Origin: Sulfurovum sp. XGS-02
Lineage (GTDB): Bacteria > Campylobacterota > Campylobacteria > Campylobacterales > Sulfurovaceae
Length of the DNA stretch: 64,000 nt
Reading direction: 5' to 3'
NCBI RefSeq assembly: GCF_023213175.1
Contig: NZ_CP093312.1
Span: 1,426,001 to 1,490,000, forward strand
Each line of letters opens with the position of its first letter. Position 1 is the stretch's first letter. The position numbers and the translations under genes are program-made. This document shows, in pieces, positions 1-64,000 of this stretch. The notes beneath the pieces were generated by a model. That model did no database searches, was not told the DNA's origin, and saw only the letters and a program-made list of their open reading frames with translations.

Positions 1-75
1 ATAATAAAATATTATTCAAACTACAAATATATTGTAATAATAATAACATATTCAAACTTTATGGCAAAGGGGAAT

Positions 76-1311
76 CTAAGGTCGATCAGTTAAGAGTTTT
101 TGATATATTTTTAAAAGTTCATGGTAATGTTTGTTTTCGTTAAAATGTTCCTCTGCAAAATTTCGTGCATTTTCTCCAAGTGACCTATACGCATCATTTG
201 AAATACTTTGAGCTTTTTGCACTGCACCCGTTAAATCATCTAAATCTCCACTATCAAAGAGATAACCGTTAAATCCCTCCTTTATCAATTCAGGAATACC
301 TCCTATTCTTGCTCCTATCACCGGTTTCCCAAGAGCAAAACCTTCGATGACCGTCATGGGATTATTTTCGTACCATTCAGATGGCACAAATAGGAATTTT
401 GACCTTTTAACAACATCAAACAACGCATCGCCATTCAAAAAACCGACAAACTCGACATTTGACATGTTATGCTTCGCAATATACTGTTTGGCCTCTTCTT
501 CAACTTCCCCGGTACCAACTATCTTTAAATGTACATGAGGAAATTTTCTCCATACATTGAGAAGTGTCATGACCCCTTTTTCACGAGACAATCTACCAAA
601 ATACAAATAGTAATCTTCATGTGAGAAATGAGGAGAATACTTGTCAAGATCAATAAAATTATAAACATGTTCGCTTTTGGATTTCATAGATGGTTTATAT
701 TGGATATGTTTATCGAGGATAAACCGGCTCACCATAATAAATCTATCTATATACTTTTCATAGGAGAAAAACTGATCTCTTACAAAACATTCCATTGCTG
801 CAATTGAACTGTAGACCAGGCTATGCTTTGTACATTTTCCAATAATACAACTGAGGTAGTTCCCCTCAGCACATTTTTCACAGATCTTGCCTTCACTGTC
901 TCGCATCACATTGGCCGGGCATAGCATTCTGTAGTCATGAACAGACATGACAGTGGGAATATTGTATTTAGCCAAAACAGGTAGAATCGATGATGTTATG
1001 TGACCGTAAAAAATATGTAGATGTGCTATATCCGGTTTTTCATTTTTGATAAGCAATTCCAAATTATCACGTGCTTCTTTATTGTATAGAAATTGTGCTG
1101 CCAATTTAATTTTATGTAAAGTACCTGTATTTTCATAATTGAAAGGCTGTATAAAATACTTATCACTGTAATGCGCCTCAGACATTTCATCTTTGACACT
1201 GAAAAATAGAACATTATGACCATTTTTTTCCAATAGTTTGGAGGTCTCAAAATATACACGGTCCGAACCACCTCTTACATGGTGATAATTGTTAATTTGT
1301 AAAATTTTCAT
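76..1311 (-). CDS. Glycosyltransferase family 4
   Basis: Retaining GT-B glycosyltransferase that probably adds one sugar to a lipid-linked repeat unit at the inner face of the membrane. The N-terminus shows the GT4 glycine loop (VRGGSD, about residue 13). A Cys-rich stretch with six cysteines (about residues 130-160) is seen in a subset of O-antigen GT4 enzymes. The C-terminal domain has the E-x7-E nucleotide-sugar motif in EWYENNPMTVIE, followed by GKPVIG. I chose the ATG at 1311 (411 aa) because GGAAGGGAAG lies just upstream; an in-frame start six codons earlier is less likely. It is the last gene of the minus-strand polysaccharide run here. Family is clear; the sugar donor and acceptor cannot be told. 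Confidence 0.9.
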   Translation of the reverse strand: MKILQINNYHHVRGGSDRVYFETSKLLEKNGHNVLFFSVKDEMSEAHYSDKYFIQPFNYENTGTLHKIKLAAQFLYNKEARDNLELLIKNEKPDIAHLHIFYGHITSSILPVLAKYNIPTVMSVHDYRMLCPANVMRDSEGKICEKCAEGNYLSCIIGKCTKHSLVYSSIAAMECFVRDQFFSYEKYIDRFIMVSRFILDKHIQYKPSMKSKSEHVYNFIDLDKYSPHFSHEDYYLYFGRLSREKGVMTLLNVWRKFPHVHLKIVGTGEVEEEAKQYIAKHNMSNVEFVGFLNGDALFDVVKRSKFLFVPSEWYENNPMTVIEGFALGKPVIGARIGGIPELIKEGFNGYLFDSGDLDDLTGAVQKAQSISNDAYRSLGENARNFAEEHFNENKHYHELLKIYQKLLTDRP

Positions 1312-1350
1312 TTTCTTCCCTTCCACCACTATAAAACCTTATGTACAATC

Positions 1351-2688
1351 TCACATTAACACTTTTTTATTTGTTTGAAGTGCTTTCATCACACATATTA
1401 ATCCTGCAAAAAGATATAAATATATATGGTTATCCGGAGGTTGTACCAAAAACATAGAACCTATGATAAGTAATATTCCTATCAGGGTAGGCAAAAGATA
1501 ATAGTGTCTATGAGATCTTTTATAGAGGTTCAGAGCTGTCTTTATTAAAAAATAATAAAATAACAAATAGAGTAAAGTCCCAATGAGACCAACTTCCAGG
1601 ATGATCCAGAAATAATAATTATCTATGGCATAAAAATCAAATTTGGTTACGAAATTTCTCTCTTTTCCAAACCCAAAAAAAGGTGCCTCTTGTATTTTAT
1701 CATACACAGCCACATATTGAAGTGCCCTGGAAGTTGAACTTCTTACTTCTTCCCCTCCACTAAGCAGGTCAAAACGGCCATGAAAATTCATGATTAACAT
1801 ATGGATATAATTGAATAGAAAATAGAAAACCACACCAATCACAATAACATTTAACATGTGTGCAATCAATCTATACTCTTTACCCCTTCTATAGATGTTT
1901 AGGACCAAATAGATATAAACCAGGATCATTGACATTACAATAGCCGATCGTGACCCAGTTGAATAGATTGCGAATATGAACAATAGTAGATAGATCATTT
2001 TCAACAGTAAAGAGTAATTGTTTTTATAGATATAGGCTACTACCATAGGAAATAAGATAACAAGATATTGGCCTAGGACAATGGAATTAAGAAAACTTGT
2101 CCTTACACGATACATTCCGCTTCTTGTTAAACCCATGGTTGCATCCGTAAGCAACATAATTTTATCTGAAGCCAAGGTCCCATATATGGGATACTTTAAT
2201 ATAAACTCAAGCAAGACAAATATCAAAACTATGGTATAGCCATAAAAAATGATCTTGACCAATTGGTCAATACTCTCTTTTGTATGGATCAAAAGGATTG
2301 TCAATATTATAATAAACACGGAAGAGAGAAATTCTATAAGGATCATAATATATTGTGATACTTCTCTACTGTTCATGGTTAGAGAAAACAGTTTTACAAC
2401 AAAAAATAGTAGCAATATGTTTATCATGGCTCTATTTTGCTGATATACCGGTGACATCCGTTGAGCAATATGTTTCAAGTTTTGAGTCAGAGAAAGGGTC
2501 AATGAGATAAATAAAATGATCAATAAAATTCTTTTTAATGAGATAGCAAAACCTTCACCTCCTATACCGAATCCTAAATATGGCGGCATGAATGGTACGA
2601 GAAAAATAAAAATGAGATATATGAACTGAAGTCGATAGGAAATAATGAAAAAGTATACACTTAGAACTAATGTTAAAACCGATCCCAA
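1351..2688 (-). CDS. O-antigen ligase/polymerase-like membrane protein (Wzy/WaaL family)
   Basis: A 445-residue, strongly hydrophobic protein with roughly ten to twelve membrane segments, matching the O-antigen ligase/polymerase superfamily. The typical late motif is present near residues 365-380 (IDNYYFWIILEVGLIG), after a predicted periplasmic loop. Within a cluster holding a Wzx flippase and glycosyltransferases, a Wzy-type polymerase of repeat units is the simplest role, but a WaaL ligase or a polymerase of another glycan cannot be excluded from sequence alone. The start is a TTG at 2688 with AAGGGATAAG just upstream. That ribosome-binding site overlaps the end of the preceding GT2 gene, so translation is probably coupled. 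Confidence 0.82.
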   Translation of the reverse strand: MGSVLTLVLSVYFFIISYRLQFIYLIFIFLVPFMPPYLGFGIGGEGFAISLKRILLIILFISLTLSLTQNLKHIAQRMSPVYQQNRAMINILLLFFVVKLFSLTMNSREVSQYIMILIEFLSSVFIIILTILLIHTKESIDQLVKIIFYGYTIVLIFVLLEFILKYPIYGTLASDKIMLLTDATMGLTRSGMYRVRTSFLNSIVLGQYLVILFPMVVAYIYKNNYSLLLKMIYLLLFIFAIYSTGSRSAIVMSMILVYIYLVLNIYRRGKEYRLIAHMLNVIVIGVVFYFLFNYIHMLIMNFHGRFDLLSGGEEVRSSTSRALQYVAVYDKIQEAPFFGFGKERNFVTKFDFYAIDNYYFWIILEVGLIGTLLYLLFYYFLIKTALNLYKRSHRHYYLLPTLIGILLIIGSMFLVQPPDNHIYLYLFAGLICVMKALQTNKKVLM

Positions 2689-2691
2689 TAC

Positions 2692-3729
2692 TTATCCCTT
2701 AAAAGCTATATATTTATTTAGCTTTCTGTATAGTTTTGACATACCCTTTAAAAGCGTAGGAAAACTTCTTAAATAGTAACTTAGTAAAAGTTTTTTTGAT
2801 CTTTTCGGAGTTAGTGAATAACTATCTTTAACGGTCTGCTTAAATTTTATAATATCATCACTTATCAAGTAAGAGAGTGCCATTTCAAGATACAATTCTG
2901 ATTTGATCTGTAGAATTTCAGCATGAAATTGTTGATTGAAATAGCTATCCATATCATTATAGCTTTTCAGTATTCTTTGAAATTCTTTTTCTTTATTTTC
3001 AATATTCAGCATTGAAACAGACCAGGATCCAGCAGCATTTCTTCTGTAGACAGACATCGGTCTATCAATATAAAGTGCACCACCTTTTATAGATCCGAAG
3101 ATCTGCAGAAAATAATCTCCAAAAGGTGCTTCCTCATACCATTGAGGTAAATTTAAAACAGCTTCTTTTTCAAAGATCAAAGATGCTGTCGGACAAAATC
3201 CTCCACCTCCTAATACAATCTCACTTGTAGAAAATAGTCTATTACCATTGGCCTGTTTTGTGGTAATACTGTCCTTTTTACTACCATCTTCCCATTGATC
3301 AATCGCTGAATGAAAACTCATCTGACAATCTTCAACTTTTCTCATTTCATCAAGTTGTATCTGCAACTTATGAGGATCTATCCAATAGTCATCTCCTTCA
3401 CATATTGCAATATACTTTCCAGATGCTCTATTGAAAATTGTCGTTCCTGGCATGATACCTTTTGACCACTGATTCTCTTTTTGCAAAATCAGTTTTATGA
3501 TCGTTGGATATTCTTTTACATACTTCTCTAATATCTCTACCGTCTTATCGATTGAACAATCATCATGCACAATAACCTCAAATGGGAAATCAGTCTCTTG
3601 CATCAATATACCGTCTAATGCATCTGAGATATAACTTTCATGATTATAGGTGATACATGCCACGGTCATAAGAGGAGGTTCCGTATAGCTCCAGTTCTTC
3701 ATGATCTCTGTTTCATTTTTTTCTATCAT
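2692..3729 (-). CDS. Glycosyltransferase family 2
   Basis: A 345-residue inverting GT-A glycosyltransferase, likely cytoplasmic and acting on a lipid-linked glycan. The N-terminal nucleotide-binding segment begins at about residue 20 (VACITYNHESYI), with the first acidic motif IVHDDCSIDKT and a second acidic motif EGDDYWIDPHKL near residues 112-125 where a divalent metal would bind. The C-terminal third has no clear membrane segment. The ATG overlaps the TAA stop of rfbB by one base (TAATG), and its own stop lies three bases before the next gene, so these genes are one transcription unit. Sugar specificity is unknown. Confidence 0.9.
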   Translation of the reverse strand: MIEKNETEIMKNWSYTEPPLMTVACITYNHESYISDALDGILMQETDFPFEVIVHDDCSIDKTVEILEKYVKEYPTIIKLILQKENQWSKGIMPGTTIFNRASGKYIAICEGDDYWIDPHKLQIQLDEMRKVEDCQMSFHSAIDQWEDGSKKDSITTKQANGNRLFSTSEIVLGGGGFCPTASLIFEKEAVLNLPQWYEEAPFGDYFLQIFGSIKGGALYIDRPMSVYRRNAAGSWSVSMLNIENKEKEFQRILKSYNDMDSYFNQQFHAEILQIKSELYLEMALSYLISDDIIKFKQTVKDSYSLTPKRSKKLLLSYYLRSFPTLLKGMSKLYRKLNKYIAFKG

Positions 3730-4766
3730 TATTTTACTTTTTCTATTTTTTCAGATGAAATATTATATTTTTCTAAATACCACTTTACGGTCTTAATAAT
3801 TCCAGATTCAAAATGCTCATCAGCTCTCCATCCAAGTTGGGTTTCAATTTTAGTAGCATCTATAGCATAACGCCTATCATGCCCTGCCCTATCCTCAACA
3901 TAAGTAATCTGCTCTTTATAACTTTCTTCTTTGGGAAGCAGACTATCGAGTATTTCACATATCTTATCAGCAATGTAGTTGTTGTTACGCTCATTACGCC
4001 CACCGATGTTGTAGACTTCACCATTTTTTCCGGTATGGTACACAAGATCGATCCCTTTACAATGGTCCAGGACATAGAGCCAGTCACGGATGTTTTTACC
4101 ATCCCCGTAAATGGGAATAGTATCCCCTTGCAGTGCTTTACGTATAATGGTCGGTATGAGTTTTTCATCATGCTGCTTCGGACCATAGTTATTTGAACAG
4201 TTTGTGATAACCGTATCCATACCATACGTATGATGATAACTTCTCACAACCATATCACTTCCTGCTTTTGAAGCTGAATAAGGTGAATTGGGCGCATAAG
4301 GGGTCTCTTCCGTAAAAAGTCCTTCTTCACCCAATGTACCGTAGACTTCATCGGTGGATATATGGTGAAATCGGCACCCTTCATACCCTGGCGTATGGAC
4401 AAAAGGTTTCTCCATCCAATACTTGTACGCTACATCAATTAGCGTAAAAGTACCGTTCACATTGGTTTCTATAAATAGACCAGGGTTTTTGATAGAATTG
4501 TCAACATGAGATTCAGCAGCAAAATGGATCACACCCCTTATATCATGTTCGGAAAAAAGATATTCCAGTAATTCCCTATTGCAAATATCTCCTTTCACAA
4601 AACTGTAGCGTTCACTCTTTTCTATCTCTTTTAAATTCTCTACATCACCGGCATAAGTAAGAAGATCAAGATTAATCACATGATACTCCGGGTACTTTTC
4701 TAAAAAATAAGGTACAAAGTTACTTCCAATAAATCCCGCACAGCCAGTCACTAAAATTGATTTCAC
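3729..4766 (-). CDS. rfbB: dTDP-glucose 4,6-dehydratase
   Basis: Makes dTDP-4-keto-6-deoxy-D-glucose from dTDP-glucose, the branch point for rhamnose and many amino-deoxy sugars. It is an extended short-chain dehydrogenase of normal length (345 aa). It has the NAD-binding GCAGFIGSNF near the N-terminus, the STDEVYGTLG segment near residue 132, and the YxxxK catalytic pair in YSASKAGSD near residue 165. The start is a GTG at 4766 with AAGGATAG upstream. rfbC lies 86 bases upstream in the same direction, but rfbA is 11.5 kb away, so the dTDP genes do not form a compact rml operon. The product probably feeds the aminotransferases of this cluster. Confidence 0.96.
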   Translation of the reverse strand: MKSILVTGCAGFIGSNFVPYFLEKYPEYHVINLDLLTYAGDVENLKEIEKSERYSFVKGDICNRELLEYLFSEHDIRGVIHFAAESHVDNSIKNPGLFIETNVNGTFTLIDVAYKYWMEKPFVHTPGYEGCRFHHISTDEVYGTLGEEGLFTEETPYAPNSPYSASKAGSDMVVRSYHHTYGMDTVITNCSNNYGPKQHDEKLIPTIIRKALQGDTIPIYGDGKNIRDWLYVLDHCKGIDLVYHTGKNGEVYNIGGRNERNNNYIADKICEILDSLLPKEESYKEQITYVEDRAGHDRRYAIDATKIETQLGWRADEHFESGIIKTVKWYLEKYNISSEKIEKVK

Positions 4767-4852
4767 TTTCTATCCTTTTCTATTATTTTTAGATACTCTC
4801 TTAATGAATCTTTTAATAATTTGAATAAATCGGCCCCTATGAGTAAAATGCT

Positions 4853-5434
4853 TTATCCATAAAGATCCTCATCATAATCAAAAAGTTTATCTGTGTCTAA
4901 AAGTAAGGGTTGCTTCTTATCCTTGTCGGAAAGTAGTAAATGATCAGGATTTATCTGCCAGTCTATATTGAGTGTCGGATCATCAAAAGCAATCCCTCTA
5001 TCAAATTCTCTAGCGTAATAGTTATCCACTTTATAGGAAAGTATTGCTTCCTCAGAAAGCACTACAAATCCGTGCGCAAATCCTCGTGGTATGAAGAGCA
5101 TACGTTTATTCTCCTCTGACAGTTCAACTGCCACATATTTCCCAAATGTAGGAGATCCCTTACGAATATCTACAGCAATATCAAGAATTTTACCCTTAAT
5201 AGCACGTGCTAACTTACTCTGGGCAAACGGGGGAAGTTGAAAGTGTAGTCCTCGAAGTACACCATAGGATGATTTAGATTCATTGTCTTGGAGAAAATCA
5301 ATATTAAACCCCAATGCCTCTTGCAGCTTGTCACTCCGATACGTTTCCATGAAATAACCTCTGTCATCAGCAAAAATATCCGGTTCGATCATAATAACAT
5401 CAGGTATCTTGGTTTTGATGAACTTCATATTCAC
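4853..5434 (-). CDS. rfbC: dTDP-4-dehydrorhamnose 3,5-epimerase
   Basis: Double epimerase converting dTDP-4-keto-6-deoxy-glucose to the L-lyxo isomer. The cupin fold is recognisable from GVLRGLHFQLPP (catalytic His near residue 64), the Lys/Asp segment KGKILDIAVDIRKGSP, PRGFAHGFVVLSEEA and the active-site Tyr region YKVDNYYAREFDRG. Length (193 aa) is slightly above the usual 180-190. Two starts are possible, GTG at 5434 and ATG at 5428; AAAGGGG upstream does not decide between them. The gene follows the flippase gene by one base. No rmlD reductase was found in the window, so the L-keto sugar either goes to a reductase encoded elsewhere or to another enzyme here. Confidence 0.95.
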   Translation of the reverse strand: MNMKFIKTKIPDVIMIEPDIFADDRGYFMETYRSDKLQEALGFNIDFLQDNESKSSYGVLRGLHFQLPPFAQSKLARAIKGKILDIAVDIRKGSPTFGKYVAVELSEENKRMLFIPRGFAHGFVVLSEEAILSYKVDNYYAREFDRGIAFDDPTLNIDWQINPDHLLLSDKDKKQPLLLDTDKLFDYDEDLYG

Positions 5435-5435
5435 T

Positions 5436-6890
5436 CTACCCCTTTCGTCGTTTTAAAATCTGACTTAACTGTGCTTCAAAACTCCCATAAGAACTCGTTT
5501 TCACTAGTTTATTGATTATAAAATAGAGAACGGTAAACATTGTACTTTTCATGACTAACATTAGTATACCATATATTTCAATTTCTTCAGTGGATAATAT
5601 CACTAGCCACACTATTATGAATGAAATTAGCATCTGTACAATAATAGGTTTGAGAAACACAAAAAAAGCTAATTTGATTTCACGTGATGCAAACAAAATA
5701 TTTAAAGAAACACTCAAAACTGCCACGATAACCAAACCATAAAGATACCCTTCTATCCCCCATAAAAACCCAACATAAAAGTTAATACTCTGCAATATTT
5801 TTTTATAGATCTCCAGGCGAAGAAAAGCTTTGGAATTTCCACGGCTCATTAAGATATCAACAAGTAATGCACTTATAGGATATGCAAAACCACTCAATAG
5901 AAGTATTTTAAAGTATGCAACGGAGGGCAGCCACTTTTCCGTGAATAGAAAAACAATTAATTCTTCAGATATGACGTACATTACGCCCAACAGAAAGAAA
6001 ACAACAAAACTAATAATTCTCAATGTGTTGATGACGATATGTTGAAATCTTGGTAAATCATTTTGTACTTTACTTAAGACAGGAAAAAGTACTGCCATAA
6101 TACTCCCGGACGAGAGCTGAGTGATCATTAAATCTAATCTTTTGGCCTGGTCAAAAAAACCTAGAACTGCTGGAGTAAATAACTTTCCTATAATAAGAAC
6201 ATCCAGTTTACTATATACCACTTCAAGTATAGTGGATAAAAAAATACGAAAACCAAATCCCCATAATTGCATCAATGCCTTAAAAGAAAACAATAAGGAA
6301 GGCACCCATTTGGATGCACTCCAGACAAATAGATTATAATATACGCCTCTTGACAGTGCCTGGATCACAAGACTCCATACTCCAGCACCGTAAAGTGCGA
6401 ACCCGATACTGGTTATACCGCTTAAGAGGGCTGCAGCTACATCTGCTTTTGCCAAAGCAGCGTAATTCAGTTGTTTACGTAATATATTGGTCTGTACGCT
6501 GCTAAATGCATTGATCACAAATAACAGTGCTGTGACTTGTGTAACAGGAACAAGTTCTTCATTGTTATAAAAATCACTTATCCAGGAAGCAGAAAAAATT
6601 GTAATTACTGTCAGTATTACACCAATAAAGACATTAAAATAAAATACAGAAGAATAGTGAACCAGTAATAGTCTGCGCCGCTGTATCAAAGCACTACCAA
6701 GTCCTACATCGGTAAAAACAAGCGCGATCATTACAATGACCATGATCATCGCTATCAAACCAAAATCAGATGGCTCGAGTATCCTTGCCAAAATGATTGT
6801 TACAATAAAAGTCGTTCCGTGTCTGGCTATTTTTCCAAAAAAATCCCAGATCAGTGCGGTTAATCCCATTGACTTTAAGTTATCAGGCAT
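5436..6890 (-). CDS. Polysaccharide flippase (Wzx-like, MATE/MVF superfamily)
   Basis: A 484-residue integral membrane protein with about twelve to fourteen hydrophobic helices. The N-terminal segment, with LARILEPSDFGLIAM and then DVGLGSALIQRR at about residues 60-72, is characteristic of polysaccharide biosynthesis exporters. The probable role is to flip undecaprenyl-diphosphate-linked repeat units to the periplasm for polymerisation by the Wzy-like protein encoded downstream. The ATG at 6890 has only a weak purine-rich ribosome site (AGAAAGAAG). The substrate cannot be predicted. Confidence 0.88.
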   Translation of the reverse strand: MPDNLKSMGLTALIWDFFGKIARHGTTFIVTIILARILEPSDFGLIAMIMVIVMIALVFTDVGLGSALIQRRRLLLVHYSSVFYFNVFIGVILTVITIFSASWISDFYNNEELVPVTQVTALLFVINAFSSVQTNILRKQLNYAALAKADVAAALLSGITSIGFALYGAGVWSLVIQALSRGVYYNLFVWSASKWVPSLLFSFKALMQLWGFGFRIFLSTILEVVYSKLDVLIIGKLFTPAVLGFFDQAKRLDLMITQLSSGSIMAVLFPVLSKVQNDLPRFQHIVINTLRIISFVVFFLLGVMYVISEELIVFLFTEKWLPSVAYFKILLLSGFAYPISALLVDILMSRGNSKAFLRLEIYKKILQSINFYVGFLWGIEGYLYGLVIVAVLSVSLNILFASREIKLAFFVFLKPIIVQMLISFIIVWLVILSTEEIEIYGILMLVMKSTMFTVLYFIINKLVKTSSYGSFEAQLSQILKRRKG

Positions 6891-7000
6891 ATAAACTTCT
6901 TTCTTAATGTATATATTTTTAATGCAGCATGCTTTTAACTACCATCTGTTCGTTAGCTAGTCTTGACTATAGAGCTTATCCTTTATTTTGAATTCAATAA

Positions 7001-7690
7001 CTATATTAATTCATAGCTGTTCAACATCTCTTCAATCTCTTCTTTAGAGTTAAACATCATAACATCAATAATAGAAAGATTGGGTATAAACTTATGATTA
7101 AACTGTTTATACTCTATATCTCCACTTTTTATAAAATTCAACTTTATCCCTTCTCTCAGAAAGTCTTCTTTATTATATAGTTTCTGCCCACCGATCGAAT
7201 TAATATAATGATCAGCATTTAATCTTTTACAGATATCTATTACTCTATCTTGTCCCTTTAACAAAGTGTCTCCCTGTAGATCACTCAAATAAATCATTTT
7301 TGTATCTATATCTAAATATTGTACAGTTCTCTCAATTGCATAACCCACGTATTTAGCTAAATTCTTTTCACCATGCAACAATATCTCTTCTAACATTGGA
7401 TAAACTTCTTCAAAATATGGTGCTTTTTTGTAAGCATGAAAAATTGATTTCAGTATTTGACGGGCATTTTTTCCGACTTTAACTTCATTGATCAGTGATC
7501 TCATATGAACACTCGACACTTCTAATGTAAACAAATGTCGCCTACCATTGATAAGCATATTGTTTCTGTTGATATACCCTTGTTTTATGTACTGCATACT
7601 GTCTGCAATCACATAGATATCAGATATATTTATTAATTGCCAGAACCCAAGATAAGGGAAAAAGTATGGCTGATTACATCCTATTGTCAT
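7001..7690 (-). CDS. WbqC family protein
   Basis: A 229-residue protein of the WbqC family, found in many O-antigen and flagellin-glycan clusters. The family hallmark is at the N-terminus: IGCNQPYFFPYLGFWQLI, then IYVIADSMQYIKQGYINRNN, and later SIGGQKLYNKEDF. No member has a firmly proven general reaction known to me; involvement in making or acylating amino sugars has been proposed. Here it sits directly after a DegT aminotransferase gene (51 bases), which fits a role in processing an amino-sugar nucleotide. The ATG has AAAGGG upstream. Family call is strong, function is open. Confidence 0.85.
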   Translation of the reverse strand: MTIGCNQPYFFPYLGFWQLINISDIYVIADSMQYIKQGYINRNNMLINGRRHLFTLEVSSVHMRSLINEVKVGKNARQILKSIFHAYKKAPYFEEVYPMLEEILLHGEKNLAKYVGYAIERTVQYLDIDTKMIYLSDLQGDTLLKGQDRVIDICKRLNADHYINSIGGQKLYNKEDFLREGIKLNFIKSGDIEYKQFNHKFIPNLSIIDVMMFNSKEEIEEMLNSYELI

Positions 7691-7741
7691 TTTTTACCCT
7701 TTATACATATAACGTAACGCAAGAAAAATCCTGCCTCTCAT

Positions 7742-8830
7742 TTAACTATAGTTTTTCGAGCGTATTTCCTTCAATGTTTCTATAATTGTTTCACTCACAA
7801 GGGGTTCTATACCTGAATGCATCGGAACTACCAAAATTCTGCTTGCAATATCTCTCGATTTCACCATGATACTTTGATGTTCAATATAAGGAAGTGTGTC
7901 TAATGAAGGTTTAAAATATTGACGTGCTGCAATCTCTTTTTCAAGTAATGCTTCTCGAACCCTGTTCATCTCATCTTCAGATTTGAATACAACTGGAAAA
8001 TAGGTATAACTTTGCGTGGCATCTTCATTCTTTTTTTGTAACTGAACATACTCTTTTAATTGACGTGTATAGAATTCATGACTTGCTTTACGTTCTTTTT
8101 GTATGATATCCTCTTCCTCAAGCATACATAATCCCATGGCCGCTTCCACTTCATTCATTCTTGCATTGACACCCAGCATAACCACAGAATCAGGACCATC
8201 AATACCACAATTCCTGACAATTTTTGCTTTTTCATACAAAGCATCATCCTTGATAACAATAGCAGCACCTTCAATCGTATGAAAGAGTTTGGTCGCGTGA
8301 AAACTGATAATAGATATATCACCGTAATTTAATATATGTTTATCTTTATACTTCACATCAAAAGCATGAGATGCATCATAAATCACTTTGAGGTTGTGTC
8401 TTCTGGCTATTTTATCGATTACGTCTATTTGACAAGCATTACCAAAGACATGACACGGCGCTATCGCACATGTCTTTTCCGTAATAACACTCTCAATATT
8501 CTTTGGATCAATGTTATAAGAGTTACCATCAATATCTGCAAAAACAGGGATCAGTCCTTCTACAACGATCGCACTGGTTGTAGAAACAAAACTGAAAGGG
8601 GTCGTTACAACTTCCCCCTCAACTTCCAAAAGTCTGTAGGCTAGTTGCAATGCATCTGTCCCATTAGAGATGCAAAGCAGATTTTTTACCCCTAGATATG
8701 CTTCAAGTTTTTTCTCAAGTCTTTGAACCAGAGGCCCATTATTCGTCAAGCATCTACTTTCATAAATACCATCTATATATGCTTTGAATTTTTCTTTGTC
8801 AGGCATATATATTTTCGTTGTGTAAATCAT
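7742..8830 (-). CDS. DegT/DnrJ/EryC1/StrS-type sugar aminotransferase (copy 1)
   Basis: PLP-dependent aminotransferase likely acting on a keto-sugar nucleotide such as the product of RfbB. The PLP lysine is K181 in SFHATKLFHTIEGA; YDASHAF near residue 151 supplies the PLP-ring aspartate, and SNGTDALQLA near residue 55 the phosphate-binding loop. I chose the ATG at 8830 (362 aa) because AGGAAG lies five to seven bases upstream; an in-frame GTG at 8848 is the longer alternative. It is clearly paralogous to the aminotransferase at 10029-11108 (same length, same motif spacing, many identical blocks). The two may act at different ring positions. Confidence 0.92.
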   Translation of the reverse strand: MIYTTKIYMPDKEKFKAYIDGIYESRCLTNNGPLVQRLEKKLEAYLGVKNLLCISNGTDALQLAYRLLEVEGEVVTTPFSFVSTTSAIVVEGLIPVFADIDGNSYNIDPKNIESVITEKTCAIAPCHVFGNACQIDVIDKIARRHNLKVIYDASHAFDVKYKDKHILNYGDISIISFHATKLFHTIEGAAIVIKDDALYEKAKIVRNCGIDGPDSVVMLGVNARMNEVEAAMGLCMLEEEDIIQKERKASHEFYTRQLKEYVQLQKKNEDATQSYTYFPVVFKSEDEMNRVREALLEKEIAARQYFKPSLDTLPYIEHQSIMVKSRDIASRILVVPMHSGIEPLVSETIIETLKEIRSKNYS

Positions 8831-8967
8831 ATAATCTTCCTGCTTCACTTCAACAATATGTAGAGCTGCTCAATCCCACTCATCAGCTTAAAAAGATAGA
8901 TTTTATAATATAGTATAATACTTCCTTTCTTCTATAATTATAAAAAAGAAAAAATTATTCTATTTAC

Positions 8968-9948
8968 TTATTTTGATATCGTTAATATATTTATATCCTT
9001 TATCATCATGATACCTTCCTTATACTCATGGTATTTTTCATAATCAGAAGGCTCTATCTCATCATTTACAAGATCTATGAGTATTTTCGGGAAATCACAA
9101 CCTGCAAGATAAGTGATAGGATAAGCACCGCCAAATCGTGGATTCAACTCTAATATGTATGGCTCGCCCTCTTTTAAGAAAAAATCAACATCAAGTGGAC
9201 CTACATGCCCAAGTCTATTTCCTAGCTTCATTCCCAATGCAGCCATATTTCTATCTTTGATCGCATATCCTTGATCTGTTTCCCCCGATCGCATTTTTAT
9301 CTTCTGTTTGACGATGGTTGTGATCGTTTGTCCATTCAAATCATTTAATATGTCAAAACTATATTCTTTACCTTCTATAAACTCTTGAACGATCATATCT
9401 TCATTATCATAATATTTCAGAAAAAAATCAACTTCATCTCTGTTTCGGGCCAGACTGATCGCATTGCTTCCAAAACCAAATCTTGGTTTTACGATGACAG
9501 GGTAAGAGGGTATCTCTTGTTGGACCACCTCTGCTGATGTCATGGTCCACGGTGTTTGAAACCCTTCACGTCGTAAAAACTTGAAAGCCTCAACTTTATC
9601 AAAACATATGTGATTCACCTGATGAGAAGAGATCACAGGCTTTACCCCTACAACTTCAAATTCTTTTAAATATTTTGATAATATATACGTGTCATAATCA
9701 TAGAAAGAGAGAAGCATATCAATCTTTTCAGTTTTGCAAATCTGTAAAAGTGCATCAATATATTTACGTTCATCTTTTATGCTTGGAACGATATAGCTTT
9801 TGTCACAATGTAAAAACCCGGAAGTGAACTCCGTATTCCTGTCATTTCTGTCAGAGGTACCTATGAGCTTACTATCAGCAGACAGGTGTTTTCTAAAATA
9901 ATCAACGATATACCCTCTTCGTCCAATCGTACAAAACAATATGTTCAA
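8968..9948 (-). CDS. ATP-grasp ligase
   Basis: An ATP-grasp enzyme (about 326 aa) that would join a carboxylate to an amine or similar nucleophile through an acyl-phosphate. Visible features are an N-terminal pre-ATP-grasp segment (ILFCTIGRRGYIVDYF), the ATP-binding strand PVIVKPRFGFGSNAI near residue 145, VQEFIEGKEYSFDIL, and the metal-binding PLDVDFFLKEGEPYILELNPRFGGAYP near residues 245-270. The best start is TTG at 9948, which has AAAGGA six bases upstream; a TTG 11 codons earlier lacks one. It lies between two paralogous aminotransferase genes, so it may add an amino acid or other acid to a new amino sugar. That substrate is inference only. Confidence 0.86.
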   Translation of the reverse strand: MNILFCTIGRRGYIVDYFRKHLSADSKLIGTSDRNDRNTEFTSGFLHCDKSYIVPSIKDERKYIDALLQICKTEKIDMLLSFYDYDTYILSKYLKEFEVVGVKPVISSHQVNHICFDKVEAFKFLRREGFQTPWTMTSAEVVQQEIPSYPVIVKPRFGFGSNAISLARNRDEVDFFLKYYDNEDMIVQEFIEGKEYSFDILNDLNGQTITTIVKQKIKMRSGETDQGYAIKDRNMAALGMKLGNRLGHVGPLDVDFFLKEGEPYILELNPRFGGAYPITYLAGCDFPKILIDLVNDEIEPSDYEKYHEYKEGIMMIKDINILTISK

Positions 9949-10028
9949 AATATATCCTTTCTCATGTACAAAAAAATACAAATACTATGTGAATGACAAT
10001 ACCGTTCCATCTGTACTTAACCACAAAA

Positions 10029-11108
10029 TCATGTACGAATTTTCTTTAATGTTTCCAATATCACTTCACAAGCCTTTACCTCAGCTCCTGAATGTAATGG
10101 TAAAGATAATATCCTACTGGTATAGTCACGTGAAATAGTCATAGGTTTACGCTGTTCAACATAAGGAAGAATATCAAGTGAGGGTGAGAAATATTGACGG
10201 GGTTTAATACCGTTTTCCATCAAAGCATCCATTACCTTATGCATTTCATCTGGTGACCTTAGAAGAATAGGACAATAACTATAGTTGAACGTGGCATCTT
10301 CATTCAGTCTCTGCATTTGAACATGATCCTTCAGCTGCTCTGCATAGTAAAGATAGCTGTCTTTTCTCTCTTTTCTGACTGCTTCTATCTCATCAAGTAC
10401 ACAGAGTCCGGCGGCTGCTTCCAATTCGTTCATTTTTCCGTTAATACCCGGTGTACATCCTTCTCCTGTGATATTCGTTCTTCCGTATTGTCTCATTGCC
10501 TTTGCTTCTTCATACAATGCATCATCTTTAATAATAAGGGCACCACCTTCAATAGAATGGAAGAGTTTTACTGCATTAAAACTAAGCGTTGAAATATCGC
10601 CGTAGTTTAAAACACTTTGACCTTTATAATCGACGCCAAAAGCATGTGCACCATCAAACACTACTTTTAAATTGTTTCTCTTTGCCACTTCCATAATTTC
10701 ATCCACCTGACAGGCATTACCATAGACATGTACGGGGACAATACCTGTGGTTTTATCAGTCATAGAACCTTCGATCTTATCTGGGTCTAAGGTCATATAT
10801 TCACTATGGATATCTGCATATACCGGTGTCAGGCACTTTGAGATAAGTGTATCTGTTGTTGAAACAAAAGTAAACGGTGTCGTGATCACTTCACCTTTTA
10901 ACTTCAGAAGTGTATAGGCCATTTCCAAGGCTATTGAACCATTTGCTACACATACCAGGTTTTTAACCCCCAGATATGCTTCAAGCCTTTTTTCAAACTC
11001 TTGCACTAAGGGTCCGTTATTGGTAACCCATCCTGTTTCATATATCTTGTCAATATATGCATGAAGTTTTTCTTTATTCGGGTACCAAACTTTTGAAATA
11101 GGTATCAT
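10029..11108 (-). CDS. DegT/DnrJ/EryC1/StrS-type sugar aminotransferase (copy 2)
   Basis: A 359-residue PLP-dependent aminotransferase, paralogue of the gene at 7742-8830. The PLP lysine is K181 in SFNAVKLFHSIEGG, with FDGAHAFGVD and ANGSIALEMA as the other cofactor motifs. Blocks such as NNGPLV, EAYLGVKNL and the C-terminal YF-PSLD-LPY-E region are shared with copy 1, pointing to duplication inside the cluster. The ATG at 11108 has a strong AAAAGGGG upstream. It is the first gene of the minus-strand unit that runs leftwards from the 313-base gap. It probably makes an amino sugar nucleotide; ring position and stereochemistry are unknown. Confidence 0.92.
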   Translation of the reverse strand: MIPISKVWYPNKEKLHAYIDKIYETGWVTNNGPLVQEFEKRLEAYLGVKNLVCVANGSIALEMAYTLLKLKGEVITTPFTFVSTTDTLISKCLTPVYADIHSEYMTLDPDKIEGSMTDKTTGIVPVHVYGNACQVDEIMEVAKRNNLKVVFDGAHAFGVDYKGQSVLNYGDISTLSFNAVKLFHSIEGGALIIKDDALYEEAKAMRQYGRTNITGEGCTPGINGKMNELEAAAGLCVLDEIEAVRKERKDSYLYYAEQLKDHVQMQRLNEDATFNYSYCPILLRSPDEMHKVMDALMENGIKPRQYFSPSLDILPYVEQRKPMTISRDYTSRILSLPLHSGAEVKACEVILETLKKIRT

Positions 11109-11421
11109 TTTTACCCCTTTTAGATAATATATCTGAACAATGCGAATAAGGTATTTTTACTATTCTACTACAAACAAAACAAATTAAAACTTATATTTAA
11201 TGTTATTTAATTTAAAAATGATACTTCATATATAAATATTAGATATTACTAAGTATTTTCATAATATTTTTAATACTTTAATGTATCTATCTGCGATGTT
11301 ACCTCCAAAAATACTGACTCTCTTCTATTCTCTCTTGGTTCTATAGATTTTAACGGCCATTCACATCTTAATCATAAAAGTGTATACTTAAAAAATATAT
11401 TGATATAAGGATGGTAGAAAA
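11109..11421. other. AT-rich divergent intergenic gap
   Basis: This 313-base gap separates the divergent aminotransferase and lipoprotein genes, so it should hold promoters for both directions. It is very AT-rich between about 11150 and 11290. I see no tRNA, no credible small ORF and no strong hairpin. A possible minus-strand -10 (TAGAAT on the minus strand, 11162-11167) and a plus-strand TATACT (11383-11388) are the only promoter-like matches. Confidence 0.5.
11383..11388 (+). promoter_or_regulatory. Possible -10 box for the small lipoprotein gene
   Basis: TATACT lies 33 bases before the ATG at 11422 in an AT-rich stretch. Campylobacterota sigma-70 promoters often show only the -10 element, so the lack of a clear -35 is not decisive. 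Weak support. Confidence 0.3.
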
Positions 11422-11781
11422 ATGAATATGAAAATGATACTAAAGGCATATTTCCTCATTCTTGGCATGGCACTGCTGGCAAGTGGTTGCAGTACGAAAG
11501 AGTCAAAGACCGATATACTTGTAGAATTGGGAAATGATCCTGAAAAAGTCAAACTTTATAGGGAAGATATGCAAAATCTGGTTAAGGATATCGAACAGAA
11601 TCAACCAAACTACAAACATCTTCCTTTAAAAGAAAAAGCTGATTTTGATTGGTTTTATATTGAGACGTATGCCGTATGGGAAAAACGTGTCACTAAAGAG
11701 CAATTTATCCAAAATGGTCTTCAACGTTATCCTTCATACAAAGAATCACTGGAATATTTGGCAGACCGGCTTACCAAATAA
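11422..11781 (+). CDS. Small lipoprotein of unknown function
   Basis: A 119-residue protein with a lipoprotein signal peptide: a short basic start, a hydrophobic core (residues 9-19) and the lipobox LASGC with Cys23 as the lipidated residue. The mature part is charged and contains EDMQNLVKDIEQ, DFDWFYIETYAVW and repeated Lys/Glu; no domain is recognised. The ATG at 11422 is preceded by AAGGA. The gene is on the plus strand between two minus-strand genes and converges with the ThDP enzyme gene 39 bases downstream. Gene call is good, function unknown. Confidence 0.75.
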   Translation: MNMKMILKAYFLILGMALLASGCSTKESKTDILVELGNDPEKVKLYREDMQNLVKDIEQNQPNYKHLPLKEKADFDWFYIETYAVWEKRVTKEQFIQNGLQRYPSYKESLEYLADRLTK

Positions 11782-11820
11782 TGGTTGAAATAGATGGAAT
11801 ACCATACCATAAGCTCTTAA

Positions 11821-13590
11821 CTAATAGTCTAATGGTTTGATCACCATCTGTTTTTCCAACTCTTCTCTATCCAAGAAGGGTGCCATATCTTCCATAGGTC
11901 TGTTCCCTGCCAGTCTGGGTTCAACCAGATGTTTGGAGTCACTTAACCGTATATCTATGAGTTCACTTGCATCATTTTGTAAACTTTGCTCGATGAGTTT
12001 CTCTATTTCATCCATATTTGAGACTTCATGACTTTTGATACCATACGCTTCTGCTATATTTTTGAAATGGGGCACACTGTAATCCTTTTGAGTCCCAATA
12101 TAATTTTCATTTAAATATTCTGTTTGCATTTGTCTCACCATGCCCAAAAAAGCATTGTTCATGATAAATATTTTAATTGGCAGTTGTCTTCTACTAAGTA
12201 CTTCAAGTTCTTGAATATTCATCTGAAAACCACCATCTCCTACAATAGCGATTGCGCGTGTCCCACTTCCCAGTGTAGCTCCGATAGCAGTAGGCAATGC
12301 ACACCCCATAGCTCCCAGACCTCCTGAAAAAAGTAATCTTTGGTCTTTTTTGACTCTAAAAGATTGGGCAGCCCACATTTGATGCAATCCTACATCTACA
12401 CACACCATATCCCCTTCTTTTGAATGTTGGGAAATAAGAGATATGATCTTATTTGGCATTTTTTCTTTTTTATCGATCGTATACAATGAAGAGTATTGCT
12501 CTTTATAGCTTAAAACCTTATTCTGCCAACTCTCTATATTGGTTTGGAGTGCTTTTGTATTTAGCTTATCAAGAAAACTTTTTACATCAGCATTGAGAGC
12601 GTAATCCACTTTTATCTTTCTGTCTAGTTCATGTCTATCTATATCGACCTGAACGATTTTCGCTTCTCTGGCAAACGTAGATGTTTGTCTTCCTGTCTGA
12701 CGAGCATCCAACCTCGATCCCAGTATGATCAAAAGGTCACTGTTGGCCAAAGTCAGACTTGCACATCTATTTCCGTATGCACCGATGAATCCAAGGTTAT
12801 ATTTATAACTCTCCTTGACAAGATCTTTTCCCATTAACGAGTATACGACCGGAATATTTGTAGCGCCCAATAATGCATTTAACTCTGATTCGACATCTGC
12901 GATTCTGGCACCGCCGCCAACCAATATCACTGGTCTTGTTGAAGCATTGATCAGTGTAGCAATATTTTCGATCACAGCATCATCTATATCTGTATGGATT
13001 GAAGATGCTTGATAGGCTTCACTCTCATAAAATGATCTTTCCTTATCCGGATCAAACTCTTTGTATTGCAGGTCAATAGGAATATCAATAAGCACCGGTC
13101 CTTTCCTACCCTCTTCAGATATATATGCAGCCTTTTCCAATTCATATCTTAGATCATGTATATCATGTATGAGTACAGCATATTTTGTGATCGGTTTCAC
13201 AACACTGACAATATCTGTCTCTTGAAACCCTATCTGTCGTACGGGGGCATTGTTCTCACACCCTGATGCATTCTTGCACTCATAGGTATTGACTTGCCCG
13301 GTAATGAACAATGCAGGTACAGAATCATAAAAACAGCTGGCTATAGGTGTAATCAAATTTGTTGCACCCGGCCCACTGGTTGCTGTTGCTACACCTATTT
13401 TACCTGTAGCTCTGGCATACCCTTCTGCAGCAAAACCGGCACCTTGTTCATGTATGGTATTCACCATTTCGATCTCTTTATGGTTATCTATAGAGTCCAT
13501 GATATGGGCATTATTCCCACCTATATATCCAAAAACCTTATCTATGTTATGCTTCACTAAAAACTCAATGATATAATCTGATACTTTCAT
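11821..13590 (-). CDS. Acetolactate-synthase-like ThDP-dependent enzyme
   Basis: A ThDP enzyme of the acetohydroxyacid synthase type (589 aa). The activating glutamate is E48 in TIHEQGAGFAAEGYARATGK. The middle FAD/DHS-like domain has PVILVGGGARI, and the C-terminal ThDP motif GDGGFQMNIQELE is followed about 25 residues later by MNNAFLG. I chose the ATG at 13590 with AAGGAAAAG upstream; a longer reading to 13647 would overlap the previous gene. It lies inside a sugar cluster, with no regulatory ilvH gene next to it. It may therefore transfer a two-carbon unit from pyruvate to a keto-sugar, as YerE does in branched-sugar pathways. A plain biosynthetic IlvB is the alternative. Confidence 0.88.
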   Translation of the reverse strand: MKVSDYIIEFLVKHNIDKVFGYIGGNNAHIMDSIDNHKEIEMVNTIHEQGAGFAAEGYARATGKIGVATATSGPGATNLITPIASCFYDSVPALFITGQVNTYECKNASGCENNAPVRQIGFQETDIVSVVKPITKYAVLIHDIHDLRYELEKAAYISEEGRKGPVLIDIPIDLQYKEFDPDKERSFYESEAYQASSIHTDIDDAVIENIATLINASTRPVILVGGGARIADVESELNALLGATNIPVVYSLMGKDLVKESYKYNLGFIGAYGNRCASLTLANSDLLIILGSRLDARQTGRQTSTFAREAKIVQVDIDRHELDRKIKVDYALNADVKSFLDKLNTKALQTNIESWQNKVLSYKEQYSSLYTIDKKEKMPNKIISLISQHSKEGDMVCVDVGLHQMWAAQSFRVKKDQRLLFSGGLGAMGCALPTAIGATLGSGTRAIAIVGDGGFQMNIQELEVLSRRQLPIKIFIMNNAFLGMVRQMQTEYLNENYIGTQKDYSVPHFKNIAEAYGIKSHEVSNMDEIEKLIEQSLQNDASELIDIRLSDSKHLVEPRLAGNRPMEDMAPFLDREELEKQMVIKPLDY

Positions 13591-13624
13591 CACTTTTCCT
13601 TTTTCACTAAAATCATATGCTCTC

Positions 13625-14743
13625 TCAATGCCTATAGATGGAATCAAGTATTTCTTTTAAATCAATATATTTATATTGATCATTCTGTTGTTTCAAATGT
13701 GCTTCTATATTTTCTTTTGTTACTTGGACCCCAAAATCTTGATGTTCAACCGAATCTTCAGGATACAATAATTTACTTATGACAAGTTCAGTATGTTCTT
13801 TTCTCAGGTGAGAAGAGTCCCAATAATTATCTTTATTGGTCGTGATAGAATTCACACCTGTAAAATCAGTGAAATCGGTGATTTCCGCCAATTCTCTTTT
13901 GAAGGTTTCAAATGCCTGTTTCAATCCTGCTTCCTTGAGAGCGTAAAAATGTTCAGCATACATTGGAGGAATATAAACATAAATCTTGATGTCATTTTTA
14001 TGACAATAATCTACAATTTTTTTAAACATACGCATATACTCATGTGAATATTCATACTTGGCATAGATACCACGGTTTTTATCAAAATAATATTTTATAT
14101 GATCATTAATACTGTTTTGTAATTTAAACGTTCCATTCTTGAGCTTCTGTTTATAATTCGGAAAATGTCTCATACCGCTTTCTGAATAATAAACATGATA
14201 TCTTGGATGCAAAGCATTATTGTTCACTATTGTACGTATAGATTTTATCAATGTTTGTATATTGAAGTATATATCATAGGTATAAAAGGAATCAAAAGAT
14301 TGAATCTCCTCTTTCAACTGCACATAATCATCATTGAATTTTAAATTTTTATTAAATGTCATAAAGTCTATACCATAGATGATATTCTTGATATTGTTAA
14401 ATTTAATCGCATACAGAAATGAGTCCCATTGAAGAGGCATTGCAGAGCCTGGAAGACTCATTGTAAAGGTTTTACCTCCTAAATATCTATCTGCTACATG
14501 TGTGTCCATCAATCCAATACGTGATGTACCTAACATAAGATTGTCCCATCCGCCTTTTTTTAATAGCGGCATTTTATATTTGATCGTAAAAAGGGTATTG
14601 TCTTCTTTTACAATGTTCATATTTTTGATCAATATTTTTTTATTAAACCCCAGTGGATCAATGACATAATTAATCAATCCTACAGCAAAAGAGATAGTTA
14701 GAATCATGATCATCCAAATTTTGATCCATTTTTGAGCAGACAT
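13625..14743 (-). CDS. SGNH/AlgJ-like partner of the MBOAT acyltransferase
   Basis: A 372-residue protein with one N-terminal membrane anchor (about residues 8-27) and a long periplasmic part. The segment LMLGTSRIGLMDTHVAD near residue 70 resembles the block I motif of SGNH/GDSL enzymes, with Ser in the nucleophile position. YWDSSHLRKEHTE near residue 308 supplies the D-x-x-H pair. Such proteins are usually encoded next to an MBOAT gene, as here (11 bases apart), and together they move acyl groups onto exported glycans. Sequence similarity to AlgJ/DltD is weak, so the family call rests on motifs and context. Confidence 0.72.
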   Translation of the reverse strand: MSAQKWIKIWMIMILTISFAVGLINYVIDPLGFNKKILIKNMNIVKEDNTLFTIKYKMPLLKKGGWDNLMLGTSRIGLMDTHVADRYLGGKTFTMSLPGSAMPLQWDSFLYAIKFNNIKNIIYGIDFMTFNKNLKFNDDYVQLKEEIQSFDSFYTYDIYFNIQTLIKSIRTIVNNNALHPRYHVYYSESGMRHFPNYKQKLKNGTFKLQNSINDHIKYYFDKNRGIYAKYEYSHEYMRMFKKIVDYCHKNDIKIYVYIPPMYAEHFYALKEAGLKQAFETFKRELAEITDFTDFTGVNSITTNKDNYWDSSHLRKEHTELVISKLLYPEDSVEHQDFGVQVTKENIEAHLKQQNDQYKYIDLKEILDSIYRH

Positions 14744-14754
14744 TGCAATCCCTT

Positions 14755-16218
14755 CTAAAAATTAAAATATAGAAATTCTGAAACTTTATTCATTGATAAA
14801 ACTCCCACTGAAAAGAGTATCCCTGAGAACAACATGGTTTTATACGATACTTTGAAACTGTTTGCCAACTCCACTGAATTTTTAAAGGCTAATACAAATA
14901 CCATACCTGCTATTAGCCAAATAAAGGTATAGGTATCTCCCCCTGTTTCCACAATAAAATTTCCAAAATCAACACCATATTGGGTTAGAAATGATAATTT
15001 CGTAGATAAGCCGTATGGAAGATTGATCCCTGTCATACCGCTCATCCCTTTCAATACTTTTATCGCATCTTCAAACTCTTTTGCACGGAAAAATACCCAA
15101 CTTGCATTGATAAAGTTGAATGTAATGAACCAGGCTATAAACGTATACATTCTAAAACCGAGTTTATGCCATGCCCTGTGAATGACAAGTGCCAGACCAT
15201 GCAGTGCACCCCAAAAGACAAAAGTCCATCCGGCACCATGCCAGATGCCTCCGAGTAAGAATGTTGCGAATAGGTTGCTATATGTTCTTATCTCACCATG
15301 ACGATTGCCTCCCAAAGGGATATAGACATATCCTTTTAAAAAGCGTGAGAGGGTAATATGCCAGCGTCTCCAAAAATCTTGTATAGAGGTGGCTTTATAG
15401 GGCGAAGAGAAGTTTATCGGCAGTTTAATATTAAACAGCAGTGCTGCACCGATGGCCATATCGGTATAGCCGCTAAAATCAAAATACAATTGAAAAGTAT
15501 AGGAGAGTGATGTGATCCAGGCTTCGATCAAATTGAGTCTCTCTGCTACATCAAATCCATTGGTTGCCCAGACAGCAAAGGTATCCGCGATAACAACCTT
15601 TTTAAAAAGTCCTATAGAAAAGACAAAAAGACCCAGAGCAATATGACGATAATTTTTAACCTTGTTTCTTAAATTGGCAAACTGCGGCATCATCTCTGCG
15701 TGGTGTACGATCGGTCCTGCAATAAGCTGAGGGAAAAAAGCAACAAAAACAGCATAGTTTAAAAAGTCGTATTCATGTGTCTGGCCACGGTAGCTGTCAA
15801 CCAGATATGCAATTTGCTGAAAAGTGAAAAAACTGATGGCCAAAGGTAAAGCCAAGTGCAAAAGAGGGATATTTGAGTCTACTACTCGATTGAAATTCGT
15901 AATGAAGAAATCGGCATATTTGAAATACCCGAGCAGAGCCAAATTTGAGATGATCCCAATGATCAAAAGGCTTTTTTTCAAGTAATGGTTTTGATCAGGC
16001 ATCACTTTTGTAAGCTGTTTGCCTACAACATAGTTAAACAGCATAGAAACCAAAATAAGCGGCAAGTAGATAATGTTCCACCAACTGTAAAAGAAAAGTG
16101 ATGAAAATACCAGAAAACCTTTAGCTGCTTCGGTTAACCGTTTCTTGTTTAGATAGAAATAGACAAAAAAGGTAACAGGTAAAAACGCAAAAATAAATAT
16201 ATATGAATTAAATAACAT
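14755..16218 (-). CDS. MBOAT family O-acyltransferase (AlgI-like)
   Basis: A 487-residue membrane-bound O-acyltransferase of the AlgI/DltB type that would pass an acyl group, commonly acetyl, across the membrane onto a sugar. About ten to twelve hydrophobic helices are visible. Family markers are FFPQLIAGPIVHHAEMMPQF near residue 160, QDFWRRWHITLSRFLKGYVY near residue 280, and the catalytic histidine in LLGGIWHGAGWTFVFWGALH near residue 320. The ATG has AAAAGGATAC upstream. Together with the SGNH-like protein downstream it forms a compact acylation module within the polysaccharide locus. Confidence 0.93.
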   Translation of the reverse strand: MLFNSYIFIFAFLPVTFFVYFYLNKKRLTEAAKGFLVFSSLFFYSWWNIIYLPLILVSMLFNYVVGKQLTKVMPDQNHYLKKSLLIIGIISNLALLGYFKYADFFITNFNRVVDSNIPLLHLALPLAISFFTFQQIAYLVDSYRGQTHEYDFLNYAVFVAFFPQLIAGPIVHHAEMMPQFANLRNKVKNYRHIALGLFVFSIGLFKKVVIADTFAVWATNGFDVAERLNLIEAWITSLSYTFQLYFDFSGYTDMAIGAALLFNIKLPINFSSPYKATSIQDFWRRWHITLSRFLKGYVYIPLGGNRHGEIRTYSNLFATFLLGGIWHGAGWTFVFWGALHGLALVIHRAWHKLGFRMYTFIAWFITFNFINASWVFFRAKEFEDAIKVLKGMSGMTGINLPYGLSTKLSFLTQYGVDFGNFIVETGGDTYTFIWLIAGMVFVLAFKNSVELANSFKVSYKTMLFSGILFSVGVLSMNKVSEFLYFNF

Positions 16219-16298
16219 TACCGTATCCTTTTTTAGGGATTTTATACTTTACACATAGGTCTCACTATCCATGACTTTCAATTTTTTCTACCTTCATC

Positions 16299-17168
16299 TT
16301 ATTTCACACCAGCCATATCGATCATATACTGACCATATTCTGTCTTCTTTAGAGGTTGTGCCAATTCTATAAGCTGTTCATCGGTGATCCAGCCTTTATA
16401 ATGTGCGATCTCTTCAATACACGCTACCTTATACCCTTGTCTTTTTTCAATCGTACGGATATATTGCCCTGCATCTGCCAAGCTTTCATGTGTACCTGTA
16501 TCAAGCCAGGCAAATCCACGTCCTAATAATTCAACCCTTAGATCACCCCGTTCCAAGTAAGCCTGATTGATCGATGTGATCTCAAGTTCTCCCCGTTCAG
16601 ACGGCTTGATCGTTTTTGCTATTTCTACTACATCATTATCATAAAAATAGAGTCCAGTCACGGCAAATCTGCTCTTTGGATGTTCCGGTTTCTCTTCAAT
16701 GGAAAGCACTTCATGATTTTCATCAAATTCAACCACACCAAAGCGTTCAGGATCTTTGACCTGATAACCAAAGATCGTTGCACCTTTTTCCTGTTGTGCT
16801 GCATGTTCTACCCTTGGCGTCAGGCCGGATCCAAAAAAAACATTATCCCCCAATATAAGACAAACACTATCATTACCGATAAAATCTTCCCCAATGATAA
16901 ACGCTTCTGCCAAGCCGTTTGGAGAATTTTGTGTCGCATAAGAGAATGTCATCCCAAGAGGTGAACCATCCCCCAAAAGTTCTTCAAACCTATGAATATC
17001 CTGTGGTGTTGAAATGATCAATATCTCTTTAATACCGGCTAACATCAAAACAGATAAGGGATAATAGATCATAGGTTTGTCATAGACAGGGAGGAGTTGT
17101 TTTGAAGTGACTTTTGTGATAGGGTGCAGTCTGGTTCCGCTGCCACCTGCAAGAATGATACCTTTCAT
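16299..17168 (-). CDS. rfbA: Glucose-1-phosphate thymidylyltransferase
   Basis: Makes dTDP-glucose from dTTP and glucose-1-phosphate, supplying RfbB. The N-terminus shows the complete nucleotide-binding signature ([17 protein letters not shown]), followed by [30 protein letters not shown] carries the metal-binding aspartate near residue 108; and [12 protein letters not shown] lies near residue 220. Length (289 aa) is standard. The ATG has AAAGGGTATTT upstream. It is the outermost gene of the left polysaccharide locus, separated from rfbB and rfbC by the acylation and amino-sugar genes. Confidence 0.97.
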
Positions 17169-17216
17169 AAATACCCTTTCTTTATGATAGATTATTAAAT
17201 TAAACTATATCATATC

Positions 17217-17222
17217 ATTATA
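17217..17222 (-). promoter_or_regulatory. Possible -10 box for rfbA
   Basis: On the minus strand a perfect TATAAT lies 48 bases upstream of the rfbA ATG, in an AT-rich gap after the DsrE-like gene. No convincing -35 is seen, as is common in this phylum. Confidence 0.35.
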
Positions 17223-17240
17223 GATATTGCAAGGTTTTTT

Positions 17241-17576
17241 TTAAAAGGTGATCACTTTCCACTCTTCCTTTAGTGCAGAGGTGAGCAGTTCTCCGGTATG
17301 GATCATATCTATTCCTAATAAGGCCAGCTTCTCAGTAACACCGTATTCATCACTGCATACCACACAGCATGAGAGTGCAACACCCGTTTGTTTGATTTTA
17401 GATACCATCTCCTGCAGCTCTCTGTTTTCTGCTAAAAGTTTTGCCGAAGGTCCCCATATCATTAAATGGGCTTTGTCCCAGTATCCTCTGGGAAGAATGA
17501 CACTTGAGTAGAGCAATACCATCTTTTTGGCTACCTCTATCTCGGCACTGCTCCATACAATAAGTAATTTATCCAT
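17241..17576 (-). CDS. DsrE-family small protein
   Basis: A 111-residue protein with a DsrE/DsrF-like alpha/beta fold: a first strand KLLIVWSSAEIEVAKKMVLLY, then LMIWGPSAKLLAEN and a Cys-rich strand VALSCCVVCSDEYGV near residues 72-86. Family members include sulfur-relay proteins and small oxidoreductase-like proteins of unknown role. The cysteines here could be functional, but no sulfur genes are adjacent. I chose the ATG at 17576 because AGGA lies eight bases upstream; the ATG five codons earlier contains that site inside its own reading. It lies between purH and rfbA. Confidence 0.75.
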   Translation of the reverse strand: MDKLLIVWSSAEIEVAKKMVLLYSSVILPRGYWDKAHLMIWGPSAKLLAENRELQEMVSKIKQTGVALSCCVVCSDEYGVTEKLALLGIDMIHTGELLTSALKEEWKVITF

Positions 17577-17685
17577 AATGATTCCTAACAATGTAATGGT
17601 TGTATTATAGTATTTTTGAGAAGATTACAAAAGGGAGAAGATCAGTAAAAAAAGGCAGTACGTAAATCACATACTGCCATAGCAA

Positions 17686-19218
17686 TTAATGTAAGAAGTG
17701 TCTTACCGTAGTAAAGTAAAGAGAGATACCGTGTTCATTGGCAGCTTCGATCACTTCATCATCACGGATTGAACCACCAGGTTCGATGATCGCTTTTACC
17801 CCTGCCGCTGCTGCTGCATCGATAGAGTCACGGAACGGGAAGAAGGCTTCAGAGGCCATAGCAGCTCCAGATACATCTAGATCCATCTCTTTGGCTTTTT
17901 TAAGTGCACACTGAGCAGCATCCACACGACTTGTCATACCCATACCTACGGCTACCATCGCAGAGTCTTTGACATAGACCACACAGTTAGATTTTGTAAG
18001 ACCTGCCACTTTCCATGCGATCTCCAGGTCTTTCATCTCTTGTGCTGTGGCCGTCAGTTCTGATTTTTGTTCTGCATTGTGTACTTCACCGTCACAGATA
18101 CAGTCTGCATTCTGATAGACAAATCCGCCATCCACATGTTTGAAATCATGGCTGTCATTTGACATAACAAGTTTCGTACCACCCTGAGCAAAGAGTTTAA
18201 GACGTTTTTTCTTTTCAAATATTTCCAATGCTTCCGCATCAAAATCTGCTGCCATCACCACTTCAAGGAAGATCTCATTCATCTTCTCTGCAAGCTCTTT
18301 GGTAACCACACCATTCACTGCAACGACTCCACCAAACGCAGATACTGGGTCACATTTGAGTGCTTCAGTATATGATTCTAGAAGTGTATCTTTGATAGCA
18401 AAACCACAAGGGTTACCATGCTTTACGATACATACGGCATTCTCATCACCAAAACTTGATGCGATCTTCAGTGCACCGTTGACATCATTGATATTGTTAA
18501 AGCTTGCTTCACCTTTGACCTGTTTAAAGTTGTTTGTAAAGTGGTTATCAAACTCATAGAGTGCACCCTTTTGGTGTGGGTTCTCACCATAACGTGTCTG
18601 GAACGACTTTTTACCTGTGATAAACTGATACTCACCAAAACCGTCATTGAATCTTTGGTTCATATAGTTTGCGATCATAGCATCATACGCAGCCGTATGC
18701 TCATAGGCTTTAATCATCATATCTCTTCTGAACTCTACGGTGTTTGTATCGTTTTTCAAGTTATTGAGTACCATGTCATAGTCTGCTACATCCGTCACAA
18801 TGATCACACTGTCAAAGTTCTTCGCAGCACTTCTTACCATCGCAGGACCACCGATGTCAATGTTCTCAATGATCTCTTCAAAATCATCCGTCTTTTCAAT
18901 CGTAGCTTTAAATGGATAAAGGTTCACACATACAAGATCAATCCCCTCAACGCCAAGCTCTTTTGCCTGATCCAAGTGAGACTGTTTATCTCTTCTGTGT
19001 AAGATACCACCATGAATATATGGGTTAAGTGTCTTGACTCTTCCCTCAAAACACTCAGGAAACTTTGTCACTTCATTTGCTTCGATCACTGCGATACCCG
19101 CATCTTGAAGTTTCTTATATGTACCACCCGTAGAAATAATCTCATAACCTAACGCTACCAACTCTTTGGCAAAGTTCTCTACACCGCTTTTGTCACTTAC
19201 CGATATTAGTGCTCTCAT
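17686..19218 (-). CDS. purH: Bifunctional AICAR transformylase/IMP cyclohydrolase
   Basis: Catalyses the last two steps of IMP synthesis. The N-terminal MGS-like cyclohydrolase domain (about residues 1-190) begins [18 protein letters not shown] and has [14 protein letters not shown] and GGILHRRD. The transformylase domain shows [15 protein letters not shown] near residue 210, the [11 protein letters not shown] motif near residue 265 and the C-terminal [20 protein letters not shown]. Length (510 aa) is normal. A large hairpin repeat lies in its 5' region (19255-19372), between it and purL, so the two pur genes may not share a simple transcript. Confidence 0.97.
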
Positions 19219-19254
19219 TTTTTCTCTCTTTTAAACTTTTCTTTACATTTTTAT

Positions 19255-19372
19255 GTCACTTTTCACTGAGTGTGCCGATGTGAAGGCGCACATAGTGCGA
19301 AGCATGCGTCGTAACATCGAAGCACACTTGAAAAGTGACGCTTTTTTGTCTACTTTTTTCTAAAAAAAGTAG
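19255..19372. repeat. Hairpin/T-run/hairpin repeat, long variant (copy A)
   Basis: An 11-base perfect outer stem (19255-19265 with 19329-19339) encloses further paired blocks (19270-19275 with 19322-19327; 19276-19281 with 19314-19319). It is followed by GC and six T, then a second hairpin, CTACTTTTTT (19350-19359) pairing with 19363-19372 around a short loop. The plan matches copies B-E, but the first hairpin is longer and its loop differs apart from a GCGAAGC block. It lies between purL and purH. Confidence 0.8.
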
Positions 19373-19444
19373 AAATAAAACGCTCATCCCCAAAATAAAA
19401 TTAGAAATGCATACATCAATCCAAAGAAATAAACTCAAGTATGC

Positions 19445-19463
19445 ACCCCAAGGGCACTTCCTC
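19445..19463. repeat. 19-base sequence repeated in inverted orientation at 45745-45763
   Basis: The reverse complement of this stretch, reading GAGGAAGTGCCCTTGGGGT, is identical to 45745-45763. Both occurrences lie just beyond a hairpin repeat copy. Two six-base hairpins follow here (19463-19468 with 19473-19478; 19484-19489 with 19494-19499), immediately 3' of purL. Confidence 0.75.
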
Positions 19464-19516
19464 GCTGTACTCACAGCGCATTCCCACTCAGAAGAGTGGA
19501 AACAAAAGGAAGTATG

Positions 19517-21739
19517 TTACAGATCCTGCTCAATCGTACGAGCAAACGTATTAAAGTAAAGATCTTTCACTTTCTCTAAAGAAAGCTCTACATCATTCAC
19601 CTTCACACTCTCTCCGCCAACTGTACCGATATTGGTTACTTTAACTCCCAATTCCATAGCCATACGAACCACATCCTCCACATTCTCAGAAGAAACTTCT
19701 AAAATAGCTCTGCTTTGAGACTCATCAAAGATATACTTACTATCCTCTAAATCGATCTCAGCCTCTACACCTTTGTTAGAAACTGCTGCCATTTTAGAGA
19801 GTGCTATAGCTATACCACCGACATTCACATCTTTGGCAGACTCCAACAATCCTTTTTTATTGGCTTCGATCACAAGTTCCCACAACGCAAGTTCAGATTG
19901 ATAATCAAATGTCGGTAAAGATCCTGCTGTTTCACCATGCAGTGCTTTGATATAAAGAGAACCGCCGAACTCGCCTTCTGTTTCACCCACAAGAAGGATC
20001 TGACTTCCCTCTTCCTGGAATGCTGAAGGAAGAACTTTGTTTTGATCCTCATTAAGTCCTACCATCGCAATCGCAGGTGTAGGGAATACAGAGACCCCAT
20101 TGGTTTCATTATAAAGCGATACGTTTCCACTGACCACAGGTGTGTTGAGTTCAAGACATGCTTCTTTAATACCCTCACACCCCTGAGCGAACTGCCACAT
20201 CACTTCCGGGTTTTCCGGGTTACCGTAATTCAGACAATCCGTGATGGAGAGTGGTCTGGCTCCCGACATTGCAACATTACGTCCGGACTCAACGACTGCA
20301 AGTGCAGCACCCTTTTTAGGATCGATGTAGCAGTAACGCGGGTTACAGTCAGAACTCATCGCCAAAGCTTTTCCGTTCTCTTTGATACGGATAGATGAAG
20401 CATCTAGAGTTCCCGGCCCCTTCGTCGTATTGGTCTGTACCATAGAGTCATACTGGTTGTATACCCAGGCTTTATCTGAGACCTCGATGTTTGAAAGGAG
20501 TGTTTCATAGGCTTTTTGATCATCTACTGCCGGATAACTCTCTACAGTTTTGGCATTGACTTCATCCAGGTACGCAGGTCTTGCTACAGGTCTATCCAGT
20601 ACAGGTGCCTCTTCACTCACCGGAGCGATAGGCATATCTGCACACTTTTCACCATGCCACATCAACTCCATACGTGCCGTATCTGTCACTTCACCAATCA
20701 CCGCTACATCCAGTTCCCATTTTTCAAAGATATCGATGATCGCCTGCTCACTTCCCTTTTTCGCACAAATAAGCATACGCTCCTGAGATTCAGAGAGCAT
20801 AAAGTCATAAGGCATCATTCCCTCTTCTCTCGCAGGTACTTTGTCCAAGTGCATGATTAGACCTGCACCTGTCTTACCAGCCATTTCAAAGGCTGAAGAG
20901 GTAAGCCCTGCCGCACCCATATCCTGGATACCTACGACATGGTCTGTCTTGAAGAGTTCCAAACATGCTTCAAGAAGCAGTTTCTCTGTAAATGGATCAC
21001 CCACCTGCACCGTTGGACGAAGTGATTTGGACTCTTCAGTAAAACTGTCAGAACTCATCACAGCTCCACCAAGACCGTCACGTCCTGTTTTAGAACCGAC
21101 ATACATCACAGAGTTTCCTATACCAGATGCAACACCCAGGAAAATCTCATCTGCTTTTACCAGCCCTAGAGAGAAAGCATTCACAAGAATGTTCCCATTA
21201 TAACTCTCATCAAAACTCACTTCACCACCGATTGTAGGCACACCCATACAGTTACCGTAAGATCCGATACCGTCTACCACACCGCGAACCAGGTGTCTTT
21301 GGTATTTTGCAATGTCACTGTCACCGTTGACTGTACCAAAACGCAGCGCATTAAGGTTTGCCACCGGTCTTGCTCCCATGGTAAAGATATCTCTCAGTAT
21401 CCCGCCTACACCTGTCGCAGCTCCCTGAAAAGGCTCAATAAATGACGGGTGGTTATGACTCTCCATCTTGAAGACAGCTGCCATACCTTCACCTATATCG
21501 ATGACACCTGCATTTTCACCTGGTCCTTGAATAACCCACGGTGCTGTTGTCGGGAAACCCCTGAGGTATTTTGTACTTGATTTATAGGAACAGTGCTCAG
21601 ACCACATAGCAGAAAAAATACCGATCTCTACGATATTAGGGTGACGACCGTCCAAGATACGCAAAATATCCTGGTACTCTTCTTTGCTGAGTTTGTGGTT
21701 TTTTAAAACTTCATCTAGATTTTCAATAGGCTGTGACAT
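19517..21739 (-). CDS. purL: Phosphoribosylformylglycinamidine synthase, large subunit
   Basis: Small-type PurL (740 aa) catalysing ATP- and glutamine-dependent formation of FGAM together with PurS and PurQ, which are not in this window. Motifs include [10 protein letters not shown] near residue 40, the ATP/substrate segment [23 protein letters not shown] near residues 85-110, [12 protein letters not shown], and [13 protein letters not shown] in the second half. I took the ATG at 21739 because AAAGGA lies eight bases upstream; a start at 21775 adds twelve residues without a ribosome site. It is divergent from dut. Confidence 0.97.
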
Positions 21740-21844
21740 AAATAGTGTCCTTTTAGGGGGTGAAATAAGGCTCATATTTTACTCAAAAAGTACTAAATAA
21801 GTGATAAAAAGGTAGAATATTTTACTACAAATTAAAGGTGATAA

Positions 21845-22525
21845 ATGGACAAGATTTTACAGATGCTACTGCTTCAACAACAACTCAATGATGCAACCAA
21901 TGGTGAAGGTTGGGAAAAAGGTATCACCAAACACGGGAAACACATTGACTGGAAACGTTGTACCTATTTGGAGTGTGCAGAATTAATAGAGTCTTACCCT
22001 TGGAAACACTGGAAAAATATAGATGCCCAACCTGATTATGCAAACATTCAGATAGAAGCTGTGGATATTTGGCATTTCATTATGTCACAGGGACTCGAAG
22101 ACTACAAGATGCAAAATCTTGGGAGTATTGAGACTTTGGCTGCAAATATCAATGCATTGCCGAATTTTCAAACATTTACAGCTGAGATCACACCTACAAC
22201 GAAAGATCATTATGCACAGATCGAAGTGGTGGAACACTTGATGAGAACGATCTTCTGTGATGAACCTACAGAAAAATTCATGGAAGCATTTATCGATGTG
22301 GCCGTACAGTCCGGACTCAACCTAGATGCATTGTATAGACTCTATGTGGGGAAGAATATCTTAAACCAGTTCAGACAGGACCACGGCTATAAAGAGGGTA
22401 CCTACATCAAAATATGGAATGGTGAAGAAGATAACGTTGCGATGCAACGTGTTCTTGAAGCTAATGAAGATGTGACGCCAGATGGCCTCTACCAAGCATT
22501 AAAAGAAGCTTATCCGAAGGGATAA
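21845..22525 (+). CDS. dut: dUTP diphosphatase, dimeric all-alpha type
   Basis: Hydrolyses dUTP (and in this family dUDP) to dUMP, keeping uracil out of DNA. The 226-residue protein is of the all-alpha NTP-pyrophosphohydrolase type known from Campylobacter, not the trimeric beta type. It shows the acidic metal-binding pairs in YLECAELIESYPWKHWKN near residue 40, VDIWHFIMSQGL near residue 73, and the later KNILNQFRQDHGYKEGTY block. An AAAGGTGAT site precedes the ATG, and TAGAAT at 21813-21818 could be its -10. It converges with a lipoprotein gene 13 bases downstream without a visible terminator. Confidence 0.93.
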   Translation: MDKILQMLLLQQQLNDATNGEGWEKGITKHGKHIDWKRCTYLECAELIESYPWKHWKNIDAQPDYANIQIEAVDIWHFIMSQGLEDYKMQNLGSIETLAANINALPNFQTFTAEITPTTKDHYAQIEVVEHLMRTIFCDEPTEKFMEAFIDVAVQSGLNLDALYRLYVGKNILNQFRQDHGYKEGTYIKIWNGEEDNVAMQRVLEANEDVTPDGLYQALKEAYPKG

Positions 22526-22538
22526 GTAAACAGGGGGG

Positions 22539-23162
22539 CTACTCGACACTCCTGGTCAGATCCTGCTCCACGACTTGATTTCCAACTACACTCACTTTCG
22601 TGGCTATACGGATATTTTTCATACTCTCATACCCACACTCTTCTCCACATTTCACCGTACCTATCAGATAATAGCTTCCCGAAGGTACGCCATAAAAGGC
22701 AAAATTTCCATTTTGGTCTGACGCAGTGAATTTTAAATAGTTAAAGAGTCTAGGATCCGCTTCCTGCATCTTATACCCGCCTAAATAACTCTCTTCATAC
22801 CACTGTTCAGAATAACTTGTGATCGGATTGAGGTAGAGTCGTGTACTTGCTCCCAATATACGTCTATTATAGTAATCCTTCACATAAATGGTACCCTTGA
22901 TGGTTCCTTTACCTGTTCTAGCCAAACGATAATACTCTGATTCAGGGAATTCAATACGTGCCATTTTATTCTCTTCACCATCTTCGGTGATCATCATTTC
23001 AGATTCTGTAAGGTTATCATCGGACATATTGACATCATCTGCGCTACTATAGTTAGCCCAAAAATTGCTATTTTGATTAAAATGGATATCTCTCTGTACA
23101 CATCCTGTAAATAAAGACATTGCCATCAGTGACATTATGATCATAGTGCCTAGTTTAAACAT
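22539..23162 (-). CDS. Lipoprotein with carboxypeptidase-regulatory-like fold
   Basis: A 207-residue lipoprotein: hydrophobic signal and the lipobox LFTGC with Cys21. After an Asn/Asp/Ser-rich linker (residues 25-65), the segment GTIKGTIYVKDYYNRRILGAS begins a beta-sandwich that ends with DQNGNFAFYGVPSGSYYLIGTV. This is the pattern of carboxypeptidase-regulatory-like (prealbumin-like) domains that often bind surfaces or partners. GAAGG precedes the ATG and a -10 box lies 26 bases upstream. No function can be assigned from neighbours. Confidence 0.75.
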   Translation of the reverse strand: MFKLGTMIIMSLMAMSLFTGCVQRDIHFNQNSNFWANYSSADDVNMSDDNLTESEMMITEDGEENKMARIEFPESEYYRLARTGKGTIKGTIYVKDYYNRRILGASTRLYLNPITSYSEQWYEESYLGGYKMQEADPRLFNYLKFTASDQNGNFAFYGVPSGSYYLIGTVKCGEECGYESMKNIRIATKVSVVGNQVVEQDLTRSVE

Positions 23163-23188
23163 TTTATACCTTCATTTATAATTTCGAC

Positions 23189-23194
23189 ATTATA
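23189..23194 (-). promoter_or_regulatory. Possible -10 box for the lipoprotein gene
   Basis: A minus-strand TATAAT lies 26 bases before the ATG at 23162, at good distance for a short leader with its GAAGG ribosome site. No clear -35. Confidence 0.4.
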
Positions 23195-23215
23195 CACAAT
23201 TAACTTTACTATCGT

Positions 23216-23533
23216 CTATGAACAATGTTTCTTCTCACGCAGCTTTTCTAGAAAACTTTTTGCATTCTCATCACCGGAAAAAGCAGCCTTTTGGTACCAG
23301 AATGCTGCCTTTTTACAACTTTTTTTGACTAAATACCCCTTACGGTATCTCTCTGCTAAAGAGTGTTGTGCCTCAGCTTCACCCTCTTTAGCAAATCGAT
23401 GCAGGTGCCTTACTTTTCTTTTTTCACCTTTATAATACTTGACCGTATTCAAGATGAACCAGATCGTAAAAAGGAACAAAGCTAACAGTATATAAAGCTC
23501 TACATTCTCCAGATCATTCAAGTACTCAAGCAT
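23216..23533 (-). CDS. Small membrane-anchored protein with a Sel1-like repeat
   Basis: A 105-residue protein with one N-terminal membrane helix (about residues 12-30, ELYILLALFLFTIWFIL) and a cytoplasmic or periplasmic part carrying one Sel1/TPR-like unit: EAEAQHSLAERYRKGYLVKKS, then KKAAFWYQKAAFSGDENAKS. Such repeats bind protein partners. It follows the lipoprotein region and lies seven bases after mnmE, so it is probably cotranscribed with mnmE. AGGATAG precedes the ATG. Confidence 0.75.
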   Translation of the reverse strand: MLEYLNDLENVELYILLALFLFTIWFILNTVKYYKGEKRKVRHLHRFAKEGEAEAQHSLAERYRKGYLVKKSCKKAAFWYQKAAFSGDENAKSFLEKLREKKHCS

Positions 23534-23540
23534 CTCTATC

Positions 23541-24881
23541 CTATTTTCCTAAACAGAACTCACCGAACATTTTATCCAGTATCTCTTCATTGTCATACGG
23601 TTTAGAGATCGATGAGATAGACTTGACCGCTTCTTGCAAATGGTAAGAAAAAAACTCCAATTCTCCAAGCATTAAAGGTTCTTTGGCTTCTTGGATAGAG
23701 GATTTTGCTTTATTGACGGCTTCGATCTGTCTGGATGAGATGAGCATGAGCTCTTCTCCCTCTCCGATGCTGTCAAAAAGGCGTTCAAGTCTTTCTGTGA
23801 GTTTCACAAAAGCTTTTTTTGCACTGACCTCCAATACCTCATAGGCATGAAGTTTCCCAGTATCAAAAACGCTATCAAGATCCGATTTGTTCAGGGCAAC
23901 CACGATATGTTTGTCTTCTACTGCTTCCAGAATAGAGAGTATCTTTGCATCTTCCTCATCAAATGGTCTTGAGCTGTCAAAAAGTGCAACAATGACATCC
24001 GCATCCTTCAGGGATGAGAGTGAGCGTTCTATCCCTATCTTCTCTATCGTATCCTCTGATTCACGTATCCCTGCGGTATCTACCAACCGTATGATATGTG
24101 AACCGATACGGACCTGCTCCTCGATCGTATCTCTGGTCGTACCTGCGATATCGCTGACAATGGCCCTGTCATACGAAAGCAGAGCATTGAGCAGAGAACT
24201 CTTCCCTACATTCGGTTTCCCCACGATCGCAACTTTGAAACCTTCTATCAAACCTCTTCGTCTGTGACTCGCTTCAACGATCTGTTCTATCTGCTCTGTG
24301 AGTGCATCGAGCTGTGTAGATATACTGTTCATGATGTCATCAGGGATGTCCTCTTCCGCATAATCTATCATCACTTCAGAGTAGGCCAAAGATCTTAAAA
24401 GTGCATCCCTGCTCTCATCCACAAAGGTTTTGAGTTCGCCTTTCATTTGCTTAGCCAGGATCTTAGCCGCATCTACACTTTTGGCTTCTATCAATTTTGA
24501 AATGGCCTCTGCCTCTGTCAGGTCTATCTTTCCGTTGAGAAATGCACGCTTGGAGAACTCGCCGGGTTCTGCAAGTCTTACGCCATAAGAGGTGATGGTA
24601 TCGAGTATCTCCTGCGCAACGATCATCCCGCCGTGACATTGAAACTCTACGACCTCTTCACCTGTAAAACTGTTCGGTGCAGCAAAGTAGATCATGATCG
24701 CATGGTCTATCAGTTCATTGTTATAGTTATACAGAGAAGTAAGGTGTGCGTGTCTTGGGGTAATGTTTTCTAAATGAGATATCTTATGTGCAATCTCCAG
24801 TGCAGCATCTCCGCTCACTCTAATGATAGAGATAGAAGAGACACCATGTGCAGTGGCAATAGCGGTTATCGTGTTATGCAT
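23541..24881 (-). CDS. mnmE: tRNA uridine-5-carboxymethylaminomethyl modification GTPase
   Basis: With MnmG it modifies the wobble uridine of several tRNAs. The 446-residue protein has the N-terminal formyl-tetrahydrofolate-binding domain (FTGEEVVEFQCHGG near residue 75), the helical domain, and an inserted G domain with G1 GKPNVGKSSLLNAL near residue 217, G3 DTAGIRES and NKSD. It ends with the catalytic-cysteine motif FCLGK. The start overlaps jag by eight bases with no good ribosome site, so translation is likely coupled to jag. Confidence 0.97.
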   Translation of the reverse strand: MHNTITAIATAHGVSSISIIRVSGDAALEIAHKISHLENITPRHAHLTSLYNYNNELIDHAIMIYFAAPNSFTGEEVVEFQCHGGMIVAQEILDTITSYGVRLAEPGEFSKRAFLNGKIDLTEAEAISKLIEAKSVDAAKILAKQMKGELKTFVDESRDALLRSLAYSEVMIDYAEEDIPDDIMNSISTQLDALTEQIEQIVEASHRRRGLIEGFKVAIVGKPNVGKSSLLNALLSYDRAIVSDIAGTTRDTIEEQVRIGSHIIRLVDTAGIRESEDTIEKIGIERSLSSLKDADVIVALFDSSRPFDEEDAKILSILEAVEDKHIVVALNKSDLDSVFDTGKLHAYEVLEVSAKKAFVKLTERLERLFDSIGEGEELMLISSRQIEAVNKAKSSIQEAKEPLMLGELEFFSYHLQEAVKSISSISKPYDNEEILDKMFGEFCLGK

Positions 24882-25728
24882 GGGACTTATTATTATTAAA
24901 TTCGTTTATGACAACAAATTTTTTACCTTCTCTGGCTGTTTTGACTGCCACATACTTATCGGGGAATCTTTCACGTAACTGTTCGAGTGCAATTTGTACC
25001 AAGATGCCGTCAAGGAAACGTGTTTTACCTTTCCCCTGCTTTTCAACATGTTCAATGACCGGCTTGATATAATTACGTATCATCTCCTGCTGTGTCGTTA
25101 AGAACTCTGCGATCTCCAGCTTAATAAAGAGTTCATATTTTGCATGCAGCCAGTTAAACAGCATATAAGAGAGTGCATTATATCGGTATCCCTCTTTACC
25201 TATAAGCAGTGCTGCATCCTCACCATCGATGAAGATCAGTGCTGTATTGTCTCTAACATCCACTTCAACCACATCTATATCAAAACAAGAGTGGGAAAGC
25301 AGCTCTTTGAGTTGATCTTCTATCATCAGTGCCAACTCATCATAGACAACTGTTTCTTCTTCAAACGTTTCAAGGTCATCGCTATAATGATCAGCTTCAA
25401 AAAAGCTATCGACAATGGCATCTTTTTCAATTTCAGGTTCAATATGGGTAGCTTGTTCTTCTTTGACGGCCGCTATGATTTCAGATGCAACATTCTCTTC
25501 CGCAGTCGGAAGAGGAGATGCTTCTTTTTTCAGTTCATTTTTTGTATGCGAAGAAGCCGTTTTTTGGCATGTTGCTACAATGATCGCACTTTTTTTCAAA
25601 AGGCCGAGGAACCCTTTGGAAGGATGCTGTATCACTTCAGACTGAAGTTCAGAAACAGAACAGCCCAACATTTGAGAAGCTTGCTGATACGCTTCTTCCA
25701 ATGTCGGTGCTTCAACCTTTTTCATCAC
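24874..25728 (-). CDS. jag: Jag/KhpB-family RNA-binding protein
   Basis: A 284-residue protein encoded directly after yidC, as in many bacteria. The Jag N-terminal domain is clear (KKVEAPTLEEAYQQASQML... HPSKGFLGLL), followed by an acidic linker (about residues 60-130) and a KH-type fold with LIGKEGYRYNALSYMLFNW near residue 190. The C-terminal R3H-like segment lacks the usual Arg-x3-His, so single-stranded nucleic acid binding by that part is doubtful. GTG at 25728 directly abuts the yidC stop; the ATG one codon later is an equal alternative. Confidence 0.9.
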   Translation of the reverse strand: MMKKVEAPTLEEAYQQASQMLGCSVSELQSEVIQHPSKGFLGLLKKSAIIVATCQKTASSHTKNELKKEASPLPTAEENVASEIIAAVKEEQATHIEPEIEKDAIVDSFFEADHYSDDLETFEEETVVYDELALMIEDQLKELLSHSCFDIDVVEVDVRDNTALIFIDGEDAALLIGKEGYRYNALSYMLFNWLHAKYELFIKLEIAEFLTTQQEMIRNYIKPVIEHVEKQGKGKTRFLDGILVQIALEQLRERFPDKYVAVKTAREGKKFVVINEFNNNKSHA

Positions 25729-27333
25729 CTAGTCCTTTGTTTTCTTGTGCGCTGCCACTGCTAACGCTTTTTGTTTTGCATACATATGGTTGATAAAGTA
25801 TTGTTGCGCGATTGTAAACAAGTTGTTTACTAACCAGTACAATACAAGACCAGATGGGAAATAGATAAAGAATACTGTCATGATCACAGGGAACCACTTA
25901 AAGATCTTCTCCTGTAACGGATCGGTAAAGTTACTTGGCGTGATCTTTTGCTGGAACCACATAGATGCACCCATTAAAACAGGAAGTACAAAATAAGGGT
26001 CCATCACTGCAAGGTTCTCTATCCAGAGTATCCATCCGGCACCTTGTAGTTCATCTGCATTTAAAAGTACACGGTAAAGCGCAAAGAAAACAGGAATCTG
26101 CAGAAGAAGCGGTAGACATCCGCCCATAGGGTTTGCACCGTGTTTCTTATACATTTCCATCATCTGCGCATTCATTTTTGCAGGGTCACCTTTATACTTC
26201 TCTTTGATCTCTTTCATCTTAGGTGCCAGGTCTTTGAGCTTGTTCATAGACATCATCCCTTTGTATGAAAGAGGGAACAGTACAAACTTTACAAGCAAGG
26301 TAAAGAGGATGATCGCCCAACCCCAGTTACCCACATAGTCATTGATCCAGAGCAGTATTTTGAAGAACGGTTTTGCAAGAAATGAGAACCATCCAAATTC
26401 GATCGCGTCTGTAAGTTCAGGATGGATCGCTCTGAGTATTTTGTCCTCTTTGGGTCCGATGTAGGCATTCAATGCTAATGTATCTTCCCCCTGTACAAAG
26501 ATAAGAGGGTCACCATTGGCCTCTTTTAAGATAGAAACATTCATCCCCTTTTCAAAATCGAAGAACATTGAAGCAACATATCTGTCAAAAGCAGAGGCTA
26601 TTTTTGCATTTTGGAACTTTTCATACCCTTCAGCATCGCCGTCTTCGATCGTATTGATGATATTATCCGCTCCTTTTACCAATGCCCCTCTTACCAGCAT
26701 ATACATAGACTCATCAGCTACCGGTCTGTGTCCTGGTGTAATGAAGTATGGTGTAGGTGAAGAAGTTGTCACTGTTACATGATACTCTCCGGTAGGCTTG
26801 AAAGTGATCTTTTTTGTCACGGTCACAGAAGAGAGTGTTTGTGTCAAAGTCACTGTTTGAGGACCTTCACTCACATCTACCGTTTTACTTCCACTGTTCA
26901 CATAAGGGGTTTTAAATGCTTCTTCATTCAATGCAGCATCTGAAAATCTTACTTCCAGAGGTTTGACTTCATTCACACCTAAAATTTTCAGATTGTTACC
27001 ATCTTCATCATGATACTTCGCTTCTAAAAGTTCAACTTGAGAGATACGTCCGTATGCATCCACGGTCATGATAAAGTGATCAGATTTTACTGTGATCAAG
27101 GCTGTTGATGCCGTTTGAACCGGAGCACTGGCTGCTGTGGCTGTTGAAGCACTTGGTGCGGCTACATTGGTACTGGATGTTTGATCTACCTTAGGCGTTT
27201 GATGTGCTGTATTTGTTTGTTCTGTGGTTTGTGTAGGTTTTTCAGGTGGGAAAAAATAGCTATATCCTATAAATACAAAGAAAGAAAGTGCCAGTGCCAG
27301 AAGAAGTCGTTTATTTAAATCTTGTTGTTCCAA
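25729..27333 (-). CDS. yidC: Membrane protein insertase
   Basis: Inserts and folds inner-membrane proteins with or without Sec. The 534-residue protein has an N-terminal membrane helix (residues 9-27), a Thr/Ala-rich linker, a large periplasmic beta domain (about residues 75-330) and the conserved insertase core starting ILLWINDYVGNWGWAIILFTLLVKF. Further core markers are KYKGDPAKMNAQMMEMYKKH, NPMGGCLPLLLQIPVFFALY and the last helix VLYWLVNNLFTIAQQYF. The gene is 65 bases after rnpA; no yidD gene lies between them, unlike in Helicobacter. Confidence 0.97.
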   Translation of the reverse strand: MEQQDLNKRLLLALALSFFVFIGYSYFFPPEKPTQTTEQTNTAHQTPKVDQTSSTNVAAPSASTATAASAPVQTASTALITVKSDHFIMTVDAYGRISQVELLEAKYHDEDGNNLKILGVNEVKPLEVRFSDAALNEEAFKTPYVNSGSKTVDVSEGPQTVTLTQTLSSVTVTKKITFKPTGEYHVTVTTSSPTPYFITPGHRPVADESMYMLVRGALVKGADNIINTIEDGDAEGYEKFQNAKIASAFDRYVASMFFDFEKGMNVSILKEANGDPLIFVQGEDTLALNAYIGPKEDKILRAIHPELTDAIEFGWFSFLAKPFFKILLWINDYVGNWGWAIILFTLLVKFVLFPLSYKGMMSMNKLKDLAPKMKEIKEKYKGDPAKMNAQMMEMYKKHGANPMGGCLPLLLQIPVFFALYRVLLNADELQGAGWILWIENLAVMDPYFVLPVLMGASMWFQQKITPSNFTDPLQEKIFKWFPVIMTVFFIYFPSGLVLYWLVNNLFTIAQQYFINHMYAKQKALAVAAHKKTKD

Positions 27334-27398
27334 AATTATGCCTTTTATAATATATCAACGATAGTATAGTGTTAAATGTGTTAAAAAAAGGGTATATC

Positions 27399-27689
27399 CT
27401 ATAACCCTATGGTTGCAGTACACTTCTTTAGTGCATGTAGATACGCCTTACGGGTCACAGTGTAGTTTTCTTCGATAAGCGCAGGTTTTGCAACTAATAC
27501 GTAACTACCTTGAGATAAGAGGTCTATATTTTCGATGAAATGTGCTCTTAACAAACGTTTTGCTCTGTTTCGATGAACTGCATTTCCAATTTTTTTAGAG
27601 GCAACAAAACCTACTTTATACTCATTACTTCTTTTAAAGAAAAGTACAAAATAAGGTGTATGCCATGTTTTTGTGGCGTGTTTATACAC
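27399..27689 (-). CDS. rnpA: Ribonuclease P protein component
   Basis: Protein subunit of RNase P, which trims tRNA 5' ends. The hallmark VASKKIGNAVHRNRAKRLLR is present. The only canonical start is GTG at 27689, but the frame stays open upstream to the rpmH stop. That stretch encodes RIKTSKEFNSV directly before YKHATKTWHTPYFVLF, which aligns with the conserved N-terminal part of RnpA proteins. The true start is therefore probably upstream at a non-standard codon (ATC at 27743 or ATA at 27734 are candidates), giving about 111-114 residues. The gene follows rpmH and precedes yidC. Confidence 0.92.
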   Translation of the reverse strand: MYKHATKTWHTPYFVLFFKRSNEYKVGFVASKKIGNAVHRNRAKRLLRAHFIENIDLLSQGSYVLVAKPALIEENYTVTRKAYLHALKKCTATIGL

Positions 27690-27761
27690 GCTGTTAAACT
27701 CTTTACTGGTTTTGATCCTAGTAAAATGTTTTATAGAACTGATGGTTGTATACCAGAAGTA

Positions 27762-27896
27762 TTATACAGATAGTCTTTTTCTACCCTTAGCTCTTCTTGC
27801 AGAAATAACTTTTCTACCGTTTTTAGTTTTCATTCTTGTTCTGAATCCGTGCGTTCTTTTTCTTGGTGTGCTATGAGGTTGGTATGTTCTTTTCAT
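27762..27896 (-). CDS. rpmH: 50S ribosomal protein L34
   Basis: A 44-residue basic protein, readable from ATG at 27896 to TAA at 27762. It begins [18 protein letters not shown], continues [17 protein letters not shown] and ends GRKRLSV, which is an ordinary bacterial L34. AAGGATGATTCGG lies upstream as ribosome site. It heads the rpmH-rnpA-yidC-jag-mnmE block. No dnaA gene or obvious DnaA-box cluster is next to it, as expected for this phylum, where rpmH is away from the origin. Confidence 0.97.
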
Positions 27897-27952
27897 TCCG
27901 AATCATCCTTAATAAAATTTTACCTGCATTCCTGCAGTTGTTATAGTTGGAC

Positions 27953-27973
27953 GGGATTCTACTGTAAAATCCC
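27953..27973. repeat. Short hairpin between the 159-aa gene and rpmH
   Basis: GGGATT at 27953-27958 pairs with AATCCC at 27968-27973, and inside it TAC and GTA can pair as well. It lies 15 bases beyond the stop of the 159-residue gene and could end its transcript, although no T-run follows on the minus strand. Confidence 0.4.
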
Positions 27974-27987
27974 TTAAAACCTACTAA

Positions 27988-28467
27988 TTATTGCAAGCTT
28001 CTGAAAACAATTTCATTAGACTTATTCGACAGTTTACTTTTTGCAAACGTTTCAAGCAGTTTAAGTATCACTTGTTTCGGTGTATAGTGTGTTGCTCTTA
28101 CTTCCAGTTCAGTACAATAGACATCTGAACCCTCATCTGACTGGATTTTTCCAATCAGTCTCTCTGCAAACCGATATCCTCCATCAACTTTGGTATCTTG
28201 ACAAAGCATCACGTAGAGCGGTTCCTCTTGATCGATTTCAAATAAAATATCGGTTTCACGCTTCTCTCTCTCCAATAAGGTACTGAGATCTACATCTTTC
28301 GCTGTCAATAGCATGAGCACAAATGCCTGTTGATTCTCATTCTCCATAAGATAATAAATAATATCGATCGTAGCTTCTAATTTATCTAACATTTTAACCG
28401 CAAGTTGGATCTCCTTACCGTTAAATCTCAAGCCTTCACTACGATTGTCATTTTCCCTTGCACCCAT
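27988..28467 (-). CDS. Hypothetical protein, possible degenerate GGDEF-like fold
   Basis: A 159-residue soluble protein that I do not recognise firmly. The first half is helical (KEIQLAVKMLDKLEATIDIIYYL). The second half, with DILFEIDQEEPLYVMLCQDTK, then GYRFAERLIGKI and a final helix PKQVILKLLETFAKSKL, resembles the order of elements at the end of GGDEF domains, but the GGDEF signature itself is absent. If so, it would be a non-catalytic relative. AGGAAGGAG lies upstream of the ATG. It is divergent from nspC, sharing an 82-base promoter gap. Confidence 0.6.
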   Translation of the reverse strand: MGARENDNRSEGLRFNGKEIQLAVKMLDKLEATIDIIYYLMENENQQAFVLMLLTAKDVDLSTLLEREKRETDILFEIDQEEPLYVMLCQDTKVDGGYRFAERLIGKIQSDEGSDVYCTELEVRATHYTPKQVILKLLETFAKSKLSNKSNEIVFRSLQ

Positions 28468-28538
28468 ACTAATAGTTCTCCTTCCTATCTCAACAAATTA
28501 TTTGTTCCATTATAACAAAATATTTTGTATTCTATTGT

Positions 28539-28544
28539 TATAAT
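28539..28544 (+). promoter_or_regulatory. -10 box placed for a leaderless nspC mRNA
   Basis: A perfect TATAAT ends five bases before the nspC ATG at 28550. With normal spacing transcription would begin at or next to the A of the ATG. No Shine-Dalgarno sequence is present between them. Confidence 0.5.
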
Positions 28545-28549
28545 TTCTC

Positions 28550-29686
28550 ATGAACAATATATACGATACTTTACCATCTCCTTGTTGGCTCTTGGAAGAA
28601 GAGAAACTGCTTAAAAACCTTGAGGTGATCTCACAGATCAAAGAACAGAGCGGCGCGAAAGTACTGCTTGCTCTCAAAGGGTATGCATTGTGGAAAAGTT
28701 TTCCACTCATTAAACCTTATCTTGACGGATGCTGTGCCAGCGGACTGCATGAAGCCAAGCTTGCGGATGAAACATTCTCCAAAGAGGTACATACCTACTC
28801 TCCTGCCTTTAAGGAAGAGGAGATCGATGAGATAGCCAAGATATCACACCACCTGGCCTTTAATTCCCCTGCCCAGTTCCGCCGGTTTGCTTCGCAGGCG
28901 AAGAAGATCAATCCGAAACTCTCATTGGGACTGCGTGTCAATCCGGAATATTCAGAGTCACCCAAAGAGATATACAATCCTTGCGGACTCTACTCCAGAC
29001 TCGGAACAACCGTGCAGAATATGGATGATGCCATTTTAGACGATTGTGATGGTTTGCATTTTCATGCACTGTGTGAGCAAGGGAGTGATGCCCTTGAAAA
29101 CGTACTCAAAAACTTTGAAGAGAAGTTTGCTGCCTATATACCGAAAATGAAATGGATAAACTTTGGCGGAGGACATCATATCACACGTGAAGGGTATGAT
29201 ACACAGAAGCTTATCGCGCTTATCAAGGATTTTAAAAAGAGATATGAGGTAGAGGTCTATCTTGAACCCGGTGAAGCCATAGGATGGCAGACCGGGCCAC
29301 TGATCACCACGGTACTGGATATCGTACACAACGGTATGGATATCGCGATCCTGGACTCTTCCGCCGAAGCACACATGCCTGACACGATCATCATGCCTTA
29401 CCGTGCTGATGTACGTGATTCAGGAGAAGCTGGAGAAAAGGCACACACCTATCGTCTGGCAGGAAATACCTGTCTGGCTGGAGATATTATGGGAGACTAC
29501 AGCTTTGATGCACCGCTTAAGATAGGAGAGAAAGTCATCTTTGAAGACCAAATGCACTATACCATGGTCAAAGCCACGACCTTTAACGGGGTGAAGCTTC
29601 CCTCTATTGCCATTCAAAAACTCGATGGCACGATAGAAGTAGTACGTAACTTCGGATATGAGGATTTTAAACAGAGACTTTCTTAG
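28550..29686 (+). CDS. nspC: Carboxynorspermidine/carboxyspermidine decarboxylase
   Basis: PLP-dependent decarboxylase of the alanine-racemase fold that makes norspermidine or spermidine, the route used by Campylobacter and Vibrio. The PLP lysine lies in VLLALKGYALW near residue 44; HALCEQ near residue 165, NFGGGHHITREGYD near residue 205, and EPGEAIGWQTG near residue 243 form the cofactor and substrate site. Length (378 aa) is typical. The partner dehydrogenase gene is not adjacent. Start is the ATG directly after a -10 box. It converges with tamB, ten bases apart. Confidence 0.95.
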   Translation: MNNIYDTLPSPCWLLEEEKLLKNLEVISQIKEQSGAKVLLALKGYALWKSFPLIKPYLDGCCASGLHEAKLADETFSKEVHTYSPAFKEEEIDEIAKISHHLAFNSPAQFRRFASQAKKINPKLSLGLRVNPEYSESPKEIYNPCGLYSRLGTTVQNMDDAILDDCDGLHFHALCEQGSDALENVLKNFEEKFAAYIPKMKWINFGGGHHITREGYDTQKLIALIKDFKKRYEVEVYLEPGEAIGWQTGPLITTVLDIVHNGMDIAILDSSAEAHMPDTIIMPYRADVRDSGEAGEKAHTYRLAGNTCLAGDIMGDYSFDAPLKIGEKVIFEDQMHYTMVKATTFNGVKLPSIAIQKLDGTIEVVRNFGYEDFKQRLS

Positions 29687-29696
29687 ACCAAGAGGT

Positions 29697-32600
29697 TTAA
29701 AAATCCCTTTTATAGAGTATATCATAGGATTGTGACTCTTCACTTACACCTATCACACTCTCCGTACGTTTCCCGTGTTCATATTTGAGTTTTACACTGG
29801 AGACCTCATCATTGACATAGATGATCGTGATCTTATTGGTCAACTTTTTACCTACCTCTATACTTTTGCCCTCACCCAGCACAAGATGGTCCAGCTGCAC
29901 GCCCAGGTCTGAAAGGGCTGACTTTGCCATAGCACCTCCCATCATTTTCATCATATCTTCACCGCTGTTCGTACCGGCACCAGCCTCTGAATCAAATAAA
30001 ATGATCGACAATATCTGTTCTTTGGTCAGTGAAGGTTTGGAAGTGAAATGGATATTGGGCATATCGGCTGAACCGGTGATCCTGATAGTGATCAGATGAT
30101 TCAGAGATTGATAGGTTACACTTGCTTCAAGCAGAGGTTTGTTTGGATTGCCCGTAAAGTGCACATAACTCTTATCCAAAATAAACTTCTTACCCTCGAA
30201 AGTATAGCTTCCGCCTTTCAGTATCTCTACTGAACCCAAGAGCATTAACTCTGACTCTTCTGCCTTATAGAGACTCAGATCCACAGCAGCTTTAATATCT
30301 ACATTGCCTTTTTTATAGATAAGAGGTTTTTTTGTCTTTATCTGTACGGAAGTACTGAGTCCATCCATAAATGGACTTGTTTTTTTCTCTTTAATATCTT
30401 GAACGATGATGATATCACTGTCAGAAGCATAGGTCTTTTGGCCCAGGTCATAGTGTATATGGCCACCTAAAAGAGTGATCTCTCCATTGACCGATGTTTT
30501 GTTCCCATCCAGCACTGTCTTAATATCTATATCACTCTCCAGATCGACGATCTCATGTACGATATGTAAGATATCTGCTTCCGCTTCGATCGTCCCTTTT
30601 CTGGCTTTTAGATCATATGTGCCCACCACCTTCAGTTCATCATTCAGCCAAATAGGTTCCATAGTTACATTTTGATCGTTCAAAAATATCGTTGAGGGTT
30701 TTGTAGAATAAAGTTTTTGCCCCCCATATGTCAAAGCATAACGGTTCAATACAATTTTTTCATCCTGCAGGTTCACTGCCAGATCTATATCATTGACGAT
30801 ATGTTCTGTTTTATGGTCTGGTTGGTAGCTGATCTGCGGTGATCTCAGTGCAATATCGATAGTTTTCATCTCACTCAGTATTACAGATAGCTCTCCACTC
30901 CCTTTGAGTACAGGTATATCCCCAAGCGTATAGACACGTTCAACACTCTCTATCAACGCATTGAGAGAAGTGATCTTGGTCTCTACTGTTATTTTTTCTT
31001 GAGGCATACCGTTCACACTAGCATGTAAACCGCCTAATGTAACTGTTCCTTCTACGTGAGTGCTGTTCATATCATACACTGCATTCGCTTTCACACTGCC
31101 TGCTGTAACGACAGTCTCTACACGCTTTCCTAAAAGTTCGATATCACTTTTGACAGGATCCAGATGATCCCACTTTACAGATCTGTTGTACGTACGCAAG
31201 AGTGACTCTTTGGGTATGTGTGTCACGGTTTTTACCTGCAATCTCTCTTTAAAACTTATGTTCGCATCGATATTCACCATATTGGAATCTATTTTCGCAT
31301 AGGCCATCAGCGAACTGTTATTTTCAAAACTGATAGGTGCATCTATCACTATATTGGCTTTTGTTTGGTTCAGTTCTGAAGGAAGCGCTATAAATTCATT
31401 AAGCAGCAATGGTTGCTTGTTCTCTAAATGTAATGTAGCCTTTTTGAAATCAGGGGAGATAAATGTGCCTTGTAGATTGTCTGCTTCTATCTCTGTTTTA
31501 ATGCTCTGTCCATCACCTTTGTATCTGACTCTTAAGTGATGAAGCGGTTTAACAAATTTTTGATCTATCCCCGTGAATTGATCAGCCTGTATCTCTCCGC
31601 TGTAACTGATCTGCTTATCCATCGTAAAAAAGTTGGTCACCAGAACATCTTTTGCATACGGTGTTGTGAGCACTAGATCACTCTTGGACTGCAGAGTGTT
31701 TTTTTCGATATCATAGCTTGCATGTACATGTAAATGATTGATATCAAGATTAAAATCATTGATGCCGGCCTTTAGGACCTGTTCCATCTTTATTTTCAGA
31801 TCAGAACTTACCATAGATCGTGAGACATTGAGATCAACAAAAATATCCCCCACCGCTTCTCTTCTTATAGGCAGGTCATAGAGTTTAAAGAGTGCCTTTT
31901 TAGGTTTAAAATCCACTTTTCCGATGAGTTTATTGTTCTTCACTTTCGTCTTATAATAGATATCACTGAGATTTGTACTGCTATGCACATTCAGGTCAGC
32001 CTTTTGAAGTAGAAGTTTTTCAACATCAAAAACAGCATCCCTTCCGCTTACATTGAACGCTTTCGAATCTACAGGGCCATAGACAAAAGGAAGTGTATTG
32101 ATCTTTACTTTGTCTAAATGTACCCATTTGGGCATCCATGGGATCACCGGTCTGTCTTTACCGGTATTCTCTTCCTGTGTAACTACAACATCACTTTTAT
32201 TACTTTCATTACTGTCCGGAACAAAAAGTGCTTGCAGTGCAAGCGTGTCAACCTCTTTTATGGTCAATTCTCTTACATGAAGATCTCCATCTTTCAAACC
32301 TGCCTTCAAAGTGATCTTTGTCACATTAGAGTCCACCTGCAGAGCCAATGCACGTACATCCATACTATCACTGCTATACAGTACATCCTTTACATCCAAT
32401 ATCACATTTGAGATACCTATCCCCTGTTCAGAAAAAGGTTCAAGACTCAGTGAAGCATGGTGCACACTTATGTCTATTCCCAAAGATTCAGCAGTACTGT
32501 TTTCATTGCTTTGATTATTTTCTGCAGATGAGAGAGAAGCGATCAGTGTTTTGATCGTATCCACATTGGCTTTTTCTATCTGAAGCGTATTCACAATGAT

Positions 32601-32888
32601 CGTCTTCTTAAAGAGTCCGGCAGGGTTCCATTTCAGCGTCAGATGTTTAGCCAGCGGATCTCTATTATATGCCAGATCCTCTATCTTCACTCCCGTCAAT
32701 ACATTTCCATGGATACGGCTGTAAGAGATGTTGTAATCAGGAGCAAAGGTATCGGCCACTTTCCTGACAACAAACGCTGAATTGACGATAAAATAAAGAG
32801 CGAGTCCCATCACTATAGCAGTTATGAGTAGATAGATAATGATCTTTCTCATCCATAACAACGGTCTGTAAAGTGATGAATACTTCAA
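29697..32888 (-). CDS. tamB: TamB-like translocation and assembly module protein
   Basis: A 1063-residue periplasm-spanning protein with one N-terminal membrane anchor (about residues 14-35), then a long run of beta-strands with low complexity, as in bridge-like TamB/AsmA proteins. The C-terminal TamB domain is recognisable from GSYTFEGKKFILDKSYVHFTG (split here by position about 945), followed by SKPSLTKEQILSIILF and the end region near residue 1020. It is encoded four bases overlapping with the TamA-like gene, the normal arrangement for the pair. Likely role: lipid transport or outer-membrane protein assembly. Confidence 0.93.
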   Translation of the reverse strand: MKYSSLYRPLLWMRKIIIYLLITAIVMGLALYFIVNSAFVVRKVADTFAPDYNISYSRIHGNVLTGVKIEDLAYNRDPLAKHLTLKWNPAGLFKKTIIVNTLQIEKANVDTIKTLIASLSSAENNQSNENSTAESLGIDISVHHASLSLEPFSEQGIGISNVILDVKDVLYSSDSMDVRALALQVDSNVTKITLKAGLKDGDLHVRELTIKEVDTLALQALFVPDSNESNKSDVVVTQEENTGKDRPVIPWMPKWVHLDKVKINTLPFVYGPVDSKAFNVSGRDAVFDVEKLLLQKADLNVHSSTNLSDIYYKTKVKNNKLIGKVDFKPKKALFKLYDLPIRREAVGDIFVDLNVSRSMVSSDLKIKMEQVLKAGINDFNLDINHLHVHASYDIEKNTLQSKSDLVLTTPYAKDVLVTNFFTMDKQISYSGEIQADQFTGIDQKFVKPLHHLRVRYKGDGQSIKTEIEADNLQGTFISPDFKKATLHLENKQPLLLNEFIALPSELNQTKANIVIDAPISFENNSSLMAYAKIDSNMVNIDANISFKERLQVKTVTHIPKESLLRTYNRSVKWDHLDPVKSDIELLGKRVETVVTAGSVKANAVYDMNSTHVEGTVTLGGLHASVNGMPQEKITVETKITSLNALIESVERVYTLGDIPVLKGSGELSVILSEMKTIDIALRSPQISYQPDHKTEHIVNDIDLAVNLQDEKIVLNRYALTYGGQKLYSTKPSTIFLNDQNVTMEPIWLNDELKVVGTYDLKARKGTIEAEADILHIVHEIVDLESDIDIKTVLDGNKTSVNGEITLLGGHIHYDLGQKTYASDSDIIIVQDIKEKKTSPFMDGLSTSVQIKTKKPLIYKKGNVDIKAAVDLSLYKAEESELMLLGSVEILKGGSYTFEGKKFILDKSYVHFTGNPNKPLLEASVTYQSLNHLITIRITGSADMPNIHFTSKPSLTKEQILSIILFDSEAGAGTNSGEDMMKMMGGAMAKSALSDLGVQLDHLVLGEGKSIEVGKKLTNKITIIYVNDEVSSVKLKYEHGKRTESVIGVSEESQSYDILYKRDF

Positions 32889-34642
32889 AATGATTGTCCT
32901 ATTTGAAATGAGATACCATACTGTGAGAAATCATTGACATTGAAACCTACATCCAGTTTAAAGGGGCCTATAGGTGTCATATACCTGGCCCCTACACCTA
33001 CAGCTGAAATGATCTCTCCTTTAAAATTATAACTTTCATCCGTCAGCATAGTATTGTCCGTAAAAATGGCACCATACACATCGCCCCAAACCGGGTAATC
33101 CGCTTCCAAAGAGAGATTAGCCATGCTTGAAGCCCCATAGATACTGTCTTCTGTAGGAGAGAGGATCACTCCCAGTTCTCTAAATCCATATGCACGGTTT
33201 GAGTATGCTCCTCCGCCAAAAAAATACTTCGATTCAGGCAAGCCGTTCTGCGTTGAAACATCCACTATCCCCACCTTTCCTACAGCAGCAAGTGTAAGGT
33301 CAGAGAATGTATGGATGATCCTGCCTTCAAATAAGGTCTTCAAATAGACACTGGCTTCCTCATCATAGGAGAGGCCGAATTCAGCGTAAGCAGAGAGGTA
33401 ATATCCATATTTTGGGTTGAGTTTGGAATCTCTGGCATCGTAAAGAAAATCCACATAAGGATATAAAAGTGGGAAATTACCCTCAGTGACAGCTTGTGAT
33501 AACTCAGTACCAGGAGCAAGATTTAATTCGGTGATAATAATATCTTCCAATGCAACACCTGCTCTCAATGTTACCCTTCCCTCTTCATGCTCCAGATATG
33601 CTCTGACAAATGTTTTCTCTTCTTTGAATCCATCGAACTCCAGGTTTGAGTATCCCAACCTTCCACCCAGATCAGTATTGTAACCAAGGATATCCATAAG
33701 TGCCGGCTTAAAATACGTGACCATAACCAATTGCTCTCTTTGTGACAGGGAAGTTTTGAAACTTAAGCGCTGCGCATCTCCTAGAAAGTTGTGTTTGGTG
33801 ATCTCACCAAGCACACGCATTCCTACATAGGTATCATAGCCTGCACCTGCTTCCAAATGGTAGGGTTTTTCCATCTCTGTAAAGGTGATATCTACTGGTA
33901 CAACATTGTAGAACTTTCTATCTACATTGATAAGTACACTGTCAAAGGCATCCAGTCCATAGAGTCTATTGGATGTATCCTGTATGCGATCCGTACTGTA
34001 CCGCTCACCCTCTTTGGCTTTGATGCGTGACCTGATGACATCCTCATCTATGGTCTCCAACCCTGAAGTAGTCAACTTTCCAAACGTACATATGCCGCCT
34101 TTGCGTAGTATGTAACGCAGATCAACGGTATGCAGATCCAGGTCTACATAGGCTTTCGTGTCCAGGTCATAACTGCAATACCCCTCTTTGAGTAACTGTG
34201 CGATGATCTTACTTTTGATTTCTATAAAGGTTTCAGCTCTAAAGATATCACCCTTTTTCATGGTGACCAGCGAAGAGATATTATAGTCACAGGAGAGATT
34301 GATATCTCTCACCCTTACAGGTTCATTTTCACTGATGGTCACAAAGATGGTCGTGTTGGTCTCTTGAATGGTAAAATTGGCATCATAAAACCCTTCTGAT
34401 TCATAAAAGCTTTTGAGTGAGGGTCTTAAAGAGGGAATCAGTTTATCTTTTATACGAGGGGTATCATCTTTCCAAAATTGGAAAAAACCTGGTGTTGTCA
34501 CACCCAAGGCATCTTGCAGATCGGATTCCTCGAAATGTTGTTGTCCGGTAAGATGTATCTCATGGGTAGGCAATTTGATCTCATCAGCACCAAGTAAAGT
34601 GAACATGCATATCATCATAAAGACTATACATTTATGCAGCAT
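32885..34642 (-). CDS. tamA: TamA/Omp85-family outer membrane protein
   Basis: A 585-residue outer-membrane protein with a signal peptide (residues 1-19), about three POTRA domains (residues 25-270, including EGFYDANFTIQETNTTIFVTI) and a C-terminal 16-strand barrel ending in Phe. FFGGGAYSNRAYGFRELG is the Omp85-type conserved loop motif, and YMTPIGPFKLDVGF is the last-strand region. Encoded directly before tamB with a four-base overlap, so the two are translationally coupled. BamA proper would be longer with five POTRA domains. Confidence 0.93.
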   Translation of the reverse strand: MLHKCIVFMMICMFTLLGADEIKLPTHEIHLTGQQHFEESDLQDALGVTTPGFFQFWKDDTPRIKDKLIPSLRPSLKSFYESEGFYDANFTIQETNTTIFVTISENEPVRVRDINLSCDYNISSLVTMKKGDIFRAETFIEIKSKIIAQLLKEGYCSYDLDTKAYVDLDLHTVDLRYILRKGGICTFGKLTTSGLETIDEDVIRSRIKAKEGERYSTDRIQDTSNRLYGLDAFDSVLINVDRKFYNVVPVDITFTEMEKPYHLEAGAGYDTYVGMRVLGEITKHNFLGDAQRLSFKTSLSQREQLVMVTYFKPALMDILGYNTDLGGRLGYSNLEFDGFKEEKTFVRAYLEHEEGRVTLRAGVALEDIIITELNLAPGTELSQAVTEGNFPLLYPYVDFLYDARDSKLNPKYGYYLSAYAEFGLSYDEEASVYLKTLFEGRIIHTFSDLTLAAVGKVGIVDVSTQNGLPESKYFFGGGAYSNRAYGFRELGVILSPTEDSIYGASSMANLSLEADYPVWGDVYGAIFTDNTMLTDESYNFKGEIISAVGVGARYMTPIGPFKLDVGFNVNDFSQYGISFQIGQSF

Positions 34643-34678
34643 ATTTTCTCCTACTGATATACTATATCCAACTTCTCT

Positions 34679-35566
34679 TTAATCCAATAAATCTTTCACA
34701 CTCTCCAAAGGATCTTTCCCCTCTTCTATCATGGCATAGACCTCTGCTGCGATAGGAAGATAGATCTCTTTCTCTTTTGCTATTTTATAGATGGCTTTAG
34801 CGGTCGGGACACCCTCTGCTACTTCACCCAGCTCTTCAAGAATCTCATCCATACGCTTACCTTTGGCAATGCCAATTCCCACACGGTAGTTGCGCGAGAG
34901 AGTAGAACTTGCCGTAAGGAAAAGGTCGCCTGCTCCGCCCAGAGAGAGAAATGTTTCTATTCTTGCACCAAAAGCTTCCCCAAAACGTGTCATTTCCACT
35001 AAACCTCTGGAGATCAGTGCTGCCCTAGCGTTATTTCCCAATCCTAAGCCATCACAGACACCACCCGCAATGGCAATAACATTTTTATAGGCACCCGAGA
35101 TCTCTGCACCTATGACATCATCATCCACATATCCTTTAATGAAATCTGGCAAAGCATCTGCGTAGGTTTGTGCCAGTTTTGCATTTGTAGAACTAATCTT
35201 CAGTGCTGTAGGAAGTGACTGTTGTACTTCTGCTGCGAAGGAGGGACCGGAAATGAAGGCCAGTCTGTCCACAGAGACGAACTCGCCATAGACTTCATTC
35301 AAAAATGCACCTGTGCTTGTCTCTATCCCTTTGGCAGCAACAAGTATCTTCTGTCCATGATCCACAAAATTCTCTTCCATCCAACCACGAACAAACTGTG
35401 CAGGAATCGCTATTACAAGATATTCGCACTTTAACGCTTCACTCATAGGCACAAAATTCTCTATATTCTTTGTATGCCTGGATGAGATCACCACGTCATT
35501 CTTCTGACTATAGGCATGATATAGGGCTTGTCCCCATTTTCCTGCACCTATAATTGCTATTTTCAT
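34679..35566 (-). CDS. gpsA: Glycerol-3-phosphate dehydrogenase [NAD(P)+]
   Basis: Reduces dihydroxyacetone phosphate to glycerol-3-phosphate for phospholipid synthesis. The dinucleotide-binding loop GAGKWGQAL is at residues 7-15, FISGPSFAAEV near residue 104, the catalytic lysine in GAYKNVIAIAGGVCDGLGLGNN near residue 160, and LGGAGDLFLTASSTLSRNYRVG near residue 210. Length (295 aa) is a little short of 330 but complete. It overlaps the end of the channel gene by four bases and is followed by the tamA-tamB pair. Confidence 0.96.
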   Translation of the reverse strand: MKIAIIGAGKWGQALYHAYSQKNDVVISSRHTKNIENFVPMSEALKCEYLVIAIPAQFVRGWMEENFVDHGQKILVAAKGIETSTGAFLNEVYGEFVSVDRLAFISGPSFAAEVQQSLPTALKISSTNAKLAQTYADALPDFIKGYVDDDVIGAEISGAYKNVIAIAGGVCDGLGLGNNARAALISRGLVEMTRFGEAFGARIETFLSLGGAGDLFLTASSTLSRNYRVGIGIAKGKRMDEILEELGEVAEGVPTAKAIYKIAKEKEIYLPIAAEVYAMIEEGKDPLESVKDLLD

Positions 35567-37203
35567 TTCTGTACCCTTTTTACATTATTTTCGATCATTT
35601 CTACAAACTGTGAGGCACTTTCATCATACATATCAAAGATCTTGCTCACCCCTGCCAAAAGCAGTTTTCTATTGTCTTCTTTCGTATCAGAGAGTGCCAC
35701 GATTTCATCCGTAAATCCATTGGACCGAAGCGTAATACTGTAGTAGACATTCAACGCTTCATCATTCATTGCACACACTGCGATCCCATCCTTTATATCC
35801 GGCGTTTCACTGCTTTTTTGATCGATGAAGATGACGTTGGTAAAACCGTCATCTTTGGCTGCTTCATAACTCTCATTCCCTATCTCATAGATCGTGACTT
35901 CTATCCCCTCTTCTTTAAGCATTTTACAGATATGGTCACTCTTATGGGTATAACCGAAAAAGGAGATACTTTTCTTCTCCTCTTCACTGTGCTTCTTCAA
36001 ATAATGAAAAGCTCTTGTATCTATCACATCATAAGGTTCAACCAAACCATCTACTTTTGTCGCTTCATACTGTCGCTGTAACTCTACTTGGTTCATACGT
36101 GCATAGACGACAGAGTTTGCCTCTATACTTTTTGCATTGAGTATAAAGTAGATATTATTGATATCAGAACTGCTTAACGTCAGCATCGCGACGATATTTC
36201 CTCTTTCATACAATGTTTTCACCATCTTTGCACTGGAACCATCTGCATGTATCACTTGATAGCCATCCTGTTGTGCTTTATTCGCTTTGTCTTCATCATC
36301 TTCTATGATCACTGGTTCATATATTTTCTGTATTTTGAGTTTCTTTGCGATTGTTGTTCCCAAATGTCCATATCCATTGATAATGACAACATTATGCATC
36401 TTATGTACATGATTGATACTGTCCTGGTTACGCAGTTCACTAAATCTTTCAGAAAAAGCAGACACCATCACAGACGTCACAAAAGAGATCATAGCGATAC
36501 CAAAAACAATACCGAACATAGAGACCACTTTACCCAATTCCGTCACAGGTGCGATATCACCATACCCCACGGTAGAGATGGTCACTAAAGCCCAATATAT
36601 AGCATCTAGATAAGAATCCAACGCTTGATTGATACCAAATTCAAGCAGATAAAAGATGGAACCAAAAGTAAAAGTAACGCCCAAAAGCATATAGCCCAAA
36701 AAAACAAATTCAAAACGTTTTTTAAGCAATGCATTAAAAAGGCTTGATGCCCCATGCATGTAATGATAGAGTTTTAAGAGTCGCAAGATCCTGAATTTCG
36801 GGAAGATCGCTATAAGATCGATCAGTGCCGGGAGGGAGACCATATAGCGTAATTTGGATCTTAAAACCACCCAGTACTTCTCAGAACTGCTGGAGTCAGA
36901 AGATGATGAGACCAGATACTTATGGATATCATGGCTGATCCACAATCTCAGCAGATACTCCACAGCAAAGATAGCTGTCACAAAATAGAGATCGAACTCG
37001 ACAAGCCACTCAGGGATCTTATCTGTTTTACTCAAAATGAGTATCGCAATAGATAGCACAATAAGCATGATCATAAATGCATCAAAGTACTTTTTATAGG
37101 GGTAGTTTATATCTTCAAGTAGTGAACGAAAAAAAGATTTTATCTTTTGATAGCGTACAGAACTGTCTATCTTATGTGAGAGTTTAACGATGAAATCATG
37201 CAT
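35563..37203 (-). CDS. Voltage-gated-type potassium channel with RCK/TrkA-N domains
   Basis: A 546-residue channel. The first 270 residues contain six membrane segments with an S4-like charged helix (RFRILRLLKLYHYM) and the selectivity filter TVGYGD in ALVTISTVGYGDIAPVTELGK. Two cytoplasmic RCK/TrkA-N domains follow: the first begins VVIINGYGHLGTTIAKKL near residue 278, the second near residue 420 (KSISFFGYTHKSDHICKML). This plan matches Kch/KvAP-type channels gated by intracellular ligands. GGGAGG precedes the ATG. Ligand unknown. Confidence 0.92.
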   Translation of the reverse strand: MHDFIVKLSHKIDSSVRYQKIKSFFRSLLEDINYPYKKYFDAFMIMLIVLSIAILILSKTDKIPEWLVEFDLYFVTAIFAVEYLLRLWISHDIHKYLVSSSSDSSSSEKYWVVLRSKLRYMVSLPALIDLIAIFPKFRILRLLKLYHYMHGASSLFNALLKKRFEFVFLGYMLLGVTFTFGSIFYLLEFGINQALDSYLDAIYWALVTISTVGYGDIAPVTELGKVVSMFGIVFGIAMISFVTSVMVSAFSERFSELRNQDSINHVHKMHNVVIINGYGHLGTTIAKKLKIQKIYEPVIIEDDEDKANKAQQDGYQVIHADGSSAKMVKTLYERGNIVAMLTLSSSDINNIYFILNAKSIEANSVVYARMNQVELQRQYEATKVDGLVEPYDVIDTRAFHYLKKHSEEEKKSISFFGYTHKSDHICKMLKEEGIEVTIYEIGNESYEAAKDDGFTNVIFIDQKSSETPDIKDGIAVCAMNDEALNVYYSITLRSNGFTDEIVALSDTKEDNRKLLLAGVSKIFDMYDESASQFVEMIENNVKRVQK

Positions 37204-37262
37204 ATGTTCCTACCTCCCAAAATGTACATCCCATGGTGAAGTACCATGGATGCTTCATATTT

Positions 37263-38693
37263 CTATCCCAGTCTTTGTTTCAGTAACTCATTGACCTTAG
37301 CTGGATTTGCAGTTCCCTTGCTGGCTTTCATCGTTTGTCCAACAAAGAAACCAAAGAGTTTCTCTTTACCACCTTTATACTCCTCAACCTTTTCCGGGTT
37401 GGCAGCCAGTATCTCATCGATAATGGCCAAAATAGCACTATCATCACTGACCTGCGCAAGTCCTAGTTCATCGATCAATCCATCGATATCACGGCTCTCA
37501 CTCTCCATCATATGATCAAGGATCTCTTTCGCACCTTTACCAGAGATAGTCTTATCTGTGATCTTGGAGACCAAGGTACCCAGTGTTTTGGCATCCACAG
37601 GCGAATCTTCTATAGAGTGTCCCGCTTTGTTCAGACGTCCAAGCAATTCAGAGGTCAACCAGGTCACGGCTGTTTTAGCCACAGCACCGTTCTCCAGCAT
37701 CTCTTCAAAGTAGGTTGCCAACTCTTTATCTGCTGTGATCACATGGGCATCATAAGGCTTGAGACCAAGCTCTTCCATATACCGTTTTGCTTTCGCATCA
37801 GGAAGTTCCGGCATGATCTTTGCTTCAGCGATCATCTCATCCGTCACGATAAGCGGACGGAGGTCCGGGTCCGGGAAGTAGCGGTAATCCGCAGCTTCTT
37901 CTTTTCCTCTCATTGACTTCGTTACGCCTTCATCTACATTCCAAAGACGCGTTTCCTGGTAGACTTCCTGCTCATACACACCATCTTCATACGCTTCGGT
38001 CTGTCTTTGTACCTCATAGGCGATCGCAGCAGCCACGAATTTGAACGAGTTGATGTTCTTGATCTCTACCCTTGTACCAAATGTTTCCTGCCCTTTAGGA
38101 CGGATAGAAACATTCACATCACATCTGAATGATCCTTCTTGCATGTTTGCATCAGAAATATCAAGATAGCGTACTGTAGAGTGGAGCTTCTTCAAATAGG
38201 CGACCGCTTCATCAGCACTTCTCATATCTGGTTGAGATACGATCTCAAGCAGTGGTGTTCCTGCACGGTTCAAATCCACTTTGGAGTGATTACCTTCATG
38301 CATGTTCTTCCCGGCATCTGCCTCAAGGTGCGCTTGGGTCATACCGATACGTTTTTGCGTACCGTCTTCCAGGTCTATAAAGAGCTCACCATTTTGCACG
38401 ATCGCTTTTGATAACTGTGTGATCTGATATGCTGACGGACTGTCCGGATAAAAATAGGATTTTCTATCGAAAACAGAATCATGGTTGACGTTGGCATTGA
38501 TGGCATACCCAAATCTCATCGCTTTGATCGCAGCTTCTTTATTGACCACGGGCAAAGCACCCGGTAGTGCTAAACAGGTAGGACAGGTATTGGTGTTTTG
38601 ATGCTCTGCAAAAGAGGTGGGACAAGAGCAGAAAAGTTTTGTTTTAGTGTTAAGTTGTACATGCACTTCAAGACCGATGACGGTTTCAAACAT
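37263..38693 (-). CDS. gatB: Aspartyl/glutamyl-tRNA amidotransferase subunit B
   Basis: Kinase/amidotransferase subunit that converts Glu-tRNA-Gln and Asp-tRNA-Asn to the amidated forms with GatA and GatC. The N-terminal catalytic cradle is typical: [36 protein letters not shown] with its zinc-type cysteines, and [14 protein letters not shown] near residue 85; [12 protein letters not shown] near residue 186. The C-terminal helical/YqeY-like tail is complete (476 aa). AAGGATC precedes the ATG. It stands alone, without gatA or gatC beside it. Confidence 0.97.
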
Positions 38694-38774
38694 AGTAATG
38701 ATCCTTATAAATTTAACGCGTGTTTAATGAGATAGATTATAGCGTTTTGCTTATTTAAGAGAGTTTATTCTCCA

Positions 38775-39527
38775 CTATTGCTTGATGATACGTACATCCC
38801 CGAAGAAGATCAGATCTTTCAGGACAGCTTTTTCTACCATCCCCTCTTTACCGATCCTTACATCCAGTTCACCCTGTTTGCTATGGTAAAGTTTACGATG
38901 CATCACTACCCTGCTGTACCAATCACCCTCTTGTCCCTTACCTACAAAATCTATGATCTCTTTTAAAGATTTCTTAGAAGGTATGGTGATGTCAACACGC
39001 CCGTTTTTACGGTCTTCTCCTACAGCTATAAAATGATACTTGTTAGGCCTCTGTTTGTCTTTAATATGTAATGGAAGGTTCAAAAATAGGGTCATCAGGT
39101 CATCTTTGCCATAATACTCAAGTCTCTCTGTCTTGTTGATGATAAGTCTATCGTATCTCCACTTTTTATACTGACGGGTAAGTCTCTTTTTTTTATGATC
39201 CACCCTGTAGATCGTTGTAGTCGTATAGGGACCGAAAGATTTGATCATCTGATACATGTCTGTCACTAGAAAACCTTTTGAAATGTGACCTTTCGAGATA
39301 TGTCTCTCTTTTAGATCATCTGTCACTGCTTTTGCTATGCCCAGTGCAGATACATTTGCATCTATCATATAATATTTCTCATCAGATCTCAGTATGGCAT
39401 GTGCCTTCCCTACCTGACCAAATATGCCATACTCCACTCTGTAGTCCGCGGCTATCTCTTCGGCACACAGAAACGCTGAGAAAAAGAGACCAATCAAAGG
39501 GATAAGCATCAAAGAGATCCGTGACAT
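38775..39527 (-). CDS. DUF3108-family periplasmic protein
   Basis: A 250-residue secreted protein with a signal peptide (about residues 1-22, cleavage near LCAEE). The mature part resembles the DUF3108 family: ADYRVEYGIFGQVGKAHAIL, a middle region with LMTLFLNLPLHI near residue 150 and the final VLKDLIFFGDVRI. Family members are beta-rich periplasmic proteins of unknown function. The gene follows the thiE-like gene by two bases and so belongs to the atpB-led run. Confidence 0.75.
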   Translation of the reverse strand: MSRISLMLIPLIGLFFSAFLCAEEIAADYRVEYGIFGQVGKAHAILRSDEKYYMIDANVSALGIAKAVTDDLKERHISKGHISKGFLVTDMYQMIKSFGPYTTTTIYRVDHKKKRLTRQYKKWRYDRLIINKTERLEYYGKDDLMTLFLNLPLHIKDKQRPNKYHFIAVGEDRKNGRVDITIPSKKSLKEIIDFVGKGQEGDWYSRVVMHRKLYHSKQGELDVRIGKEGMVEKAVLKDLIFFGDVRIIKQ

Positions 39528-39529
39528 GC

Positions 39530-40066
39530 CTACGCTCCAAAATAACGTATCGAAGCAAAACCACTTGCCCCGGATCTTTCACATGCTTTTATCTGCTCTT
39601 CTGTCAAGATCCCGCCTAAGGCCAACACAGGCAGATCTACCTGAGACGTCATGGACTTCAGCACTTCCAAACCGACAGGGACACCTTTGTTCGGTGTTTC
39701 AAAGATAGGGCTGAAGGTTGCCATATCTGCCCCTAATGCTTCTGCTTTTTTGAGCTCATCTATCGTATGCGTACTAACCACTACAAAGAGATGCATCGCT
39801 TTTGCATCTGCTATTTCATCCAGCTGCAGGCTGCTTAAATGTACACCGTCAGCCCCTGCAGCCTTTGCCAATGAAGGATCACCATGAATGATAACTTTTT
39901 CAAAATCAAACATTTTGGCTGCTTGAACGAATGCAGCTCCGTGCTTAGAGACATCGGATTTGTCTCTGTAGACGATCATCGAAGCTTTTTGAGAAAATCT
40001 TTTGAGGTCGCGTTTTAAATGGTTGAAATCTAAGGTAGAGGGGTCAGTGATAGCATAACTGATCAT
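39530..40066 (-). CDS. Thiamine-phosphate synthase/TenI-like protein
   Basis: A 178-residue TIM-barrel protein of the ThiE/TenI family. It shows ADGVHLSSLQLDEI near residue 72, VSTHTIDELKKAEALGADMATFSPIFETPNK (in pieces, residues 97-127) and VLALGGILTEEQIKACERSGASGFA at the end. It is shorter than ThiE (about 210), and the pyrophosphate-binding part is reduced, so a TenI-like or moonlighting role is possible. It overlaps the preceding small membrane protein gene by four bases. Assignment to thiamine synthesis is tentative, since no other thi gene is near. Confidence 0.78.
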   Translation of the reverse strand: MISYAITDPSTLDFNHLKRDLKRFSQKASMIVYRDKSDVSKHGAAFVQAAKMFDFEKVIIHGDPSLAKAAGADGVHLSSLQLDEIADAKAMHLFVVVSTHTIDELKKAEALGADMATFSPIFETPNKGVPVGLEVLKSMTSQVDLPVLALGGILTEEQIKACERSGASGFASIRYFGA

Positions 40067-40344
40067 TGTAAATGATGGTTCTCTTTTTGTTCGAGCATCT
40101 TTTCAAGCAGTGCTGTTTGTTTTTTCAGTTCAAAATATCTCTCTTTTCCTGTGATGATATGCTCAAGTAAAAGTACGGATATCATACCGGGAAGTGCACC
40201 TATAAAGGCAGATACAAATGCTAAAAGCAGACTCTCTTGATAAAAAGAGAGAAATGAAGTAATGGCGCCGAGCAGGACGGATGCCCATGCTACGCCTAAG
40301 AGAAAGTTCACTACAAAACTCAAAGGTCCGTTTTGCAGTCTCAT
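40063..40344 (-). CDS. Small membrane protein encoded after atpB
   Basis: A 93-residue protein with two hydrophobic helices (about residues 8-30 and 38-62) and a charged C-terminal coil (KERYFELKKQTALLEKMLEQK). A similar small membrane protein gene follows the lone atpB in other Campylobacterota, which suggests an old link to the ATP synthase or to its gene regulation, but no function is known to me. It begins 23 bases after the atpB stop and overlaps the thiE-like gene. Confidence 0.75.
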   Translation of the reverse strand: MRLQNGPLSFVVNFLLGVAWASVLLGAITSFLSFYQESLLLAFVSAFIGALPGMISVLLLEHIITGKERYFELKKQTALLEKMLEQKENHHLQ

Positions 40345-40367
40345 GTTTAGAAGTCTCCGAAGTGATC

Positions 40368-41045
40368 TTAGTGATCATCTTCCATAGCTACGGCACCTGC
40401 AAGGTAGACGTAGATAAGGATCATAAATACAAACGTCTGAAGCAGTGCAGAGAACGTAAGTAGTAGGTATGCAGGAAGTGGTGCAATAAAAGGTACCAAC
40501 ATAAGAAGTACCCATAAGAAGAGGTCATCCCCTTTGATGTTACCGAAAAGTCTGAATGAAAGTGAAATGATTCTTGAAATGTGAGAAACGATCTCGATCG
40601 GGAACATCAACGGTGCCAATATCTTCACAGGCCCTGCAAAGTGCGCAAAGTATTTGATCACGCCATTCTCTCTGATACCTTCGTAGTTGTAGTAGAAAAA
40701 TACTAAAAGTGCCAAAGGCAACGTAATATTGATGTTTGAAGTTGGCGCTTCAAATCCAGGGATAATACCGATCACGTTTGAAACAAATATAAATAGACCT
40801 ACTGCAGCAACAAGTGGAAGGTATTTTCTCGCAAGCTCTTCCCCGATCACATCTCTACCCATAGCGATCACACCGCCCAGGTATGCTTCCATAACGTTTT
40901 GTGTACCTGTCGGTACTGCTCTAAGACTCTTTGTTGCCATTTTTGCAATTGCCAGTACTATAATCGCCACCAATACCAAATGTGAGACAAACAGCATTTG
41001 TCCATGACCAAAAATAGCGCCTAGGTAAGTAAATACACCTTCCAT
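40368..41045 (-). CDS. atpB: F0F1 ATP synthase subunit a
   Basis: Proton-channel subunit of the ATP synthase (225 aa, five to six membrane helices). The essential arginine lies in [15 protein letters not shown] near residue 165, and the last helices contain the [17 protein letters not shown] segment. In this phylum atpB is usually away from the other atp genes, and that is the case here. AAGAGG lies nine bases before the ATG, and a -10 box lies 31 bases upstream. Confidence 0.96.
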
Positions 41046-41076
41046 AAAACATCCTCTTGTAAGTTTATATTGCGGG

Positions 41077-41082
41077 ATTATA
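41077..41082 (-). promoter_or_regulatory. Probable -10 box for the atpB run
   Basis: A perfect minus-strand TATAAT lies 31 bases upstream of the atpB ATG, followed by the AAGAGG ribosome site at normal distance. The -35 region is AT-rich without a clear hexamer, as usual in this phylum. Confidence 0.5.
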
Positions 41083-41294
41083 CCCTTTTACACCTTAGAT
41101 TTATACTAATTTTTCCTGCCCAGAACAATAACAGAACAAATATACCTACACTGTATATAATGTCAATATCTCAAAGAAGATGGTAAATAGACTTTTTTCT
41201 CACTATACTCCGACTAGATATATTATATAAACTGGTAAATGTTTTATGATCTATTTTAAGAATTTATAAAAATATTAGCCGCTTCATTGGTTGA

Positions 41295-42236
41295 TTAGTC
41301 TATCACATCAATACGTGCCTTTATCAATTGTATCATCCCCTCTTCCATAGTCGTTGTTGGAGACCAGTCAAGATATTTTTTTGCTTTTGTAATATCCATG
41401 CTCAAGGCCTGACTTGCTTGAATATGTTTTTTTATAAACAGCAGTGATGGTTTCTCACATTGACAGAATTCTGCCACATTCTGACAAATATGCCCAAGTT
41501 CCAAGTTTGTATACGCTCTATCTCCCCCAATATTCAAAAGAAGTTTATTTGGAAGTTTTAGCGTCGATATCACCTTTGATATCGCTTCCGTCAGATCGCT
41601 AATATGAATATAATTTACACTGTTTTTATTGTATGTAAAAATAGGAATGGGTTCTTTTTTTGCAACACACCCTGCATAATAATGGGGCAATATCCCCTGA
41701 TATGTAAACAGTCCATCCCCATAAACTCGTGCAACCCTCAATATGACAGTTTGGAGTGTAGAGAATGCTTCTTTCATACACAACAATTCACCGGCATATT
41801 TACTTTCTGCATACAATACTTCGGGGTGTGCAGGCATCTCTTCATGCCATAAAGATGTACCTTTGGTTCCATAAACACTTTGTGATGACATATAGATAAA
41901 ACGTTTGACTTTGGCTTCTTTTGCTTTTTCTAAAAGTTGTCTTGTTCCATCAACGTTAATTTGAAATAATTTTATCGGATCTTTTCTATTAAGAATGCCT
42001 GCAGTATGAATAAGAATATCGATATTGCTTATTTTCCATACATGATTAGGAAGTTCACCCAATTCAAAGGATAAGCGTGCGTCATCATTAAATAGTTTTT
42101 GTAGTTTATTTACCTGTTCTTGACTTCTAACAGCTGCAATAACGTTTACATTATCATACTCTTGTAATATTTTTGAAATCATATTAATACCTATATAACC
42201 AGTAGCACCTGTAACCATAATTCTATATGTACCCAT
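41295..42236 (-). CDS. NAD-dependent epimerase/dehydratase (sugar-nucleotide type)
   Basis: A 313-residue extended SDR enzyme: NAD-binding TGATGYIGINMIS at residue 10, DILIHTAGILNRK near residue 74, the YxxxK pair in YAESKYAGELLCM near residue 148 and RVYGDGLF near residue 170. It most likely acts on a UDP- or dTDP-sugar. AGGGAATAAT precedes the ATG. It stands alone between atpB and a TIGR02757 gene, flanked by AT-rich gaps of 249 and 135 bases, so it looks like an inserted polysaccharide gene. Substrate unknown. Confidence 0.88.
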   Translation of the reverse strand: MGTYRIMVTGATGYIGINMISKILQEYDNVNVIAAVRSQEQVNKLQKLFNDDARLSFELGELPNHVWKISNIDILIHTAGILNRKDPIKLFQINVDGTRQLLEKAKEAKVKRFIYMSSQSVYGTKGTSLWHEEMPAHPEVLYAESKYAGELLCMKEAFSTLQTVILRVARVYGDGLFTYQGILPHYYAGCVAKKEPIPIFTYNKNSVNYIHISDLTEAISKVISTLKLPNKLLLNIGGDRAYTNLELGHICQNVAEFCQCEKPSLLFIKKHIQASQALSMDITKAKKYLDWSPTTTMEEGMIQLIKARIDVID

Positions 42237-42269
42237 ATTATTCCCTATAAGGCGTTATAATATTTAGAG

Positions 42270-42309
42270 TCAAGAAAACAAACTTTAGACGGTTGCTTTA
42301 TTTTCTTGA
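42270..42309. repeat. Inverted repeat upstream of the epimerase gene
   Basis: TCAAGAAAA at 42270-42278 is complementary to TTTTCTTGA at 42301-42309, around a 22-base loop. It lies between the TIGR02757 gene and the epimerase gene and may be a terminator-like structure or an operator; nothing further can be said. Confidence 0.4.
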
Positions 42310-42371
42310 TTAAATTTGATATTTATCTGTTTAAAATATAAGGGAAACAGGCTTTAAAAAGGTTTAGATAA

Positions 42372-43130
42372 TTAAAGTAATTTTTCCTGTCCCAATCGAT
42401 AAAGTGCAAAATCGTATTTAATAGGATCTTTTTCATCAAATGTACGCAACGTTTCTGTCAATTCTATACTGGCCTTCATATCGTACGTTTTACGCTTGAG
42501 CAAGCCTAAACGTCTTGACACCTGAAACGTATGTGTATCCAGAGGCATGAGCAGGTCTTTTTTATCTATCCTGGACCATAAACCCATATCTAAAGCATCT
42601 TTTCGTACCATCCAGCGTAAATACATCATATAACGCTTGTAGGTTCCTGCTGAAAGTACTTTTTTGGGTACGGAGCCAACCAAAAAACTGTACCCGCGTG
42701 TCTCTCTGGGACAGACCGATTGTAATCTCTCTATAAAATGCCAGAGACCATCTAAAATATTTTCTTCTTTTTTATACCCGGTATAAAAGATATCTTCAAT
42801 ACTCTCTACCCTTCTCAAACGTTTCAAGGCGATGAAAAGTGTAGAAACATCTTCATTTTTTTGAAAACGATAATAGTGGGTAGAGAGTGCTTTTTTTATC
42901 TGCTCGTCACTCGCATCCAATAAAGAAAAATTCAGACTTTGCAAAAACTGGACGATAAGCCCTGCATTGCCGTAACCAAACAATGCACAGATCAACGCGA
43001 TGGATTCATCCTGGTATTGTGATGCGACAAAAAGTGGATCGGGCTTGTCAAAAGAGAGCTCAGCACTGTTGTTTCTGGCCTCAACTTCATTGTCTAAAAG
43101 GGTCTTCACTTCAGATAATTTCAATCCCAT
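42372..43130 (-). CDS. TIGR02757/DUF2400 family protein
   Basis: A 252-residue protein of the TIGR02757 family, found mainly in Bacteroidetes and Campylobacterota, with no known reaction. Visible family-like features are DPLFVASQYQDESIALICALFGYG near residues 30-55, KRLRRVESIEDIFYTGYKKEENILDGLW near residue 110, RGYSFLVGSVPKK, and MYLRWMVRKDALDMGLWSRI near residue 170, resembling helix-hairpin-helix DNA-glycosylase-like folds. The -10 box lies only nine bases before its ATG. Confidence 0.82.
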   Translation of the reverse strand: MGLKLSEVKTLLDNEVEARNNSAELSFDKPDPLFVASQYQDESIALICALFGYGNAGLIVQFLQSLNFSLLDASDEQIKKALSTHYYRFQKNEDVSTLFIALKRLRRVESIEDIFYTGYKKEENILDGLWHFIERLQSVCPRETRGYSFLVGSVPKKVLSAGTYKRYMMYLRWMVRKDALDMGLWSRIDKKDLLMPLDTHTFQVSRRLGLLKRKTYDMKASIELTETLRTFDEKDPIKYDFALYRLGQEKLL

Positions 43131-43139
43131 ACTCCCATA

Positions 43140-43145
43140 ATTATA
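43140..43145 (-). promoter_or_regulatory. -10 box close to the TIGR02757 start
   Basis: A minus-strand TATAAT ends nine bases before the ATG at 43130. The GGGAG between them is too close to the ATG to act as a normal ribosome site, so a very short leader is likely. Confidence 0.4.
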
Positions 43146-43186
43146 TCATCATGCTCTCTTTCATTTATCGTACAACGTACGCACTT

Positions 43187-43266
43187 GTCACGGTGAACGA
43201 CCTTGTAAGCATAGCGATTCGAGAACCGTGACGATTTTTTGTTTCATTTTTTCTAAAAAAATGAAA
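43187..43266. repeat. Hairpin/T-run/hairpin repeat (copy B)
   Basis: First stem GTCACGGT (43187-43194) with ACCGTGAC (43225-43232), loop containing AGCATAGCGATTCGAG, then GA and six T, then a second stem TTTCATTTTTT (43242-43252) with AAAAAATGAAA (43256-43266). It lies between lptB and the TIGR02757 gene. The sequence CGTACAACGTACG just upstream resembles the flank of copy E. Confidence 0.85.
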
Positions 43267-43407
43267 AAGGAAGCATTATCACAGTCTGAGTTTTGTGGAA
43301 GCTCGTTACAAAAAAAAATGTTATGGTTTTCCCGGTCCTGATATATCTATTGAAAATGTACTTGGGAAAGATACATGTTCAAGAATAACAGAAAAATAGT
43401 CTCCTAT

Positions 43408-44130
43408 TTAAAATGTAAAGTGCTCACCAAGATAATGCTTACGTACATTCTCGTCATTGGCCACTTCATCACTGGTACCTGTGGCTAGCATTTCTCCACT
43501 ACGCATCACATAGGCTCTGTCGCATATACCCAGTGTTTCACGTACATTATGGTCCGTAATGAGAATACCCATATCAAGATCGACCAGCTGTTTGATAATA
43601 TTCTGTATATCCAGTACGGCTATGGGATCCACACCTGCAAAAGGTTCATCCAGAAGCAGGAACTTCGGTTCTCCTACCAGTGCCCTTGCTATCTCCACCC
43701 TTCTTCTCTCTCCCCCGCTGAGACGTATCCCAAGACGGGCACGGATCGGTTCGATATTGAAGATCTCCAGCAGTTTTTCAATACGCGGCTGGATCGTTTT
43801 TTTATCAAGGTTCAAGGCTTCAGCAGCAATAAGCAGATTTTCTTCTACCGTAAGGTCTTTAAAAATACTGGACTCCTGGGGCAGATACCCTATACCCATC
43901 TGTGCACGTGCACTTAAAGGCAGTTTGGTGACCTCTTCTCCATCTAAAAAAACCTGCCCTTCAGTCGCATCGGTTAAGCCGCATACCATGTAGAATGAAG
44001 TGGTCTTTCCTGCACCGTTGGGACCAAGAAGCCCAACGATCTCTTTACTCTTCACCTGTAAAGAGATATCATGGACCAACTTTGTTTTTTTAATGGTTTT
44101 CGCCAGGTTTTTGGCTTCAAGTGTATGCAT
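43408..44130 (-). CDS. lptB: LPS export ABC transporter ATP-binding protein
   Basis: ATPase of the LptB2FG complex that pulls LPS from the inner membrane. All ABC motifs are present: Walker A GPNGAGKTTS near residue 36, Q-loop YLPQESSIFKDLTVEEN (typical for LptB) near residue 84, signature LSGGERRR near residue 139, Walker B LLLDEPFAGVDPIA near residue 159, and the switch His ITDHNVRET. Length 240 aa is normal. The ATG overlaps the tsaE stop by one base. The lptA, lptC, lptF and lptG genes are not next to it. Confidence 0.97.
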   Translation of the reverse strand: MHTLEAKNLAKTIKKTKLVHDISLQVKSKEIVGLLGPNGAGKTTSFYMVCGLTDATEGQVFLDGEEVTKLPLSARAQMGIGYLPQESSIFKDLTVEENLLIAAEALNLDKKTIQPRIEKLLEIFNIEPIRARLGIRLSGGERRRVEIARALVGEPKFLLLDEPFAGVDPIAVLDIQNIIKQLVDLDMGILITDHNVRETLGICDRAYVMRSGEMLATGTSDEVANDENVRKHYLGEHFTF

Positions 44131-44555
44131 TATATATATATCCTATAGATTCTACTGTTTTCTTGGGACTCTATCTCTATGGTGACAACATTATAGCCTA
44201 CACGTTCTAAAAAGGCTTTAAGCTCATCCGAACCCCACTCTACCATATGCCATCCCGGTTTTTCAAACTCTTCAAAAAGCCCCATCTGCATAAACTCCTC
44301 ATGGTCCAAACGATACAGGTCATAATGATACAGACTGCTGCCGTCTTTTGCCCCATAGCACTGCTGTAAAGAAAAGGTAGGAGAAGTCACTTCTCCTTCG
44401 ATCCCTTTGGCTTTTGCTATGGCTTGTGTGAGTGTCGTCTTTCCTGCAGCCAGATCACCTCTTAAAAATACGATGGCATGAGCAGGAAGAATTTCTTCTA
44501 AATAATCTACTACTTTATCTAGTTCAGATAATGATGCTGTTATTTCATTAATCAT
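44130..44555 (-). CDS. tsaE: tRNA threonylcarbamoyladenosine synthesis ATPase
   Basis: P-loop ATPase that works with TsaB and TsaD in making t6A at tRNA position 37. The Walker A motif GDLAAGKTTLTQAIA is near residue 34, EVTSPTFSLQQCY follows near residue 55, and HYDLYRLDHEEFMQMGLFEEF near residues 78-98 is the conserved family segment, with HMVEWGSDEL later. Length (141 aa) is standard. AAAGGA lies before the ATG. It is cotranscribed with lptB. Confidence 0.95.
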   Translation of the reverse strand: MINEITASLSELDKVVDYLEEILPAHAIVFLRGDLAAGKTTLTQAIAKAKGIEGEVTSPTFSLQQCYGAKDGSSLYHYDLYRLDHEEFMQMGLFEEFEKPGWHMVEWGSDELKAFLERVGYNVVTIEIESQENSRIYRIYI

Positions 44556-44613
44556 ATTCTTTCCTTTGTAGTATATTTACTGTTACCATGGTTTTTCTAT
44601 CTGTTTTTTTATT

Positions 44614-45591
44614 TTATGCCAACTGTTGACTGACCTTAGCCATATACTTTAAATGAGCATCGGCTTTACCGCTCTCAAGTCCGCTTTTGGCCATCTCTAT
44701 CGCCTCTTCTATATCACGTACATGGCCGTCTACAAAGAGTGCAAAAGCTGCATTGAGCAATACGATGTCTCTTTTAGCACCTTTCTCTTTACCTGCAAAG
44801 ATATCGCGTGTAATCTGTGCATTGAAAGCTGCATCTCCGCCCAGAATGGCCTCTTTTGGAGCCAGTTTAAATCCGAATCTCTCCGGATTGATCTCGCCTT
44901 CTAAAATACGCTTTGACTCCACATAGGCAAAAGAGGAGTTACAGGAGAGCGAGATCTCATCCATACCATCATGGCTACTGACGACACAGGCACGTTTCGC
45001 ACCAAGTTCAACCAGTGCATCTGCGATACGCTTGACATAGGAAGGATCAAATACCCCCAAAAGGTATTTCTCCGCTCCGGCAGGATTGGTCAAAGGTCCA
45101 AGAATGTTAAATATCGTACGATGGTCGATAGACTTACGTACAGGCATAATATACTTCATCGCAGGATGATGATCGGTTGCAGGGAAAAAACAGAAGCCTG
45201 TCTCTTCAAGCATTTTTATTTTATTCTCTATACTAAGATCCAGATTAATGCCCAGTGCTTCAAGGACATCGGTTGAGCCTGAGTTGGAAGTCACACTTCT
45301 GTTCCCGTGTTTAGCCACAACACGGCCCAGAGAAGCCAGAAGAAGCGATACAGTAGTAGAGATGTTAAAACTTCCGCTTTTATCTCCGCCTGTCCCCACC
45401 ACATCGATCGCTTTATCTTTCAGTGCATCCGATAAAGAGAGTTTAATGGAGTGTTCACGCATCACAGAAGCAGCCGAAGCGATGTCACTGCCGCTCTCAC
45501 CTTTCTCGTACAACTCTACAAGAAAAGCCCTTGCTTCTTCTGTACTCATCTCGTTATTAAATAGTCTTTCAAATTGTTCTTTTATATTCAT
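44614..45591 (-). CDS. trpD: Anthranilate phosphoribosyltransferase
   Basis: Second step of tryptophan synthesis: joins anthranilate and PRPP. The PRPP motif VVGTGGDKSGSFNISTT lies near residue 64, KHGNRSVTSNSGSTDVLEALG near residue 94, FFPATDHHPAMKYIMPVRKS near residue 135 and ILGPLTNPAG near residue 165. Length (325 aa) is normal. No other trp gene is adjacent. The ATG has no ribosome site; a TAAAAT box ends seven bases before it, so a leaderless or nearly leaderless mRNA is possible. Confidence 0.95.
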   Translation of the reverse strand: MNIKEQFERLFNNEMSTEEARAFLVELYEKGESGSDIASAASVMREHSIKLSLSDALKDKAIDVVGTGGDKSGSFNISTTVSLLLASLGRVVAKHGNRSVTSNSGSTDVLEALGINLDLSIENKIKMLEETGFCFFPATDHHPAMKYIMPVRKSIDHRTIFNILGPLTNPAGAEKYLLGVFDPSYVKRIADALVELGAKRACVVSSHDGMDEISLSCNSSFAYVESKRILEGEINPERFGFKLAPKEAILGGDAAFNAQITRDIFAGKEKGAKRDIVLLNAAFALFVDGHVRDIEEAIEMAKSGLESGKADAHLKYMAKVSQQLA

Positions 45592-45598
45592 AGGGAAG

Positions 45599-45604
45599 AT
45601 TTTA
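45599..45604 (-). promoter_or_regulatory. Possible -10 box close to the trpD start
   Basis: On the minus strand TAAAAT ends seven bases before the trpD ATG, with CTTCCCT between and no Shine-Dalgarno match. Weaker than the other leaderless candidates because the box is not perfect. Confidence 0.3.
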
Positions 45605-45654
45605 CCATGTTTGTATTTGTATTGAAATTATATATTGTACAAAGTACACCTTAT

Positions 45655-45731
45655 GACATCATGAACACCCTTGTAAGCGAAGCGATTTGAGAATGATGTC
45701 GCTTTTTTGTTTCGTTTTTTCTAAAAAAACG
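45655..45731. repeat. Hairpin/T-run/hairpin repeat (copy C)
   Basis: First stem GACATCAT (45655-45662) with ATGATGTC (45693-45700), loop with AAGCGAAGCGATTTGAG, then GC and six T, then a shorter second stem CGTTTTTT (45713-45720) with AAAAAACG (45724-45731). It lies between the S4 gene and trpD. TTGTACAAAGTAC just upstream matches the flank of copy E. Confidence 0.85.
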
Positions 45732-45744
45732 CCGTGAACGATGT

Positions 45745-45763
45745 GAGGAAGTGCCCTTGGGGT
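45745..45763. repeat. 19-base sequence repeated in inverted orientation at 19445-19463
   Basis: GAGGAAGTGCCCTTGGGGT is the exact reverse complement of 19445-19463. It follows copy C of the hairpin repeat after a 13-base interval, suggesting that this block is another part of a composite intergenic repeat. Confidence 0.75.
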
Positions 45764-45847
45764 AGAAAAGGGAACATAACCTCAATTCGAGCTATGAAGA
45801 AGTCAATAAAAATTGTAAAAAATTGTTTTAGGTAACAGATTATTTAG

Positions 45848-46093
45848 TTAGAGTTCTTTAACGAACTCTTCTTTTTGACTCTTAGGTATGGTTTTGGTTG
45901 TAGGTATCTGCAATACTTCATAAGACTTAGGCCCTTTAAGATACTCTATGGTCACAGTATCTCCTACAGCAACATTCTTCGATGCTTTTGCTTTCAACCC
46001 ATTGACATACACCACACCAGATTTAAGCATATCCGTAGCAATAGTACGACGCTTCACCACATTCACAGCCGATAACCACTTATCCACACGCAT
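45848..46093 (-). CDS. S4-domain RNA-binding protein (HslR/YbcJ-like)
   Basis: An 81-residue protein consisting of one S4 RNA-binding domain: MRVDKWLSAVNVVKRRTIATDM at the start and SGVVYVNGLKAKASKNVAVGD in the second half. It resembles HslR/RqcH-partner type small S4 proteins that bind stalled 50S subunits or structured RNA. AGGAG precedes the ATG. Repeat copies flank it on both sides (C downstream, D upstream). The exact orthologue among small S4 proteins is uncertain. Confidence 0.88.
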   Translation of the reverse strand: MRVDKWLSAVNVVKRRTIATDMLKSGVVYVNGLKAKASKNVAVGDTVTIEYLKGPKSYEVLQIPTTKTIPKSQKEEFVKEL

Positions 46094-46119
46094 ACTATGC
46101 TCCTAACATAATAAATAAT

Positions 46120-46199
46120 GTCGACCTGAACGCCCTTGAAAGCGAAGCGATTCGAGAAGGTCGACGCTTTTTTGCTTCGTTTTTTCTAAAAAAATGAAG
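46120..46199. repeat. Hairpin/T-run/hairpin repeat (copy D)
   Basis: First stem GTCGACCT (46120-46127) with AGGTCGAC (46158-46165), loop with AAGCGAAGCGATTCGAG, then GC and six T, then a second stem CTTCGTTTTTT (46175-46185) with AAAAAATGAAG (46189-46199), including one G-T pair. It lies in the 5' region of the S4 gene, after dapD. Confidence 0.85.
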
Positions 46200-46268
46200 A
46201 GAGAATCAAACTCACAATCCAAGTGAAAGGAGGCTTGTAAAATATTACAAACCAAAAAGTCTTATAAC

Positions 46269-47462
46269 TTAGTGTAAGTCAGCGTTCAACTTCACTTCTC
46301 TTGTACTTCTTCGAGCAATGATCTCACCCGTTGTCGAATCTTGTCTGAAGTGAATCCCGTTCAATCCTTGAAGCTCTTCACCTTTGAACGTTGTTTTATG
46401 CTCAAGATCTGCTTCCGGATTTGCTTCAGCGATCTTAGCCAACTCTTCTGGAGCGATCTTTATCTTCGTACCCGCCAGGATAGTGATACCTGCATCCACA
46501 ATACACGCATCACCCAATGGAAGACCCGTAACTGAGTTTGCCCCAAGAAGTGTGTTCTCACCGATGCTGATAGGGTTCCCGTCCGTACCAGAAAGGACAC
46601 CAAGGATACTTGCACCACCACCGACATCTGAACCGGCACCAACGATAGCAGATGAAGAGATACGACCTTCAACCATCACAGGACCAAGTGTTCCTGCATT
46701 AAAGTTGATGTATGATGCACCCGGCATCACTGTTGTACCTGCTGCAAGCTGCGCACCCATACGTACTTTAGATGCTTCCAGGATACGCGTATTATCTGCC
46801 GGGATCACATGCTGGAGGAATCTTGGGAATTTATCGACAGCATCCACTGCAGGATATGTACCGTTGAGTTTCATTTCGATCTCATTTTCTCTGAGGTAAT
46901 CGAGTTCATACGGTGTATTCCCTACCCATGCCACATTTGACAAAATACCAAATGCACCATTGAGGTTGATCTTTCTCAGTTCTGCTTTCGCAAGAGAAAG
47001 AGCATAGAGTTTAAGATACACAGCCTCTACAGACTGAGGGTTTGCATCTTCGAACAAAAATACGATTCTGAAGTTTTTACCGATATCCGCCATGTTTGAC
47101 AATGTCTTGATCACCTGTACATTTTTATGTGCATCCCCTGTCGCTTCTGCAACATACGGAGCAAATGCTGCCATAGCATTTTCTATAAAATTATCATTGA
47201 TCGTTGCAACAAATTCCGTCCCGGAAAAGTCTACCTCACACTTCGCTTCCTGAAGTGCTTTGATAAATACTGCAGCACTTCCGAAGTTCTCTTTCCAGTT
47301 GATCAGTCCAAAGTTCGCCTGTAGTATTTTCTCAGCATTTTTCTGACCTCTATCTACTCTTGCGATACCAAATGCCATAGGCTCTTTGTATCCTGCTTGC
47401 GAAGTAACATCTGTTACCAATTGTTTAAATGCCTCTGTACTTGTCACTGTTTCAATAGCCAT
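46269..47462 (-). CDS. dapD: Tetrahydrodipicolinate N-succinyltransferase (long form)
   Basis: Succinylates tetrahydrodipicolinate in the lysine/diaminopimelate pathway. The 397-residue protein is of the long type found in Campylobacterota. An N-terminal alpha/beta region (residues 1-220) precedes a left-handed beta-helix with hexapeptide repeats, seen in VRMGAQLAAGTTVMPGASYINFNAG near residues 230-255, MVEGRISSSAIVGAGSDVGGGASILG, and IGENTLLGANSVTGLPLGDACIVDAG. AAAGGAAG precedes the ATG. Stands alone among unrelated genes. Confidence 0.95.
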   Translation of the reverse strand: MAIETVTSTEAFKQLVTDVTSQAGYKEPMAFGIARVDRGQKNAEKILQANFGLINWKENFGSAAVFIKALQEAKCEVDFSGTEFVATINDNFIENAMAAFAPYVAEATGDAHKNVQVIKTLSNMADIGKNFRIVFLFEDANPQSVEAVYLKLYALSLAKAELRKINLNGAFGILSNVAWVGNTPYELDYLRENEIEMKLNGTYPAVDAVDKFPRFLQHVIPADNTRILEASKVRMGAQLAAGTTVMPGASYINFNAGTLGPVMVEGRISSSAIVGAGSDVGGGASILGVLSGTDGNPISIGENTLLGANSVTGLPLGDACIVDAGITILAGTKIKIAPEELAKIAEANPEADLEHKTTFKGEELQGLNGIHFRQDSTTGEIIARRSTREVKLNADLH

Positions 47463-47511
47463 TGAACTTCCTTTAACTCGAATAAAATAATGTAAAGCGA
47501 TTATACTTGAT

Positions 47512-47937
47512 TTAGTTTAACTTTTTGCATTCATTCATGATTGCAAACCAATCTCTTGAAAAGTGTTTTTTTATATAGGCTTCATGATGCGGTACAGTAC
47601 AGCCACTGCAATCTTGATGTATCGCCTCATCAGAGACAAACTGCGCACCATCTTTAGAGTCTATGCTGCATCTGCTGTAGAGTATTTTACCCTCTTTTTT
47701 GGTAAGCCCATTATCATCAAAACGGAAATGGGGACAGGCACAGAGATAGCAGTTCAGTTCTTTCATCTCATGACACTTTTTCTTCTCTTTATAGAGGGGA
47801 CAGAAATCGGGTTCTTTCTCTACCATATTCTCAAACCTGAAGTATGCGATCACTTCATCATCACTCAAACCTTCCAGTTTTTTCATGATCTTCTTGTGTT
47901 TTTTTCCATGTGCTTCAAACCATTCACTGTAATTCAT
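47512..47937 (-). CDS. Cysteine-rich small domain protein
   Basis: A 141-residue protein of the cysteine-rich small domain family (PF04071-like). Eight cysteines are arranged as C-x7-C, then CYLCACPHF, then YSRCSID and CSGCTVPHH, suitable for binding zinc or an iron-sulfur centre. The N-terminal third is helical and charged (EWFEAHGKKHKKIMKKLEGL). I chose the ATG at 47937 with AAAGG upstream; a TTG six codons earlier is less likely. Function unknown; family relatives are often near cobalamin genes, though none is seen here. Confidence 0.8.
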   Translation of the reverse strand: MNYSEWFEAHGKKHKKIMKKLEGLSDDEVIAYFRFENMVEKEPDFCPLYKEKKKCHEMKELNCYLCACPHFRFDDNGLTKKEGKILYSRCSIDSKDGAQFVSDEAIHQDCSGCTVPHHEAYIKKHFSRDWFAIMNECKKLN

Positions 47938-48024
47938 AGGCTTGCCTTTACTCAACGTTCAATAGATGATTATACTTTTTTTATCCACAGTAACACCTAA
48001 AGCAAATTGCTGTACAATCCGCTC

Positions 48025-48195
48025 ATGAAACATCTTAGAGGCCACAATAAAAACTACTTTTCATTAGCCGTCATCGCGCTCTACTCCACACTTTCAAAGT
48101 TGTGTTGGATCGACAGCAATTTCCAGTACCATAAAAAAGCCTTTATCTACCACGAGTACAAAACCTCCCCTCCTTGTTTATCTATTTTTTACTGA
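48025..48195 (+). CDS. Possible 56-residue small protein
   Basis: An open frame of 56 codons starting six bases after TACAAT (48013-48018), the same spacing as the leaderless candidates elsewhere in the window. The peptide begins MKHLRGHNKNYFSLAVIALY and is rich in aromatic residues, with three cysteines; no family is recognised. It lies 41 bases before the TonB-dependent receptor gene. It may be a small protein, a leader peptide or chance; evidence is thin. Confidence 0.25.
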   Translation: MKHLRGHNKNYFSLAVIALYSTLSKLCWIDSNFQYHKKAFIYHEYKTSPPCLSIFY

Positions 48196-48236
48196 TCAAT
48201 AAAATATTACATAACTAAATAAACAAGGAACAACCT

Positions 48237-50099
48237 ATGACAATCAAGTCACTCAGCCTCATTACGGCTACACTACTATTCACAACACACACGCACGCAA
48301 ATGAAACACTCGAACCTATCACGATTGTCTCAGCCAATAAGACCACACAATCCATCCAGAACACGACGTCAAATGTAACAGTTATTACAGCTGAAGAGAT
48401 AGAAGAAAGGGGATACCAGACGGTTTCACAGGCTATCAACACTGTAGCTGGGATCTCCGTTACAAATTCCGGTGGCCTAGGACAGCAAACATCATTTTTT
48501 GTAAGAGGTGCGGACTCAGGCAAAGTACTCGTACTTTTAGACGGTATGCGTCTCAATGACCCTAGTACAACCAACGGTACTGCACTCCTTGACAGTCTTA
48601 CGACAAGTAACATAGAACAGATCGAGATCATCAAAGGAGGAGCAAGCAGTATCTGGGGTTCAAATGCAAGTGCCGGTGTCATCAATATCATCACCAAAGA
48701 AGCCAAAGAAGGTCTGCATGGTTCACTTGCTTTAAACTACGGTTCATATCATACCAAAGGTACTGATGCTGACCTTTCTTATACAGATGAAAAGATCACA
48801 GCACAAGTGCTTGCTTCCTACCTCAAAACAGATGGTTTTTCTGCATTGGCTCCAAGATCAGCAGAAGAAGACGGCTATGAAAATAGAAACTATAATATCA
48901 AGTTCGGATATGCTATTGATACAAATAACAAACTGAATCTCAGCTATAACCGCATTAAAACAGAGACTGAATATGATGACAGCTTCTCGGCAGATCAAGC
49001 AGATGATGACTACAGTCATGCCACTTCCGACCAAAGCAATATTTCACTAAATTACCTCCTGACACTAGATCATTATAGTGCTACCCTCCAGGCAAGTAAA
49101 GGCGACTATGACAGAGACTATTTCACCACAGGATTTTTCGGTGACGGGCAAAATGTCTATAAATCAACACTCAAAGAGTATGCACTCATCAATGCATACG
49201 ACTACAAAAACGGTAAAGCAGTCCTGGGTTTAGAATACAAAGATATAGACGGATTTAACCAATACAACACATTCCCGGAAAGTCGATCAGACTATACAAA
49301 TAAAGCAATCTATCTTTCAAACATCTATGATTTCAATGAAAACACACTCTTGGAGACAAACCTAAGATATGACAACTATAGTGAATTTGACAACAAAATA
49401 ACCTATAAGATAGGGCTGAAACATCAGTATAACTCTCTTGATGGGTTGATAACATCTGCGAACTATTACACTTCCTATGATGCGCCTAGTGCCTATCAAT
49501 TGGCAAATACAGCTTTGGGTTCATTCTTAAAACCAAGCTACACAAAAGGCTATGATATCTCTACAGGCTATAAAGAGTTATTGACATTGACATATTTTAA
49601 CAATAGAGTGGAAGATGCTATCGATTATATCACTGATCCTGTAACATTTGTCGGTGGATATACCAACATAGACGGCAGATCAAAGTTTGCCGGACTGGAA
49701 ATAGAAAGTGCCTATACTTTCTCTTCTTTCAATCTTATATTTTCGGCAAATTATACACACCTTTTTGATTATGAAAAAGAGGATGGAAGTGACCTTATAA
49801 GACGTGCAGAAGATACACTGAATGCCTCTTTAAGCTATTACACTGCAAATGATATGCAGTTTGGCATCGATGCACAATATATTGGGGATAGAATGGATAC
49901 AGACGGCGGATTCCCTGTAGCATCAGAAGTATCAACAGGCAACTACACTATATGGAACGCAAACTTCAGTACCAAGATCATCAACGATGTTGACCTAAGC
50001 CTCCATGCCAAAAACATCTTCGACAAAGAGTACCAATCAAGCTACGGCTATGCCACAGAAGGTCGTTCAATCTATGCAAAAGTAAAGTATAGTTTTTAA
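48237..50099 (+). CDS. TonB-dependent outer membrane receptor (BtuB-like)
   Basis: A 620-residue outer-membrane transporter with a signal peptide (residues 1-21). A TonB box-like ETLEPITIVSA follows, then a plug domain (about residues 35-160) with GYQTVSQAINTVAGISV, FFVRGADSGKVLVLLDGMRLNDP and IEIIKGGASSIWGSNASAGVINI. The rest is a 22-strand barrel ending in the typical SIYAKVKYSF with terminal Phe. Size and plug motifs are closest to the BtuB/cobalamin and related receptors, but no riboswitch, Fur box or transport operon is seen nearby, so the substrate is open. AAGGA precedes the ATG. Confidence 0.92.
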   Translation: MTIKSLSLITATLLFTTHTHANETLEPITIVSANKTTQSIQNTTSNVTVITAEEIEERGYQTVSQAINTVAGISVTNSGGLGQQTSFFVRGADSGKVLVLLDGMRLNDPSTTNGTALLDSLTTSNIEQIEIIKGGASSIWGSNASAGVINIITKEAKEGLHGSLALNYGSYHTKGTDADLSYTDEKITAQVLASYLKTDGFSALAPRSAEEDGYENRNYNIKFGYAIDTNNKLNLSYNRIKTETEYDDSFSADQADDDYSHATSDQSNISLNYLLTLDHYSATLQASKGDYDRDYFTTGFFGDGQNVYKSTLKEYALINAYDYKNGKAVLGLEYKDIDGFNQYNTFPESRSDYTNKAIYLSNIYDFNENTLLETNLRYDNYSEFDNKITYKIGLKHQYNSLDGLITSANYYTSYDAPSAYQLANTALGSFLKPSYTKGYDISTGYKELLTLTYFNNRVEDAIDYITDPVTFVGGYTNIDGRSKFAGLEIESAYTFSSFNLIFSANYTHLFDYEKEDGSDLIRRAEDTLNASLSYYTANDMQFGIDAQYIGDRMDTDGGFPVASEVSTGNYTIWNANFSTKIINDVDLSLHAKNIFDKEYQSSYGYATEGRSIYAKVKYSF

Positions 50100-50138
50100 G
50101 ATCTCCTCCTTCCATTAATCGTACAAAGTACGCAACAT

Positions 50139-50221
50139 GCCACGGTGAACGACCTTATAAGCGAAGCGATTCGAGAACCGTGGCGATTTTTTTGCTTCGT
50201 TTTTTTCTAAAAAAAATGAAG
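50139..50221. repeat. Hairpin/T-run/hairpin repeat (copy E)
   Basis: First stem GCCACGGT (50139-50146) with ACCGTGGC (50177-50184), loop with AAGCGAAGCGATTCGAG, then GA and seven T, then a second stem CTTCGTTTTTTT (50195-50206) with AAAAAAATGAAG (50210-50221). In the plus direction it would act as an intrinsic terminator for the receptor gene, 40 bases downstream of its stop. Confidence 0.85.
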
Positions 50222-50296
50222 AGGGAAACATCACCACAGTTATTGGTATATGGAAGTCTTATAAGATCAAGAATCACCTTGGAATTAAACATATAG

Positions 50297-50318
50297 ATTC
50301 CCGAGTAAAATCGGGAAT
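50297..50318. repeat. Perfect 8-base hairpin ATTCCCGA/TCGGGAAT
   Basis: ATTCCCGA (50297-50304) pairs with TCGGGAAT (50311-50318) around a six-base loop. Hairpins of this TTCCCG-type are common dispersed repeats in bacteria. It lies 28 bases before the next gene start and could be a weak terminator or a REP-like unit. Confidence 0.5.
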
Positions 50319-50334
50319 GAAAAAAATATTAGGA

Positions 50335-50340
50335 TATAAT
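50335..50340 (+). promoter_or_regulatory. -10 box placed for a leaderless mRNA
   Basis: A perfect TATAAT ends five bases before the ATG at 50346, the same spacing as at nspC and at 56016. An AGGA just before the box would not be in the transcript if initiation uses this -10. Confidence 0.5.
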
Positions 50341-50345
50341 CATTC

Positions 50346-50909
50346 ATGTTAAAAATTATCCCCTTATGGTTCATCCGGTACAAATTCTTCAACTCCCTCT
50401 TTTTGGGCTTGAGCGTGGGTGCCATCTTCACCCTCTATGCACCGCTTGAACCTTCTATCTATTCCATGGGTGGTGTATTGCTCGCCATGGGTATGCTCAT
50501 TGTTGCAAGGTTTTACCATACCATACTCAATGCAGAGTGGTTTTTCAGGATCTCACTCTTTGTAGAAATGGTATTGCTTCTGGCAATGCTCTATTTTATG
50601 TTTGCTTCCTACAACTATCAAACCGCACTGCTGCTTTACATCGGGTATCAGATCACTTTTGTTTTTGGTAACTACCTTATAAGAGCCGAAACACTCCTAC
50701 TCAAAACAGATATCCTCTTAACCAAGCTCGACACGGTCAAACAGATAGGATACCTTTTAGGCATGGGGGTCGCATATCTTTTTTACAAGACCCTCACACA
50801 TTACGGCATAGAAGATAACCAAACACAGGTCTATGACCTGCATTATTTACTGATAACGGTTGAGATCATTGTGATCATTTTGATCTGGAAGAGTTTCAAA
50901 AAAGTGTAA
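50346..50909 (+). CDS. Polytopic membrane protein of unknown function
   Basis: A 187-residue protein with five or six membrane helices. The pattern of the first half (FNSLFLGLSVGAIFTLYAPLEPSI, then MGGVLLAMGMLIVARFY) resembles the start of a major-facilitator half, but it is far too short for a whole transporter and no family is recognised. Start is the ATG directly behind a -10 box. It converges with the sugar transferase gene, separated by a 34-base gap with a hairpin. Confidence 0.75.
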   Translation: MLKIIPLWFIRYKFFNSLFLGLSVGAIFTLYAPLEPSIYSMGGVLLAMGMLIVARFYHTILNAEWFFRISLFVEMVLLLAMLYFMFASYNYQTALLLYIGYQITFVFGNYLIRAETLLLKTDILLTKLDTVKQIGYLLGMGVAYLFYKTLTHYGIEDNQTQVYDLHYLLITVEIIVIILIWKSFKKV

Positions 50910-50928
50910 TTCAATTAAACTATATACT

Positions 50929-50959
50929 CAAAAAAGGAATCAACTAAACCCCTTTTTTG
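50929..50959. terminator. Possible bidirectional terminator between convergent genes
   Basis: CAAAAAAGG (50929-50937) pairs with CCTTTTTTG (50951-50959) around 13 bases. The runs of A and T give T-tracts on both strands. It overlaps the last codons of the sugar transferase gene. The low-GC stem makes it a modest candidate. Confidence 0.4.
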
Positions 50960-51879
50960 TGTAAAACAACCATAGCCGTTTTCCATATGATTTTCAACTC
51001 TAACAAAATATTCCAATATTTTATATAGTACAGATCATACATCAGTTTTTGTCTGGCATCTTCTGCATTCTCTCCATAAGGGTACATCACTTGGGCCCAA
51101 CCAGTTATACCTGGTGCTACTATATGTCTTTCTGCATAATATGGTATCTGTTCTTCAAATTGTTCTATCCAATATTGTCTTTCAGGTCTTGGTCCTATGA
51201 GGTGCATTTCCCCTTTTAGTATATTTATCATTTGAGGAAGTTCATCATATCTTCTTTTTCTCATATAATCTCCCCAAGGGAATATCCTGTCATCGTTCTT
51301 TGTAGCGAATTGTATACCATTTTTTTCTGCATCCACTTTCATGCTTCTAAATTTGATGCAGGTAAACTCTTTTTTATAATATCCCACTCTTTTTTGTTCA
51401 AAATATAAAGGCCCTGGTGACTCTTCACTTATCTTTCTTTTACATTTTTGGATCACAGGATATGAAAATAAAAATAACCAAAATACACCAAAAAAATCAA
51501 TAGCTTTCTTTTGGATCAGTTGAAATTTGTTAAACTCTTTTATATCATACAAATAGTGTAAATCTGTATGATCTTCAGGTATATAACACTTATTCAAATA
51601 TTTTTCCAAGAAACCTTCTATACCCATCAACCGAATATGTTTAAATTTCTTATCAAACTTTAAATTTGTAAGATACTTGATAACCTTATCATTTACTTTT
51701 GCTTTTGTATTTAGCACTATTAATTTCAACTTATCGTTATTCAAAAGTGTCTCTATCTCATTGATTACTTCATCTTCATCTTTATCTTTATAACTGATAA
51801 AATTTATATTACGAAATTTTTTTTCAAGTCTTCCCATTTCCAATTTTGTTAAAGTATATTTTTCCCCAAATATCAGCAC
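50944..51879 (-). CDS. Initiating sugar transferase (polyprenyl-phosphate phosphoglycosyltransferase)
   Basis: Transfers a sugar-phosphate to undecaprenyl phosphate, starting a polysaccharide unit. The C-terminal catalytic domain (about residues 120-311) is typical: GPLYFEQKRVGYYKKEFTCIKFRSM, then KRRYDELPQMINILKGEMHLIGPRPE, and APGITGWAQVMYPYGE. The N-terminal 115 residues are unusual: no run of four membrane helices as in WbaP/WcaJ, but a soluble alpha/beta stretch and one hydrophobic reentrant-type helix (FFGVFWLFLFSYPV). The start is a GTG at 51879 with AGGATAG upstream. Sugar unknown. Confidence 0.92.
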   Translation of the reverse strand: MLIFGEKYTLTKLEMGRLEKKFRNINFISYKDKDEDEVINEIETLLNNDKLKLIVLNTKAKVNDKVIKYLTNLKFDKKFKHIRLMGIEGFLEKYLNKCYIPEDHTDLHYLYDIKEFNKFQLIQKKAIDFFGVFWLFLFSYPVIQKCKRKISEESPGPLYFEQKRVGYYKKEFTCIKFRSMKVDAEKNGIQFATKNDDRIFPWGDYMRKRRYDELPQMINILKGEMHLIGPRPERQYWIEQFEEQIPYYAERHIVAPGITGWAQVMYPYGENAEDARQKLMYDLYYIKYWNILLELKIIWKTAMVVLHKKGV

Positions 51880-51972
51880 ATTCTATCCTATATTTTTACA
51901 TTTTATTTCTAGATAAACTATTTTAGTATAAAGATGTCACATTTATGTCATGTAAATTGACGAAATATATGA

Positions 51973-52710
51973 CTATCTAAGCGTATGGTTCAAGATCGTA
52001 TTGTTCTCCCATACCTTTGCATAATCTTCACTCATGAAGAGATCACCCAGGAATTTCGTCTGCTTGAGATGATGTACATCTGAACCCAAGAAGTCGATCA
52101 TCCCATTCTCAGAGAGTATCTCCGCTTTTTTCTTGGCATCTCTACCGTAGTGTCCGCCCAGAGAATTCAGATCCAGCTGAAAGAGTACACCAAGCTCTTT
52201 AAACCTGCCATACTCTTTGAGCGGATCATTCACATACCGGTAACGTTCAGGATGCGCCATAAGCGGTATATAGCCTGAAGCAGCAATTTCAAAGATCATC
52301 TCTTCTATCTGCAGAGGTTTGGTCACATACGACGTTTCAAAAAGCAGATATTTTCCATTAATGCTCATCACGTCATCACTATGAAGTTGATCATAAAAGC
52401 CTTCATCCAGATAGTACTCTGCCGCTGCTTCTATCTCCAGTTTGATCCTCTCATCCTTTGCTGCTTTCCTTAAAGCGTCCAATCCCTCTTTGATGATCTG
52501 AGGTGTATTACGGTAGACATCTATCATGATATGCGGTGTCGTGATCACTTTCTCGTAGCCTAATGCTTCCATCCCCTTCAAAAGAGAAAGGCTCTCCTCC
52601 ATACTCTGGGAACCATCATCGATCCCCGGAATGAAGTGTGAATGAAGGTCCACTGTGAGTATGGGTCCTCTCTTTTTCTCTTGTGGTTTTTTAAAAAAAG
52701 AAAAGATCAT
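51973..52710 (-). CDS. CpsB/YwqE-type tyrosine-protein phosphatase (PHP domain)
   Basis: Manganese-dependent phosphatase that would dephosphorylate the tyrosine tail of the Wzc-like protein encoded just upstream. The 245-residue protein shows the PHP metal ligands: VDLHSHFIPGIDDGSQSMEES near residue 20, TTPHIM near residue 58, AAAEYYLDE near residue 97, ILLFETSYV-type segment, MAHPERYRYV near residue 157 and LGSDVHHLKQ near residue 215. Gene order wzc-cpsB-sugar transferase is a standard capsule control module. The ribosome site is weak. Confidence 0.92.
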   Translation of the reverse strand: MIFSFFKKPQEKKRGPILTVDLHSHFIPGIDDGSQSMEESLSLLKGMEALGYEKVITTPHIMIDVYRNTPQIIKEGLDALRKAAKDERIKLEIEAAAEYYLDEGFYDQLHSDDVMSINGKYLLFETSYVTKPLQIEEMIFEIAASGYIPLMAHPERYRYVNDPLKEYGRFKELGVLFQLDLNSLGGHYGRDAKKKAEILSENGMIDFLGSDVHHLKQTKFLGDLFMSEDYAKVWENNTILNHTLR

Positions 52711-52752
52711 TTTCTGTCCGATTCAACATTTAGTGTTTCACTGTACTGCATT

Positions 52753-55056
52753 TTAATGCTTGTCTTCTTCGTAATAACCGTAACCATAGCCATAACCGTA
52801 ACCATAACCGTTTCTTGCCGTTTTCACATCATTGAGCAAGATGCCCAAACCGCTGATCTCCTCTTTGGAGAGTTTCTCTATACTATTTAAAAAACCTTTC
52901 TTAGAGTAATCCGCTCTCAGCAGATAGATACTTGTATCTGCAAAATGCATCAAAGTACGTGCATCAGTCACCAGGCCTATCGGAGGCGTATCAAGGATGA
53001 TCACATCATACTCTTCTCTTAACCTTTCCAGTACCGTCTCCATCAAAGGGCTCTGGATCAATTCACTCGGGTTTGGTGGTACAGGTCCGGAAGTAATAAT
53101 GTCTAGATTTTCATACACGGTACTCTGGATCACCTCTTCCAAGGCCGTATGACCTGAGAGTAAGGTACTCATACCTTGAGTATTTTGAAGTCCAAATTTC
53201 TGATGCAGTGTCGGTTTTCGCATATCAAGATTCAGGATGACTGTTTTCTTGTCGGCCATACTCATGATCCCGCCCAGGTTGATACTGGTTGTCGTTTTCC
53301 CTTCTCCGGCGATCGTTGAAGTAATAGCGATGACATGAGCATTCTTCTCTCTTGCCATAAACTGCAGGTTTGTACGGATATTTCTAAAAGATTCGGCCAA
53401 AGCAGATTTAGGCGATACAAATACCTCGACCGTGTCATGACTCTCTTTCATATGCGGGATAAGTCCAAGCATAGGTACCTCTGTCACTTTGGTAACATCC
53501 TCTTCCTCTTTGATACGGTCATCGAGGAACTCTCTTAAAAAGGCAAGTGCGATCCCCAGGATCAATCCCAGGATCAACCCTACCAACACGATCAACTTCC
53601 TCTTAGGTTTGATAGGGAACCCGGGATAGAGTGCTTTATCGATGATCCTGTTCTTACTGACTGTCGAGGCTTTGATAATGGCTGTCTCTGACCGCTTCTC
53701 CAAAAGATAAGAGTAGATCTTTTCATTGACCACGAATTTACGCTGCAGCTGCCCGAACATTCTCTCATCGGCAGGCAGTGTATTTAAGAGCTTCTGCTGT
53801 GTAGCCACGGAGTCTTCAAGCAGGACTTTTTGCTCTTTGATACTTTCTCTCAGATTCTTTATCGTGTCGACCATCACCTTTTTTAGCTGTGCTATGGTTT
53901 TATTCACTTTGATCACTTTAGAAGACATCTCCGTATAGTCTTCACGCAGGATCTTCTTTTCTAAGATCGCAGCCTGAAGCTCTTTGATGATACCTGTAAG
54001 TGCAGAGCCTTCTTTATCCAACCCTGCCAATGCGATACTTTCAAGATCTTCCCCCGATTGTACTTGGGTATAGAGTTTGTCTAACAGTTCCTGCTGGATC
54101 GTGATCTCCGATAGTTTCGTTTCATATTCACTCATCTGACGGATGATATTTTCTGCTTTCACACTTAAACTGACAGTATTAGAGGTTTTTTTAAACTCTT
54201 CGAGTTTAATGGCAGAACTCTTAAGATTTTCAGTGATGGTTTTCAACTGTTTATCGACAAAATCAAGTGTACGTGTTGCCTCTTGTGTCTTTTTCTCTAT
54301 ATTCTGTTCTATATAGGCCTCAGCCAAGGCATTGGCAAATTCCTGGGCACGCAAAGCTACATTATCCGCATAAGAGATCTCGAGCATAGTAGAGTACTTT
54401 GATTTCTGCCCCACACTGACACCGCCTTGAACAAAGCTTCCTAAGCTTTCTGGATCTATGACCACAAAGCGGTACGCTTCATCCTGCGGCTCTTTGGTCT
54501 TTACGACATTAAGATGAAAATGCTCGGTGATGATCTCCTGGCTGTAAGGAAGGGTTTCATCATAACTCCAGAGGTTACCCTCTCTGTCTTCTGACCCTTC
54601 CACCACTAAACGGTAACTTTTATCATCCACTGGAAACAGGTCAAAAGAGATACCATACCCTTTAAGCATACCTACTTGAAAAGGACTCGCTTTATAAAGT
54701 TCGATCTCTTTAAATCTTCGTGTCGTATAGTAACGATGTGAAAAATCGACCTCTTTGAGTGCTTTTTCGGTCAGGAATCTTGACTTGATGATATCCATCT
54801 CAGTATCGGCATTCATCGTTCCAGAATCCATAGCCATTGCAAGCACATCCTGACTTCCATAGCTTCGTTGATCCAAACCTACCTCAACAGTGGCAGAAGC
54901 CTGATAGACATTGGGTTTAAAATGGGCATAATAACTACTGACCAGACCAAATACAAACACCATAAGGGCAATCATGGTTTTATATCGATATAAGGTTCTA
55001 AATATCTCTTTAATATCTATTTCGTCTTCATCTATCTGCATATTATCAGTATTCAT
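52753..55056 (-). CDS. Wzc-type chain-length regulator and tyrosine autokinase
   Basis: A 767-residue polysaccharide co-polymerase. A first membrane helix (about residues 28-47), a periplasmic Wzz-type domain with long coiled coils (residues 200-450), a second helix (LIVLVGLILGLILGIAL near residue 490) and a C-terminal BY-kinase domain are visible. Walker A is STIAGEGKTTTSINLGG near residue 588, Walker A' VILNLDMRKPT, Walker B DVIILDTPPIGL. The extreme C-terminus has six Gly-Tyr units and one more Tyr, the autophosphorylation cluster. AAGGAAAAG precedes the ATG. Confidence 0.95.
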   Translation of the reverse strand: MNTDNMQIDEDEIDIKEIFRTLYRYKTMIALMVFVFGLVSSYYAHFKPNVYQASATVEVGLDQRSYGSQDVLAMAMDSGTMNADTEMDIIKSRFLTEKALKEVDFSHRYYTTRRFKEIELYKASPFQVGMLKGYGISFDLFPVDDKSYRLVVEGSEDREGNLWSYDETLPYSQEIITEHFHLNVVKTKEPQDEAYRFVVIDPESLGSFVQGGVSVGQKSKYSTMLEISYADNVALRAQEFANALAEAYIEQNIEKKTQEATRTLDFVDKQLKTITENLKSSAIKLEEFKKTSNTVSLSVKAENIIRQMSEYETKLSEITIQQELLDKLYTQVQSGEDLESIALAGLDKEGSALTGIIKELQAAILEKKILREDYTEMSSKVIKVNKTIAQLKKVMVDTIKNLRESIKEQKVLLEDSVATQQKLLNTLPADERMFGQLQRKFVVNEKIYSYLLEKRSETAIIKASTVSKNRIIDKALYPGFPIKPKRKLIVLVGLILGLILGIALAFLREFLDDRIKEEEDVTKVTEVPMLGLIPHMKESHDTVEVFVSPKSALAESFRNIRTNLQFMAREKNAHVIAITSTIAGEGKTTTSINLGGIMSMADKKTVILNLDMRKPTLHQKFGLQNTQGMSTLLSGHTALEEVIQSTVYENLDIITSGPVPPNPSELIQSPLMETVLERLREEYDVIILDTPPIGLVTDARTLMHFADTSIYLLRADYSKKGFLNSIEKLSKEEISGLGILLNDVKTARNGYGYGYGYGYGYYEEDKH
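52769..52809. repeat. Six-unit Gly-Tyr codon repeat in the Wzc tail
   Basis: Six consecutive Gly-Tyr codon pairs (GGT/GGC TAT/TAC) plus a final Tyr codon form an imperfect hexanucleotide tandem array at the 3' end of the kinase gene. Such arrays can change length by slippage without shifting the frame. Confidence 0.7.
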
Positions 55057-55166
55057 TCTTTTCCTTGGATAATGGTTCAGTAGTTTTGTATCTAAAAAGT
55101 TTTAGTTAATTTGAAAAAAGGAGATCTATACAGACCCCTTCCTCTATTCTTTCCGGAGTGAAAAGA

Positions 55167-55775
55167 TTAAAAATTATAAGTTATACCTACAGTAAATGCA
55201 TCTACATCTGCCTTCACTGTATTATCACCCTGGTAACTACCATCCATATCATTTGCAGGTAAAGTGTAGTCAGCAAAGAGAGAGAGATTTTCCATCATTT
55301 CATAACTCGCACCAAGACCCCATTGGAAACCAGTTTCATCATAATCTACAAGATAACCCTTTACCCCATCTAAATTTACCCCACCATAACCTAGAAGTGC
55401 ATAAACAGAAAAGTCTTCGCTTACAGGGTACTTTGGTTTCGCAAATAAACTCCATCCATCCATCTCAGTCTGGTGATCATGCCAGAAAGATTTAGTATAT
55501 CTACCTTCTACAGCAAAATACTCATTGAAATCATATCCTGCGAGAAAAGATAGATTTCCCAGTCTATCTTGTCTATTTGTACCACCCCAATCCACAGAAA
55601 CTTCTGCATCACGTGTACTCACTGCAGCGACACCAAGACCCAAATAAAAACTGCCCTCATCTTCCATCACTACTGGTACTTCAACTACTGGTTCAACTGC
55701 TACCAAATCTCCACCTGCAAACCCTAAACTACTTAACGCCGCTACTACCCATCCCGAAAGCACTATCCTTTTCAT
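55167..55775 (-). CDS. Outer membrane beta-barrel protein (OmpA-like/porin-type small barrel)
   Basis: A 202-residue secreted protein: signal peptide (VVAALSSLGFAGG, residues 7-19), then about eight amphipathic strands, such as GSFYLGLGVAAVSTRDAEV, LSFLAGYDFNEYFAVEGRY and FQWGLGASYEMMENLSLFADY, ending VGITYNF with the C-terminal Phe used for barrel assembly. I chose the ATG at 55775 with AAGGGAAAAG upstream; an upstream in-frame start would add twelve non-signal residues. It lies just upstream of the Wzc gene on the same strand; a role in surface polysaccharide anchoring is only a guess. Confidence 0.82.
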   Translation of the reverse strand: MKRIVLSGWVVAALSSLGFAGGDLVAVEPVVEVPVVMEDEGSFYLGLGVAAVSTRDAEVSVDWGGTNRQDRLGNLSFLAGYDFNEYFAVEGRYTKSFWHDHQTEMDGWSLFAKPKYPVSEDFSVYALLGYGGVNLDGVKGYLVDYDETGFQWGLGASYEMMENLSLFADYTLPANDMDGSYQGDNTVKADVDAFTVGITYNF

Positions 55776-56004
55776 TCTTTTCCCTTGTTTTGTAATACAC
55801 AAATTATACAATTTTATACTTTACTTTCATTAAATAGTTTATCCTTACATCTACATGTCATGATAAACTAATTTAAAAACACAAAATTATAGTCTAATGA
55901 TGTCATATTTATGTCACATATCCCAAACTCTTCTCTGAATTCTTTCCGATCAGAGAATACACCCGGTGTATAATCCTTAAAGCTTAATTCGCTCTCACTA
56001 ACGA

Positions 56005-56010
56005 TATAAT
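56005..56010 (+). promoter_or_regulatory. -10 box placed for a leaderless mRNA
   Basis: A perfect TATAAT ends five bases before the ATG at 56016. A second TATAAT at 55969-55974 would give a leader of about 40 bases, but neither offers a Shine-Dalgarno sequence. Confidence 0.5.
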
Positions 56011-56015
56011 TTTAA

Positions 56016-57212
56016 ATGCCAATTAAACATCAAAAAACACAACTAAATAATGAACTATCATTTCTCATTGCCTGTTGTCAAACTGAACCATCTGAAGAGG
56101 ATATTAGCTGTATCTTTTCATATCTTAACGCTGAACACTTAGATCTTAACGTTTTGATTAATTTACTTAATGCCCACGGTATTCTTCCGCTTGTCTACAA
56201 AACTATCAAAAAAATCGTTGAAGATGACTCTTACCTTAACGCTACACACTTAACGCTGAATGATGAAATACTCATCGAGCTGAAAGCTCACTATATGAGT
56301 ATTTCCCAAAGAAACATGCTCATGTCTGCTGAACTCATTCGCATTATGAAACTGCTTGAAGATAATGGTATCGAAGCCCTAGCCTTCAAAGGTCCTACCC
56401 TTGCACAGCAAGTGTATGGAGATATCACACTACGGCAGTTTGGAGATCTGGATGTCTTGATAAAAAAAGAAGATATCTACAAGATAGACGATTTGCTTCA
56501 ATCACACGGCTATAAGCGATTACTAACACTCACACCTGTACAAGAAAAGATCTGGATAAAGTATGCCCATGATCTTGGACTGATCCACAGTCAAAAAGGT
56601 ACACATTTTGAAATGCATTGGTCATTTTTAGATGAAGACTATCCGATGCAACTTAACTTGGATTCCTACTGGAACAATCTACAGAAGATAGAGATCAACG
56701 GAAAAAAGATCCCTACCTTTTCTTCTGAAAATCTTCTTGTTTATCTCTGTATTCATGGTTCAAAACATCTATGGGAACGGATAGGGTGGATCAAAGATAT
56801 CGATCTCTTGATCAAAAACTATGAGATAGACTGGGAAAGAATTAATGAGATATCTAAGAATACAAACTTTGAAAGGATGATCTATCTAGGTCTCTTATTA
56901 AGTAATGAACTCTTTGATACACCTTTACCTTCAGACATAAATACTCAGATTCAACGTGTTCCTAAGATCGATATAGTCTCAAAATTCATACTAGAAAGCT
57001 GGAATATACCAAAGAGCACCTTTGCCAAGACCTCCGCAAAACTAAAGCTTTTCACTAAAACTAAAGAACAAATCATATACCTACACAAAGTAATCCTTAA
57101 ACCATCATTTAATGAATACTGGTTTATAGATCTTCCAAAAGGACTTTACTGGGTTTACTACTTAGTTAGACCTTATCTTCTCTTAAAAAAATATTTTTCA
57201 AAATCTATCTAG
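56016..57212 (+). CDS. Nucleotidyltransferase-fold protein (NTP_transf_5 family)
   Basis: A 398-residue protein of the PF14907-type nucleotidyltransferase family, common in exopolysaccharide clusters but without a known reaction. The core is IRIMKLLEDNGIEALAFKGPTLAQ near residue 110, followed by YGDITLRQFGDLDVLI near residue 137, whose G-D-L-D-V carries the metal-binding aspartates. FEMHWSFLDEDYPM near residue 202 and LCIHGSKHLWERIGWIKDIDLLI near residue 250 are further conserved segments. It is the only plus-strand gene of the right locus. Confidence 0.85.
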   Translation: MPIKHQKTQLNNELSFLIACCQTEPSEEDISCIFSYLNAEHLDLNVLINLLNAHGILPLVYKTIKKIVEDDSYLNATHLTLNDEILIELKAHYMSISQRNMLMSAELIRIMKLLEDNGIEALAFKGPTLAQQVYGDITLRQFGDLDVLIKKEDIYKIDDLLQSHGYKRLLTLTPVQEKIWIKYAHDLGLIHSQKGTHFEMHWSFLDEDYPMQLNLDSYWNNLQKIEINGKKIPTFSSENLLVYLCIHGSKHLWERIGWIKDIDLLIKNYEIDWERINEISKNTNFERMIYLGLLLSNELFDTPLPSDINTQIQRVPKIDIVSKFILESWNIPKSTFAKTSAKLKLFTKTKEQIIYLHKVILKPSFNEYWFIDLPKGLYWVYYLVRPYLLLKKYFSKSI

Positions 57213-57295
57213 CTACTACGTTTTTAACTGAAAAAACAGATTCCAATAATTTTTAATATCCTAACATATCTGTCTTCTATCATTCGTTGCATAAT

Positions 57296-57321
57296 CTAAT
57301 ATTAAAACATCAAAATATTAG
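57296..57321. repeat. Inverted repeat between convergent genes
   Basis: CTAATATT (57296-57303) pairs with AATATTAG (57314-57321) around ten bases, in the gap between the nucleotidyltransferase-fold gene and the GT4 gene. AT-only stem with no T-run, so a weak terminator at best. Confidence 0.35.
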
Positions 57322-57372
57322 GAGTTTATCTTCACAAATGACTACTATTCCTTCTCTACCAATCTCTCTTAA

Positions 57373-58515
57373 TCATATTAATTCATTCACAATACGAACT
57401 ACTTCTTTTGCTGCAACTTCTCGTAGAAACTTTTCTTTGATTAATTCTCTATTTCTTTGGGAAACAATACTTACCTCCTCTTCACGCTTTTGTTTTATTG
57501 CCCCAACAAGAGCATTAACATTATTTGGTACTATTGCAACGGCATGCTCTAAAGATTTCATAAAAGTCTTTGCCTGACCAACTCCACCATAAATCACTGG
57601 TAAACCTATTGAAGCATACTCGTAAAGCTTTGAAGGCATGGCAGAAATATACTTTTCATCTAGTTGTGCGTACAATACAGAACTCTTTTCATAGTATTCT
57701 TCTAAAATATCCCAAGCAAGTTTACCTGTAAATTCAACATTATTAACATTCTCATTTTTAACATAATTTCTAAGCTTATCTGCCTCTATGCCATCACCTA
57801 TAATTAAAATTTTGACATTTGGTAATTGTATTGCAGCATCTATCAAAACCTTTATATTTTGTGCTAAACCGATATTTCCTACATAAGTAACAGTAAAAGA
57901 AATATCAGTTGCTGGCTTTATTGTTATTAGCTTTTCATACCGTTCTCTATCGATACCATTTGGAATAACATCTATATTATTTGATAATGCATATTTATTA
58001 GAGAGAAGATTTAATTCATAGATATTAGTAACTGTAATATGATCGAATTGCTTCATTCCTAATTTCATAATTAAGGTTAATACTTTTTTAATAACTTTTT
58101 TTACCACACTCTTTTCATCAAGATATTCCCAAACAATGTCCCTAATATCTAGAAGTTTCGTTCCACGTATGCCAAAACCTACTAAAGGAATCATAAACAT
58201 ATATGGAGATGTTGCTAAAGTTATATCACTTGGTAAGGTTTTTGAAATCTTAATGAGCTTTATAATATATTTAATTTCATTTAACGCCCGTTTAAAGAAA
58301 TTCTTTCCATCAAAAGCTGCTTGATTTACGTAATAGATCATTACATTTTCACTGTACACTATCTTTGTATTTTCTTGAATAATACCTTTTTCACTTAAGC
58401 ATATAACATTCACTTTATAATGCTTTGCAAGCTCTTGTACTAATGAAAGAACACGATTAGTACAAGCGGTATTTTCTGGTATGAAATGGGATGTCAAAAA
58501 ATTAATTGTTTTCAT
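57373..58515 (-). CDS. Glycosyltransferase family 4 (WbuB-like)
   Basis: A 380-residue GT-B enzyme similar in plan to WbuB-type N-acetyl-fucosamine transferases. The N-terminus reads NFLTSHFIPENTACTNRVLSLVQELAKHY; the C-terminal domain has FTVTYVGNIGLAQNIKVLIDAA near residue 208, ILIIGDGIEADKL, and the donor-binding AMPSKLYEYASIGLPVIYGG near residue 300, with E in the usual position. GAGGGAAGC precedes the ATG. It overlaps the heparinase-like gene by 14 bases. Specificity is not assignable. Confidence 0.9.
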   Translation of the reverse strand: MKTINFLTSHFIPENTACTNRVLSLVQELAKHYKVNVICLSEKGIIQENTKIVYSENVMIYYVNQAAFDGKNFFKRALNEIKYIIKLIKISKTLPSDITLATSPYMFMIPLVGFGIRGTKLLDIRDIVWEYLDEKSVVKKVIKKVLTLIMKLGMKQFDHITVTNIYELNLLSNKYALSNNIDVIPNGIDRERYEKLITIKPATDISFTVTYVGNIGLAQNIKVLIDAAIQLPNVKILIIGDGIEADKLRNYVKNENVNNVEFTGKLAWDILEEYYEKSSVLYAQLDEKYISAMPSKLYEYASIGLPVIYGGVGQAKTFMKSLEHAVAIVPNNVNALVGAIKQKREEEVSIVSQRNRELIKEKFLREVAAKEVVRIVNELI

Positions 58516-60118
58516 GCTTCCCTCTTATAGTATTTTCTATTACAATTTTAGTAGACAACTTTTTATTAAAACTTATCACTGCACATTGTCCTGTATATGT
58601 TTTATTGAATTCTGGTGCATACTTATATTTATCTAAGCGAATACCCGTATTACCCTGAAAATTAATTACAGCTATATTAGTAATTAATAATCCCTCACTT
58701 TCCGAGACCTTGATATCTGGATGAAAATGCAGATAAGCTACACATTCATGATCCGTTTTAGAATCAATTTTGTCAATTATGCTAACTTCATCTATATTTG
58801 ATTTAAATGTACGAGTATGTAAAATATCGATTCTTTTATACCCATCATGTGTAGCTTCTACTTGATTGGTACTTTCATTAAAATCAATTATCTTTGCACG
58901 ATTAGCCACACGAAATCCACCCCAGACTTCACTCTGATTCAACCCATCAACAACAACAGTATTATGAGACTGAGTAGATCTTTCAAATTCTCTTCTCATA
59001 TTTGCCTCATATGTCGACAATCCAGTATCAACTATAAATGGTTTATGGTCTATATACATTTCAAAATTAAATGTATCACTATGCGCATGTCCTGGTATAT
59101 AATCAGGGCCAATGTTACCTACATCTACGACCAATTCATACTTTGACTGAAAGAACTTTCGATAACCACTATCAGATAATTTTACACTGCTATAGTTAAA
59201 ATCATCATCGAGCTTTCGAGCATAATCATTTAACTGCTTAGTTGTTGGTGCAACATTATTTGTACTATCATTAAACAAAGGTATTGCACCATTTTGAAAA
59301 GTCAATGTATTAATCCAACCAAGCATTACTTTCGCTTTATCTTCTAGCACTGCCAGTAATGCATGGTTTTTATACTCATTATATTTCACTAAGTTTATAC
59401 AATCCAAAATTCTAAATAGCATCAACTGATGATACATTGGACTAAGTTCAAAGTGTCCGCCATCATTAAGTATTTCTTCTTTCAGTTCCCTCAATAAGAT
59501 CTGTTTGGCCTTTTCATAGAAAATCTCATCTTGAAAATAATAAGCACCAAAAAGAAGAGAAAAACCATTTTCAAGCAAGTGGTTTCCTAAGATGTGATAT
59601 TCTAAATTATCCATTAGTATTTTATATTGAGCATAAAGACTATCATTGATCTTTTGATCATTTATTTTATGATAACTTAAAAATTTAATCCAATTGATAC
59701 CTCGTAATGAAATAGGAAACGGCTCTAAGCCCTCTTTGTTACTCTGAATTGAACCTATAAAATCATAAATTAAAGTTAGGCCTTTGTCAGATGTCATCTC
59801 ACGTTGATGCAAATACTCAAAATAATTTAGATTATACGCCCAGAGTTTTCCATGACCTAAATAATTCCAATCGATTCTATCTTCGAACTGTTGTTCTAAA
59901 TTTAAAAAAGTGAATTTATCATTTTTTAGTGATAGAAAAGAATCCAAAGAAGGTAAGAGAGTGAGCGGTTTTGCCTTGGATAACACACTGTATCTATAAG
60001 TAAAACTACGCACTTGACGTAGTTTGTTTCTAATGATAAAGTACAATCTGTACTTTATCTGTTCAATCTTCATAAACTTGACAGTATTTATAAGTCTAAA
60101 TATCTGTTTAGATTTCAA
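58502..60118 (-). CDS. Heparinase II/III-like protein
   Basis: A 538-residue protein with an N-terminal alpha/alpha toroid (residues 20-330, including NGGHFELSPMYHQLMLFRILD near residue 235) and a C-terminal beta-sandwich of the heparinase II/III type (GPDYIPGHAHSDTFNFEMYI near residue 358, then FIVDTGLSTYE and SHNTVVVDGLNQSEVWGG). These carry the Tyr/His residues of uronate lyases. No signal peptide is seen, a common finding for copies in EPS clusters, where they may act as glycan-modifying enzymes. Start is a TTG at 60118 that overlaps the bi-domain gene. Confidence 0.87.
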   Translation of the reverse strand: MKSKQIFRLINTVKFMKIEQIKYRLYFIIRNKLRQVRSFTYRYSVLSKAKPLTLLPSLDSFLSLKNDKFTFLNLEQQFEDRIDWNYLGHGKLWAYNLNYFEYLHQREMTSDKGLTLIYDFIGSIQSNKEGLEPFPISLRGINWIKFLSYHKINDQKINDSLYAQYKILMDNLEYHILGNHLLENGFSLLFGAYYFQDEIFYEKAKQILLRELKEEILNDGGHFELSPMYHQLMLFRILDCINLVKYNEYKNHALLAVLEDKAKVMLGWINTLTFQNGAIPLFNDSTNNVAPTTKQLNDYARKLDDDFNYSSVKLSDSGYRKFFQSKYELVVDVGNIGPDYIPGHAHSDTFNFEMYIDHKPFIVDTGLSTYEANMRREFERSTQSHNTVVVDGLNQSEVWGGFRVANRAKIIDFNESTNQVEATHDGYKRIDILHTRTFKSNIDEVSIIDKIDSKTDHECVAYLHFHPDIKVSESEGLLITNIAVINFQGNTGIRLDKYKYAPEFNKTYTGQCAVISFNKKLSTKIVIENTIRGKHENN

Positions 60119-62246
60119 TAGCTTGTCCCGAACGTAATGACTCTAGAATTTTAAATGTCGTTTTAGTAGTGTTGTAAATACTCTCAAAAGGTATAGATGG
60201 TTGAGCGGTTTTGATTGCAGTTTTAAACGCTTCAAACTCAGCAACAAAGCCTTTGTCTTGACTAGCATTTTTAATTTTATCTTTTTTACCATTCTTAAAA
60301 ATCATTAGCTCTTTATAGTCATTCATCTGTATGGCAATTCCATTGGAAAATAATTCCATATATTCTTTAGGCATCGTACTGTCACCATAAGCAAAATAGT
60401 TTATTGTTGCTGTTGAGCCATTTTTGTATTCAAGAATAATGCTTACATTATCTTCATCTGGTATTGACTGGTCATTTTTATGAACACATGAAGCATAAAC
60501 TTTAGCAACATGGCTACCAATTAAATAGCTACAAGTGTCAATAAAATGGCAAACTTCACCTACAATTCTATTACCACCAATCTCTGAGTCCTGTACCCAT
60601 ACATCTTTTGGGATGACTCCTGCATTTACCCGATAAGTAATGCTCATTGGAGCATCTCCAATAGTCTGCTTCATTTTCTGAACCAATGGTGCAAAACGCC
60701 GATTAAATCCTACCTGTAAGACATGTTTTCCATCATATGCTGCAGCAATGTTCTCTAATTCTTCCTCTTTTATACACAACGGCTTCTCAACAAAACAATG
60801 CTTCTTAGCTTTTATAGCCTTCAAAACTTTGTCAGCATGATCGTTATGTCGTGTCGTTATTAAGACTGTATTAATATCATCATTAGTCAATAATGCGTCA
60901 CTGTCCGTAGTGATGTATTTAAAGTCATATTTCTTACCTGTTCCATGTCCACTTACTCCTGTAGCAGTGCATAAGCCTACAAGTTCGTAACCATTAACTT
61001 TTTTAAGATTCGGAAGAAGAACAGCTCTAGTAAAGTTTCCTGCACCAATTAGCCCGATATTAACATTTTCACTTGCAATTATCTTGGAAGAGATCTGCAC
61101 ATTTTTATGCTCCTCAACCTTTATATCATTATCATATGTTAAAACGATACCGAGATATTTTTCTTTAATCTTTCCTTCTAAAAGATCATATGCTCGCATT
61201 GCATCATCAAAGTTAATTAGATGTGTAATTAGTTCTTTCGGATGTATCTTCCCTTCAGCAACAAGTTCAAGAAATGACTCAAAATTTCTTTGTTCTGTCC
61301 AACGTACCAAGTCAAATGGATAATCCTGCCCTTTTTCTTCATATTCTGGATCATAGCGTCCAGGCCCATAAGACATAGATAAACGTAAGTCTAATTCTTT
61401 TTTGTAATAAATATCTCTCGGAACATCCATCCCTACCAAGCCGACTACAACTACTTTACCACGCATACGTGAAATCTCACCAGCATCTGCTATCGGTCCA
61501 TTACTTGAGGTAGAAGCAGTAATAATAACACTGTCAACTCCATAACCATTACTAAATTCAGTAGAAGCTTTGATTAGCTCACCCGCATGACAAGTTTCAT
61601 CTGCTCCTAATTTTTTTGCCAACTCTAATTTATCAGGATCAACATCACTACCGATAACTTTACAACCATTTGCTTTAAGTAGTTGAACAGTAATCTGTCC
61701 TATCAATCCAAGTCCCATAACTGCAACTCTTTCACCAAGCTTCGGCTCACACTGACGTACACCTTGCATGGCAATTGCACCTACTGTCACAAAAGATGCA
61801 TCAATATCATCTACCCCGTCAGGAATTTTAACCATAAGATTTTTTGGAATATAATTAATTTCACTGTGGTTCGCATAGCCAGCACCACCACAAGCTACAC
61901 GATCGTCAACAGATAATCCATCTACATTAGAACCTACTTCAATGATTCGTCCTGCACAACTATACCCAAGTGGGATAGGAGTATCTAATTTACTAAAAAC
62001 TTTTTCAAGTGTATTTTTAACACCTTCTTTTTTCATCTTGTCAACAACTTGTTTAACTAAGTCTGGACGCGCTTTTGCTTTTCCGATCAGTGATTTTTTT
62101 GCTAGATCCACCATCAGTTTTTCAGTACCAGCTGACACTAAAGATGCTGTTGTTTGAATAAGTACACCATTTTCTTGGCATACTGGAGCAGGTACATCAA
62201 AAAGTCCTAACTCACCTGTTTTATAACTTTGTATCAATTGTTTCAT
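60108..62246 (-). CDS. Fused zinc-type alcohol dehydrogenase and Gfo/Idh/MocA oxidoreductase
   Basis: A 712-residue two-domain protein. Residues 1-370 are medium-chain dehydrogenase-like (PIPLGYSCAGRIIEVGSNV near residue 93, AVMGLGLIGQITVQLLKANG near residue 170). Residues 390-712 are a Gfo/Idh/MocA enzyme: IGLIGAGNFTRAVLLPNL near residue 396, FVEKPLCIKEEEL near residue 490, and GGNRIVGEVCHFIDTCSYLIG near residue 570 with the usual catalytic His. The fused form is found next to heparinase-like genes in many EPS loci, as here. It probably oxidises or epimerises a sugar nucleotide. AAAGGA precedes the ATG. Confidence 0.92.
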   Translation of the reverse strand: MKQLIQSYKTGELGLFDVPAPVCQENGVLIQTTASLVSAGTEKLMVDLAKKSLIGKAKARPDLVKQVVDKMKKEGVKNTLEKVFSKLDTPIPLGYSCAGRIIEVGSNVDGLSVDDRVACGGAGYANHSEINYIPKNLMVKIPDGVDDIDASFVTVGAIAMQGVRQCEPKLGERVAVMGLGLIGQITVQLLKANGCKVIGSDVDPDKLELAKKLGADETCHAGELIKASTEFSNGYGVDSVIITASTSSNGPIADAGEISRMRGKVVVVGLVGMDVPRDIYYKKELDLRLSMSYGPGRYDPEYEEKGQDYPFDLVRWTEQRNFESFLELVAEGKIHPKELITHLINFDDAMRAYDLLEGKIKEKYLGIVLTYDNDIKVEEHKNVQISSKIIASENVNIGLIGAGNFTRAVLLPNLKKVNGYELVGLCTATGVSGHGTGKKYDFKYITTDSDALLTNDDINTVLITTRHNDHADKVLKAIKAKKHCFVEKPLCIKEEELENIAAAYDGKHVLQVGFNRRFAPLVQKMKQTIGDAPMSITYRVNAGVIPKDVWVQDSEIGGNRIVGEVCHFIDTCSYLIGSHVAKVYASCVHKNDQSIPDEDNVSIILEYKNGSTATINYFAYGDSTMPKEYMELFSNGIAIQMNDYKELMIFKNGKKDKIKNASQDKGFVAEFEAFKTAIKTAQPSIPFESIYNTTKTTFKILESLRSGQAIEI

Positions 62247-62305
62247 TTTTTATTTTTCCTTTGTTAGATTGTGATAATATATTAAAAGATGACTAGCATG
62301 GTTAA

Positions 62306-63430
62306 CTAGGTCAATGCAATATTTTCACATATTTTCAAATATTTTTTTGCTCTGGATTCTGCTGTCTCCATTTCTGACAATCGTTCTGCTCCCTTTACAA
62401 TTAAATCATTTTGCAGTTGTTTATTTGTAGATAATTCTATTATCTTGTCTGCAATATTTTTAGCATCTAATGGATCAAAATAAAGTGCAGAATCTTTACA
62501 AATGTCTTTTGCAAAAGATAAATCTGATGTCAAAATTGGTTTTTTCATTTTCATTGCTTCAGGATAAGATGCTGTAAAACATTCTAGAAGTGTTGGAAGG
62601 AAAAGTGCATCACATTGATCATATACAGAAGGACAAAGATCAGTGTTTATTGGTTTAAGCGTAATTACATAGTCTTGTACATCTGAGAATAGTGATTCGT
62701 AACTCTCCTGATCAATAGTCAATATAAATTTGTATTGTATTGGCTGTTCTTTCAAGTAAAGAATGATTTCTTTAATAATCTTCAAGTTTTTGTGAGGATA
62801 ATTATGAGAAATTGTAACTAGTCGAAACTCTGATATTTGACGTTCAGGAAGAGAGGTATTTTGATTAATAGGCTCATTAAAGTATGAGCTATAAGTATTA
62901 CCAACTACAAATATCTTATCTTCATTTATCTTATGGAATTTAGATAATCTAAATTTTGTATCCTCTGTTTCTGTTACATAAAAATCTGCATTCTTTTTTA
63001 TAAAATATGCCTTATATAGATTTTCTATTCTCTTCTTGACTCTTTTTAAAAAAGATAATTGACCAAAAGCAGATGAATCAGGATTGATCAACCAAGGTAA
63101 AGCAAATCCCATGACGTGTACTGTTTTCGGTGTCCAAAAAGTTGGTCCAAAAATGGAAAAAACAACATTTGGCTGGATAGACTCTTCTAACTTATCCAAC
63201 TGTTTAATTATCTCTTTTCTATGAGCTAAAGATGATGGTGACTTCTCTATAAGATAAAAATTAAAATTACTTGGAAAGCTTTTTTGATCTATCTGCTTAT
63301 TTGCAGCTTTCGAAAGAAAAATATGAAAATCATAATCTACATCTAGTAAGCGTAGCTCATTAATAAATGAAATAGCAACTTGTAATCCACCGCCAACATA
63401 AAGATTCGAAGTATTAATAATAAGTTTCAT
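62306..63430 (-). CDS. Glycosyltransferase family 4
   Basis: A 374-residue GT-B enzyme: N-terminal NLYVGGGLQVAISFINEL with the glycine loop, middle FRLVTISHNYPHKNLKIIKEI near residue 205, and the donor-binding C-terminal segment ALFLPTLLECFTASYPEAMKMKKPI near residue 280, with E-x7-E pattern. It overlaps the acyltransferase gene by four bases (ATGA-type overlap). AT content is high, as in the other genes of this end. Donor sugar unknown. Confidence 0.9.
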   Translation of the reverse strand: MKLIINTSNLYVGGGLQVAISFINELRLLDVDYDFHIFLSKAANKQIDQKSFPSNFNFYLIEKSPSSLAHRKEIIKQLDKLEESIQPNVVFSIFGPTFWTPKTVHVMGFALPWLINPDSSAFGQLSFLKRVKKRIENLYKAYFIKKNADFYVTETEDTKFRLSKFHKINEDKIFVVGNTYSSYFNEPINQNTSLPERQISEFRLVTISHNYPHKNLKIIKEIILYLKEQPIQYKFILTIDQESYESLFSDVQDYVITLKPINTDLCPSVYDQCDALFLPTLLECFTASYPEAMKMKKPILTSDLSFAKDICKDSALYFDPLDAKNIADKIIELSTNKQLQNDLIVKGAERLSEMETAESRAKKYLKICENIALT

Positions 63431-63936
63431 ATAAGTCCCCTTTGCTCATACTTTATTAATTGTTCTTCAATAGTTCTAATTTTGACAGCAGGATTACCGA
63501 TATAAATTCCATTTTTTTCTAATCTTCCACGTACTACACTACCTGCACCAACAACAACATTATCTTCAATAACTGTTCCTGGCATTACAATAGAACGTGC
63601 TCCTATAAACACATTTCTACCTATTTTAACCGGTGACAAAATAGATTTTTCTTTTTCATTCGCTTTAAGTCTATCAACCGCATAAAGCATTCTTGAAACT
63701 GAAAAATCATGTGTAAGGACTCTTACACCAGAAGAAATAACTGTTTTGTCTCCGATCTCTATTAAACTATAGTCAGTCCCATCAAATGAAACTGTTGCAG
63801 AAATATAAATAGGATCACCCTCAATTTTCATGCCAAGCTTTTTCATTAATATATTATTATTTTTCATATAAAGACGATGATTAAATTTCCAAACAAGTTT
63901 ATTTATAAAAAATAAAAATTTATATATTTTTCTCAT
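63427..63936 (-). CDS. Hexapeptide-repeat acyltransferase
   Basis: A 169-residue left-handed beta-helix acyltransferase of the maa/WcaF type, likely O-acetylating a sugar. Repeats are visible in YISATVSFDGTDYSLIEIGDKTVISSGVRVLTHD (two segments, residues 43-77) and VKIGRNVFIGARSIVMPGTVIEDNVVVGAGSVV near residues 103-135, with the acetyl-CoA-type GNPAVKI at residue 148. The N-terminus carries a short basic/hydrophobic tail. Its ATG lies inside the last codons of the partial gene to the right (17-base overlap). Confidence 0.9.
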   Translation of the reverse strand: MRKIYKFLFFINKLVWKFNHRLYMKNNNILMKKLGMKIEGDPIYISATVSFDGTDYSLIEIGDKTVISSGVRVLTHDFSVSRMLYAVDRLKANEKEKSILSPVKIGRNVFIGARSIVMPGTVIEDNVVVGAGSVVRGRLEKNGIYIGNPAVKIRTIEEQLIKYEQRGLI

Positions 63937-64000
63937 TAATACCCTTTATAGATTTTTCAATAACTTTTAAAATATTCTTTTCATAGTTTTCTATACTTAT
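63920..64000 (-). CDS. C-terminal end of a gene running off the right edge
   Basis: An open frame enters from the right edge and stops at TAA (63920-63922); 26 codons are visible, ending EKSIKGINEKNI. The overlap with the acyltransferase start, and the position in the locus, suggest the tail of another glycosyltransferase or related enzyme. Too short to identify. Confidence 0.55.
   Translation of the reverse strand: MSIENYEKNILKVIEKSIKGINEKNI

Follow-up and report, generated by a model that had tools for sequence, protein, structure and literature searches.

Two tandem aminotransferase–ligase gene pairs in a Sulfurovum glycan gene run as a predicted source of N-acylated 4-amino sugars

The window analysed here is a stretch of 64,000 nucleotides from Sulfurovum sp. 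XGS-02. On its minus strand the genes AT2, ATP-grasp, AT1 and WbqC were found in this order inside a dTDP-sugar/Wzx/Wzy glycan gene run (Table 1). We consider it fairly probable that these genes form two tandem aminotransferase–ligase modules in one glycan run, making N-acylated, probably aminoacylated, 4-amino sugars. As substrates and amide step of this route we infer the following. RmlA and RmlB would provide dTDP-4-keto-6-deoxyglucose, AT1 and AT2 would aminate a keto sugar, C4 being the likeliest position (giving a Qui4N-like product or its epimer), and the gene after each aminotransferase would give an amide on the new amine. The ATP-grasp protein after AT2 would form this amide via an acyl phosphate. 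WbqC, which follows AT1, would form it in a BshC-like manner, and the likeliest acid would be an amino acid, glycine or alanine for example. Incorporation of the product into a polysaccharide would fall to Wzx, Wzy and the glycosyltransferases.

Table 1. Genes of the glycan run and nearby genes, with positions in the window and profile matches
Feature	Position	Strand	Match
AT2, DegT-type sugar aminotransferase; module A gene 1	10029..11108	-	PF01041 280 bits; PLP Lys181
ATP-grasp, predicted carboxylate-amine ligase; module A gene 2	8968..9948	-	PF02655 90 bits
AT1, DegT-type sugar aminotransferase; module B gene 1	7742..8830	-	PF01041 295 bits; PLP Lys181
WbqC, predicted BshC-like aminoacyl:amino-sugar ligase; module B gene 2	7001..7690	-	PF08889 220.4 bits
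Wzx-type flippase	5436..6890	-	PF13440 270 bits
RmlC, dTDP-4-keto-6-deoxyglucose 3,5-epimerase	4853..5434	-	TIGR01221 243 bits, cut-off 155.75
RmlB, dTDP-glucose 4,6-dehydratase	3729..4766	-	TIGR01181 461.8 bits, cut-off 365.1
GT2 glycosyltransferase	2692..3729	-	PF00535
Wzy_C polymerase/ligase	1351..2688	-	PF04932 56.5 bits
GT4 glycosyltransferase	76..1329	-	PF00534
Acetolactate-synthase-like TPP enzyme	11821..13647	-	TIGR00118 471.6 bits, under cut-off 538.35
RmlA-like dTDP-glucose nucleotidyltransferase	16299..17168	-	PF00483 256.7 bits

Gene content of the locus

All four reading frames are open at these places on the minus strand, and their protein family matches were far above chance. 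The arrangement given in the preliminary description, two DegT aminotransferases flanking an ATP-grasp gene with WbqC next, is thus confirmed by the reading frames and the Pfam matches. RmlB, the predicted supplier of the 4-keto sugar, lies with RmlC in the run of the four genes, and RmlA is nearby. From the dTDP-L-rhamnose set, RmlB and RmlC scored over their cut-offs, RmlA was recognised via PF00483, and an RmlD-like gene just outside the window reached 169 bits, below its cut-off of 224. The TPP enzyme is probably a specialised copy; a second copy elsewhere in the genome scored 793.8 bits with TIGR00118. A relative of the enzyme was located at most four genes from AT1 in six of the seven other inspected loci with an AT1 of at least 69% identity, and was absent in the seventh (L007). 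Neither a GNAT nor a UDP-sugar dehydrogenase was found among the 20 window ORFs scanned.

Aminotransferases and ATP-grasp protein

AT1 and AT2 (PF01041 cut-off 19.8 bits) show 55% identity in an alignment of 361 residues. The AT1 frame runs from GTG 8848, with ATG 8830 as the likely start; from their likely starts AT1 and AT2 have 362 and 359 amino acids, so the equal length described earlier did not hold, whereas the shared Lys181 did. Its context in both proteins is S-F-x-A-x-K-L-F-H, the lysine of which is the PLP-binding residue in DegT aminotransferases. The NCBIfam equivalog cut-offs for the named C4 aminotransferases (DesI, VioA, WecE) were not reached, the best scores being 235.6 and 225.4 bits with DesI against 650, and no named enzyme can therefore be assigned to AT1 or AT2. 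The 3,4-ketoisomerase FdtA/QdtA (PF05523) had 0 matches in the genome. Given this absence, and with DesI as the best named model (below cut-off), AT1 and AT2 are likely to aminate the RmlB product at C4. A DegT-WbqC pair in another locus (L233) lies near FdtA/QdtA, so that use of C3 may exist in relatives.

Relatives of AT1 in campylobacterial loci showed 69-80% identity. In the tree AT1 was placed within a campylobacterial clade of eight rows (support 97/99), with AT2 outside it as a neighbour at weaker support (92/71). A recent tandem duplication was thus unsupported. The diamino sugar suggested in the preliminary description suits the locus less well, as the aminotransferase-ligase, aminotransferase-ligase layout is more readily explained by two modules or by successive acylation.

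The ATP-grasp frame extends to TTG 9981, but TTG 9948 is the likelier start (326 amino acids), since a GAAAGGA element precedes it and the E. coli relative begins there. The protein scored over the PF02655 cut-off of 23.2 bits, and its PylC-like N domain reached 68 bits against 27. The lysine that binds ATP and the E-x-N that binds metal in ATP-grasp enzymes are both retained (segments KPRFG and ELNPR). The counterpart on an E. coli IncR plasmid is 37% identical. Proteins of the window type are rare, being present in 5 of 397 Campylobacteria genomes; the other four are 29-34% identical, and two of these distant relatives (L003, L004) are encoded at most 1.5 kb from a DegT gene. PRK12767 (structure 2pn1) gave a 156-bit match along about 320 residues; however, the only name given to 2pn1 is carbamoylphosphate synthase large subunit, and none of the five listed PRK12767 models was matched above its cut-off by the window protein. 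Viral relatives were also looked for: 316 stretches matched a pattern and none was confirmed.

The gene directly downstream of the aminotransferase

The position directly after the aminotransferase was surveyed in the 397 Campylobacteria genomes for the 22 top-ranking relatives of AT1, all with E ≤1.5e-116 and including the AT1 and AT2 of the window. It was occupied by WbqC in nine, an ATP-grasp gene in five (one of them weak, 22.1 bits against 23.2), a hexapeptide transferase in four, Wzy in two, and an N-formyltransferase and an unrelated gene in one each. Hexapeptide transferases, which are of the acetyl type, and N-formyltransferases usually act on amines. As the ATP-grasp position in relatives also holds these transferases and WbqC, the likeliest role of the ATP-grasp protein, predicted from gene context, is to link an acid to the new sugar amine, and the earlier proposal of such a step is backed by these acyl-type enzymes. 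The enzymes at this position also fit the formyl, acetyl, N-acetylglycyl and hydroxybutyryl-alanyl groups listed for 4-amino-4,6-dideoxyglucose in a section of a review, where the reference for N-acetylglycyl is the E. coli O121 polysaccharide and hydroxybutyryl-alanyl is assigned to the sugar of the Hafnia alvei 1205 O-antigen (PMC3210612).

WbqC and ATP-grasp were found to exchange even between close aminotransferases. In the eight-row AT1 clade the next gene was WbqC four times, ATP-grasp three times and neither once, and in the tree the aminotransferases of E. coli O121 and O123/O186 (WbqC clusters) have that of the IncR plasmid (ATP-grasp operon) as sister. The ATP-grasps at this position form groups that are about 20-27% identical to one another in the longer alignments, which suggests repeated recruitment. 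This pattern, the exchange, the low identity between groups and the DegT genes near the ATP-grasps of L003 and L004 all argue for two modules, as do the acyl groups cited above and the DegT-WbqC-GNAT order of O121.

That each ligase has a sugar of its own, instead of both working in turn on a single one, we infer from layout. In the successive case WbqC would add an amino acid to a single sugar and the ATP-grasp protein would cap the amine of that amino acid, replacing the GNAT of O121; the two aminotransferases would then duplicate each other's function, or one would act for the sugar and the other for the acyl chain. One locus (L074) has aminotransferase, ATP-grasp, WbqC, GNAT, TPP enzyme and ATP-grasp in a row, so that ATP-grasp and WbqC both follow one aminotransferase, which counts against two modules. 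A GNAT also follows WbqC within three genes in E. coli O121, O123/O186 and two alphaproteobacterial plasmids, and the absence of a GNAT from the scanned window ORFs points the same way. However, the presence of two distinct aminotransferases with a separate predicted ligase immediately after each is more in keeping with two modules, and in L009, L010 and L194 an aminotransferase is followed by ATP-grasp with no WbqC among the neighbours shown. We regard successive acylation as rather unlikely.

WbqC and its fold match to BshC

WbqC (229 residues; PF08889 cut-off 21.3 bits) belongs to a family called functionally uncharacterised in the consulted part of one paper (PMC5532660). A ligase role for it had not been raised in the preliminary description. 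The family was detected over the cut-off in 80 of the 397 Campylobacteria genomes, on 47 of 72,556 plasmid records (other phyla included), in 52 phage-contig loci and in E. coli O-antigen clusters. A strict motif was too narrow, matching 11 of 62 proteins, and a looser one listed variants such as QP..P[WY].G and QSNYIPWKG.

The structure model of WbqC (pLDDT 94.9) had BshC (4wbd) as its best match, with Z 14.7, rmsd 3.3 and 222 of 229 residues aligned; the next best match was at Z 8.0. This match argues for the two-module reading, and WbqC may, from its modelled fold, be a ligase of the BshC kind too. BshC is the cysteine:amino-sugar ligase of bacillithiol synthesis, with glucosaminyl-malate as the acceptor of cysteine; that it links an amino acid with a compound containing an amino sugar is described in part of one source (PMC5372718). 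According to part of a 2015 review its activity in vitro had not been shown, and it carries a coiled-coil dimerisation domain (PMC4360819). Such a domain is not present in WbqC, in which the longest predicted helix has 16 residues.

Several results count against the relation. The alignment of WbqC and BshC by Foldseek itself was poor (rmsd 17.9, TM 0.45, E 0.006). BshC (PF10079, which we take to be its sequence family) was not among the 18 families listed in a Pfam scan of 45 WbqC members at E ≤10, where filters drop most weak matches. Nor was it among the 15 matches listed in a WbqC profile search of PDB sequences, which instead picked up kinesin light chains and a single TPR-like chain; kinship by sequence was thus not supported. 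For the model of a second, divergent WbqC, Foldseek put unrelated metal-binding proteins first and had no BshC row, and the best structural matches were GluRS, PPAT and TyrRS at Z ≤7.9, with 4wbd not among the rows.

These last matches could mean that WbqC is a non-ligase of the class I synthetase/nucleotidyltransferase fold, e.g. an adenylyl- or cytidylyltransferase, brought close to aminotransferases by mixing of glycan genes. A labelled aminotransferase adjoins WbqC in 21 of 62 campylobacterial places (at most four genes away in 36) and is not adjacent in the other 41; a labelled GNAT lies within three genes downstream in 5 of the 62, and further neighbours are methyltransferases, radical-SAM proteins and glycosyltransferases. 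These varied neighbours weigh against two modules. Against a non-ligase stand the BshC match, which spans the full length of the window WbqC with a score far exceeding those of the other rows, and the presence of WbqC in the gene cluster of O121, where the sugar bears an amino acid; the Z ≤7.9 rows may reflect no more than a common arrangement. We judge the non-ligase reading unlikely.

Some phage ORFs of about 215 amino acids were tried as short DegT proteins: one matched PF01041 at 39 bits, hhalign of the set gave a probability of 25%, and the first row of the set may be a glycosyltransferase. A relation between the 324-aa protein of E. coli O123 and a 321-aa phage protein was unsupported (hhalign probability 0.3%).

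Discussion

Amino-acid amides of uronic acids are found in O-antigens and several AT1 relatives have UGD-like genes in their vicinity, but that the ATP-grasp protein amidates a uronic acid carboxyl (sugar acid plus amino acid), unconnected to the aminotransferase product, is quite improbable, as no UDP-sugar dehydrogenase was among the scanned ORFs and the same position in relatives also holds transferases usually acting on amines. For the two tandem modules, the points against further include the vioA locus L231 described below, the missing window GNAT and the rarity of the window-type ATP-grasp.

The locus suggests a role for the widespread WbqC family. We tentatively propose a wider generalisation, one we would not yet bet on: WbqC proteins would be a widespread group of compact BshC-like ligases for attaching an amino acid to the amine of nucleotide amino sugars, functionally interchangeable with ATP-grasps, both being used here, each with its own aminotransferase, for two differently aminoacylated sugars per polysaccharide. 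If WbqC is a BshC-like ligase, a large uncharacterised family gains a testable role and BshC gains a small relative. Amino-acid-bearing sugars are known from bacterial O-antigens, such as the N-acetylglycyl sugar of E. coli O121 (PMC3210612, in part). In the literature searched we found no assigned enzyme joining an amino acid to an O-antigen sugar, and no pairing of ATP-grasp with WbqC or with Qui4N; the portions consulted of PMC3726653, PMC5560731, PMC4869667, PMC6124807 and PMC4873512 did not mention WbqC or ATP-grasp.

Comparison with known systems

Of the loci inspected, only the window contains exactly these four genes, and no conserved set was found there; L074 and the E. coli operons come nearest. 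The combination had been called unrecognised, which stands for the exact set; its parts are familiar, as aminotransferase, WbqC and GNAT form a known layout in E. coli O121 and aminotransferase, GNAT and ATP-grasp occur on an E. coli plasmid.

BshC matches the fold of one WbqC model over 222 residues, and its reaction attaches an amino acid to an amino-sugar substrate (PMC5372718, in part). However, it has 540 residues with the extra coiled-coil domain, no detected sequence relation to WbqC, and a substrate that is not a nucleotide sugar.

E. coli O121 resembles the window in its dTDP-glucose dehydratase, pyrophosphorylase, flippase and polymerase, and in a DegT gene (40% identical to AT1) directly followed by WbqC. 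It differs in the GNAT after WbqC, in having a single DegT gene within the part read and in having no annotated ATP-grasp. In O123/O186 WbqC also directly follows DegT, but the next genes encode a 324-aa protein without Pfam match, a GNAT and MaoC, and no ATP-grasp is annotated. The IncR plasmid operon (NZ_LR890610.1) shares RmlB, RmlA, flippase, DegT and ATP-grasp with the window, whereas a GNAT and a D-cysteine-desulfhydrase-family enzyme lie between DegT and ATP-grasp, and WbqC is not annotated.

In the VioA/VioB locus L230 vioA is followed by an acyltransferase gene; in L231, where an E. coli vioA occurs together with a flippase of the O116 type, a glycosyltransferase is next, with no adjacent acyl enzyme. 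As outlined in part of one source, the VioA/VioB route to dTDP-4-acetamido-4,6-dideoxyglucose (E. coli O39, O49, O116) proceeds through RmlA, RmlB, a C4 aminotransferase and an N-acyl enzyme (PMC4732683), with an acetyltransferase where the window has a predicted ligase.

Gene organization of the region

The genome carrying the window consists of one contig of 2.19 Mb. The minus-strand genes are transcribed in the order AT2, ATP-grasp, AT1, WbqC, Wzx, RmlC, RmlB, GT2, Wzy and GT4, AT1 and AT2 being DegT-type sugar aminotransferases and ATP-grasp and WbqC predicted ligases. We predict, as a fairly probable reading, that this surface-glycan gene run holds two aminotransferase-plus-ligase modules. 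The arrangement reported in the preliminary description was found to be real, and the PLP lysine is at residue 181 in both AT1 and AT2 as it had stated. Given the RmlD-like gene located after GT4, the operon may also be a source of a 6-deoxy-L-sugar. A second gene group encodes a TPP enzyme, a DUF1574-like protein (weak match, below cut-off), an MBOAT acyltransferase and RmlA. No GNAT was detected among the 20 window ORFs scanned.

Coordinates and properties of the features
Feature	Location	Strand	Remarks
WbqC	window 7001-7690	minus	after AT1
AT1	window 7742-8830	minus	
ATP-grasp	window 8968-9948	minus	after AT2
AT2	window 10029-11108	minus	
Small ORF	window 11422-11781	plus	start resembles lipoprotein signal; divides the two glycan gene groups
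Acetolactate-synthase-like TPP enzyme	window 11821-13647	minus	471 bits; other genome copy 794
RmlD-like reductase	G000:C1:1425071-1425904 (window's genome; locus L051)		just outside window edge; 169 bits vs RmlD cut-off 224
324-aa protein, E. coli O123/O186	L160:10771-11745		after WbqC; no Pfam match

The window TPP enzyme is probably a specialised copy. Its relatives were located within four genes of an AT1 relative in six loci (L008, L009, L010, L011, L074, L080), but not in L007. The enzyme may produce the acid used for acylation, or it may have the keto sugar as its substrate.

AT1 and AT2 both belong to PF01041, with DesI as the top named model at a score below its cut-off; among solved structures, AT2 comes closest to 2po3, which is titled a 4-dehydrase. 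Because the window's genome has no FdtA/QdtA match, amination at C4 appears likelier than at C3 for the products of AT1 and AT2. C3 use is possible for the DegT-WbqC type, since such a pair sits near FdtA/QdtA on a Tateyamaria plasmid. In the tree, AT1 was placed inside a campylobacterial clade of eight rows (support 97/99) and AT2 outside it; judged from these sequences, their kinship is old.

Genes downstream of related aminotransferases

Searching 397 Campylobacteria genomes with AT1 (E ≤ 1e-70) gave 38 places in 37 genomes. The gene directly downstream (the slot) was read at the 22 best places (E ≤ 1.5e-116), window included; the genomes are interrelated and the events are not independent.

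Slot genes at the 22 best places (G numbers are genomes of the set)
Slot gene	Places	Members
WbqC	9/22	window AT1, G393, G187, G311, G332, G127, G266, G390, G131
ATP-grasp	5/22	window AT2, G199, G252, G261, G282 (only 22.1 bits vs 23.2)
Hexapeptide transferase	4/22	G318, G368, G058, G360
Wzy	2/22	G346 (Pfam), G297 (equal length and layout only)
N-formyltransferase	1/22	G235
Unrelated	1/22	G003, cytochrome gene 315 bases off

Within the AT1 clade the slot held WbqC in four rows (window, L008, L011, L080) and ATP-grasp in three (L009, L010, L074); the first copy of L007 has neither. Since L074 carries both, WbqC and ATP-grasp do not strictly replace each other. The slot ATP-grasp groups share only about 20-27% identity in the longer alignments, which suggests that different ligases were taken into the same job after the aminotransferase. 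Four class relatives of the window ATP-grasp were 29-34% identical to it, with a DegT gene within 1.5 kb in two and not in the other two. Gene context supports the acyl-ligase role that had been proposed for ATP-grasp, and the same context suggests this role for WbqC.

At ten inspected places of the 16 weaker ones, no WbqC or ATP-grasp label was found directly downstream, several next genes being unlabelled; in G033, WbqC was directly upstream of the aminotransferase. Among nine weaker AT1 relatives (L204-L212), the two preceding genes were labelled RmlA and radical-SAM-like in six and the next gene was a GT10 fucosyltransferase in two, which perhaps points to another role for this kind of aminotransferase.

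WbqC neighbourhoods and fold

In 60 fetched stretches, many from few genera and not independent, a labelled aminotransferase adjoined WbqC in 21 of 62 places and was within four genes in 36; a labelled GNAT followed within three genes in 5/62. Further neighbours in tested examples were methyltransferases, radical-SAM proteins and glycosyltransferases. These other neighbours, and the sparseness of aminotransferases and GNATs, speak against WbqC as an amino-sugar ligase, as does the lack of a GNAT among the scanned ORFs of the window.

WbqC was also found on phage contigs (L112-L158). In one group of these, a protein of about 320 aa (weakly matching GH130/GH32 in the L117 example) and a GNAT come after it; among labelled viral places, a GNAT was within three genes downstream in 13/46. 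In L071 and L091, labelled relatives of the 324-aa E. coli protein stand one or two genes downstream of WbqC. Plasmids of Rhizobium and Tateyamaria (L232, L233) share the order DegT, WbqC, glycosylase, hypothetical, GNAT, methyltransferase, glycosyltransferase. DegT, GT2 and WbqC are consecutive in Proteus mirabilis L162 (NZ_OL790811.1, 4.08 Mb), filed among plasmids and chromosome-sized.

The window WbqC was modelled with AlphaFold from 45 sequences (pLDDT 94.9). Foldseek ranked BshC (4wbd), the cysteine ligase of bacillithiol synthesis, first (E 0.006, probability 0.94, TM 0.45, rmsd 17.9 in its own, poor alignment) and gave no match with E < 0.001. VIA-align gave BshC at Z 14.7 (rmsd 3.3, 222 residues), followed by GluRS and TyrRS at Z 8.0. 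Modelling was repeated with 25 divergent phage-contig sequences (pLDDT 93.8); this second model gave GluRS, PPAT and TyrRS at Z ≤ 7.9 and no BshC row, with metal-binding proteins on top in Foldseek. Thus class I synthetase-like rows appeared with both models, at a middling level per tool, and the BshC-specific match with one. Sequence searches gave no WbqC-BshC link. BshC joins cysteine to glucosaminyl-malate, according to a passage of PMC5372718; an excerpt of a 2015 review describes this activity as lacking in vitro demonstration (PMC4360819). We tentatively propose, as somewhat less than an even prospect, that WbqC is a BshC-like aminoacyl ligase family interchangeable with ATP-grasp and that both work in this operon.

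Comparison with known systems

The N-groups of 4-amino-4,6-dideoxyglucose listed in part of a review are formyl, acetyl, N-acetylglycyl and N-[(R)-3-hydroxybutyryl]-L-alanyl, with the E. coli O121 polysaccharide as reference for N-acetylglycyl (PMC3210612). The O121 gene cluster contains DegT, WbqC and GNAT; on the simplest reading, we infer that WbqC would add glycine, which GNAT would then acetylate.

An IncR plasmid (L013, NZ_LR890610.1) carries a glycan operon of RmlA, RmlB, flippase, DegT and ATP-grasp, flanked by transposase genes. Its DegT-to-ATP-grasp stretch was found at ≥99% identity in 4 of 5426 E. coli genomes, every one plasmid-borne.

In two E. coli O-antigen clusters, O121 and O123/O186, DegT is followed by WbqC, as AT1 is in the window. 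On the E. coli IncR plasmid, whose DegT is the sister of the O121 and O123/O186 DegT in the same tree, the genes after DegT are instead GNAT, a D-cysteine-desulfhydrase-family enzyme and an ATP-grasp that shares 37% identity with the window protein. Elsewhere the slot is occupied by an acyltransferase gene (an E. coli strain with vioA), a glycosyltransferase (another vioA E. coli, with an O116-type flippase) or a ketoacyl-ACP synthase and acyl carrier protein (a Burkholderia glumae plasmid).
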